In this document: piece after piece, positions 1 through 40,141 of the stretch
Layout: each line of letters starts with the position of its first letter
How positions within the stretch are numbered: position 1 is the first letter of the stretch
From: Aequorivita sp.
GTDB lineage: Bacteria > Bacteroidota > Bacteroidia > Flavobacteriales > Flavobacteriaceae
NCBI GenBank assembly: GCA_024637015.1
Contig: JAGXGE010000021.1
Span: 1-40,141 of the forward strand
DNA: 40,141 nucleotides
Direction: 5' to 3'
The notes under the pieces: generated by a model
Database searches by the model: none
What the model was told of the DNA's origin: nothing
The model's input: only the letters and a program-made list of their open reading frames with translations
Made by a program: the position numbers and the translations under genes

Positions 1-512
1 GAATCCACAACATTAAAGTTATGAGACCTATTTGCTCTATCAGTTATATCAAGATACAAATCAGCCAACCTTTCATATTGTAAGGGCTTGCTATTTTGGA
101 GTAGGAGAGCAGCCATATCAAAATAAAAAACAGTACTGTCGCGGTTAAAATGCGGCATTTCTCTAAACCACAATGCCTTGTTCTGGTAGGCTCTACTCAA
201 ATCAGAAACTTGATTAGATGAAAGGTCTTGTCCAGCACTCATTTTTTTTAATTGTAAACTTTTAAGTGCTGTTTGATGAAGAGGCTCCTTGCCATCTAAT
301 ACCTTAGTAGCTTTATTTGCATAAAAAAGAGAGCTGTCCTTGTTGTATTGAGGCATATTGGTAAACCAAGAAGCTTTTTCAGTATAGGTTTTACTTAATT
401 CAAGTGCAGCTTTTGGACTATTACTTTTAAGTTTGTTATTTTGTGAAAATCCGCTCAAATGCAGGAGTAAAGCAGCATACCATATTACGAATTTAATATA
501 GGTTTGTGTCAT
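1..512 (-). CDS. Secreted repeat (TPR-like) protein, C-terminal part beyond window edge
   Basis: The open frame runs off the left edge without a stop, so only about 170 N-terminal residues are visible. It starts with a signal peptide (hydrophobic stretch at residues 6-20, cleavage probably after GFSQ). Two copies of a motif follow with a 66-residue period: LSKTYTEKASWFTNMPQYNKD near residue 39 and LSRAYQNKALWFREMPHFNRD near residue 105. Each copy is followed by an FYxxxA helix, which looks like a degenerate TPR array. An in-frame ATG at 557 would add 15 residues, but the inner ATG gives the more usual signal peptide. It lies downstream of, and on the same strand as, a TPR histidine kinase. 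It could itself be the sensor half of such a kinase, but no kinase domain is visible here. Confidence 0.7.
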   Translation of the reverse strand, partial: MTQTYIKFVIWYAALLLHLSGFSQNNKLKSNSPKAALELSKTYTEKASWFTNMPQYNKDSSLFYANKATKVLDGKEPLHQTALKSLQLKKMSAGQDLSSNQVSDLSRAYQNKALWFREMPHFNRDSTVFYFDMAALLLQNSKPLQYERLADLYLDITDRANRSHNFNVVD

Positions 513-639
513 CGTCTTGCCAGTTGGGTTGGTATGAACCGTATTTTTTTTAATCATATAAGACTTTAAATAAAAACCAATTTGTTGTTAACATATAAGG
601 TTTTAAAATTTAACCATATACTATCTTGAATTATTTCCA

Positions 640-2530
640 TCAGGCTGCAGCTTTAATTTTAAACTGAAATTCAACGGTTGTGCCTTTTTCTAATTTTTCA
701 AGCATGGTTCCGTTGAGCTGTTGTGTTAATAATTGAATGAGTTGGGATCCAAAACCAGATCCCCGGGGTGCTAAACCCCCTCACTTTACCTACACCGTTA
801 TCTGCTACTTTTAAGGTTAAAATTTCGGAAGTGGATTGTGATAAACTTATTTGTATGGTTCCGCTTTTATCTTCCGGGAAGGCATATTTCAGGGCATTTG
901 TAAGTAATTCATTTACGATCAAACCAATTGGAACGGCAGTGTCCACATCTAAGTTTAAGTCGTCCATTGCACATTCAATTTTTACCTTTTCCTCGGCATT
1001 AAAAGTGTCCAGAATGCCTTCGCCTAGGTTTATAAAATAATCCTTCATTTCAATACTGCCTAAGTTTTCGCCTTGATACAGTTTTTGGTGAATAATGCCC
1101 ATACTCTGTACGCGATTTTGACTGGCAAGCATGGCTTCCTTGCTGGCGCCATCTTCCAGTTTTGACGATTGAAGCGCGATAAGACTTTTAACCATTTCCA
1201 GATTGTTTTTTACACGGTGGTGTATTTCTTTCAACAACAGTTCATTTTGTTTGTTTTTGGCGTCCAGCTCTACATTCAATAAGGAAAGAGCTTTTCTTTT
1301 TTTGCGAATGTTTTTCAGTGTGAAATACATTCCGAAGAGAATAATGGCAAGTAATCCGGCTATACCAATATAGAGGATTTGCGTTTTTCGCTGTTGCGAA
1401 ATTTTTGCCTCTTTGTCCAAAATTTCCAAATCCTTTTGAGCGGTTTCATATTTTACTTGCAGTTCGCTATCCTTCCGCGCTATGATGGTGTTGAGGTATT
1501 CCGAATGGCCTTGTTCATATAACTCGTGATATTCCAAGGCATTTTTATAATCGCCCAACTGACTGTATATGTTGGAAACGTGCATATAGTTTTCCCAAAG
1601 ATTTTTAGTGTTGCCAATGCGTTTCATTATTTCTATTGCTCTCAAATTATAGGGTAGCGCTTGGGCATATTTTCCCTGTAAGATAAAAACATGGCCAATG
1701 TTTGCCGTAGGTGGAATCATATAACGGGTAAGCCCTATTTTTTTAGCTCCTTCATAGCAGCGGTTATAATCCGCAATGGCTTCCTCATAGCGTTCCATGT
1801 ATTTGTAAATATTGCCACGACCGTTGTAGCAGGCCAAGAGGGGTGGTCCGTCTTCACCAATTTTTTTATAAAGATTGATGGCAGTGTTCATGTTTTGCAG
1901 ACTTTCGTCAAGATTTCCCAAAAACAGTTGATTTTCTGCAAGCCGCCGGTAGGAGAGTGCCATATCTTCCTCATAACCATTTTTTTCTTGAATGGCGATC
2001 GCTTTTTTGCAATATTCAGCACCTTCCGCATAGCTGTCAGAATAATATAGTAAGTCGCTGATTTTTGTGTAACATTTAGCAACGCCTTGATTGTCGCCCA
2101 TTTTTTCATAAAGAGCCAATGCTTTATAAACAGCTTCAGAACCTTTGTCATATTCGGCTGTGCCGCTGAAGTTGACCACTAATAAAAGGTAAGTGTCTGC
2201 CAATTGTTTTGTCATTTCCTCTTTTTTATAAAGGGAAATGGCCTTTTGCAAATAAACTATGGAAGAATCGATCACTGTGTGGTCTTCGCGCCATTTTGCC
2301 AAACCGATATATGCCTTTCCAAGAGATTCAAAATCTTTATTTTTTGTGGAAAGTTGGATATTTTTCTTGAAGTTGTTATATTCCTGAAGCGTGTCCTTAG
2401 CTATCGAAATATTTTTTTCCTTTTCTAAATAGGAATTTTTAAGAGTGTCTTCTTGTGTTTGGGAAGAAGCTGTGGGGAGACTGCTCCACGAAACGCAAGC
2501 TAATACTACAAAGAGTAATAGTCGTTTCAT
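640..2530 (-). pseudogene. TPR-containing sensor histidine kinase, frame broken near the 3' end
   Basis: The continuous frame spans 698-2530 (610 aa). It has a signal peptide (1-24), TPR repeats over about 70-345, a coiled stretch, one membrane segment (385-404), a HisKA_2-type phosphoacceptor box (EIHHRVKNN, H437) and a HATPase domain with the N box (VNELLTNALKYAF, 539-551) and G1 box (DNGVGK, 577-582). After R584 the frame turns into unrelated sequence and stops at 698. Skipping one base in the C5 run at 776-780 instead gives LAPRGSGFGSQLIQLL, a typical G2 box, then TTVEFQFKIKAAA and a stop at 640. The repaired protein would be 629 aa. It is either a real frameshift mutation or a homopolymer sequencing error. 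As written, the protein lacks the G2 ATP-lid motif and is probably inactive. Confidence 0.85.
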
Positions 2531-2865
2531 TTGTTGTGATGATTGGTTGTTAGTTGCTTATAAATATAGGGAGATTAATTTTATAATCAAATGCTAAAAA
2601 TATATAAACTAGGTTTTTGCATTTTTTAAGTTTTGGGTTTGATTGTTTTTTAAATAAAAATTTCCGTGGAGAAAATTAACCGTACCTTCGCGCCTTATTA
2701 AAACCGTCTTCTTAGTTTTAATGGTTTTTAAAAAGACCGAATTCTAAAAGCGCCGCGATATACTATCTCCAAGCGCAGCGGTCTAAAAAATACAAAGCGT
2801 AAAGTTTCAGGGTTCTAAAAATCGAAGAATCCAAAAGCGAAGCGCTCCAATAATCAAAATACTAT
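2531..2865 (+). promoter_or_regulatory. 335-nt gene-free stretch: promoter and long leader of the RNA helicase gene
   Basis: A promoter-like TACCTTCG at 2683-2690 (7 of 8 to TAnnTTTG) would leave an untranslated leader of about 170 nt. The leader holds two nested inverted repeats: ATTAAAAC (2697-2704) with GTTTTAAT (2715-2722), and AAAACC (2700-2705) with GGTTTT (2723-2728). They share bases, so they cannot both form fully. There are five AAGCG motifs at 2748, 2771, 2795, 2835 and 2840. A short ORF (2721-2747, MVFKKTEF) lies inside. The part nearest 2531 would carry the promoter of the divergent histidine kinase; I see no clear box there. The regulatory role is inferred. Confidence 0.5.
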
Positions 2866-4137
2866 ATGTCATTTAAATCTCTTGGGCTGTCCGATGCCCT
2901 ACTGAAAGCAATCAGCAAAAAAGGGTATGAAACGCCTTCGGCAATTCAACAAAAAGCAATCCCTTTAATTTTAGAACGAAAAGATGTACTGGCCTCCGCA
3001 CAAACCGGAAGTGGTAAAACAGCTGGTTTTGCATTGCCAATGTTACAAATATTGAACAGTCAACCCACTTTGCGCCAACGGCCCGTTCGCGCTTTAATAC
3101 TTACCCCAACTCGCGAACTTGCCGCACAAGTGCAGGACGAGTTTAGGGAATACAGCGAATTTACTGATCTTCGTTCCACCGTTATTTTTGGTGGCGTGGG
3201 TGCAAATCCACAAATCCGTGCCCTTCGTAATGGGGTGGATATTCTGGTAGCCACCCCCGGTCGCTTGCTGGACTTAGTGAATCAACGTGCACTAACGCTT
3301 TCAAAAGTGGAAATCCTTGTTTTGGACGAAGCCGATAGAATGCTCGATATGGGTTTCCTTCGCGATATTAAAAAGATACTTGCATTGCTACCTTCAAGAA
3401 GACAGAACTTACTGTTTTCGGCAACCTTTTCAAAAGAAATAAAAAAACTGGCCAATGAGTTTCTGCACCATCCGGTTATGGTGGAAGCCACACCAGAAAA
3501 TACCACGGTTGAAAAAATTGATCAAACTGTTTACCGTGTTGATAAATCTCAAAAAACAGACTTAATTATAAAACTTATTTCCGAAGGAAATTGGCAACAG
3601 GTTTTGGTTTTTACTAGAACCAAACACGGTGCAAACCGTTTGAGCGAAAAGCTTGAAAAAGCAAAAATTACTTCCGCAGCAATCCACGGAAACAAAAGCC
3701 AAGGCGCGAGAACAAGAGCATTATCTGGATTTAAGGAAGGTAAAGTACGCGTTTTGGTTGCTACCGATATTGCAGCACGTGGATTGGATATTCCATTACT
3801 ACCACACGTTATTAATTTTGAACTTCCTAACATTTCCGAAGATTACGTTCACCGAATTGGAAGAACAGGTAGGGCAGGAGCCAGTGGCGAAGCGCTTTCG
3901 CTAGTAAGTTTGGACGAAGTTGGTTATTTAAAGGATATTGAAAAATTGATAGGCGAACGCCTTCAACCCAAAACCCTTCCAGATTTTCAGCTCACAGAAA
4001 CCATGGCCGATGTAAAAGCTGCCGAGGAAGAAAAGAAACAACAAAAAGCACAGCGACACAGTCGTGGCCGGAATGCGGGGACTAAGGTGAATACGCATGC
4101 TAAAACCAAAAGTAACCGGGGAAGGAACAAAAGATAA
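2866..4137 (+). CDS. rhlE: DEAD-box ATP-dependent RNA helicase, RhlE type
   Basis: This 423-aa protein carries the full DEAD-box motif set in order: Q motif ([14 protein letters not shown], 20-33), Walker A AQTGSGKT (45-52), PTRELA, TPGRL, DEAD (154-157), SAT (185-187), then in the second RecA domain [22 protein letters not shown] and [11 protein letters not shown] short basic tail rich in Lys, Arg and Asn follows (about 380-423), the usual RNA-binding extension of RhlE proteins. It unwinds short RNA duplexes in ribosome assembly, RNA turnover or cold adaptation. The leader before it is unusually long (see 2531-2865), which suggests post-transcriptional control. Family assignment is firm. The RhlE subgroup is the best guess from length and from the absence of the DbpA and CsdA tails. 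Confidence 0.93.
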
Positions 4138-4193
4138 TACACGGCTGGTGAATTGTATTTATAATTTATCCAAATCTGGCACTCTAAGTTCCT

Positions 4194-5084
4194 CTATTTT
4201 CCAATTTGCACATTTTGCTCCGGCTTGATACGCACTTTCCAAGAAATCCAAAACAGCCTTTCTTGGGTTGCTGAACTTTTAACTGTTTCATAGCTTAATA
4301 GTGCCATGGGGCTGCCATTGCTGTCTTGCCATTTTGCACCTTCAGGAAGCAGGATTTCGTCATCAATACCTTTTGGAGAAGGGTAGCTGTATGAATAATA
4401 CATAGGTTCCTGCACATTTTTATCGCCTATCCAAAACCCAAAACTGATCTGTTCATGCGAATAAGCATCTTTTTCCAAAACTCTGGCAGAAGCGTCCATA
4501 GGCGGTAATTTTTTTCCTGAAAATCGTGTTACTACCAAATCCAAATGATGCCAATAGATATGAACGGGGCAGGATTTCCCATAAAACCTACCGCTAAATT
4601 CCTGAAAGATACTGTTGTTCCATTGCATAATTTTCCAGAATTTTTCTATATAATTCCAATCAAAATGATGGTATTCGGTTATGCTGTTGAACGGTTTTTC
4701 AATATCGACATCAAAAGGTTTTTCAACAAAATCGATGCTTAGGCCCGTACCTATTAATTTGGAAGTATATTCCTTATAAAAATCGGCAATGGTGGGGTTT
4801 TGCGCAAGAGAAATAACAATTTCCGCTCCCGCGCTTTGTGATATTATCACAGCTTTTCTGGCAATGTTGAACGCTATCTCAACACTGTCTATTCCTTCAT
4901 TAACTGGAATATTGAACGTGCTGAATCCTCTTGGTGAAACATAAAGGGTTATATTCCACCAATGATTTTTCCTTGGACTAGAAGCAAGCCTTGTTTTTCC
5001 TATAATTTGAAGAATTATAGGAACTGTGATTCGTGTTTCATTCCAACTTTCAAAAGGTAAATCGGGTAGTTTTTTTGAATTCAT
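4194..5084 (-). CDS. DUF5996 family protein
   Basis: A 296-aa cytosolic protein with the hallmarks of the DUF5996 family: LPFESWNET near the N terminus, LQIIGKTRLA (25-34), NHWWNITLYVSPRG (40-53) and a later CPVHIYWHHLDLVVTRFSG. It has no signal peptide or membrane segment. The family has no established biochemical role. The invariant His/Trp pairs could form a ligand or metal site, but that is a guess. It converges on the RNA helicase gene with 56 nt between them and no obvious terminator hairpin, and it seems to be transcribed alone. Confidence 0.8.
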   Translation of the reverse strand: MNSKKLPDLPFESWNETRITVPIILQIIGKTRLASSPRKNHWWNITLYVSPRGFSTFNIPVNEGIDSVEIAFNIARKAVIISQSAGAEIVISLAQNPTIADFYKEYTSKLIGTGLSIDFVEKPFDVDIEKPFNSITEYHHFDWNYIEKFWKIMQWNNSIFQEFSGRFYGKSCPVHIYWHHLDLVVTRFSGKKLPPMDASARVLEKDAYSHEQISFGFWIGDKNVQEPMYYSYSYPSPKGIDDEILLPEGAKWQDSNGSPMALLSYETVKSSATQERLFWISWKVRIKPEQNVQIGK

Positions 5085-5233
5085 TAGGATTATTTAGGTG
5101 AATGGTTTGCCCATTCTATCAAAGATATTCAAAAAAATATTGGTTTTTCATGCTAACAGAACAAGCTGAAAGATAGAAAAACCAATATATTAATACTCAA
5201 GAAGGCTAAAGTATAAAAATTGCTACCTATAAA

Positions 5234-5818
5234 TTATGCTTTTGGCGGAATAGGCGCCGGTACAATATTTTGTACGGGTTTTATAGTTTTCAAATAGGCA
5301 AACATAGCTTTGAGATCGGAATCCGGTAAATGCGAAATTGTTTGCCAAGGCATGGGTGGCAACAAAGCTCTACTGTTTTCCATCCCTTTGTATTTTCCGT
5401 GTTTAATGGCGGTTAAAAACTGCGCTTCGGTCCAACTTCCAATGCCCGTATCGTCCGGGGTTAGGTTAGCGGCAAAAGATGTGCCCCACGGACCAATGGC
5501 GGCCGTTAGGCCAGGAGAAAATAAGATAAAGGATTTTGCGGTATTCAAGTCATATTCGCCTAATTGGTCATTGGCGGGATGTCCAGAAAGCAAACGATCT
5601 GGATCGGGTATTGGACCCATGTCCGTCATTTTTTTTGGAGAATGGCAATCGTGGCAACCCACGGCGGTAACCAACATTTCCCCTCTTTTTATAGCAGATA
5701 TATCTGGTTCAGATGGTTTGGTTTCATATATTTTTGTTGTCGATTTCTCCTTTTTTTCAGAATTGCATGCTGCCAAAATGATACATAGTACAGCAAACGT
5801 TAATAGTCGTTTTTTCAT
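5234..5818 (-). CDS. Lipoprotein c-type cytochrome, single CXXCH
   Basis: I place the start at the ATG at 5818 (194 aa). This gives the signal MKKRLLTFAVLCIILAAC with a lipobox cysteine at residue 18; the ORF can be extended 10 codons upstream to 5848. One haem-binding motif CHDCH lies at 55-59, and MPW near the C terminus may supply the distal Met ligand. The protein is therefore probably a periplasmic or outer-membrane-anchored electron carrier of the class I cytochrome c fold. The region between (LLSGHPANDQ, FAANLTPDDTGIGSWTE, FLTAIKHGKYKG) matches the conserved loop pattern of cytochromes found with alcohol or sugar dehydrogenases and stand-alone in Bacteroidota. No partner dehydrogenase is adjacent, so its redox partner is unknown. 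Confidence 0.85.
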   Translation of the reverse strand: MKKRLLTFAVLCIILAACNSEKKEKSTTKIYETKPSEPDISAIKRGEMLVTAVGCHDCHSPKKMTDMGPIPDPDRLLSGHPANDQLGEYDLNTAKSFILFSPGLTAAIGPWGTSFAANLTPDDTGIGSWTEAQFLTAIKHGKYKGMENSRALLPPMPWQTISHLPDSDLKAMFAYLKTIKPVQNIVPAPIPPKA

Positions 5819-5977
5819 AATTTTAATTGGTTTAAATTGGTAAATCAAAAATAGAAAATAAATTTTTTCTTTTTCAAATTTTTGACAATGTTTTTAACTG
5901 GAAATTAAATACTTATGTATAATATGTTCTCAATATTTCATATTAAGGTTCTCGCAAATCAAATTTAGAATCGATTA

Positions 5978-5993
5978 GTATTTTATAAAATAC
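5978..5993. promoter_or_regulatory. Perfect 16-bp palindrome, possible operator
   Basis: GTATTTTATAAAATAC is a perfect dyad in the gene-free stretch between the divergent cytochrome and acyltransferase genes. A TATCTTTA at 6026-6033 (7 of 8 to the TAnnTTTG box) follows and could serve the acyltransferase gene. An AT-rich dyad can arise by chance, so the role is uncertain. Confidence 0.3.
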
Positions 5994-6052
5994 ACTCTAT
6001 TATCCATCACGATCAAAACAGTTACTATCTTTAACTCCACTCAAATTCTTTT

Positions 6053-7229
6053 ATGCCCAAAAACATTGCTCATAGTTTTTCATTCTTTCAATCTGTTCAT
6101 AAAATACCACATTTACATTGGAACGATTTGGTGAGCGAGCAGCAAGTATATTTAAAATTGTCTTATTTGAAGGCTTTGGAAGAAACCCTAAAAAGATACT
6201 CTGAAGAATATTTATGTCTTGATTTATAATTCGGAAAACGAACATATTGTAGCCGGTGTTTTTCCGTTAGCCACTTTTACCTATAAAAAAACCTCACAAC
6301 AAAATCTGTTCATAAAACTTTTTCAGGATTGCAGAAATGCCGATGACAGTTTTTCAATCAAAGGATTGGTGTGCGGAAATATCTTTGCTACTGGGGAAAA
6401 GGGGTTTGCGTATTCAGAAAAAATTTCAAAACAAAAAGCACTCGAGCTACTTGCCAAGGCCGCAAAACAAATTCAAAAAGATACTCGTTGGGAGGATCTG
6501 TTTAAAGTGATTCTCTTTAAGGAGTTTTGGCCGGCTTCACTAACAAATGCTAGTGTTTTGGAAAATCATAAATACCGCTCTTTTCAGGCCGATGTAAATA
6601 TGGTGTTGAAGCTTCATCCTTCTTGTAAAACCTTTGCCGACTATCTACAAAGTATGAAAGCAAAATATCGTACCAAAGCGAACAGTGCCTATAAAAAGTC
6701 AGAAAATCTTTCCATTCGCTCCCTTTCTTCCGAGGAAGTAATACAGCAGCAGAGGCCGATTCACCAATTATTTTCAAATGTTCTCAATAAATCTGAATAT
6801 CGTTATGGCGAAAACTATCCTGCTTCATTTGCGGCTTTAAAGGAAAATCTAGGGGATTTGTTTATTTGCAAAGGAGTGTTCTTGGATGATAAATTGATTG
6901 CATTTAGCACCGCTTTTGTAAATGGGGATACCTTGGAAGCCAATTATGTAGGCATTGATTATAACTACAATACCAAATATGCGATTTACGAACGTCTGTT
7001 GTATGATTATGTGGAAGAGGCAATCGTCCTAAGAGTTTCGGAATTGCAGTTGGGCCGGACCAGCGAACTAATAAAAAGTGCCGTTGGCGCGGTGCCTGTT
7101 CCGATGACACTATTTGCGCGACATACTTCAAAGATTAAAAATGTATTGCTGAAACCGGTTTTAGAAAATATTACGCCCCGTGAGTTTGAATTACGAAAAC
7201 CTTTTGTGGAAAAGTTTTTGGATAATTAA
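6053..7229 (+). pseudogene. GNAT/FemAB-like acyltransferase, split by a one-base frameshift
   Basis: Two frames together make one protein. The first runs from ATG 6053 to TAA 6229 and gives 58 residues (MPKNIAHSFSFFQSVHKIPH..., ending LCLDL). The second continues from about 6213 to 7229 and is open from a TTG at 6219. Dropping one T from the TTT at 6211-6213 joins them as SEEYYVLIYNSENE and gives 391 aa, a natural length for the family. The C-terminal half has a GNAT-like fold: a charged KAKYRTKANSAYKK helix, GVFLDDKLIAFSTAFV, LEANYVGIDYNYN and a final LQLGRTSELIKSAVGA. Such proteins transfer acyl or aminoacyl groups; no substrate can be named. The break is either a true frameshift or a sequencing error. 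Without repair the 58 N-terminal residues are lost. Confidence 0.75.
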
Positions 7230-7321
7230 GGAGCGGAAATTTTCATAATTTTTTTTCTTTCAAATCAACAACCCGTAACAGGATGTTTATAAAGTATTTT
7301 TTTGAAAATTATAAGTTAGTT

Positions 7322-8377
7322 TTAATTCATAAATGTTTTCTTCCGGAAATACTTCTTCCGCAACCAAAATGACACCCTCACTAATATAATAAGTGCTGGA
7401 ACTTCCACCAAAGGTCCCACCACTCCCGTAAAAGCTTGTCCCGAATTTAATCCAAAGACGGCTATGGCAACAGCTATGGCCAATTCAAAATTGTTTCCTG
7501 CCGCAGTGAAGGCTATGGAAGCGGTTTTATCGTAGGTTGTGCCCATTGCTTTTGAAAAGAAGAATCCTATAAGAAACATTAAAGTGAAATAAATTAGCAA
7601 CGGCACTGCAATGAGCAGCACATCCATTGGGATTTCCACGATCATTTCTCCTTTCAAAGAGAACATCACAACAATAGTAAATAACAAAGCAATAAGCGTA
7701 ATTGGCGAAATTGCAGGAATAAACTTGGTTGTGTACCATTCGGCGCCTTTCCAAGGCACCAAAATCACTCTACTCAAAATGCCAAGTACAAATGGAATAC
7801 CTAAATAAATAGCAACACTTTCGGCTATGGTTGCAATAGAGATTTCAACAATAGCGCCTTCAAACCCAAAATAGGGCGGAAGGATGGTAATGAAAATCCA
7901 AGCGTAAAAACTATATGCAAACACCTGAAAAATACTATTAAGCGCTACCAATCCTGCGCCGTACTCACTACTTCCTTCTGCAAGATCGTTCCATACTAAA
8001 ACCATGGCTATACAACGGGCAAGGCCAATTAAAATAAGCCCTACCATATATTCGGGGTAATCCCGAAGAAAGGTTATTGCGAGTACAAACATGAGCACGG
8101 GGCCGATAATCCAGTTTAACACCAAAGAGATAGAAAGCACTTTTACATCCTTAAATACTTTTGGCAAAAGGGCATAATTGACCTTGGCCAGGGGCGGATA
8201 CATCATTAAAATTAAACCAATTGCAATGGGGATATTTGTACTGCCGCTATTAAAAGAATTCAACAATTCTGGAAAGGAAGGAACAAAATAACCAATAACC
8301 ACACCTATAGCCATTGCTATAAAAATCCAAAGGGTTAGGTAGCTGTCTAAAAAGCTTAATTTCTTGGGAGTTGCCAT
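7322..8377 (-). CDS. acr3: ACR3-family arsenite efflux permease
   Basis: A 351-aa integral membrane protein with about ten transmembrane segments. The ACR3 hallmarks are visible: the essential Cys in [18 protein letters not shown] (C122) and the Glu in [13 protein letters not shown] (about E298). It exports arsenite, and in some members antimonite, across the inner membrane using the proton gradient. It is the last gene of the arsenic operon, with 1 nt between the arsC stop and its ATG, so translation is probably coupled. Length and motifs are normal for the family. It could equally be labelled ArsB in older annotations, but the BASS-like ACR3 motifs distinguish it from E. coli ArsB. Confidence 0.95.
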
Positions 8378-8378
8378 T

Positions 8379-8996
8379 TTATAAATTGATTTTTGAGAAT
8401 ACGTATTTTATTTCTGTAGCAATCTGCTCGCTACGGTCTTTATAAATTTGCTGTTGCTGGGGTGTGCCGTCTGAAACTTTTGGATCTTCATACATTACGG
8501 AAATACGCTTTTCCGATCCAGCAACAAAGGGACAACCAGCATCGGCCTGCGAACAGGTCATTACTGCAGCAAAGCCACTTTTGGGGTTGAAATCGTCGTC
8601 ATATTTTTTTGAAAAGGCAAGTAAGGGATCTTTGTTAGTGGCGTATGTAATGTGATAGACAGGATTTTCGGCTGAGGTTTTTTTGGAAATTTGAAAGCCA
8701 GCATTTTCCAAAGTTTGCACTACCATGGGGTAAACCGCGGTGGCTTCCGTACCGCCAGAATAGCATTGAATATTTGGAACTTTGAAATATTCAGACATCG
8801 TCTGTGCCCAAACCTGAGCCAAATGGCTGCGCCGCGAATTGTGTGTGCAGATAAAATTCAGCTGAATTATTTGATTTGATTGTGCTTTTAAATTGACGTA
8901 GTCAACGAGAGGTTGTAAAATGCTTTTCCGTTCTTCGGAAAGTCTTGCTGTGTCTAGCGTTTCAATGTATTCTCGTATAGGTTTTAATAGTTTCAT
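8379..8996 (-). CDS. arsC: Arsenate reductase, thioredoxin-coupled LMW-PTP type
   Basis: A 205-aa protein with the low-molecular-weight phosphatase P-loop CTHNSRRS (C50, R56, S57) and a redox relay pair in CSQADAGC (C148 and C155, seven residues apart). This matches the three-cysteine mechanism of the pI258-type ArsC, which reduces As(V) to As(III) with electrons from thioredoxin. The YEDP segment after the second relay Cys fits the family's Asp loop. A helical extension of about 45 residues precedes the P-loop, so it is longer than the 131-aa staphylococcal enzyme, as is common in Bacteroidota. It lies between the arsN-like gene (17-nt gap) and acr3 (1-nt gap), so arsenite produced here would be handed to the exporter or to ArsM. 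Confidence 0.93.
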
Positions 8997-9013
8997 TTGA
9001 TAGATGACGGTTT

Positions 9014-9502
9014 TTAAATTCCAACTATTTTACTGCGTCGCTCCAAAAGCACATTGTCTTTCCAAATGCCTTTTAATTGGCCAACCCTTTCCTTAAAGCC
9101 AATTTCTCGAAAACCACATTTTATGTGTAATTTATGGCTAGCCATATTGTCGCGAAAGATTCCAGATTGAAGCGTCCAGATATTATTAGCTTCGCTTATT
9201 TCAATTAAGTTCTTTAAAAGAAATTCTCCAACACCTTTTCCTCTCGCAGATTCTGATATGTAAACGCTTACTTCGGCAACACCTCCATAAACGCAGCGAC
9301 TTGAAACAGGAGAGAGGGCAGCCCAACCTAAATAGTTGTTTTCATCCACAGCCATTATTCTTCCGAAGGAAAGATGCCCAGTATCCCACTTTTCCCAAGT
9401 AGGAATAGTAGTTTCAAAAGTTGCGGTACCTGTTTTTAAGCCTTCATCATAAATTCTGGCGACTTCAGGATAGTTTTCTTCTGAAATTTCAATAACTATC
9501 AT
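9014..9502 (-). CDS. arsN1: GNAT acetyltransferase, ArsN1-like (arsinothricin/phosphinothricin type)
   Basis: I choose the ATG at 9502 (162 aa, MIVIEISEENYPEVARIYDE) over an upstream in-frame start at 9544 that would overlap arsM. It begins 1 nt past the arsM stop codon, so translation is likely coupled. The phosphinothricin acetyltransferase pattern is clear: ATFETTIPTWEKW, GWAALSPVSSRCVYGGVAEVSVY, the acetyl-CoA loop ARGKGVGEFLL, and MASHKLHIKCGFREIGF. Members located in ars operons (ArsN1) acetylate the amino group of arsinothricin, a natural organoarsenical antibiotic. That function is inferred from family and context; acetylation of phosphinothricin, methionine sulfoximine or another amine remains possible. 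Confidence 0.8.
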   Translation of the reverse strand: MIVIEISEENYPEVARIYDEGLKTGTATFETTIPTWEKWDTGHLSFGRIMAVDENNYLGWAALSPVSSRCVYGGVAEVSVYISESARGKGVGEFLLKNLIEISEANNIWTLQSGIFRDNMASHKLHIKCGFREIGFKERVGQLKGIWKDNVLLERRSKIVGI

Positions 9503-9503
9503 A

Positions 9504-10391
9504 CTAGCAACAATTGCCTTCTGGCGAGCAACAGGGTTCATCATCTATTTCTGCAATTTTAACCTTTGGTTTTTCCTCTTTTGTTCCCGGTTTTTCTCCA
9601 TAAACAGTGATACTGAAAATGCCAGTATCCGAATTGTTAAAGTTCTTCACTTCTTCCGAAGAAAGATACTTTTCAAGGATATCACCTGGAATTACAATTG
9701 GTTTTTCTTTCTGGATTTGCACATTTTGAAAACCTGCATCTTTTATGAATTGTAAATATTCCGTTTTTTGGATTGCACCCGCTACACAACCTGCATACAT
9801 TTCGGCATCTTCTTTCAAGGCCTCTGGAAGATTTCCAACTAAAACAATATCTGAAATGCTGAAATGACCACCAGGTTTTAAAACCCTAAAAATTTCACCA
9901 ATCACTTTTTGCTTGTCGGGCACAAGGTTTAAAACACAGTTACTCACAATTACGTCGGCAACATCATTGCTCACGGGCATTGCATCAATATCACCTTCTC
10001 TAAACTCTACGTTGTTGTATCCCAATTTCTCTGCATTGACACGGGCTTTTTGGATCATTATTGGTGTAAAATCTACCCCTATTACTTTCCCTTCAATTCC
10101 TGTTTCGTGTCGTGCTACAAAGCAATCATTGCCAGCACCAGACCCCAAATCAATTACAGTATCACCCTTGTTTATTTTGGCGAATTGAGTTGGAAGACCA
10201 CACCCCAATCCTAAATCGGCGTCTTCCGCATAGCCATCCGTTTCGGAGTAGTCGTCCATCATAATGTTGTAAACTTTATTGGAGGGCGTTGTCGCACCAC
10301 AACAGGAGGAAGCGTTTTCAGCTTTGCCCTGTTCGGCAATTTTTGCGTAACGCTCTTTCACTATGTCCTTTAATTCTTGTTCGTTTTTCAT
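9504..10391 (-). CDS. arsM: Arsenite S-adenosylmethionine methyltransferase
   Basis: A 295-aa class I SAM methyltransferase. The SAM site is VIDLGSGAGNDC (79-90) with VIGVDFTP. The conserved arsenic-binding cysteines are present: the CC pair at 30-31, C64 in GLGCGLP, C152 in SNCVLNLV and C202 in AGCVAGA, matching the four-Cys ArsM/AS3MT pattern. It methylates As(III) stepwise to mono- and dimethyl species. A C-terminal extension ends in CCSPEGNCC (287-295), beyond the catalytic core. The tail closely resembles that of the DUF6428 protein encoded just upstream (26-nt gap). It is part of the six-gene ars operon. Confidence 0.95.
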   Translation of the reverse strand: MKNEQELKDIVKERYAKIAEQGKAENASSCCGATTPSNKVYNIMMDDYSETDGYAEDADLGLGCGLPTQFAKINKGDTVIDLGSGAGNDCFVARHETGIEGKVIGVDFTPIMIQKARVNAEKLGYNNVEFREGDIDAMPVSNDVADVIVSNCVLNLVPDKQKVIGEIFRVLKPGGHFSISDIVLVGNLPEALKEDAEMYAGCVAGAIQKTEYLQFIKDAGFQNVQIQKEKPIVIPGDILEKYLSSEEVKNFNNSDTGIFSITVYGEKPGTKEEKPKVKIAEIDDEPCCSPEGNCC

Positions 10392-10417
10392 TTTTTCATA
10401 TTTAATTGAAATTCATA

Positions 10418-10888
10418 CTAACAGCAACCTGAGTTTGGGGAGCAACAAGACTCGGTTTCCTGGAGTTCAGAAAACCTTATTTTAGGTTTTTCTGAAGGAA
10501 CGCCACAACTTTCTTTAGCTAGGCAATCTGTTTGTTTGGTGCTAAGAAGAAAATTGGTCCCGTCAAAGTCCAATCCAAACTTACCAATAGTGTCACCTTG
10601 ATATTCCACTTCAATTTCTAAATCTTCAAGTCCCAAAACTTTTTCTGAAAGATTAATGATTTTCATTAGTTTTTCTGGGTGTAACCTATGGTTATAATCG
10701 TTAGCGTTCCACAGCTGAAAATTCACAACTTCTTCATTGCGCACCGTGCCGCCACAGTCTATAAAGTGCTTGGTTATTTTCCCTACTTCAGTAACGTGAA
10801 AGTGGGTGGGCACCAATTCGTTATTTGGAAGCATAAAAGTTATTTGTTCTAAACTATTTAAATGATGCTTGATTTCTGATAGTTTCAT
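10418..10888 (-). CDS. DUF6428 family protein of the ars operon, Cys-rich tail
   Basis: A 156-aa soluble protein. The N-terminal two thirds (LNSLEQITFMLPNNELVPTH, HFHVTEVGKITKHFIDCGGT, LHPEKLMKIINLSEKVLG) matches what I know as DUF6428, a family repeatedly placed next to arsR in Bacteroidota. The HFHVTEVG stretch, with its His residues, may form a ligand or metal site. The protein ends in CCSPNSGCC (148-156) and has further Cys at about 127 and 133, so up to seven thiols lie in the last 90 residues. The function is unestablished. Its position between arsR (18-nt gap) and arsM suggests an As(III)-binding or delivery role, which is inference only. Confidence 0.8.
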   Translation of the reverse strand: MKLSEIKHHLNSLEQITFMLPNNELVPTHFHVTEVGKITKHFIDCGGTVRNEEVVNFQLWNANDYNHRLHPEKLMKIINLSEKVLGLEDLEIEVEYQGDTIGKFGLDFDGTNFLLSTKQTDCLAKESCGVPSEKPKIRFSELQETESCCSPNSGCC

Positions 10889-10906
10889 AATAATGCGGTT
10901 TAAAAA

Positions 10907-11239
10907 TTAGCAACAATTGATTTTATTTTCTATGTCTTGGTCTAAAAATTGGCTCATCACTGCCTTCATTGCAACCCAGTTTTCTGCATGTATGCAATAG
11001 CAGATACTAGTGCCTTCAATATTTCCCTTTATCAAACCAAGATTCTTAAGCTCCTTTAAATGTTGGCTGATGGTAGGTTGGGCCAAGCCAATTTCTTCTA
11101 CCAAATCGCCACAAATGCAAGCATTTATTTTAAATAAATGCTGAAGAATAGCCACTCGTGCAGGATGGCCGAAGGCCTTGGCAAAAGTTGCTACTTGGTT
11201 TTGCTGGTCTGTAAACATTTCTGTTTTAGTGATTCCCAT
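10907..11239 (-). CDS. arsR: ArsR-family As(III)-responsive repressor
   Basis: A 110-aa winged-helix protein with the ArsR/SmtB layout: FGHPARVAILQHL, the metal-site helix ACICGDLVEEIGL (C41, C43), the recognition helix AQPTISQHLKEL and the beta wing. Further thiols occur in SICYCIH (C80, C82) and at the extreme C terminus (C109-C110, INCC). As(III) binding would release the repressor and switch on the operon behind it. It is the first gene of the unit, and a predicted operator overlaps its promoter region (11257-11272). Length is normal. Whether the three-coordinate As(III) site uses the helix-3 cysteines, the wing cysteines or the C-terminal pair cannot be told from sequence alone. Confidence 0.94.
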   Translation of the reverse strand: MGITKTEMFTDQQNQVATFAKAFGHPARVAILQHLFKINACICGDLVEEIGLAQPTISQHLKELKNLGLIKGNIEGTSICYCIHAENWVAMKAVMSQFLDQDIENKINCC

Positions 11240-11256
11240 AATCGTTATATATATTT

Positions 11257-11272
11257 ATTGCAATATTACGAT
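11257..11272 (-). promoter_or_regulatory. Predicted ArsR operator / ars promoter
   Basis: ATTGCAATATTACGAT is a 16-bp imperfect dyad (12 of 16 symmetric) centred on AATATT. On the minus strand it contains TAATATTG, one mismatch from the TAnnTTTG promoter box, so a bound repressor would cover the promoter. A wider pair, AATCGT at 11240-11245 and ACGATT at 11268-11273, brackets it. The arsR ATG is 18 nt downstream. Confidence 0.5.
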
Positions 11273-11316
11273 TAATAAATTTACCACTATCTAATTTTTA
11301 AAATATTTTATCAAAT

Positions 11317-11781
11317 TTATTGTAATGGTCTCAGAAGTTTCTCAAAACATACACTGTTTTCCACCCCAGCATATTGACCATAGTTATCTATAAATTTATA
11401 ACCGCTTTTTTTATAGAGTGAAATAGCTTCTGGTTGTTTGATGCCTGTTTCCAATATGCATTTTCTGTTACCCAGTTCAATTGCCCAAGTTTCCAATTCT
11501 TGTAGAATTTTTAGAGCTATTCCTTTCCCGCGCAGCTCCAAAGGAACAAACATGCGCTTTACTTCCATGGTTTTAGACTCAAATTCCTTGATGGCTCCAC
11601 AACCAACTGCGCGGTTGCTTTCATCATAAGCAACAACTGTATATTTAATGGAATCTAATTTGTTGAATTGGTCGTAAAAAGGATGGTCGTCGCCATCGCG
11701 GATGGCAAGGTCTGTGTCAAGATGTTTCACGAGTTCAAGAAAATCTTTGTTTGTTGAATCTGTTCGTTTTAGTTGAATCAT
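11317..11781 (-). CDS. GNAT family N-acetyltransferase
   Basis: A 154-aa single-domain GNAT protein. The acetyl-CoA binding signature is LRGKGIALKILQELETWA, preceded by the beta strand MEVKRMFV and followed by CILETGIKQPEAISLYKKSGY, the usual alpha4/beta7 region. The N-terminal AVGCGAIKEF is the beta4 bulge region. The substrate is unknown. It is transcribed toward the ars operon, but a 77-nt gap with the ArsR operator separates them, so it is probably not part of that unit. It could still be read through into it. Confidence 0.85.
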   Translation of the reverse strand: MIQLKRTDSTNKDFLELVKHLDTDLAIRDGDDHPFYDQFNKLDSIKYTVVAYDESNRAVGCGAIKEFESKTMEVKRMFVPLELRGKGIALKILQELETWAIELGNRKCILETGIKQPEAISLYKKSGYKFIDNYGQYAGVENSVCFEKLLRPLQ

Positions 11782-11899
11782 TTATTGTAGTTATGAATTG
11801 GTTGGTTTTGTCTATTTAAATAATCGCTACTTAGAATCTAAAGATAATAAAGGTTTTTTATCTTAGCCTATTCCAAAAAGATTTAGAATACTTAAAATT

Positions 11900-11907
11900 T
11901 ATTTTTG
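11900..11907 (+). promoter_or_regulatory. Promoter -7 box of the S9 peptidase gene
   Basis: TATTTTTG matches the Bacteroidetes TAnnTTTG element 26 nt before the ATG. No clear TTTG element lies at the proper upstream spacing. Confidence 0.4.
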
Positions 11908-11933
11908 CCTTTTCCCTCCATAAAAATAAAATT

Positions 11934-14066
11934 ATGAAACATTATTTTGCCATCCTATTTTTCATTTTATGCTTTGTCAACAACAACGCCCAACAAAAAG
12001 AACTGACGCTAAATGACGCCGTATCGGAACAATATGCTAAATTCAACCCTGAGCAAATTCAAGGTTTTCAGTGGATTCCCGGCACTGCTTCCTATACCTA
12101 TCTTGAAAATGGCACAACTCTTAAAAAATCATCTGCCGAGAATAGTAAGGAAGATGAAAAGCTTTCAATTAGTGAGTTAAACCAAACATTGAATAGCGAT
12201 CTAAAACGGTTTTCAGGAATGACTTGGAAAAATGAGGATGCATTCTATTTGGTAGCTAATAATTCCTATTACTTATACAATTATAAACAGAAAAATGGTC
12301 AGCTAATTTCAAAAATTGACGATTCCGCAGAGAATAGCACACTTCAAAATGAGACCGGAAATGTGGCATATACCATCGAGAATAATTTATATATTCAGAA
12401 GTCAGATGGCACAACAGTAATGGTTACAAATAACACTGATAAAAATATTGTTTCTGGCCAAGCCATTGCCCGAAGTGAATTTGGAATTACCAACGGTATT
12501 TTCTGGTCGCCAGAGGGAAACCTGTTAGCCTTTTACCAAAAAGATGAAACCGATGTTGCAAATTATCCGCTTTTCAACATAAACCCAACTCCCGGAGAGT
12601 TAAATTCAATTAAGTACCCAATGGCTGGACAGAAAAGTGAGCGCCCAAAAGTTGGAGTTTATAATTTGGCAACCAAACAAACCGTTTTTATTTCCCCAAC
12701 AGGAAATATTGACGATTATCTAACAAACTTATCTTGGACACCCGATGAAAAAAATGTGGTGATTGCAGAACTGAACCGCGACCAAAACCATATGAGACTA
12801 AATCTTTTTGATGCGTTAACAGGAAAGTTGGTCCGTACAATTCTTGAAGAGAAGAACGATAAGTGGGTAGAGCCAGAGCACCCTGCCTATTTTTATTCAG
12901 ATTCTTCTGAAGACTTCATTTGGATGAGTGAAAAAGATGGTTTTATGAATCTTTATTTATGCAATGCAACAAAAGGTGTCGTAAAACAACTTACCAAAAA
13001 CAAATGGGTAGCTGAAGAAATAGTTGGAAATAACCCTAAAGGAACTGAAATTTACTTCACTGGAACAGGGGAATCACCTTTAGACACTAAACTATATTCG
13101 GTTTCAATTTCAAATGGAAAACAAATTTGTCTCACAGAAACAAGTGGCATTCACAAGGCCAGCATTTCTGCCGATGGGAAATATATTTTTGACCAATATT
13201 CAAATCACGAAACACCCAACATTGCGCAGTTATTGGACAAAAAAGGAAAAACAGTCCAAACGTTTGTGAAAGCCGATAATCCAATGACCGATTATAAAAT
13301 GGGAGCTACGGAGATTGGAAAATTAAAATCGCACGACGGTTTTGATCTTTACACACGTTTAATTAAACCGTCCAACTTCGACCCAAATAAAAAGTACCCG
13401 GTTTTAGTTTATGTTTACGGAGGTACGCATGCACAATTGATTACTAATGCTTGGAACGACGGCGCATCACTATGGATGAAATGGATGGCGGAACAAGGTT
13501 ATCTTGTTTTCACTTTAGATGGAAGAGGTTCTGCAAACAGAGGTTTTGCTTTTGAAAGTGTTATCCACAGACAATTGGGCACTGAGGAATTGAAAGACCA
13601 ATTAGTAGGTGTGGACTATTTAAAATCACTTCCCTATGTAGATGCAGACCGTTTGGCAATTCACGGTTGGAGCTTTGGTGGGTTTATGACTGTGTCGATG
13701 ATGCTTCGCAATCCTGGAGTTTTCACAACTGGTGTTGCTGGAGGACCAGTAACTGACTGGAAATATTACGAAGTAATGTACGGCGAGCGTTATATGGATA
13801 CGCCGCAACAAAACCCAGAAGGCTACGAAACCGCAAGTTTGTTGAACAAAACACAGAACCTAACAGGAAAATTGATGACAATCCACGGCTCTATAGACCC
13901 CGTGGTTGTCATGCAACACGATTTATCTTTAATCAAATCTTTTGTGGATAATGAAAAACAAATGGACTTCTTTGTATACCCAATGCACGAACACAATGTT
14001 CGCGGAAAGGATCGGGTGCATTTAATGACAAAGGTGTTGAACTATGTGCTGGAGAATAATAAATAG
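11934..14066 (+). CDS. S9 family dipeptidyl peptidase (DPP IV-like), exported
   Basis: This 710-aa protein starts with a signal peptide (MKHYFAILFFILCFVNNNAQ), followed by an eight-bladed beta-propeller (about 40-460) and an alpha/beta hydrolase domain. The catalytic triad can be read off: the nucleophile in GWSFGG (S580), Asp in HGSIDP (D655) and His in MHEHNV (H687). DPP IV-type enzymes release Xaa-Pro or Xaa-Ala dipeptides from peptides and are periplasmic or outer-membrane associated in Bacteroidota, where they help use protein as food. The propeller includes the active-site region GIFWSPEGNLLAFYQKDE, the equivalent of the DPP IV Glu-containing loops. It is transcribed alone and faces nhaA. 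Confidence 0.92.
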   Translation: MKHYFAILFFILCFVNNNAQQKELTLNDAVSEQYAKFNPEQIQGFQWIPGTASYTYLENGTTLKKSSAENSKEDEKLSISELNQTLNSDLKRFSGMTWKNEDAFYLVANNSYYLYNYKQKNGQLISKIDDSAENSTLQNETGNVAYTIENNLYIQKSDGTTVMVTNNTDKNIVSGQAIARSEFGITNGIFWSPEGNLLAFYQKDETDVANYPLFNINPTPGELNSIKYPMAGQKSERPKVGVYNLATKQTVFISPTGNIDDYLTNLSWTPDEKNVVIAELNRDQNHMRLNLFDALTGKLVRTILEEKNDKWVEPEHPAYFYSDSSEDFIWMSEKDGFMNLYLCNATKGVVKQLTKNKWVAEEIVGNNPKGTEIYFTGTGESPLDTKLYSVSISNGKQICLTETSGIHKASISADGKYIFDQYSNHETPNIAQLLDKKGKTVQTFVKADNPMTDYKMGATEIGKLKSHDGFDLYTRLIKPSNFDPNKKYPVLVYVYGGTHAQLITNAWNDGASLWMKWMAEQGYLVFTLDGRGSANRGFAFESVIHRQLGTEELKDQLVGVDYLKSLPYVDADRLAIHGWSFGGFMTVSMMLRNPGVFTTGVAGGPVTDWKYYEVMYGERYMDTPQQNPEGYETASLLNKTQNLTGKLMTIHGSIDPVVVMQHDLSLIKSFVDNEKQMDFFVYPMHEHNVRGKDRVHLMTKVLNYVLENNK

Positions 14067-14104
14067 GGAATTAAATCTCGATAAATATTTAAACTAATGT
14101 TCGC

Positions 14105-15436
14105 TTAGTCTTTTTTACTCAAAGGGGAATGATCAAACTTTTCCTTCATTGTATTGAAACGAAGTATATCAAAGCCAATAATCGCCGAAATAAAGGACCC
14201 AATTAAGATTCCAATTTTAGCTGAATCTATATATTCAGGGCTGCTATTAAAAGCTAGACTTGCAATAAAGATGGCCATAGTGAAGCCAATTCCGGCCAAG
14301 AAAGAGACGCCGACTATTTGTTTGTTGGTAATATCTGATGGCACTTCGATGATTTTGAATTTTTTTGCCAAAAAGATAACTGTAGAAATACCAATACTCT
14401 TCCCTAGAACCAAGCAGACTACTATGTTAACTATTAGCGCCGTTTCCAATCCGCCATCACTGCTTATAGCAACTCCGGCGTTTGCAAGTGCAAAAATCGG
14501 AATTATCAAGTAAGCCACCCAATTGTGAAGTTTGTGTTCCAAATTCTGCAAGGGAGATCGGTATTTATCGGACCAATCTTCCAGGTCGTCTATTAGTCCC
14601 AATTGTTTTGGTGAGAGCAAAGGTTTTTGAAGAATTGTGCTTTCTTTGATTTTATACACGATGCTTTCCAGCTTGTCCGTAAACTCGTGGGTGCTTATTT
14701 TTTGTCTAACGGGAATGGCAAACGCCATTAAGATTCCAGCCAAAGTAGGATGGAGTCCCGCTTTCAAAAACAATAACCAAACTATAATTCCAGAAACAAT
14801 GGTTAAAAATTCAAAATACAAACCTTTATAGCTCAAGAAGTATATGACCGCCAATAACCCCAAAGCAGAACCGAGTAACACTAAATTCAAACTGCTACTA
14901 TAAAAAATTGCAATTACCAATACCGCACCCAAATCATCAACAATGGCAAAGGCTGTAAGAAATATTTTTAGGCTCAACGGCACTCTATTACCCAAAACTT
15001 TTAAGATTGCCAATGAAAAAGCAATATCCGTAGCCATCGGTATTCCCCAGCCTTTCAATGTTTCAGGATTTTGATTTAAAATTATATAAATCAATACAGG
15101 AAGTGCAATTCCACCGATTGCCCCAAACAGCGGAAACATAATTTTTTTGGTTGAATTGAGCTCCCCAATCAAAAATTCACGCTTTATTTCCAACCCAATC
15201 AAAAAAAAGAAAACTGCCATGAGTCCGTCATTCACCCAAAGAATTAAAGGTTTTTTGAGTTCAAAACTGTCCGAAATAAAACCAATTTCATATTGCCAAA
15301 AAGATTGATAGCTTTCTGAAAAAGCTGAATTTGCCCATACCAATGCGATTATGGTTGTTGCCAATAGAAGAATCCCACTAGAACTTTGAAGGTTGACGAA
15401 TTTTTGAAAAGGGGAGAGTATTTTTTCTTTTATCAT
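14105..15436 (-). CDS. nhaA: Na+/H+ antiporter NhaA
   Basis: I take the ATG at 15436 (443 aa, MIKEKILSPFQKFVNLQSSS); the frame extends nine codons further to 15463. It has about twelve membrane segments. NhaA landmarks are NDGLMAVFFFLIGLEIKREF, MATDIAFSLA and the essential aspartate pair in FAIVDDLGAV (D167, D168), which bind Na+ and H+. It exchanges protons for sodium for pH and salt homeostasis, in keeping with a marine or salt-exposed lifestyle. A hydrophilic loop of about 40 residues (near 250-290) sits between the helix bundles. It is convergent with the S9 peptidase gene with a 38-nt gap. Confidence 0.95.
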   Translation of the reverse strand: MIKEKILSPFQKFVNLQSSSGILLLATTIIALVWANSAFSESYQSFWQYEIGFISDSFELKKPLILWVNDGLMAVFFFLIGLEIKREFLIGELNSTKKIMFPLFGAIGGIALPVLIYIILNQNPETLKGWGIPMATDIAFSLAILKVLGNRVPLSLKIFLTAFAIVDDLGAVLVIAIFYSSSLNLVLLGSALGLLAVIYFLSYKGLYFEFLTIVSGIIVWLLFLKAGLHPTLAGILMAFAIPVRQKISTHEFTDKLESIVYKIKESTILQKPLLSPKQLGLIDDLEDWSDKYRSPLQNLEHKLHNWVAYLIIPIFALANAGVAISSDGGLETALIVNIVVCLVLGKSIGISTVIFLAKKFKIIEVPSDITNKQIVGVSFLAGIGFTMAIFIASLAFNSSPEYIDSAKIGILIGSFISAIIGFDILRFNTMKEKFDHSPLSKKD

Positions 15437-15545
15437 GGTTTTTTCCGAGTTTGCAAGATACAAAACCCACTTAGATTTTTTTCTTCACTCACTATTTCAA
15501 GAAAAAGAAACAAATAAATGCTGCCACTGAATACTGAATACTTTT

Positions 15546-15576
15546 TTTGATACTCCCTTTCAGAATGTTATCTTTG
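15546..15576 (+). promoter_or_regulatory. Promoter of ffh (TTTG-N19-TATCTTTG)
   Basis: TTTG at 15546-15549 and TATCTTTG at 15569-15576 are separated by 19 nt, a full match to the Bacteroidetes primary sigma-factor consensus. The ATG follows 25 nt downstream. Confidence 0.7.
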
Positions 15577-15601
15577 CAACTCTTAAAAAGATAGCAAGAA
15601 T

Positions 15602-16930
15602 ATGTTCGATAATTTAAGCGATAAGCTAGACAAAGCGCTACACGTACTGAAAGGTCATGGCAGCATCACCGAAGTAAACGTAGCCGAGACTTTAAAAGAA
15701 GTGCGTCGCGCACTTTTGGATGCCGATGTTAATTTCAAAACCGCAAAGGAATTTACCAATACTGTAAAGGAAAAGGCACTGGGCCAGAACGTGCTTACTA
15801 CGTTGCAACCAGGCCAATTGATGGTGAAGTTGGTAAAGGATGAACTTACCGAACTGATGGGTGGAGAAACCGCCGGAATCAATTTAAGCGGAACCCCAAC
15901 AGTTATTTTAATGTCCGGTCTACAGGGTAGTGGTAAAACCACTTTTTCTGGGAAGCTTGCTAATTATTTAAAAACGAAAAAAACCAAAAAACCACTTTTG
16001 GTTGCTTGTGATATTTATCGCCCAGCAGCAATAAACCAATTACATGTAGTTGGTGATCAAGTAGGTGTTGAGGTTTACAGCGAACCCGAAAATAAAAACC
16101 CAGTTCAAATTGCGCAAAACGCTATTGAACATGCAAAACAAAATGGCTTCAATGTTGTAATTGTCGATACAGCTGGTCGTCTAGCTATAGACGAAGTTAT
16201 GATGACTGAAATTGCGAACGTTCATAAAGCTATCAACCCGCAGGAAACTCTTTTTGTTGTTGATGCAATGACGGGGCAAGATGCTGTTAATACTGCCAAA
16301 GCCTTTAATGAAAGATTAAATTTTGATGGCGTAGTGCTTACAAAATTAGATGGTGATACTCGTGGCGGTGCTGCAATTTCGATAAAAAGTGTAGTTGATA
16401 AGCCTATCAAATTCATTGGTACTGGTGAAAAGATGGACGCCATTGATGTGTTCCACCCTGCCCGTATGGCCGACCGTATTTTGGGGATGGGAGATGTTGT
16501 TTCGCTTGTTGAAAGAGCACAGGAACAATTTGATGAAGAAGAAGCGAGAAAACTTCAAAAGAAAATAGCGAAGAACCAATTCGGGTTTGATGATTTCCTT
16601 AACCAAATACAACAGGTTAAGAAAATGGGAAGCATGAAAGATTTAGTGGGAATGATTCCCGGCGCTGGAAAAGCTTTAAAAGATGTAGATATCGATGACG
16701 ATGCTTTCAAAGGGATTGAGGCAATAATTCATTCTATGACGCCAACCGAAAGGACCCAGCCTTCCGTAATAAACGGAAGTCGCAAAAAGCGAATAGCCGC
16801 TGGAAGTGGAACAAGTGTTCAACAAGTGAATCAGCTTTTAAAGCAGTTCGACCAAATGAGCAAAATGATGAAAATGATGCAAGGTGGTGGCGGAAGAAAG
16901 ATGATGCAGGCAATGGGCAAAATGAGGTAA
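15602..16930 (+). CDS. ffh: Signal recognition particle GTPase Ffh
   Basis: A 442-aa protein in the standard N-G-M order. The four-helix N domain is at about 1-90. The G domain has G1 GLQGSGKTT (106-114), G3 DTAGR and G4 TKLDGDTRGG. The Met-rich M domain begins near 325, with MTPTERTQPSVINGSRKKRI for 4.5S RNA binding and a tail of QMSKMMKMMQ repeats. It targets signal-anchor membrane proteins co-translationally to FtsY and the SecYEG/YidC machinery. Its strong consensus promoter fits an essential gene. The folD gene follows on the same strand after 58 nt that hold a dispersed hairpin repeat. Confidence 0.97.
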   Translation: MFDNLSDKLDKALHVLKGHGSITEVNVAETLKEVRRALLDADVNFKTAKEFTNTVKEKALGQNVLTTLQPGQLMVKLVKDELTELMGGETAGINLSGTPTVILMSGLQGSGKTTFSGKLANYLKTKKTKKPLLVACDIYRPAAINQLHVVGDQVGVEVYSEPENKNPVQIAQNAIEHAKQNGFNVVIVDTAGRLAIDEVMMTEIANVHKAINPQETLFVVDAMTGQDAVNTAKAFNERLNFDGVVLTKLDGDTRGGAAISIKSVVDKPIKFIGTGEKMDAIDVFHPARMADRILGMGDVVSLVERAQEQFDEEEARKLQKKIAKNQFGFDDFLNQIQQVKKMGSMKDLVGMIPGAGKALKDVDIDDDAFKGIEAIIHSMTPTERTQPSVINGSRKKRIAAGSGTSVQQVNQLLKQFDQMSKMMKMMQGGGGRKMMQAMGKMR

Positions 16931-16943
16931 GTTTTAAGATGTC

Positions 16944-16965
16944 ACCTCGAGCGTAGTCGAGAGGT
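16944..16965. repeat. Dispersed TCGA-type hairpin repeat, copy 1
   Basis: ACCTCGA (16944-16950), spacer GCGTAG, then TCGAGAGGT (16957-16965) forms a hairpin with a 2-nt bulge. It sits between ffh and folD. A related element with spacer GCGCAG lies at 27351-27366. Such 'TTCGAGCGCAGTCGAA'-like units are scattered in intergenic regions of many flavobacterial genomes. Confidence 0.65.
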
Positions 16966-16988
16966 TTTAATATTTAATTATAGGAAGT

Positions 16989-17867
16989 ATGACCATTCTA
17001 GACGGAAAAAAAGTAAGCAATGACATTAAAAACGAAATTGCGGCTGAAGTCGATAAGATGAAAGCTAATGGCGAAAAAGTTCCACATCTTGCAGCTATTA
17101 TTGTGGGAAATGATGGCGCTAGTCTTACATATGTTGGAAGCAAAGTAAGAGCTTGCGAACGCGTTGGTTTTGAATCAACAATGGTGAAGATGCCAGAAAC
17201 AACCAGCGAGTTGGAATTACTAAAAAAAATTAAAGAACTTAACGAAGACGACAATATTGACGGCTTCATAGTTCAACTTCCTTTGCCTCCTCAAATTGAC
17301 ACACAAAAAGTATTGCTTACCGTAAATCCTTCAAAAGATGTCGATGGTTTCCATCCGGAAAACTTTGGGAAAATGGCACTGGATATGGATACTTTTATTC
17401 CAGCAACGCCTTTTGGAATTCTTGAATTACTTCGAAGATATAATATAGAAACTAAAGGGAAACACACAGTGGTTATTGGAAGGAGCCACATTGTGGGCCG
17501 CCCGATGAGTATTTTGATGAGTCGTAAAGGTTGGCCTGGAAATAGTACGGTTACGCTAACCCACAGCAGCACAAAAAACATTTCACAAATAACAAAACAG
17601 GCCGATATTATTATTTCGGCATTGGGAGTTCCCAATTTCCTGAAGGCCGAAATGGTAAAAGATGGCGTAGTTATTATAGATGTTGGAATTACAAGGGTAG
17701 AAGATAGTAGCCATCCAAAAGGCTATGTAATAACTGGGGATGTTGATTTTGAAAACGTAAGCACAAAAGCGTCCTTCATAACTCCAGTTCCTGGTGGGGT
17801 GGGCCCGATGACCATTGCGATGCTTTTAAAAAATACACTTTTGGCGAGAGAGCAGAGAAAGCGTTAA
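16989..17867 (+). CDS. folD: Bifunctional methylenetetrahydrofolate dehydrogenase/cyclohydrolase FolD
   Basis: A 292-aa protein of normal length. It carries the catalytic YVGSK (Y48, K52), QLPLPPQID, the NADP-binding VVIGRSHIVGRPMS and the C-terminal signature PVPGGVGPMT. It converts 5,10-methylene-THF to 10-formyl-THF in the cytosol through methenyl-THF, supplying one-carbon units for purines and formyl-Met. Its 3' end overlaps the convergent YkvA-like gene by 4 nt. A weak GAGAAAGC/GCTTTTTCTC hairpin spans that overlap and may terminate one or both transcripts. Confidence 0.97.
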   Translation: MTILDGKKVSNDIKNEIAAEVDKMKANGEKVPHLAAIIVGNDGASLTYVGSKVRACERVGFESTMVKMPETTSELELLKKIKELNEDDNIDGFIVQLPLPPQIDTQKVLLTVNPSKDVDGFHPENFGKMALDMDTFIPATPFGILELLRRYNIETKGKHTVVIGRSHIVGRPMSILMSRKGWPGNSTVTLTHSSTKNISQITKQADIIISALGVPNFLKAEMVKDGVVIIDVGITRVEDSSHPKGYVITGDVDFENVSTKASFITPVPGGVGPMTIAMLLKNTLLAREQRKR

Positions 17868-18304
17868 GCTTTTTCTCCTTCAGCCAAACGCCAATCCAAA
17901 TATTTATGTAAATCTGTTTCTATCCAGCCCATACTAATGGAGAGTACTGCTAAATCATCTATGTAACCAATGCCTGGAATAAAATCGGGAACCAAATCAA
18001 AGGGGTTAAATACGTATAATAAAGCAACCGCAATAGAGGCAATTGTAAACCACGGCATGTTTGGGTAATTACCTTTTTTTACATCTTTTAACATGGCGAA
18101 CATGATTTTTCCAAGTTCTACATACTTGCGCAAGGGGCTGGCGTTGCTCAGTTTTTCTGAAATAGCTTCTTCATTGTCCATGACTATTTCAATATCTTCG
18201 CCCTTAATTTTAGTCACTTTTTCCTCAACGTAATCTTCGTTGATTTTGGAGTCCATCACAGCAATATTTGAAGTTTTTTTATTTTTCTTTTTTCCGAAAA
18301 GCAT
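17864..18304 (-). CDS. YkvA family (DUF1232) protein
   Basis: A 146-aa protein. The N-terminal 60 residues are polar and charged (Lys-rich start, then acidic). The C-terminal part has the DUF1232 signature: WFTIASIAVALLYVFNPFDLVPD, GIGYIDDLAVL and a final helix. One membrane segment at about 87-104 seems likely, with the conserved NPFDLVPD just after it. The molecular role of the family is not known. The gene is transcribed alone and overlaps the end of folD by 4 nt. An AT-rich 107-nt gap upstream separates it from the AI-2E transporter gene. Confidence 0.85.
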   Translation of the reverse strand: MLFGKKKNKKTSNIAVMDSKINEDYVEEKVTKIKGEDIEIVMDNEEAISEKLSNASPLRKYVELGKIMFAMLKDVKKGNYPNMPWFTIASIAVALLYVFNPFDLVPDFIPGIGYIDDLAVLSISMGWIETDLHKYLDWRLAEGEKA

Positions 18305-18411
18305 GATTTTTGTTTTTTTATTTTAAAAGTAATGAATGGAAATGCGAATACTTTTAAAATTATGTTATAAATACTTTTGAAAGGATAAATAAATTATTTG
18401 TAAAATAAAAT

Positions 18412-19452
18412 TTACAGTTTTTCTTCTTTTGAGGTTATTTCTTCTTTTCCGTATTCTTTCCTATATATTCGTACAATCACTATAAAAAGACTGATAAGTA
18501 ATGGGCCAAAAATTAACCCGATAAAACCAAATAGGGGCACACCAACAATAACACCAACAAGTGTAATAAGCGGGTGAACATTGTCAAGCTTTTTCAGTAT
18601 GTAAAGCCTAATTATATTGTCCGTTGAACCCACGACCACAAAGCCGTAAAGAAGTATTCCCCATGCCTGAAAGCTGTGTCCTGTGGAAAGTGTGAGCACA
18701 AAAACAGGCAGAATACCAACCAAAGTTCCCACAAATGGAATCATACTACCAATGGTAACAATAACAAACCAGAAGAAAGGATCCTCAATTCCGAAAATAA
18801 GAAAACCTATAAGCGCTACAAATCCCTGAGCTACAGCAACCAAAGGGATGCCTAGTGCATTTGAGTGTACCATTGCCTGCACTTCAGTACCTATTTCCTT
18901 TAGATTTTCCTGGCCCATTGGAATATATTCCTTGAGGGATTCTCTTAAATCAATGCGATTTGTAAACATATAGTAGAGCATAAAATACATTAAACCAATC
19001 GCAATGAAAGCATTGAATGTACCACCCGCCAAATTTTGAAGATTTTCAGAAAGCCAACTCGTTATCGCAGAAGGGTCAATTTGCGAATTTAGATCATACC
19101 CTATCTTATCTTCCATTTTGCCCAACTGTTCCTTGACCGCATTTACTACTTCTTCAGAATTTTGAACAGCCTTTCCAATTTTGTTAGTCAGCATTAAAAT
19201 TATTCCGGCAATAGGTATAAGAATTAAAAAAAAGGAAATTATCATCAAGACCGTAGCAGCTAATGATGGATTCCATTTTTTCTTGTTGACTAATTTTGAC
19301 ATCCATTTACGCATAAGAACATAAATAGTTATCGCACCCAAAACACCCGTGAGATATGGAAGCAATTCCCTAAAAATAAGACTGCCCATTAACAAAATGA
19401 GCAAAATGACAAATATTTGTCTGATTATTTGAGGGGGTATTTGCTTAATCAT
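18412..19452 (-). CDS. AI-2E family transporter
   Basis: A 346-aa integral membrane protein of the AI-2E/PerM family (PF01594) with about eight membrane segments. Recognisable parts are the N-terminal hairpin, the central amphipathic region (EEVVNAVKEQLGKMEDKIG), MYFMLYYMFTN, and the C-terminal block GFVALIGFLIFGIEDPFFWFV, GTLVGILPVFVL and FGFIGLIFGPLLISLF. Members export autoinducer-2 or act as Na+/H+ antiporters; which applies here cannot be told. Its ATG overlaps the stop of the VOC-protein gene (ATGA, 19449-19452), so the two are translationally coupled. Confidence 0.9.
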   Translation of the reverse strand: MIKQIPPQIIRQIFVILLILLMGSLIFRELLPYLTGVLGAITIYVLMRKWMSKLVNKKKWNPSLAATVLMIISFFLILIPIAGIILMLTNKIGKAVQNSEEVVNAVKEQLGKMEDKIGYDLNSQIDPSAITSWLSENLQNLAGGTFNAFIAIGLMYFMLYYMFTNRIDLRESLKEYIPMGQENLKEIGTEVQAMVHSNALGIPLVAVAQGFVALIGFLIFGIEDPFFWFVIVTIGSMIPFVGTLVGILPVFVLTLSTGHSFQAWGILLYGFVVVGSTDNIIRLYILKKLDNVHPLITLVGVIVGVPLFGFIGLIFGPLLISLFIVIVRIYRKEYGKEEITSKEEKL

Positions 19453-19877
19453 TTGGCGAATAATTGAGTTAAGTCGTTAAATGCTTTAAATTCCAACGCG
19501 TTTCCGGACGGGTCCTTAAAAAACATTGTGGCCTGCTCTCCCACTTGTCCTTCAAAACGTATATATGGGGCGATGATGAAGGTAATATTTTTTTGGATTA
19601 ATTTTTCTGAAAAATCCTTAAAGGTTTTCATGTCCAGCACTACCCCAAAATGTGGTATCGGTACGTCCTTGCCATCCACAGGATTTATAGTTTCTTTTTC
19701 TTCAGGATTTTTTCCCTTTAGATGAATAACAAGCTGATGCCCAAAAAAGTCAAAATCTACCCAATGGTCGCTGCTTCTCCCTTCTGAAAGTTCCAGAACG
19801 TCCCTATAAAATTTTCTGCAAACTTCCAGATTGTCTACAGGAATTGCTAGATGGAAAGGTCTCAATTGGTTGCTCAT
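19449..19877 (-). CDS. VOC (glyoxalase/bleomycin resistance-like) family protein
   Basis: I choose the ATG at 19877 (142 aa, MSNQLRPFHLAIPVDNLEVC). A longer frame to 19979 would run through the upstream DUF7218 gene. Two beta-alpha-beta-beta-beta modules are visible: FHLAIPVDNLEVCRKFYRDVL, then VDFDFFGHQLVIHL, HFGVVLDMKTFKDF and ATMFFKDPSGNALEFKAF. The metal ligands of the VOC fold would be the first His (HLAIPV), the internal H in HFGVVL and E in ALEFKAF. The reaction is unknown; dioxygenases, glyoxalases and resistance proteins share the fold. Its start codon overlaps the stop of the upstream gene (TAATG) and its stop overlaps the start of the transporter gene, forming a compact three-gene unit. 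Confidence 0.85.
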   Translation of the reverse strand: MSNQLRPFHLAIPVDNLEVCRKFYRDVLELSEGRSSDHWVDFDFFGHQLVIHLKGKNPEEKETINPVDGKDVPIPHFGVVLDMKTFKDFSEKLIQKNITFIIAPYIRFEGQVGEQATMFFKDPSGNALEFKAFNDLTQLFAK

Positions 19878-20116
19878 TAATTGTTTCTTAAAGCATAGAT
19901 TAGTTCTTTCTTCTTCATTTTTGAACGGCCTTCGATACCAACGTCTTTTGCTTGTTGATATAGCACTTCTTTGGTCCATTCTTCATAAGGCTTAGCTTTG
20001 CCGCCTTTTTTTCCGGCATTTGGAGTGTTTGCAATACGTGCGGCTTTCTCTTTGCTATAGCCTTTATCGATTAGAGTTTCGTATTGATCCTCGTTCTTGA
20101 TTCGTGAATTTGGCAT
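19877..20116 (-). CDS. DUF7218 / Rho_N-like small protein
   Basis: A 79-aa basic protein: MPNSRIKNEDQYETLIDKGY, SKEKAARIANTP, GKKGG, then a C-terminal helix-extended-helix (WTKEVLYQQAKDVGIEGRSK, KKKELIYALR) typical of the Rho N-terminal/SAP-like fold. That fold often binds nucleic acid. The family is widespread, in actinobacteria too, but has no assigned role. It is first in a tightly overlapping trio with the VOC protein and the AI-2E transporter. Confidence 0.8.
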   Translation of the reverse strand: MPNSRIKNEDQYETLIDKGYSKEKAARIANTPNAGKKGGKAKPYEEWTKEVLYQQAKDVGIEGRSKMKKKELIYALRNN

Positions 20117-20135
20117 AACAATTAGTTTTAAACAA

Positions 20136-20162
20136 AAAACCCTTTGTATTACAAAGGGTTTT
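20136..20162 (-). terminator. Rho-independent terminator of the small membrane protein gene
   Basis: AAAACCCTTTGT (20136-20147) pairs perfectly with ACAAAGGGTTTT (20151-20162) around a 3-nt loop. On the minus strand the stem runs into a T-run, so it ends the transcript of the gene at 20175-20360. Confidence 0.8.
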
Positions 20163-20174
20163 CAAAATGAATAA

Positions 20175-20360
20175 TTATGTTTGATCTGAATCTTTCCTAT
20201 GTTTTAGCAGTCCAATGCCTGCAAAAAAGAATATTATTCCTAGAATTATCAATGCCCAAGGGCTCATTCCGACTTCCATACTGCCGAATACTCCAAGTAT
20301 TCCCATTACTAGACCTATTCCGCCAGCAATGGTTAAAATAAATCCTAAAATCTTAATCAT
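20175..20360 (-). CDS. Small two-helix membrane protein
   Basis: A 61-aa hydrophobic protein with two membrane segments (about 5-27 and 34-53) separated by a short turn (GSMEVGMSP). It ends in a charged tail, LLKHRKDSDQT. Glycines are frequent (GGIGLVMGILGVFG), as in small helical-hairpin membrane proteins. I do not recognise a family. The gene has its own terminator (20136-20162) and is flanked by AT-rich spacers, so it seems to be monocistronic. Confidence 0.7.
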   Translation of the reverse strand: MIKILGFILTIAGGIGLVMGILGVFGSMEVGMSPWALIILGIIFFFAGIGLLKHRKDSDQT

Positions 20361-20450
20361 GATTATATAAATTTGATGGTTAATTAAATTAAAATTAAAG
20401 GAATTAGTTCATTCAGTAATAAACCTTAACAAAACATTTACAGGAAAATA

Positions 20451-21017
20451 TTACTCAGCAGTAGGTTCCCACCCAATCATAAAGTATTTAATAGGGGCAT
20501 TGTCGGGAATTTGACTGGCTTCAATTTCAATGTCCATGTTGTAGCGAAGCTCTTCCGGAAGGCTTTTCTTATCAATCGTCAAATAAACGTCTGTTTCTTT
20601 TAGGAAAATTACCACTGCATTAATGGTAGTTTCAATATTGTCTATAGTATAATTGGCTTTAACATCCTTCCAAGTGCTAGTTGTAGTTAAACCTTTTTCG
20701 GTTTTATATCTGGAATCAAAAACTTGTATGTTTTTAATGGTTGAATTCGGACTCAATTCATCATCGGGTGAAAGCAATAACAGTTTTTTTCCGCCTTTTT
20801 CATAAATTTCAACTTCGCCTTGTGTTTCCAAAGCGTTGGGAGATGAGTTTATTTTTACAATGGAATCTTCCGCAAAAATGGAATCGATTTGCTTGATTTT
20901 TATTTCATTGTTCAGGTTACCTATCGAACCATTTTTAATTGCAAAAGGATCGCTGTCCTTCCCGCATTGAACAAAAGCAAGTGAAACTATTGAGATTATT
21001 AAAAGTGTCTTTTTCAT
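20451..21017 (-). CDS. Putative lipoprotein, unknown function
   Basis: A 188-aa protein with a lipoprotein signal peptide (MKKTLLIISIVSLAFVQC, lipid-acceptor Cys18). The mature part looks beta-rich with alternating polar and hydrophobic strands (KIKQIDSIFAEDSIVKI, GEVEIYEKGGKKLLLLSPDD, NAVVIFLKETDVYLTIDKK). It ends with PIKYFMIGWEPTAE. It has no recognisable catalytic motif and no membrane segment after the signal. It is probably anchored to the inner or outer membrane facing the periplasm. It lies 53 nt after the HerA-like ATPase gene on the same strand and may be cotranscribed with it. Confidence 0.75.
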   Translation of the reverse strand: MKKTLLIISIVSLAFVQCGKDSDPFAIKNGSIGNLNNEIKIKQIDSIFAEDSIVKINSSPNALETQGEVEIYEKGGKKLLLLSPDDELSPNSTIKNIQVFDSRYKTEKGLTTTSTWKDVKANYTIDNIETTINAVVIFLKETDVYLTIDKKSLPEELRYNMDIEIEASQIPDNAPIKYFMIGWEPTAE

Positions 21018-21070
21018 TTATGTTTTTTAGTTATTATGTTATTTTAAAAAAATTACTACTGTCTAATTAA

Positions 21071-22600
21071 TCATCGCATCATCTTCCCCAAAATTCCCAA
21101 TACACTCCTTATTACAGTCGGGCTGGAAAGTGTTTTTATCCAAGGATTTGAAGTGCTCCTGCGGCTAGATGAACTGCGCCTTGAAGTATTTTTTCTTGCA
21201 GCTTCTTTTTCTTTTTGAGCCTTTTCCTTTGCTTCTTCTTTGTTGGCAATCTCTATTTTTTCAGTCAACATTTCGTAAGCACTCTCGCGGTCAGTTACTT
21301 CGTTGTATTTTGGGATGAGTCTTGAAGTCTTTAATAAATCTTTCAATTCACCATCAGTCAAAATATCCATGCGGCTCATTGGTGCTCGTAACATTGTTCG
21401 GGCTAATGGAGTAGGGATTCCTTTCTCATTCAAAGCGCTTACCAAAGCTTCCCCAATTCCCAAAGCTGTCAATACTTCATCGGTTTTATAATAATCGGAA
21501 AGTGGATAATTTTCAGCTGTCAATTTGATCGCTTTTCGGTCTTTTGCTGTAAATGCTCTAAGTGCGTGCTGAATTTTCAAACCCAACTGGCTCAAAACAG
21601 CATCGGGAACATCTGTGGGGTCTTGGGTTACAAAATAAAGTCCGACGCCTTTGGAACGTATCAATTTTACAATGCTTTCTATTTGGTTGAGCAGTGCGCT
21701 GCTGGCTTCGTTGAAAATTAAATGTGCTTCATCAATAAATATCACTAACTCCGGCCTGCCACTATCGCCTTGTTCTGGAAAGGTTGCGTAAATTTCTGCC
21801 AAAAGGCTAAGCATAAATGTCGAAAAAAGCTTCGGACGGTCCTGAATATCTGTCAGACGGAGGATGTTTATATAACCCATTCCGTTTTCGTCCACGCGAA
21901 GCAAATCGTCGGTATCAAATGATTTTTCACCGAAAAAGAGATCGGCGCCTTGTTGTTCCAATTCTACCACTTTACGAAGAATTGCTCCTGTAGATGAAGA
22001 AGAAATGCGGCCGTATTCATCGGCAAACTCCTCTTTTCCTTCATCTGTGGTGTATTGCAATATTTTTTTAAAATCTTTTAAATCTAGTAGCGGCATTTTG
22101 TTGTCATCGCAATACTTAAATATTACGGAAACAATGCCCGATTGCACATCACTCAAATCAAGAATTCGCGATAGCAAAACTGGCCCAAACTCGCTCACGG
22201 TAGCGCGAAGCCGAACGCCTTCTTGATCTGAAAGTGAAAGTATTTCGCAGGGAAACTTTTTTGCTTCATACGGAAAACCGATGGCTGCGTGGCGTTCTTC
22301 AATTTTCGCATTGTTAGCTCCCGGTTCGGCAATTCCACTTAAATCGCCTTTTATATCCATTAAAAGTACTGGGACTCCTTTCTCGGAAAGGTTTTCGGCA
22401 ATTATCTGTAGTGTTTTTGTTTTTCCTGTTCCTGTAGCGCCAGCAATCAGTCCGTGGCGGTTTAAGGTTTTTAGAGGGATTTTAACATAAGCATCCTTTA
22501 CAGTTTCGCCATCAAGCATCGCTGCGCCAAGGTTTATATAATCCCCTTTTGTGGTGTAGCCGCCGTTTATATAATCGAAAAAAGCTTGCTTGTCTGCCAT
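21071..22600 (-). CDS. HerA/YjgR-like ATPase (DUF853 family)
   Basis: A 509-aa P-loop ATPase of the HerA/FtsK superfamily, YjgR branch. It has Walker A GATGTGKT (54-61), LLMDIKGDLSGIAEPG, Walker B VIFIDEAHLIFNEAS (about 285-299), and the arginine/sensor region RSKGVGLYFVTQDPTDVPDAVLSQLGLKIQHALRAF in shorter conserved pieces. Near the C terminus is a Lys/Glu coiled coil (about 435-470), then a Ser/Arg-rich linker (RRSSSSRRSTS) before a conserved SPTVIRSVLG tail. The cellular role of the family is unclear; motor activity on DNA or peptide is suggested by homology to HerA. I see no nuclease gene (NurA-like) next to it, which argues against a classical HerA-NurA pair. Confidence 0.88.
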   Translation of the reverse strand: MADKQAFFDYINGGYTTKGDYINLGAAMLDGETVKDAYVKIPLKTLNRHGLIAGATGTGKTKTLQIIAENLSEKGVPVLLMDIKGDLSGIAEPGANNAKIEERHAAIGFPYEAKKFPCEILSLSDQEGVRLRATVSEFGPVLLSRILDLSDVQSGIVSVIFKYCDDNKMPLLDLKDFKKILQYTTDEGKEEFADEYGRISSSSTGAILRKVVELEQQGADLFFGEKSFDTDDLLRVDENGMGYINILRLTDIQDRPKLFSTFMLSLLAEIYATFPEQGDSGRPELVIFIDEAHLIFNEASSALLNQIESIVKLIRSKGVGLYFVTQDPTDVPDAVLSQLGLKIQHALRAFTAKDRKAIKLTAENYPLSDYYKTDEVLTALGIGEALVSALNEKGIPTPLARTMLRAPMSRMDILTDGELKDLLKTSRLIPKYNEVTDRESAYEMLTEKIEIANKEEAKEKAQKEKEAARKNTSRRSSSSRRSTSNPWIKTLSSPTVIRSVLGILGKMMR

Positions 22601-22627
22601 CTTTTAAATTTTATTCAAAAGTAATAA

Positions 22628-22661
22628 TTTTTAAAGCACCAAAGTTTTTAAAGCACCAAAA
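22628..22661. repeat. 17-bp tandem duplication
   Basis: TTTTTAAAGCACCAAAG and TTTTTAAAGCACCAAAA are adjacent copies (22628-22644, 22645-22661) differing at the last base. They sit in the divergent promoter region between the HerA-like gene and queE. Confidence 0.8.
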
Positions 22662-22699
22662 TACAAAGACTATATGAATTTGGAATTTGGAGCTTTATA

Positions 22700-22733
22700 T
22701 TTGGAATTTTAGGCATCAATAATTGTACTTTTG
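22700..22733 (+). promoter_or_regulatory. Promoter of queE, almost abutting the start codon
   Basis: TTTG (22700-22703) and TACTTTTG (22726-22733) are separated by 22 nt. The ATG is at 22739, only 5 nt after the -7 box. Transcription would begin at or next to the start codon, giving a leaderless or near-leaderless mRNA. Confidence 0.55.
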
Positions 22734-22738
22734 CATCA

Positions 22739-23368
22739 ATGAAAAAGGAAGTACAGATTTTAGTTGAAAAAGGAGAAATGCTCCCATTGATGGAGGAATT
22801 CTACACCATTCAAGGAGAGGGATTCCATAAAGGAACGGCCGCTTATTTTATAAGAGTTGGCGGTTGTGATGTGGGTTGCCATTGGTGCGATGTAAAAGAA
22901 AGTTGGAATGCAGAACTACATCCGCCAACGGCTATTGAAAACATTGTTGAAAATGCCGCAAAACATTCAAAAACCATTGTAATTACTGGAGGCGAGCCGC
23001 TTACTTGGGATATGGGGCCTTTAACTGAAATGCTTAAAGAACGAGGCATGCAGACCCACATTGAAACTTCGGGCGCCTATAAACTAACCGGAATTTGGGA
23101 TTGGATTTGCCTTTCGCCCAAAAAAATGAAATTGCCTACAGAAGAAGTTTATAAAACCGCGAATGAATTGAAGGTAATCGTTTTCAATAAAGATGATTTC
23201 CGTTTTGCGGAAGAACAGGCCGCGAAAGTAAATAAAGATTGTATCCTGTATTTACAGCCCGAATGGAGCAAACGCGAAAAAATGAGTCCACTAATTGTGG
23301 ATTATGTAATGCAAAATCCGCAGTGGAAAGTTTCGTTACAAACACATAAATACCTCAATATTCCTTAA
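22739..23368 (+). CDS. queE: 7-carboxy-7-deazaguanine synthase QueE
   Basis: A 209-aa radical SAM enzyme. The cluster motif is CDVGCHWC (C43, C47, C50), the CX3CX2C form that binds the 4Fe-4S cluster. It is preceded by FYTIQGEGFHKGTAAYFIRV, whose Glu and Gly-rich segment bind substrate, and followed by VITGGEPL (the GGE motif for SAM). It rearranges 6-carboxytetrahydropterin to 7-carboxy-7-deazaguanine on the path to preQ0, preQ1 and queuosine. Its length is typical of the compact bacterial form. No other queuosine gene is in the window; folE (37489-38166) makes the upstream GTP-derived pterin. Confidence 0.95.
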   Translation: MKKEVQILVEKGEMLPLMEEFYTIQGEGFHKGTAAYFIRVGGCDVGCHWCDVKESWNAELHPPTAIENIVENAAKHSKTIVITGGEPLTWDMGPLTEMLKERGMQTHIETSGAYKLTGIWDWICLSPKKMKLPTEEVYKTANELKVIVFNKDDFRFAEEQAAKVNKDCILYLQPEWSKREKMSPLIVDYVMQNPQWKVSLQTHKYLNIP

Positions 23369-23380
23369 ATATATTTAAGG
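23363..23380. terminator. Palindrome holding both convergent stop codons
   Basis: CCTTAAATATATTTAAGG is a perfect 18-bp palindrome. It contains the queE TAA (23366-23368) and the DUF2911 TAA (23375-23377 on the minus strand) and is followed on the plus strand by TTTT. It may act as a compact two-way terminator, though the stem is AT-rich and weak. Confidence 0.5.
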
Positions 23381-23917
23381 TTTTCTAAACGGAATTTCTA
23401 CGTAATGGTCGTCCCAACCAATCATCAAAGTTGTTCCTTTGCTATCTGTTTTAAAAATCATAGAGAGTGACTCGATAGGTGCAGCTGCTTGTAAGCAGGG
23501 AACCGTAATTCTTGCAACATCTTTATCCTTTTTATAGCTGAAAGCACCCCAAACATTGGTGTCGCTGTTTACGATGATAGTCCAGTTTTCTTTGTCAGGA
23601 ATTGTGTAAAGTGTATAGGTTCCAGGTTTTAAAAGTGTATTCCCAAATTTCAAAGGAGTATAAATAGTTAGTTCCGTTGCTTCATTAGCGCCAGTTCGCC
23701 ACACTTCGCCATAAGGCACCAGACCTCCAAAAATATCGCGACTTTTTTTCTGTGGGCGACTGTAAATAACCCTTGCCAAGGGTAGGCTTTTTTTGTCAAG
23801 CCTTGCCATTGAAAGATCCATTGGAGAGGAATCCATTTCTGGAAAACTTTGTGCTTGGAGGGTTTGGAAAGCGAAAGGAGAAAAAGAAATAAAAACAATT
23901 AAGAGTATTTTTTTCAT
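23375..23917 (-). CDS. DUF2911 domain protein, exported
   Basis: A 180-aa protein with a signal peptide (MKKILLIVFISFSPFAFQTLQAQ). The DUF2911 core is clear: LARVIYSRPQKKSRDIFGGL, YGEVWRTGANEATE, LLKPGTYTLYTIPDKENWTI and VWGAFSYKKDKDVARI. The family is common in Bacteroidota periplasm and has no established biochemistry; the fold is predicted to be beta-sandwich-like. The gene is alone, convergent with queE with 6 nt between the stops, and divergent from gyrB. Confidence 0.9.
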   Translation of the reverse strand: MKKILLIVFISFSPFAFQTLQAQSFPEMDSSPMDLSMARLDKKSLPLARVIYSRPQKKSRDIFGGLVPYGEVWRTGANEATELTIYTPLKFGNTLLKPGTYTLYTIPDKENWTIIVNSDTNVWGAFSYKKDKDVARITVPCLQAAAPIESLSMIFKTDSKGTTLMIGWDDHYVEIPFRKP

Positions 23918-26161
<2,244 letters not shown>

Positions 26162-26180
26162 TTAAATGTGAATAATTTCT

Positions 26181-26217
26181 AAAAGCCCATTTCTGAAATA
26201 ATCAGAGATGGGCTTTT
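26181..26217 (+). terminator. Terminator of gyrB
   Basis: AAAAGCCCATTTCTGA pairs with TCAGAGATGGGCTTTT across a 5-nt loop, with one G-T wobble. It is followed by a T-run, 20 nt after the gyrB stop. Confidence 0.85.
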
Positions 26218-26259
26218 TAGTTTTAACCCTTTATTATCATTATTTTAAGTAGATATTGG

Positions 26260-26267
26260 TACTTTTG
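26260..26267 (+). promoter_or_regulatory. Promoter -7 box of mdh
   Basis: TACTTTTG matches TAnnTTTG. It leaves a leader of about 75 nt that contains the hairpin TTCCGAT/ATCGGAA (26306-26323). No good -33 element is visible. Confidence 0.4.
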
Positions 26268-26348
26268 TACAACTTTTCAAGGGTACTTGAAAATAGAAAA
26301 AATAATTCCGATTTTCATCGGAAAAACTATAAACCATAAACATTTAAT

Positions 26349-27275
26349 ATGAAAGTAACAGTTGTAGGAGCAGGTGCTGTGGGCGCGAGTTGCGCAGAGT
26401 ACATTGCCATCAAGAATTTTGCAAGCGAAGTAGTTTTGTTAGACATCAAAGAAGGTTACGCCGAAGGAAAGGCAATGGATTTGATGCAGACGGCTTCTTT
26501 GAATGGTTTTGACACCAAAATTACTGGAGTAACAAACGATTATTCCAAAACTGCCGGTAGTGATATTTGCGTAATCACAAGTGGAATTCCACGTAAACCT
26601 GGAATGACACGTGAGGAGCTGATAGGAATTAATGCTGGAATTGTGAAGGATGTATCTTCAAACCTTGTAAAAAATTCCCCTAAAACTATTATAATCGTAG
26701 TAAGCAATCCAATGGATACTATGGCCTATTTGGTTCATAGAACATCAGGTTTGGATAAAAATAAAATCATCGGAATGGGTGGTGCTTTGGACAGCGCACG
26801 TTTTAAATACCGTTTGGCAGAAGCGTTGGGCGCTCCAATCAGCGATGTGGACGGAATGGTAATCGGTGGTCACAGCGATACCGGAATGGTGCCATTAACT
26901 CGTTTAGCAACAAGAAATAGTATTCCCGTAACAAAATTCATTTCTGAAGATAGATTAAATCAAGTAATGGAAGACACCAAAGTTGGTGGAGCAACACTTA
27001 CAAAATTGTTGGGAACTTCAGCTTGGTACGCTCCAGGAGCGGCGGTTTCGTCTTTGGTTCAAGCCATCGCCTGCGATCAAAAGAAAATGTTTCCTTGTTC
27101 TGTAATGCTTGACGGTGAATACGGATTGAAGGATATCTGCATCGGTGCTCCAGTTATTTTGGGTCGAAATGGTATCGAAAAAATCGTTGAACTTGAATTG
27201 AACGATGCCGAAAAAGCTCATATGAAAGAAAGTGCTGAAGGTGTTCGTAAAACAAATGATTTGCTTGAGTTATAG
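26349..27275 (+). CDS. mdh: Malate dehydrogenase
   Basis: A 308-aa NAD-dependent enzyme of the LDH-like MDH class. It has the Rossmann GAGAVG (7-12) and LLDIKEG for NAD+. The substrate loop is SGIPRKPGMTRE, whose two Arg bind the dicarboxylate. Other motifs are VSNPMDTM, the Asp in GALDSARFK, and the catalytic His in GGHSDTGM (H175). It interconverts malate and oxaloacetate in the TCA cycle. The GGHSDTGM variant of GGHGDTMVP is common in Bacteroidota. It is monocistronic with a very strong shared terminator downstream. Confidence 0.96.
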   Translation: MKVTVVGAGAVGASCAEYIAIKNFASEVVLLDIKEGYAEGKAMDLMQTASLNGFDTKITGVTNDYSKTAGSDICVITSGIPRKPGMTREELIGINAGIVKDVSSNLVKNSPKTIIIVVSNPMDTMAYLVHRTSGLDKNKIIGMGGALDSARFKYRLAEALGAPISDVDGMVIGGHSDTGMVPLTRLATRNSIPVTKFISEDRLNQVMEDTKVGGATLTKLLGTSAWYAPGAAVSSLVQAIACDQKKMFPCSVMLDGEYGLKDICIGAPVILGRNGIEKIVELELNDAEKAHMKESAEGVRKTNDLLEL

Positions 27276-27296
27276 TTTGAAGCGAATTATTTATAG

Positions 27297-27332
27297 AATT
27301 GAAAAAGCCGGCGATTGCCGGCTTTTTCAATT
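27297..27332. terminator. Bidirectional terminator between mdh and nrdJ
   Basis: AATTGAAAAAGCCGGC (27297-27312) and GCCGGCTTTTTCAATT (27317-27332) form a perfect 16-bp stem with loop GATT. A-run and T-run flank the GC core on both strands, so it can stop both convergent transcripts. Confidence 0.9.
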
Positions 27333-27350
27333 CAAGTTGATTATTGTCAG

Positions 27351-27366
27351 TTCGAGCGCAGTCGAA
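27351..27366. repeat. Dispersed TCGA-type hairpin repeat, copy 2
   Basis: TTCGA GCGCAG TCGAA is a perfect 5-bp-arm hairpin just past the nrdJ stop codon (27369). It has the same core as the unit at 16944-16965. Confidence 0.65.
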
Positions 27367-27368
27367 AA

Positions 27369-29921
27369 TTATCCGCATTTTGAAGAACCACAATCCTTAC
27401 AAGTCAAACATCCTTCCTGATAAATAAGTGAAGTACTATTACAGTTTTCACATTTCTGTTTGCGAGCTTCAGTACCGTCGGCTACATAGCGTTTCAAAGC
27501 ACGGGCAACCCCATTTTTCCAAGTATTAATACTTTCGCTATCAAGTTGTAGACTGTTGATTAATTCCACCGCTTTTTCAATTGGCATTCCGTGGCGCAAC
27601 GTGCTGGAAATCAACTTTGCATAATTCCAAAACTCTGGATTGAATTTATGCGAAAGCCCTTCAATAGTGGTTTTGTAGCCTCTTTTGTTTTTATACTGAA
27701 AATCGTAACGCGATGTTCCGTCCTCGTTTCGGTTTTTGATGATAACGCCTTCATTTACCCAACGCGGAATCAAAATTCCATCTTCATCATCTGCAAAACC
27801 GGTAAAGATTTCATAGGGTTTTTCATCAATCAAACCAATGAAGGCAATCCATTTGTCTTTGCTGTTTTGAAAACGAACGACGTCTGCGTCTAAAACTTCC
27901 GGACGTTTGGTTGGGAAGGCGGTCAATGTTTCATTGTCTTCATCTTTCTTTTCTTCATTTGAAATCAAAACCCCGGAGCGTGAGCCATCTCGGTAAACGG
28001 TAACGCCTTTACAGCCCGCTTGCCAAGCTTCCAGGTACAATTTGCCCACTAATTCCTCTGTAGCATCGTTCGGTAAATTAATGGTCACAGAAATAGAATG
28101 ATCCACCCATTTCTGCACCGCGCCTTGCATGCGCACTTTGCTCAACCAATCAACATCGTTGGAAGTGGCTTTGTAATACGGCGATTTCTTTACAATTTTA
28201 TTCAGCTCTTCCTGGCTGTAATTTTTGTTAGTATCAATCCCGTTGACTTCCATCCATTGCTTGAAGCGGTGGTGGAAAACGACATATTCTTCCCAACTGT
28301 CGCCCAGTTCGTCCACAAAATCAATACGTGCGTTTTTATCGTTTGGGTTCACTTTTCTTCTTCGTTTGTAAACTGGAAGAAAAACTGGTTCAATACCAGA
28401 GCTTGTCTGCGTCATCAAACTTGTTGTTCCGGTTGGAGCGATTGTAAGTAAGGCAATGTTTCTTCTGCCGTATTCTAACATATCGTAATACAATTTTTCA
28501 TCGGCTTCTTTTAGGCGAAGAATAAACGGATTGTCCTTTTCTCTTTCAGAATCAAAAATTTTGAAAGCACCTCTTTCTTTTGCTGCATAAACCGAAGCGC
28601 GATATGTTTCCAAAGCAATCATTTTGTGAATTTCAACAGAAAAATCAGTGCCTTCCTTACTGCCGTATTTTATTCCCAAGGCTGCAAGCATATCGCCTTC
28701 CGCGGTGATTCCTATTCCTGTTCTTCGGCCTTCCTGGGCTTTTCTTTGAATATTTAGCCAAAGGTTTTTTTCAACAGCTTTTATTTCGTCTCCTTGCGGA
28801 TCTGCATCAATCTTAGCGATTATTGCATCTACTTTTTCAAGCTCTAAATCGATGATATCGTCCATAATTTTTTGGGCGATGCCGATGTGTTTTTTAAAGA
28901 GTTCAAAATTGAATTCAGCCTTTTCCGTAAATGGATTTTCAACATAGGAAAACAAATTGATAGCCAACAATCGGCAGGAATCGTAAGGGCAAAGCGGAAT
29001 TTCGCCGCATGGATTGGTAGAAACTGTTTTGTATCCCAAATCTGCGTAACAATCTGGCACACTCTCTTTAATAATAGTATCCCAAAAAAGAATGCCGGGC
29101 TCGGCAGATTTCCAAGCGTTGTGTACTATTTTTTTCCAAAGTTTTCCAGCTTCAATTTCTTTCGTATTCTTTGGGTTTTCACTGAAGATTGGATATTTCT
29201 GAGTGTATTTATTACCATCTTTTACGGCTTGCATAAAAGCATCGTCCATCCTTACGGAAACGTTGGCGCCGGTTACTTTTCCCTGCTCCATTTTCGCATC
29301 GATAAAATCTTCGGAATCAGGGTGATTTATAGAAACTGAAAGCATTAAAGCCCCACGGCGCCCGTCTTGAGCCACTTCGCGGGTTGAATTGGAGTAACGC
29401 TCCATGAATGGAACAATTCCAGTTGAAGTCAAAGCCGAATTTTTCACAGGCGAACCTTTTGGACGAATGTGCGATAGGTCGTGGCCCACACCACCACGGC
29501 GTTTCATCAACTGAACCTGCTCTTGGTCTATTTTCATAATCCCACCGTAGGAATCTGAGTCACCGTCATTTCCAATTACAAAACAGTTGGAAAGCGAAGC
29601 AATCTGATATGGATTGCCGATACCTGCCATTGGACTGCCTTGTGGGACGATGTATTTGAAACCTTTTATTGCTTCAAAAACTTCCTCCTCTGTTAACGGA
29701 TTTTCATAACGCTGCTCAATTCTCGCAATTTCTTTTGCGATGCGGCGGTGCATGTCGTCTGGAGTTCTTTCATAAATATTGCCTTCGGAATCTTTTAAAG
29801 CATACTTATTCACCCAAACACGGGCGGCAAGATCGTCGCCTTTAAAGTATTCAACCGAGGAGTTGAAAGCTTCTTCCTGTGTGTAATTTTTTGGGGTAGG
29901 GATGACGGTTTTTACTTGCAT
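27369..29921 (-). CDS. nrdJ: Adenosylcobalamin-dependent (class II) ribonucleotide reductase
   Basis: An 850-aa catalytic subunit. Key features are SLSNCFVIG (C113, redox Cys), NPCGEIPLCPY with the N303/C305/E307 active-site trio, IAPTGTTSLM for phosphate binding, and a C-terminal Cys-rich ribbon with C824, C827, C838, C841, C844 and C849. The terminal thiols shuttle electrons from thioredoxin. The class II form makes its thiyl radical with vitamin B12 and needs no oxygen or small subunit; no nrdB-like gene is adjacent, consistent with this. I see no cobalamin riboswitch in the 207 nt upstream. It is convergent with mdh. Confidence 0.92.
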   Translation of the reverse strand: MQVKTVIPTPKNYTQEEAFNSSVEYFKGDDLAARVWVNKYALKDSEGNIYERTPDDMHRRIAKEIARIEQRYENPLTEEEVFEAIKGFKYIVPQGSPMAGIGNPYQIASLSNCFVIGNDGDSDSYGGIMKIDQEQVQLMKRRGGVGHDLSHIRPKGSPVKNSALTSTGIVPFMERYSNSTREVAQDGRRGALMLSVSINHPDSEDFIDAKMEQGKVTGANVSVRMDDAFMQAVKDGNKYTQKYPIFSENPKNTKEIEAGKLWKKIVHNAWKSAEPGILFWDTIIKESVPDCYADLGYKTVSTNPCGEIPLCPYDSCRLLAINLFSYVENPFTEKAEFNFELFKKHIGIAQKIMDDIIDLELEKVDAIIAKIDADPQGDEIKAVEKNLWLNIQRKAQEGRRTGIGITAEGDMLAALGIKYGSKEGTDFSVEIHKMIALETYRASVYAAKERGAFKIFDSEREKDNPFILRLKEADEKLYYDMLEYGRRNIALLTIAPTGTTSLMTQTSSGIEPVFLPVYKRRRKVNPNDKNARIDFVDELGDSWEEYVVFHHRFKQWMEVNGIDTNKNYSQEELNKIVKKSPYYKATSNDVDWLSKVRMQGAVQKWVDHSISVTINLPNDATEELVGKLYLEAWQAGCKGVTVYRDGSRSGVLISNEEKKDEDNETLTAFPTKRPEVLDADVVRFQNSKDKWIAFIGLIDEKPYEIFTGFADDEDGILIPRWVNEGVIIKNRNEDGTSRYDFQYKNKRGYKTTIEGLSHKFNPEFWNYAKLISSTLRHGMPIEKAVELINSLQLDSESINTWKNGVARALKRYVADGTEARKQKCENCNSTSLIYQEGCLTCKDCGSSKCG

Positions 29922-30128
29922 ATTTTTGTAAAATTTTGGTTGTTTTGAATTCTAATTTAAAGTAGGTAAATATAACGAATTAGTAACCCTGATTTAATAT
30001 TTAAAATTTAAAGTTGTCAAGAAGAGATTGTTAATATGCTTATTATCAATAAATTAAAAATTTATTAACATCAAAAAGTTGACAAATTTTGAGAATAGTT
30101 TTGTTTGAAGGGAATTTTTATATTTTAA

Positions 30129-30806
30129 TTGATAAATGCATATTATTCAAAGACTTTAGATATACAGTCTTTATTTTTTTATATTTGGCGAGTGAACAGG
30201 AGATGGTACTTTATCGGAATAATAATAACCCTTGCTTTTTTTGGAATAAGCTTGGAGCAATCTACAGTGCCCAATCAGGAAATTGTTGTTCAGTTCAATG
30301 CTGATTCCATAACTGCTGATGAGGCGGAGCAAGTTATTTTGAATATCACAAGCCAATTAAAAGCTGTTGGCGTTGAAGAGTTTCAAGTTTCAGAAATACG
30401 TGGCGGAAAGCTAAAAGTAACTTATTTCAGCAACGTTGATGTAACTATAATAAAAGGCTTGTTTGATAAACAGGACAAGCTTGAGTTTGGCTATCGGGAT
30501 TTTGATGACCAAGGAGATTCTTCTAAAATTCCTTTTGGTAATGAATCCAACACCTATAAATTAGCTGTTAGCAAAATCCAAAAGGATTCGGGCTCTAACC
30601 TAGGACTTCATGGTTTGCCTATAGAATTAAAGTCTGTAAAAGACCAATATTTGAACCCAATTGTTTTTTTGGGTACTTCTGAAACTAATTTCAATTTCAA
30701 ACACAATATTAAAAGTGTAGTTTGTAAAAACTATCGCAATGTTGCAATTTTAATAGATAATACTTCATATAAAATTCCAGAGGTAAGGGCAGGGCCTTTG
30801 TCTTAA
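30129..30806 (+). CDS. Unrecognised membrane-anchored protein resembling a SecD periplasmic domain
   Basis: The frame opens with a TTG at 30129 (225 aa). A GTG at 30192 is an alternative (204 aa), because TATATTTG, a promoter-like box, lies just 4 nt before it. One membrane segment (about 25-42) is followed by a periplasmic domain. Two parts resemble the SecDF encoded next door. Residues 66-122 (AEQVILNITSQLKAVGV ... KGLF..Q.KLEFGY) align with SecDF 189-243 (AFEVLRKRIDKFGV ... KKLLQSTAQLEFWY). VAILIDNTSYKIPEVRAGPL (205-224) aligns with SecDF 442-461 (IAIVLDNIVYSAPGVTSGPI). The protein stops where SecD would enter its next membrane helices. It may be an accessory subunit or the remnant of a duplication. 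No motif suggests enzymatic activity. Confidence 0.7.
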   Translation: MINAYYSKTLDIQSLFFYIWRVNRRWYFIGIIITLAFFGISLEQSTVPNQEIVVQFNADSITADEAEQVILNITSQLKAVGVEEFQVSEIRGGKLKVTYFSNVDVTIIKGLFDKQDKLEFGYRDFDDQGDSSKIPFGNESNTYKLAVSKIQKDSGSNLGLHGLPIELKSVKDQYLNPIVFLGTSETNFNFKHNIKSVVCKNYRNVAILIDNTSYKIPEVRAGPLS

Positions 30807-30923
30807 AAAACTTCACAATAACATTTAAAGGTGAAGTTGAATTAATCTTTTTCGCCTTTAAAATTGGCTTCTGTTTTTCAAATTCAGAAGCAACAAAAAA
30901 TTAATTTTATATACCCACGATAA

Positions 30924-30954
30924 TTGTCAGATCTAACAGCAAATCATATATTTG
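30924..30954 (+). promoter_or_regulatory. Promoter of secDF (TTG-N20-TATATTTG)
   Basis: TTG at 30924-30926 and TATATTTG at 30947-30954, 20 nt apart, fit the Bacteroidetes consensus. The start codon is 34 nt further on. This gives secDF its own promoter, independent of the upstream SecD-like gene. Confidence 0.65.
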
Positions 30955-30988
30955 CCCGTTTTTAAAAATCTGACCAAAAAATATACAC

Positions 30989-33900
30989 ATGCAAAATAAA
31001 GGACTAATTACCATATTTGCCATCCTTTTTGGATTGGTGAGTATTTACCAGCTCTCTTTTACCTTTGTTGCAAACAAAGTAGAAGACAGTGCCAAAGAAT
31101 TTGCCAATAGCAAATTCTCTGAAGAGCAACCACACGAAAGAGATAATGCAGAGGCCCGATACTTGGACTCTGTTGCTAACAATACTGTATTTTTAGGAAT
31201 AGACTACAAAACAGCAAAAGAGAAAGAGCTGAATAAAGGTCTTGATCTTAAAGGTGGTATCAACGTGATTCTTGAGGTTTCTGTTAAAGACATCTTGAAA
31301 GGTCTTGCAAACAATACCAAGGATCCTGCATTCAACCAAGCGTTGGAAAACGCCGCTGTTCTTCAGAAGGATAGCCAGGACACATACTTAGAGTCTTTCT
31401 TCAAGGCTTTTGAAGCACTTCCTGGCGAAAACAATCTTGCATCACCAGATATTTTCTTCAACAAAAATTTAGAAGATGTTATTAACATTGGGATGACCAA
31501 TGCGCAAGTAAAACCAGTTATTGAAAAGAAAATTGATGAGTCAATTACTTCTGCTTTTGAGGTATTGAGAAAGCGTATTGATAAATTTGGGGTAACCCAG
31601 CCAAACATCCAGCGCTTGGGGAAATCTGCAAGAATTCTTGTGGAACTTCCTGGGGCGAAAGATGTGAACAGGGTGAAGAAATTGCTTCAAAGTACTGCCC
31701 AACTTGAGTTTTGGTATGTTTATAAATTTGAAGATATGGCAGGCTTCCTTCAAGCTGCTGATACCAAAGCAGGCGAAATAGCTATGGCGAAAAATGCTAC
31801 TGAAACAGCAAAGTCTTCAGATACGACAAAAACTGTTGGTGATTCTACCAAAACGGAAGAAGATGATGTTAGCAAACTATTGGGTGGCCAAGATGTAAAA
31901 GATTCTCTTGCCAATGACAACAAAACAAACCCAATACTTTCAAAAATGGTTTCATTAGGTAGCCAAGGAGGTCCGGTGATTGCTACTTTCAGATTAAAAG
32001 ATACTTCAGATATTAACAGTTATTTGCGTAATCCACAGATAAAATCATTGTTGCCGAACGAATTGCGTTTCGCAAAATTTATGTGGGGATTGCCAGAAAG
32101 CAGTCCGCAGCTTAATGGCGAAGAAATTACATCATTGTATGCTATAAAAAGCGAAAAGGACGGTCTTCCTCCATTGGGCGGAAGCGTAGTTGTAGATGCA
32201 AGACAAGAGTTTGACAATTTGAGCCGTGTAGTTGTTTCTATGCAAATGAATGGCCAGGGAGCTAAAGTTTGGGAACAAATGACAGGCAATGCATACCAAG
32301 ACCAAAGCCAGATTGCTATTGTGCTTGATAATATTGTTTATTCTGCACCTGGCGTAACTTCAGGTCCAATTGCCGGAGGACGTAGCCAGATTTCAGGAAA
32401 CTTTACCGTGCCACAAGGGCAGGATTTGGCCAATGTATTGCGCGCCGGTAAATTGCCTGCCTCTGCTGAGATTATTCAAGGAGAGGTTGTGGGACCAACA
32501 CTGGGTCACGAAGCAATAAGCAGTGGTGTAATGTCTTTCTTAATTGCACTTGTAATCGTTCTTTTATGGATGATTGGCTACTATGGAAAAGCTGGTATTT
32601 TTGCTGATATCGCTTTGTTGGTAAACATTCTTTTCATCTTTGGAATATTAGCGGGTCTTGGCGCGGTACTTACCTTGCCAGGTATTGCAGGTATTGTATT
32701 GACCATCGGTATGTCTGTGGATGCGAACGTACTTATCTTTGAAAGGATCAAGGAAGAACTTGCAAAAGGAAAAGCGCAAAAAGATGCCATTAAGGATGGT
32801 TTCAACAATGCGTTGTCTTCCATTCTTGATGCAAACATTACCACAGGTTTAACTGGTTTGATTCTTTTGGTATTCGGAACGGGACCAATTCAAGGTTTTG
32901 CAACTACGTTATTAATAGGTATTGCCACTTCATTGTTTACTGCAATTTTCATTACAAGATTGTTTATTGACAGTTACACGAAAAACGGAAAATCATTGCC
33001 TTGTTCAACTTCTTTTACAAAGGATCTGTTCAAGAATGTAAGTATTGAATTCTTGAAAAAACGTAAGGTTGCTTATGTGATTTCTGGAGTTATGATATTG
33101 ATAAGTCTTGGTTCGTTATTCACGCTTGGACTTAACCAAGGTGTTGACTTTGTGGGGGGACGTACGTACACGGTTCGTTTTGCAAAAGATGTAAATTCAA
33201 ACCAAATTCAAAGCGATTTGATAAAAACATTTGGTAGTGCCGAAGCAAAAACATACGGCGGTGACAACCAGTTGAAAATCACAACCAAATACAAGGTTGA
33301 TGAAACTGGAACCGATGTAGATGAAGAAATAGAACACATGCTTTTTGAAACCGTTAAAAAGGATATGCCTGCTGATATGACCTATGAAAAATTTGTGGGC
33401 GACCAAGACGGAAAAACCATTGGTAGAATGGAATACTACAAAGTGAGTCCTACCATTGCTGATGATATTAAGAGAGACTCTTTCTGGGCAGTATTTGGCT
33501 CTCTGGTTGTGGTTTTCCTTTACATATTATTGCGCTTTAGAAGATGGCAGTTTAGTTTGGGTGCGGTTGCGGCTGTATTCCACGACGTGCTTATTGTTCT
33601 TGGTGTTTTCTCTTTAACCTATAAGTTTATGCCATTCAGCATGGAGATTGACCAAGCATTTATTGCGGCAATTCTTACCGTAATTGGTTACTCGCTGAAC
33701 GATACGGTAATTGTGTTTGACCGTATTCGTGAATACTTTGGCGACCACCCAAGTTGGAAAATGAACCGAATTATTGACGTAGCCTTAAGTAGCACGTTGG
33801 GAAGAACCTTGAACACCTCCTTCACCACGCTTATCGTGTTGTTGTGTATGTTCTTCTTTGGTGCGGAATCCATACGCGGATTGCTGTTTGCTATTGTTGT

Positions 33901-34030
33901 TGGTATCGTAGTAGGTACATATTCATCGTTGTTTATCGCAACGCCAATTATGTATGATACCGTGAAACGTAAAAAAGTCGAGGATTTGATCGATAAAAAA
34001 GAAGAAGATGAGCTTGCTTTAGAAGCGTAG
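30989..34030 (+). CDS. secDF: Protein translocase subunit SecDF (SecD-SecF fusion)
   Basis: A 1013-aa fused RND-type protein with about twelve membrane segments. The SecD half has the first helix, GLDLKGG (84-90), the P1 periplasmic domain, GKLPASAEIIQGEVVGPTLG and the TM4-6 block with SVDANVLIFERIKEEL. The SecF half has GVDFVGGRTYTVRF, AAILTVIGYSLNDTVIVFDR and a C-terminal basic tail. A low-complexity Ser/Thr/Lys/Asp insert (about 265-315) interrupts P1, as is usual in Bacteroidota. It uses the proton gradient to pull secreted proteins out of SecYEG on the periplasmic side. It ends in a strong terminator. The preceding gene encodes a P1-like protein. Confidence 0.97.
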   Translation: MQNKGLITIFAILFGLVSIYQLSFTFVANKVEDSAKEFANSKFSEEQPHERDNAEARYLDSVANNTVFLGIDYKTAKEKELNKGLDLKGGINVILEVSVKDILKGLANNTKDPAFNQALENAAVLQKDSQDTYLESFFKAFEALPGENNLASPDIFFNKNLEDVINIGMTNAQVKPVIEKKIDESITSAFEVLRKRIDKFGVTQPNIQRLGKSARILVELPGAKDVNRVKKLLQSTAQLEFWYVYKFEDMAGFLQAADTKAGEIAMAKNATETAKSSDTTKTVGDSTKTEEDDVSKLLGGQDVKDSLANDNKTNPILSKMVSLGSQGGPVIATFRLKDTSDINSYLRNPQIKSLLPNELRFAKFMWGLPESSPQLNGEEITSLYAIKSEKDGLPPLGGSVVVDARQEFDNLSRVVVSMQMNGQGAKVWEQMTGNAYQDQSQIAIVLDNIVYSAPGVTSGPIAGGRSQISGNFTVPQGQDLANVLRAGKLPASAEIIQGEVVGPTLGHEAISSGVMSFLIALVIVLLWMIGYYGKAGIFADIALLVNILFIFGILAGLGAVLTLPGIAGIVLTIGMSVDANVLIFERIKEELAKGKAQKDAIKDGFNNALSSILDANITTGLTGLILLVFGTGPIQGFATTLLIGIATSLFTAIFITRLFIDSYTKNGKSLPCSTSFTKDLFKNVSIEFLKKRKVAYVISGVMILISLGSLFTLGLNQGVDFVGGRTYTVRFAKDVNSNQIQSDLIKTFGSAEAKTYGGDNQLKITTKYKVDETGTDVDEEIEHMLFETVKKDMPADMTYEKFVGDQDGKTIGRMEYYKVSPTIADDIKRDSFWAVFGSLVVVFLYILLRFRRWQFSLGAVAAVFHDVLIVLGVFSLTYKFMPFSMEIDQAFIAAILTVIGYSLNDTVIVFDRIREYFGDHPSWKMNRIIDVALSSTLGRTLNTSFTTLIVLLCMFFFGAESIRGLLFAIVVGIVVGTYSSLFIATPIMYDTVKRKKVEDLIDKKEEDELALEA

Positions 34031-34053
34031 TTTCTATTTCTTCGGAATAAATA

Positions 34054-34086
34054 AAAAAGACCTTTCCAATTTGGAAAGGTCTTTTT
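34054..34086 (+). terminator. Terminator of secDF
   Basis: AAAAAGACCTTTCCAA pairs with TTGGAAAGGTCTTTTT, a near-perfect stem with a T-run, 24 nt after the stop. The mirrored A-run lets it also serve the convergent DUF192 gene. Confidence 0.88.
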
Positions 34087-34109
34087 GTTTTGTCAATTTT
34101 TTAAAGTGT

Positions 34110-34607
34110 TTAGTTGTTTTTTGTAAACTGGAACTTATCACCTTTCTCAATTTTCCATTTGTCGGAAAGCCCTGCATTTACTTCCAAAACATATTGCGAA
34201 GCTGCATCTGAAGGAAGCGAAGTTTCATCAAATGGTTTCGCGTTTTTTTGAATGCTTATAATTTCTTTTTCGGAGTTAAAATATATTATATCCAGTGGAA
34301 TTTCGGTATTTCTCATGTAGAACGAGCGCTGTCGTGAATCGTTAAAAACAAAAAGCATCCCTTGGTTTTCGGCCATGGAATGGCGGTACATTAGTCCAGT
34401 TTGGGTTGAGTATTCGTCATCGGCAATTTCAATGTCAAGTTTTGCGATAATGGAATCAGTTTCGGCTTTTAATAAAGAAAGCTCCCCTTCATTAGTAAAA
34501 GTGATTTCTTTTGTGAGGCTTTTGCTTTCTGAATTTGTGTTGTCTTTACAATTATAAAAGGCAAAAATGGAACCGACAATTGCGGCGGAAATAAGTATTT
34601 TTTTCAT
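34110..34607 (-). CDS. DUF192 domain lipoprotein
   Basis: A 165-aa protein with a lipoprotein-type signal (MKKILISAAIVGSIFAFYNC, Cys20). The DUF192 (PF02643) domain covers about 50-162: LDIEIADDEYSTQTGLMYRH, MLFVFNDSRQRSFYMRNTEI, PLDIIYFNSEKEIISI and YVLEVNAGLSDKWKIEKGDK. The domain is a small beta-barrel of unknown function, common in envelope proteins. It lies 73 nt downstream of lgt on the same strand. It therefore sits next to the enzyme that would lipidate it; cotranscription is possible but not shown. Confidence 0.88.
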   Translation of the reverse strand: MKKILISAAIVGSIFAFYNCKDNTNSESKSLTKEITFTNEGELSLLKAETDSIIAKLDIEIADDEYSTQTGLMYRHSMAENQGMLFVFNDSRQRSFYMRNTEIPLDIIYFNSEKEIISIQKNAKPFDETSLPSDAASQYVLEVNAGLSDKWKIEKGDKFQFTKNN

Positions 34608-34680
34608 TACAAGAAATATTAAAGATCACGAATACGCGAATATTTTTTAAATAATCATTCGAGTATTCGCAGTTGTTTTT

Positions 34681-35610
34681 TTATTCAGTAATTGGTTTTT
34701 TTGAAGCGTTCCACATAATATAGATTCCTGCTATTATGAAAGGAATACTCAGCCATTGTCCAGTGGAAAGTAGCCCAAGTGCAGACTCAAACCCACCTTG
34801 GCTTGCTTTTACATATTCTACCAAGAAGCGGACCATAAAAAGAAGAATCAAAAACACTCCGAAAATGTAACCAATCTGTTTTCTGCGCTCTGTTTTCCAA
34901 TATAAATACCAGCACACCAAAAACACAATTACGTAGCCCGCCGCTTCATAAAGCTGTGCCGGATGGCGAAAAGGAACAGAGTTCAGTAATTCGGAAAACT
35001 GTGGATTGTTTACTATAGCATCATAGGCTTTGCTAGGCTCTTTAATTCCGGTTGCGTTTACGGCATCCTGTTTCCGAATACCTTCGTGTACAAAACGAAC
35101 GCCAAACGGAAAGTCTTCCGAAGGTTTTCCGATGATTTCAGAATTCATAAAATTTCCGATACGAACGAAAATGCCACCGGCGGCCACAGCAATAACAATG
35201 CGATCCATTATCCACAAAAAAGGTTTTTTGATCACGTTTTTCGAATAAAAAAACATCGCAATTAAAATAGCAATTGCTGCCCCGTGGCTAGCCAACCCTT
35301 GAAAACCTGTAAATTCAAATTCAGGAACAGTGCTTATTGGTAAAAAAACCGAAAGCGGGTCTTGTACAAAAAGCTCAGGCTGATAAAAGATAACATGTCC
35401 CAAACGTGCGCCAGCAAGAGTTGCAACAACCATGTAGATAAACAGACTGTCTAATTTTTCTTGCGAAAGACCTTCCCTTTCATAAATCTTTTTGGTAAGA
35501 ATCCAGCCCAGCGTGAATGCGACAACGAACATTAAACTGTAATAACGGATCATAAAAAAACCAAGATCAATTCCTTCGGAAGGGTTCCAAGTAAAACTTA
35601 AATAGTGCAT
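34681..35610 (-). CDS. lgt: Prolipoprotein diacylglyceryl transferase Lgt
   Basis: A 309-aa inner-membrane enzyme with about seven helices. Lgt landmarks are MIRYYSLMFVVAF, ARLGHVIFY, GLASHGAAIA (H109), the signature VRIGNFMNSE (R150, N153, N156, E158) and HPAQLYEA. It transfers diacylglycerol from phosphatidylglycerol to the lipobox Cys of prolipoproteins. Several lipoproteins in this window (at 5234, 20451 and 34110) are its substrates in principle. An insert of about 40 residues after VRF (EGIRKQDAVNATGIKEPSKA and on) lengthens the periplasmic loop, as often seen in Flavobacteriia. It starts 64 nt downstream of yidD. Confidence 0.94.
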   Translation of the reverse strand: MHYLSFTWNPSEGIDLGFFMIRYYSLMFVVAFTLGWILTKKIYEREGLSQEKLDSLFIYMVVATLAGARLGHVIFYQPELFVQDPLSVFLPISTVPEFEFTGFQGLASHGAAIAILIAMFFYSKNVIKKPFLWIMDRIVIAVAAGGIFVRIGNFMNSEIIGKPSEDFPFGVRFVHEGIRKQDAVNATGIKEPSKAYDAIVNNPQFSELLNSVPFRHPAQLYEAAGYVIVFLVCWYLYWKTERRKQIGYIFGVFLILLFMVRFLVEYVKASQGGFESALGLLSTGQWLSIPFIIAGIYIMWNASKKPITE

Positions 35611-35674
35611 AATAGGAGTTTTATTGAGCAGCGTAAAGATAACAAAAGCGAAAAAGTATTGTGGACCAAATATA

Positions 35675-35920
35675 TCATTTGTCTATTATTTCTTTTTTTG
35701 GTGGAACAGGGTCGAAGCCAGAACCGCCCCAAGGATTGCAGCTTGCTATTCGTTTTGCTGCAAGCCAGCCACCTTTTAATAAACCGTGTGTTTGTAATGC
35801 TTCAACTGCATAATGAGAACAAGTTGGCGTATAGCGACAACTGGAGGGTATTAAGGGTGAAATAAAATTTTGATATCCTTTAATTAATAATATGAACGGA
35901 TATGTAAAAATTTTTTTCAT
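35675..35920 (-). CDS. yidD: Membrane protein insertion efficiency factor YidD
   Basis: An 81-aa protein, the normal length for the family. It has the whole signature: [20 protein letters not shown], then [16 protein letters not shown] and [21 protein letters not shown]. An N-terminal amphipathic helix attaches it to the inner membrane. It assists YidC in inserting membrane proteins. In many bacteria it sits by rnpA and yidC; here it is instead between cysS and lgt. No RBS oddity is seen. The gene is followed by lgt on the same strand. Confidence 0.94.
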
Positions 35921-35927
35921 AAAGATT

Positions 35928-35936
35928 CCCCCCCCC
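35928..35936. repeat. Nine-base C homopolymer between yidD and cysS
   Basis: A run of nine C (plus strand) is followed by GTTGAAAAGGGTTAGGGG, which can fold back on it. It may act as the cysS terminator on the minus strand. Homopolymers of this length are unstable and hard to sequence. Confidence 0.5.
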
Positions 35937-35961
35937 GTTGAAAAGGGTTAGGGGATGTTTT

Positions 35962-37437
35962 TTAATTCAACGAAAAAGTAGTTCCTTCCTTTCCGTCTTT
36001 CAGTTGAATCCCTTTCGCCGAAAGTTCATCGCGAATTTTATCGCTCATCGCGAAGTCTTTGTTGGCACGGGCTTGGTTTCTCAGTTGAATAAGAAGTTCT
36101 ACCGTAGCAGAAAGCTTTTCACCATCCTGTGAATTTTCTGAAGCACTATCTTCCAGTCCCAAAACATCAAAAAGGAAATCGTCCATCGTTTGCTTTAGCA
36201 ATTCCAAATCGATTGCTGAAATGGTTTCTTTTTCTTCCTTTATTGAATTCACAAATTTCACTGCTTCAAAAAGATGTGCTATCAAAATTGGACTATTGAA
36301 ATCATCGTTCATCGCATCATAACAAGCTTTTCGCCAACTTTCAATATTGACGCTGCTTTTTTCTGAAGTAACGATTGAATCTAAAATTCTGTAGGCATCC
36401 ATCAACCGATTAAATCCTTTTTCTGAAGCTTCTAATGCTTCACTACTGAAATCTAAAATGCTTCGGTAATGAGCTTGATACATAAAAAATTTAGTCACAG
36501 TAGGTGAGAAAGGTTTGCTTAAAACATTGTTTTCGCCAGTAAACATTTCATTTGGAAGAATGAAATTTCCAGTAGATTTAGACATTTTTTTACCGTTCAG
36601 AGTAAGCATATTGGCGTGCATCCAATAATTTACGGGCGAGGTATGATTGCAGGCTTCAGCTTGAGCAATCTCACATTCGTGATGTGGGAATTTCAAGTCC
36701 ATTCCACCACCGTGTATGTCAAAATTATTGCCCAAATATTTGGTGCTCATAGCGGTACATTCCAAATGCCATCCAGGAAAACCTTCGCTCCAAGGCGATG
36801 GCCAGCGCATAATGTGCTGAGGTTCGGCTTTTTTCCAAAGGGCAAAATCCTGCGGGTTTTTCTTGTCGGTCTGTGCAGAAAGCTCGCGGGTGTTCGCAAT
36901 CATATCTTCTAGGTGTCTTCCGCTCAGTTTTCCGTAATTGTTGGTTTCATTGAATTTTAAAACATCAAAATAGACGGAGCCGTTTTTTTCATAGGCAAAA
37001 CCTTCTTTAATTATTTTTTCAACTATATGAATTTGTTCGTATATATGCCCAGTAGCTGTGGGTTCAATGCTTGGCGGGAGTGCGTTGAATTTTGCCATGG
37101 TGGTATGGAAATCCACAGTATATTTTTGGACAATTTCCATCGGCTCCAATTGCTCAATTCGGGCTTTTTTAAGGATTGGATCATCACCACTTTCGCCGTC
37201 GTTTTCCAAATGGCCAGCGTCAGTAATATTCCGTACATAGCGGACTTTGTATCCCAAATGTTTTAAATAGCGAAAAACCAAGTCAAAAGAAAGAAAGGTC
37301 CGGCAGTTGCCTAAATGAACATTGCTATAAACCGTTGGACCGCAGACATACATTCCCACGGCACCTTCGTGAATTGGAGTAAATTCTTCTTTACTTTTTG
37401 AAAGCGAATTGTAAATATATAGTTCTTGTTGTTTCAA
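35962..37437 (-). CDS. cysS: Cysteinyl-tRNA synthetase
   Basis: A 491-aa class I synthetase. The zinc and active-site parts are [16 protein letters not shown] (C32, with the HxGN form of the HIGH motif), the zinc ligands in [12 protein letters not shown] and [13 protein letters not shown], and KMSKSTGN (near 284-291) for adenylate formation. The C-terminal helical anticodon-binding part ends with [20 protein letters not shown], typical for the family. It charges tRNA-Cys in the cytosol. It lies 51 nt downstream of folE on the same strand, and yidD and lgt follow. A long housekeeping transcript is possible, though the C9 tract may interrupt it. Confidence 0.96.
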
Positions 37438-37488
37438 AGTTTCAGGTTTCGGTTTTGGAATTTTGTCTTAGTGACTTTTTTCGGGAAA

Positions 37489-38166
37489 TTAAAACTCAGT
37501 ATCCAGTTTTATATAATCTAAAAATTCTCGGCGTTTTTCTGCATTTTTGAAAGCGCCACCAAATTCACTTGTTACAGTACTACTGTCAATATCGCGAATT
37601 CCACGGGAATTTACACAGAGGTGTTTAGCGTCAATTACGCAGGCTACGTCCTCAGTATTCAGAACCTGTTGCAGCTCTTTAACGATTTGCATAGTCAAAC
37701 GTTCCTGAACCTGAGGTCGTTTTGCATAATAGTCAACAATTCTATTCATTTTTGAAAGCCCAACCACTGAGCCGTTAGAAATATAAGCAATATGCGCTTT
37801 CCCAACAATGGGAAGCAAATGATGCTCACAGGTAGAGTAGAGGGTAATATTCTTCTCTACCAACATTTCCTGATATTTGTATTTATTCTCAAAAGTAGAG
37901 GCTTTTGGTTTTCTATCTGGGTGAAGCCCTCCAAAAATCTCTTGCACAAACATTTTTGCAACGCGAGTTGGAGTGCCTTTCAGGCTGTCGTCATTAAGAT
38001 CAAGTCCTAAAGTGTGCATAATATTTTGGACATCCTTTTTGATACTTGCAATCTTTTCAATATCGCTCATCTCAAAGGCATCTGGCCGCATAGGTGTTTC
38101 TGTAGAACTTCCTATGTGGTCATTCCCCATTGCTTCAATCTCTTTAAGTTGTTTTTCTAAATCCAT
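37489..38166 (-). CDS. folE: GTP cyclohydrolase I
   Basis: A 225-aa T-fold enzyme. It has the zinc ligands C113 and H116 in STCEHHLLPIVGKAH and C184 in DAKHLCVNSRG, GLSKMNRIVDYYAKRPQVQE, and STVTSEFGGAF near the end. The N-terminal 40 residues are poorly conserved and charged. It converts GTP to 7,8-dihydroneopterin triphosphate, the start of folate and, through 6-carboxytetrahydropterin, of the queuosine path to which queE in this window belongs. It is the first gene before cysS, with a consensus -7 box upstream. Confidence 0.96.
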   Translation of the reverse strand: MDLEKQLKEIEAMGNDHIGSSTETPMRPDAFEMSDIEKIASIKKDVQNIMHTLGLDLNDDSLKGTPTRVAKMFVQEIFGGLHPDRKPKASTFENKYKYQEMLVEKNITLYSTCEHHLLPIVGKAHIAYISNGSVVGLSKMNRIVDYYAKRPQVQERLTMQIVKELQQVLNTEDVACVIDAKHLCVNSRGIRDIDSSTVTSEFGGAFKNAEKRREFLDYIKLDTEF

Positions 38167-38189
38167 TATTCAAATATGTAATAAGCTTG

Positions 38190-38197
38190 CAAAGATA
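38190..38197 (-). promoter_or_regulatory. Promoter -7 box of folE
   Basis: On the minus strand this reads TATCTTTG, a perfect TAnnTTTG, 23 nt before the folE ATG. The -33 position about 21 nt upstream reads TTTT rather than TTTG. Confidence 0.5.
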
Positions 38198-38305
38198 CAT
38201 AATAGCATTTTGGTACTGAAAACTCGATCTTCTTATTTTTAAGGCTTAAAAGCTGATATTTTCATAAAATTTTCTTAATTTTCGCGAAAAATTATTTAAA
38301 ACATC

Positions 38306-38635
38306 ATGAAAAAGCTCCTCACTTTAATAACTCTCTTTTTGGTATCCTTTGTTTATGCGCAAGAAAACACTATTTTAGATTATGATTCAACAATTTCAAT
38401 GGAACCCTCCGAAGTTGTTTCCAGTGCAATATTAAATTTTGAGTTTTTAGAAGCCAATACAATAAGATATATAATAAGTCGAAATGATATTGATATCTTG
38501 ACAAAAGATATCAATAAAGACAACGGTCCTCAAATGGTCAAAACTGATCTTTCTACTTTAGAAAATGGAATGTATGAAATACGTTTTATAATAGATGCTA
38601 TGGAGGTGAAAATGATCTCTTTCAATAAGATTTAA
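38306..38635 (+). CDS. Small secreted protein resembling a lone type IX sorting domain
   Basis: A 109-aa protein with a signal peptide (MKKLLTLITLFLVSFVYAQ). Nearly all of the remaining 90 residues look like a type A C-terminal sorting domain: SSAILNFEFLEANTIRYIIS, then ILTKDINKDN, DLSTLENGMYEIRFI and a final VKMISFNKI. Normally such a domain is the last 70-80 residues of a much larger type IX secretion cargo. No cargo domain precedes it here. The gene is 35 nt upstream of a large repeat adhesin gene on the same strand. It could be a degraded cargo gene, a periplasmic beta-sandwich protein or a helper of the adhesin. Confidence 0.75.
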   Translation: MKKLLTLITLFLVSFVYAQENTILDYDSTISMEPSEVVSSAILNFEFLEANTIRYIISRNDIDILTKDINKDNGPQMVKTDLSTLENGMYEIRFIIDAMEVKMISFNKI

Positions 38636-38670
38636 ATTAAAAGCCCCTCAATTGAATTAATATCCCCTCA

Positions 38671-40141
38671 ATGAAAAATTTTTTACTTTTACTTTTACTT
38701 TCTTTATTTACTTTCACTACTGCACAAGCTCAAGTTTGTGATATTTTGATCCCTATTTGTGATAGTCAGGATGGATTAGAGAATAATGCTATAGATCCAT
38801 CTCCTGTAACTATTAACACTGGTTGTCAAACGTTACAGGGAACGCGAACTATCTGGTTTCGATTGGCTATAATTCAAGCTACCAACTTTACCTTCCAAAT
38901 TGAACCTACTGGCACTGTGGATTATGATTTTGCGGTTTGGTTAAATGCAGATTGCAACAACTTAGGTATTGCCGACAGGGCGAGTTACGATGCTCCAGCC
39001 CCAGGTGAATATAATACGGGTTTAAACCTTACTGCAACTGATTTTTGTGAAACAGCAGTTGGGGATGGACAAGTTCAATTCATGAGTTTGGTTCCTGGTG
39101 ATGAGATTATAATCGTAGTAGATAGATTTAGTGCAACGCCTGATATTTTTAACTTAACATTTGGAGATCCCGATGCTTTTGACTGCTCCATTGTGCAAAC
39201 ATCTGCTTGTGAGGGACAAACAGTGGTTCTGGATGCTACTAATCCAAATGCGCTAGGATATGAATGGTTTTATGAAAGTCCTGTAGGTTCAGGCACTTAT
39301 TTGCCATTTATTCCAGCTGAAACTTCTCCTACATTATCTGTTACTGCCACAGGAAATTACAAAGCAGAGGTCTATTTACCTATGGGTATTACTGATTTAC
39401 AATTTTTTGATGTAGTTTTCTATCCACAACCTATAATAGCAAGCCCTCCCTTGGATCTTTCGATCTGTGATGACGGTACAAATCCGGGTATTTTTGACTT
39501 GACCCAGAATGATGACGATGTTCGGGGAGGTCAGGATCCTTTATTTAATATAACCTATCACCGTAGCCAACTGGAAGCTTCCACTGGAGCAAACCCTATT
39601 GTTCCTGCAAATGCATATCCAATAGTTGGTTCTTCTGAAATTATTTGGGTTCGAATTGAAGAGCCTACAGGTACCTGTTTCGCTATCGATTCTTTTGAAA
39701 TTATCTATGCTGCGGCTAGCGCAACAGCTCCTGCAAGTCCTCATTATGTATGTGATTTAGGAGCTAATGGGCAAGAGTTTATTAACTTAAACACCACATT
39801 TGATACTGTAATCTTAAACGGGCAAAGCCCTTTACAGTATACCGTTACATATCACAGTAATCCAGCTGATGCTATTTCGGGGAACAATCCTTTGCCACAG
39901 CCTTACCTAGTTACAGGTTCTGTATTCATTTTTGCACGTGTGGAAAGCAATACTTCTTCAAGTTGCTTCGCTACTACTCAGTTTAATCTTGTATTGGCAA
40001 CCCAGCCCATCGCCAACCCTGCGTTAGATTTGTACCAGTGCGACGACGGTACGACCTCTGGTGTTTTCAATCTTACGGACAATGACGTTAACATATTGGG
40101 CGGTCAGGACCCGGCGCTTTTCACGATCAAGTACTACCAGA
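38671..40141 (+). CDS. Large secreted repeat protein (putative adhesin), 5' part only
   Basis: The frame is open from the ATG at 38671 to the window edge (490 codons seen). A signal peptide (MKNFLLLLLLSLFTFTTAQA) is followed by a Cys-containing beta domain (about 22-170: CDILIPICDSQDGLENNAID, TIWFRLA, DYDFAVWLNADCNNLG). Then comes an Ig-like segment (ACEGQTVVLDATNPNALGYE). Tandem units of about 95 residues begin CDDGTNPGIFDLT (near 266), CDLGANGQEFINL (near 361) and CDDGTTSGVFNLT (near 457), each with an ITYH- or VTYH-like strand. This architecture is typical of very long flavobacterial surface proteins that carry a type IX sorting signal at the end, which lies outside the window. Codons in the last unit are visibly richer in G and C. 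Confidence 0.85.
   Translation, partial: MKNFLLLLLLSLFTFTTAQAQVCDILIPICDSQDGLENNAIDPSPVTINTGCQTLQGTRTIWFRLAIIQATNFTFQIEPTGTVDYDFAVWLNADCNNLGIADRASYDAPAPGEYNTGLNLTATDFCETAVGDGQVQFMSLVPGDEIIIVVDRFSATPDIFNLTFGDPDAFDCSIVQTSACEGQTVVLDATNPNALGYEWFYESPVGSGTYLPFIPAETSPTLSVTATGNYKAEVYLPMGITDLQFFDVVFYPQPIIASPPLDLSICDDGTNPGIFDLTQNDDDVRGGQDPLFNITYHRSQLEASTGANPIVPANAYPIVGSSEIIWVRIEEPTGTCFAIDSFEIIYAAASATAPASPHYVCDLGANGQEFINLNTTFDTVILNGQSPLQYTVTYHSNPADAISGNNPLPQPYLVTGSVFIFARVESNTSSSCFATTQFNLVLATQPIANPALDLYQCDDGTTSGVFNLTDNDVNILGGQDPALFTIKYYQ

Follow-up and report, generated by a model that had tools for sequence, protein, structure and literature searches.

What is the small open frame that lies directly upstream of secDF in this flavobacterial genome, and what does it do for its neighbour? 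The stretch of DNA analyzed here (the window; 40,141 nucleotides) comes from an Aequorivita-like flavobacterium, and the frame in question (nt. 30129–30806, forward strand; 225 codons from a TTG start) has a single match in the genome. It is followed by secDF (nt. 30989–34030, forward strand), the presumed regulated gene, identified via the NCBIfam SecDF equivalog NF009585 (1409.6 bits). The preliminary description saw a 225-codon frame of no recognized family with one membrane segment; we confirmed the frame and the single hydrophobic segment, and searches returned no useful family (Pfam gave only SurA_N_3, E 0.065; NCBIfam gave none), with the best named relative of the protein found in Aequorivita sp. 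CIP111184 (78% protein identity). Judged by its sequence and relatives, the gene probably encodes an arrest peptide that monitors secretion, of a kind already published, in vitro stalling having been published for the group and not for the window gene.

Coding sequence, distribution and the RAGP core

The likely coding sequence is shorter than the open frame, running from a GTG start (nt. 30192–30194) to a TAA stop (nt. 30804–30806) on the forward strand (nt. 30192–30806, 204 a.a). A start codon, ATG in most relatives, is held at the equivalent place, 4 nt past a −7 promoter box, and the frame 5′ of it is often closed: in 95 of 144 distinct proteins (a set that includes two truncated proteins and the window's own), the 63 nt preceding the start contain an in-frame stop. 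Given these stops, we rejected the first 21 codons as coding sequence, and they are probably untranslated; the seemingly "conserved" FFYIW is the DNA of the −7 box, TATATTTG, read in frame. The open frame reported earlier thus stands, but not the full 225 codons as protein. The N-terminal membrane segment or signal anchor (approximately residues 2–20, nt. 30195–30251, forward strand) is a hydrophobic stretch in the sequence and a helix in both AlphaFold models.

Using the single sequence as query, the gene was found in all 27 other genomes of the genus, two of eight other genomes of the family, and none of 23 genomes from other families in the order. With a profile query (E 0.001), matches were obtained in 153 of 397 family genomes, covering 98 of 237 genera (three of them at E 1e-4 or weaker), and 244 of the 397 were without a match. 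At 75 of 77 loci secDF lies downstream on the same strand, and the other two stop at the contig end. No such uORF of at least 60 codons was seen by eye before secDF in 30 genomes without a match (24 in the family), and in 16 of these 30 the adjacent ORF is an mdh-type gene. The dN/dS of the arrest-peptide gene ranged from 0.056 to 0.241 across 12 pairs, and the 5′ portion of secDF gave 0 to 0.076; the arrest-peptide gene evolves faster than secDF, yet is constrained by purifying selection. The long-term preservation argued for in the preliminary description, which had pointed to a flavobacterial survey and dN/dS as checks, is borne out by these values and by a gene that is widespread upstream of secDF (153 of 397 family genomes).

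We take the neighbouring genes to be those named lgt, RNR, DUF192, gyrB, and mdh. In the window, a ribonucleotide-reductase-like gene (nt. 26349–29921, minus strand, 850 a.a) lies between the mdh-type and arrest-peptide genes; it is similarly placed in those Aequorivita loci that are long enough and was not seen in other genera, where the mdh-type gene is usually nearer. Two loci with no arrest peptide (L203 and L205) carry a secreted-looking protein of ~220 a.a between the mdh-type gene and secDF, and a similar-looking protein occurs at L066:4293–4943.

The C-terminal motif RAGP, absent from the preliminary description, forms the presumed arrest core of the window protein (R199 A200 G201 P202; nt. 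30786–30797, forward strand). Every one of the 141 distinct full-length relatives (the number left after merging overlapping genome sets) carries it, 2–13 residues before the C-terminus, the distance to the end being 2 residues in 91; the median pairwise identity of RAGP-bearing relatives is 0.35, and RAGP was not a search pattern when the loci were collected. In a deep alignment of 143 rows (without L062, which was masked, and L063, at a contig end; the window protein occurs twice, once as L078), RAGP is the sole four-residue run at 100%. Conservation of 0.97–1.00 was also reached in the P1-like part described below at N29, Q30, L57, Y79, and S81, the values for N29, Q30, and the NQEIVVQF block being biased by the partial use of the NQEIVVQF pattern in gathering loci, and the middle of the protein is among its least conserved parts.

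RAGP is described as the end of the Escherichia coli SecM arrest motif (PMC10987492) and as rare in bacterial proteomes (PMC12992588), and it was among the query motifs with which Fujiwara et al. (2024) screened 30,175 genomes for such uORFs (PMC10987492). One of the groups described there, uDF_RQH_Flavobacteriales, is a RAPP-like secDF uORF whose representative stalls ribosomes in vitro, efficiently in a B. subtilis PURE system and less so in an E. coli one, and RQH members are reported to stall while the P site is occupied by the third residue of the motif (PMC10987492). By that published position, the predicted P-site Gly codon of the window gene is nt. 30792–30794 and the A-site Pro codon nt. 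30795–30797 (forward strand). The window protein has an N-terminal transmembrane segment, RAGP near its C-terminus, and a signal-to-motif spacer of ~180 residues, i.e., above 30. Since no other RAPP-like secDF uORF was seen in the Flavobacteriaceae loci read, we equate the window gene with uDF_RQH_Flavobacteriales, to which, judged by the published description, it very probably belongs. RAGP is not preceded by the SecM context FxxxxWIxxxxGI, and the window protein has no Trp in the upstream context.

Relationship to the SecD P1 domain

Upstream of its motif, the window protein comprises a SecD P1-base-like region (PNQEIVVQF ... KVTYFSNVDVTIIKGLF ... LEF, beta-alpha-beta-beta-alpha; nt. 30270–30506, forward strand), supported by the N half in hhalign and by the models, and a SecD P1-head-like C-terminal region (nt. 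30549–30803, forward strand), supported by the C half in hhalign and ending at the arrest motif. Two alignments of members were kept, A1 with 44 of 48 sequences (without L039, L042, L062, and L063) and A4 with 43 (also without L035). In profile comparison, the first alignment reached Prob 32.6 against SecDF plus lipoproteins, 84.2 against four stand-alone SecD P1 lipoproteins, and a weak 15.3 against SecDF alone at full length, with its P1-base and head segments each scoring above all 200 column shuffles. The strongest match of the deep profile was to the stand-alone P1 lipoproteins (Prob 97.9, E 3.6e-13, colinear over 210 columns), where the score was 92.6, whereas 100 column shuffles never exceeded 19.2 and the reversed profile gave 18.1; taken separately, the N half reached Prob 95.1 and the C half Prob 93.6. 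The final aligned residues are KIPEVRAGPL versus YSAPGVTSGPI.

The two halves of the deep alignment were also compared with 110 segments of 90 residues, 78 of them not SecDF and drawn from neighbouring families (some of these shallow: w38, w4, and w20 had four, six, and nine homologues). For each half, the top three were overlapping SecD P1 segments, in colinear order. The C half matched SecD 391–480 with a score of 36.5 (Prob 92.8, E 3.9e-7; best non-SecDF score 14.1), and the N half scored at best 21.2 against SecD P1, with a Prob of only 15 (best non-SecDF score 16.3).

Family databases and structure models gave less. Neither SecD_1st nor SecDF_P1_head matched the window protein above the Pfam cut-off, and both are missing among the 25 of 37 families listed for the 44 members, whose weak Pfam matches include SecD-TM1 in five (best E 0.013) and SurA_N_3 in ten (best E 0.0053). 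A PDB sequence search with the profile returned three weak matches (best E 0.084). Fair AlphaFold confidence was confined to the N-terminal helix and a beta-alpha-beta-beta-alpha stretch (residues ~31–90, block pLDDT 71–87); the C-terminal half was poorly modelled, with strands in the first model and a helix in the second, and the second model, led by a relative, was no better than the first (mean pLDDT 58.5 versus 57.3). Foldseek with the first model returned ferredoxin-like folds such as PII, with no match at E ≤0.001 and no SecDF among the best 50 of 1590, an outcome that speaks neither for nor against a SecD P1 fold.

The preliminary description had based its reading on two blocks shared with the SecD half of the adjacent SecDF, and it noted the lack of the LDLKGG motif; that motif and the TM2–6 bundle are indeed absent from the translation. 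The likeness itself proved to be above chance in profile comparison, both in the 110-segment test and against shuffled columns, the HMM–HMM match being strong with the P1 lipoproteins and weak with SecDF alone. From these profile comparisons, we hold the family to be homologous to, and apparently descended from, the SecD P1 domain.

The stand-alone P1 lipoproteins (~300–320 a.a) are encoded between the mdh-type and arrest-peptide genes (L052:3982–4917, L066:3226–4152, L067:3858–4802, and L076:4071–4961), and four examples tested match PF22599. Such a gene lies upstream on the same strand at 17 of 156 loci, a lower bound as many loci cover only 1.5 kb upstream, within ~230 nt at 14 loci and ~0.9 kb away at three; the alignment used above holds 12 sequences from 14 of the 17 loci (two fragments were dropped, and L076 and L142 are identical). 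These lipoproteins may represent a step by which the arrest peptide arose.

Promoters and leader hairpins

The −7 promoter box of the arrest-peptide gene (TATATTTG, nt. 30180–30187, forward strand) is of the Bacteroidota type and ends 4 nt before the GTG at nt. 30192. Of 141 distinct full-length relatives, 132 have such a box 4–6 nt ahead of the start (4 nt in 124, 5 nt in six, and 6 nt in two) and nine lack it, a count biased by a start-picking script that favoured starts with a box before them; yet in the control, none of 166 start codons belonging to six other genes at these loci had a box at 3–7 nt. In F. johnsoniae, where a promoter counts as probable if 4 or 5 nt separate the box from the transcription start, the box is placed at −12 to −5 (PMC6847099), and the mRNA of the arrest-peptide gene should therefore begin at the start codon. 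We predict a leaderless mRNA, with the transcription start on the first base of the start codon; such mRNAs are reported to be few in the family, at 5.5% in F. psychrophilum (PMC9723704). In four Gelidibacter relatives (L071–L073 and L075), there is no box at the start codon, and TATATATTTG occurs ~65–75 nt upstream; these copies may start at TTG and could represent a variant of the gene with a leadered mRNA.

Beside the promoter box lies a terminator-like hairpin with a T run (AAAGACT...AGTCTTT, nt. 30149–30179, forward strand), read from the sequence, and in 80 of 139 sequences, versus 7.2 expected, the 80 nt leading up to the start contain a terminator-like site. The hairpin is retained in the window although the co-directional upstream gene is 2.9 kb off.

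A putative promoter of secDF itself is formed by TTG (nt. 30924–30926) and TATATTTG (nt. 30947–30954; together nt. 30924–30954, forward strand), elements to which we assign, presumptively, a −33/−7 spacing. The box is conserved in part of the relatives: a TAnnTTTG box lies between the genes in 112 of 152 sequences, 32–39 nt before the secDF start in 73 of the 152. As secDF has a promoter box of its own in these 112 sequences, the arrest gene can control only part of secDF expression.

Two hairpins lie between the genes. The one just past the stop codon (arms nt. 30809–30816 and 30831–30838; nt. 30809–30838, forward strand), read from the sequence, is modest, with a mean z of −1.44 to −1.45 in 60-nt windows versus −0.3 to −1.2 in neighbouring ones (139 sequences). 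The one before secDF pairs GTCAGAT (nt. 30926–30932) with ATCTGAC (nt. 30968–30974) around an inner stem (nt. 30939–30955; nt. 30926–30974 overall, forward strand), a prediction supported by folding z and pair counts. Over positions −70 to −10, the mean z was −2.45, falling below −1.5 in 82% of 139 gene-bearing sequences, versus a mean of −0.11, and 8% below −1.5, in 24 family genomes without the gene (Mann–Whitney p 3e-12, relatedness ignored); genomes with the arrest gene commonly show the hairpin, and those lacking the gene rarely do. Its pairs were counted in 68 of the 139 sequences, hand-picked (alignment A3; the rows of A2 were likewise chosen by hand): 86.5% of cells pair, versus 82.0% when shuffled and 20.8–48.0% when slid, the structure being favoured over slid versions as it was drawn from one of the 68. 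None of 500 shuffles reached the covariation score or the doubly changed cells, 10 reached the further pair types, and 106 reached the number of doubly changed pairs.

Given that the 5′ arm of this hairpin is the −33 region of the secDF promoter, its position implies that only read-through mRNA would form it, and its effect on the secDF start may be to hinder or to shield it. That start (−20 to +15) has a predicted openness of 0.663, versus 0.527 in shuffled leaders, and of 0.666 with 17 nt at the stall masked; masking raised openness in 40 and lowered it in 42 of 139 sequences. A SecM-like switch by direct occlusion is thus unsupported, the start being predicted open with or without the stalled ribosome. 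Intrinsic attenuation as a general rule is likewise unsupported, with intergenic terminator-like sites in 17 of 139 sequences versus 8.1 expected and none in the window.

Proposed secretion monitoring and comparison with known systems

The reading that we prefer, and consider likely, is a SecM-type secretion monitor that would control secDF and would descend from a SecD P1 domain. A leaderless mRNA would start at the start codon of the gene, the nascent chain would be directed to the Sec translocon via its N-terminal membrane segment, and RAGP at the peptidyl transferase centre, with Gly201 in the P site and Pro202 in the A site, would stall the ribosome. Export of the P1-like spacer would presumably pull the chain and release the stall, and slow export would let the stall last and presumably raise secDF expression from read-through mRNA, on which the pre-secDF hairpin, beyond the stalled ribosome, may play a part. 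The predicted openness of the secDF start in both states counts against this explanation, as do the missing SecM context, the separate promoter box of secDF, and the scarcity of intergenic terminator-like sites. A fuller account, its odds lowered by the open secDF start, has about an even chance of being right: a tandem copy of SecD P1, a domain also found today as stand-alone lipoproteins nearby, was cut at the TSGP turn, acquired RAGP by two substitutions, and became a P1-mimicking SecDF sensor. In this account the sensor is translated from an mRNA without a leader, and secDF is expressed both as a short mRNA from the promoter in front of it and as an arrest-controlled read-through mRNA, which alone can form the hairpin.

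In a stronger form of our preferred reading, which we think rather unlikely, the P1 copy mimics SecD, the nascent or released chain binding SecDF or preproteins and so sensing SecDF engagement directly. The retention of N29, Q30, L57, Y79, and S81 (N29 and Q30 with the bias noted above), superfluous in a bare spacer, would fit such mimicry; however, these residues may instead act inside the exit tunnel or in targeting.

Improbable, in our view, is a finished protein acting in the periplasm with SecDF. The modelled P1-base core, the dN/dS of 0.056–0.241 over the coding sequence, the P1 homology, and the synteny with secDF would all suit such a subunit, but the strongest constraint falls on a ribosome-stalling tetrapeptide near the C-terminus, the middle is weakly conserved, the C-terminal half is poorly modelled, and no match was found in 244 of the 397 family genomes. 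The assisting periplasmic subunit of the translocon proposed in the preliminary description is therefore not the best reading, given RAGP in 141 of 141 relatives, the place of the gene as a secDF uORF, and the published stalling group; its "regulatory" role survives in another sense, via the nascent chain, but not as a periplasmic subunit, and its "preserved fragment of a duplicated secD" survives as origin but not as function. That the gene is a decaying, functionless remnant of a secD duplication, as a shortened relative of SecD P1 might be, has next to no likelihood against a dN/dS of 0.056–0.241, matches throughout the genus (27 of 27 other genomes) and more widely across the family (98 of 237 genera), and a retained promoter spacing and C-terminus.

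Three features, namely the SecD P1 descent, the leaderless mRNA, and the linked read-through hairpin, were not found in print, the literature covered including word searches of the main texts of PMC10987492 and PMC7897499, with supplements, preprints, and most subscription papers outside its scope. RAPP-type arrest peptides are described as lacking overall mutual similarity, with a shared origin left open (Fujiwara et al., 2024; PMC10987492). The window group offers an arrest-peptide origin that can be traced, to a domain of the translocase encoded next door, in a gene widespread in the family (98 of 237 genera sampled), and it suggests that the SecD TSGP turn can readily serve as a precursor of an RAGP core.

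Of the known systems, uDF_RQH_Flavobacteriales is the closest: like the window gene, it is a uORF directly upstream of secDF in Flavobacteriales, and its small product carries a localization signal at the N-terminus and, close to the C-terminus, a RAPP-like motif. The stem-loop regulation described in PMC10987492 concerns another group, in Enterobacterales. Upstream ORFs of secDF also occur elsewhere in Bacteroidota, where five of 40 class-level secDF upstream regions (chosen from 76 matching genomes) carry uORFs resembling the published uDF_NAP-stop group (L242, L244, and L254, also L229 and L234), with LAP, QAP, or NAP as their last residues; a shared SecD origin for these is unsupported, as none of the five resembles SecD P1 by eye. 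VemP of Vibrio and ApdA/ApdP, both encoded upstream of secDF2, are arrest peptides before secDF, as here; the arrest motif of VemP differs from RAGP, and that of ApdA/ApdP is RAPP.

The window protein shares with SecM of E. coli, encoded upstream of secA, the RAGP core near the C-terminus, an N-terminal export signal, and presumably the logic of a monitor. It differs in preceding secDF instead of secA, in its context (no FxxxxWIxxxxGI), in its predicted leaderless mRNA, and in having no Shine–Dalgarno sequence to free; in a phylum described as being without Shine–Dalgarno sequences (PMC6847099), the usual account of a stall that frees one cannot therefore apply unchanged. With SecD P1 and the P1 lipoproteins (PF22599, PF21760), it shares a colinear profile match. 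Where the P1 lipoproteins carry, by eye, what we take to be a lipobox, the window protein has a membrane anchor, and unlike SecD P1 it has a shortened head, its chain ending at the place of SecD's TSGP with RAGP there.
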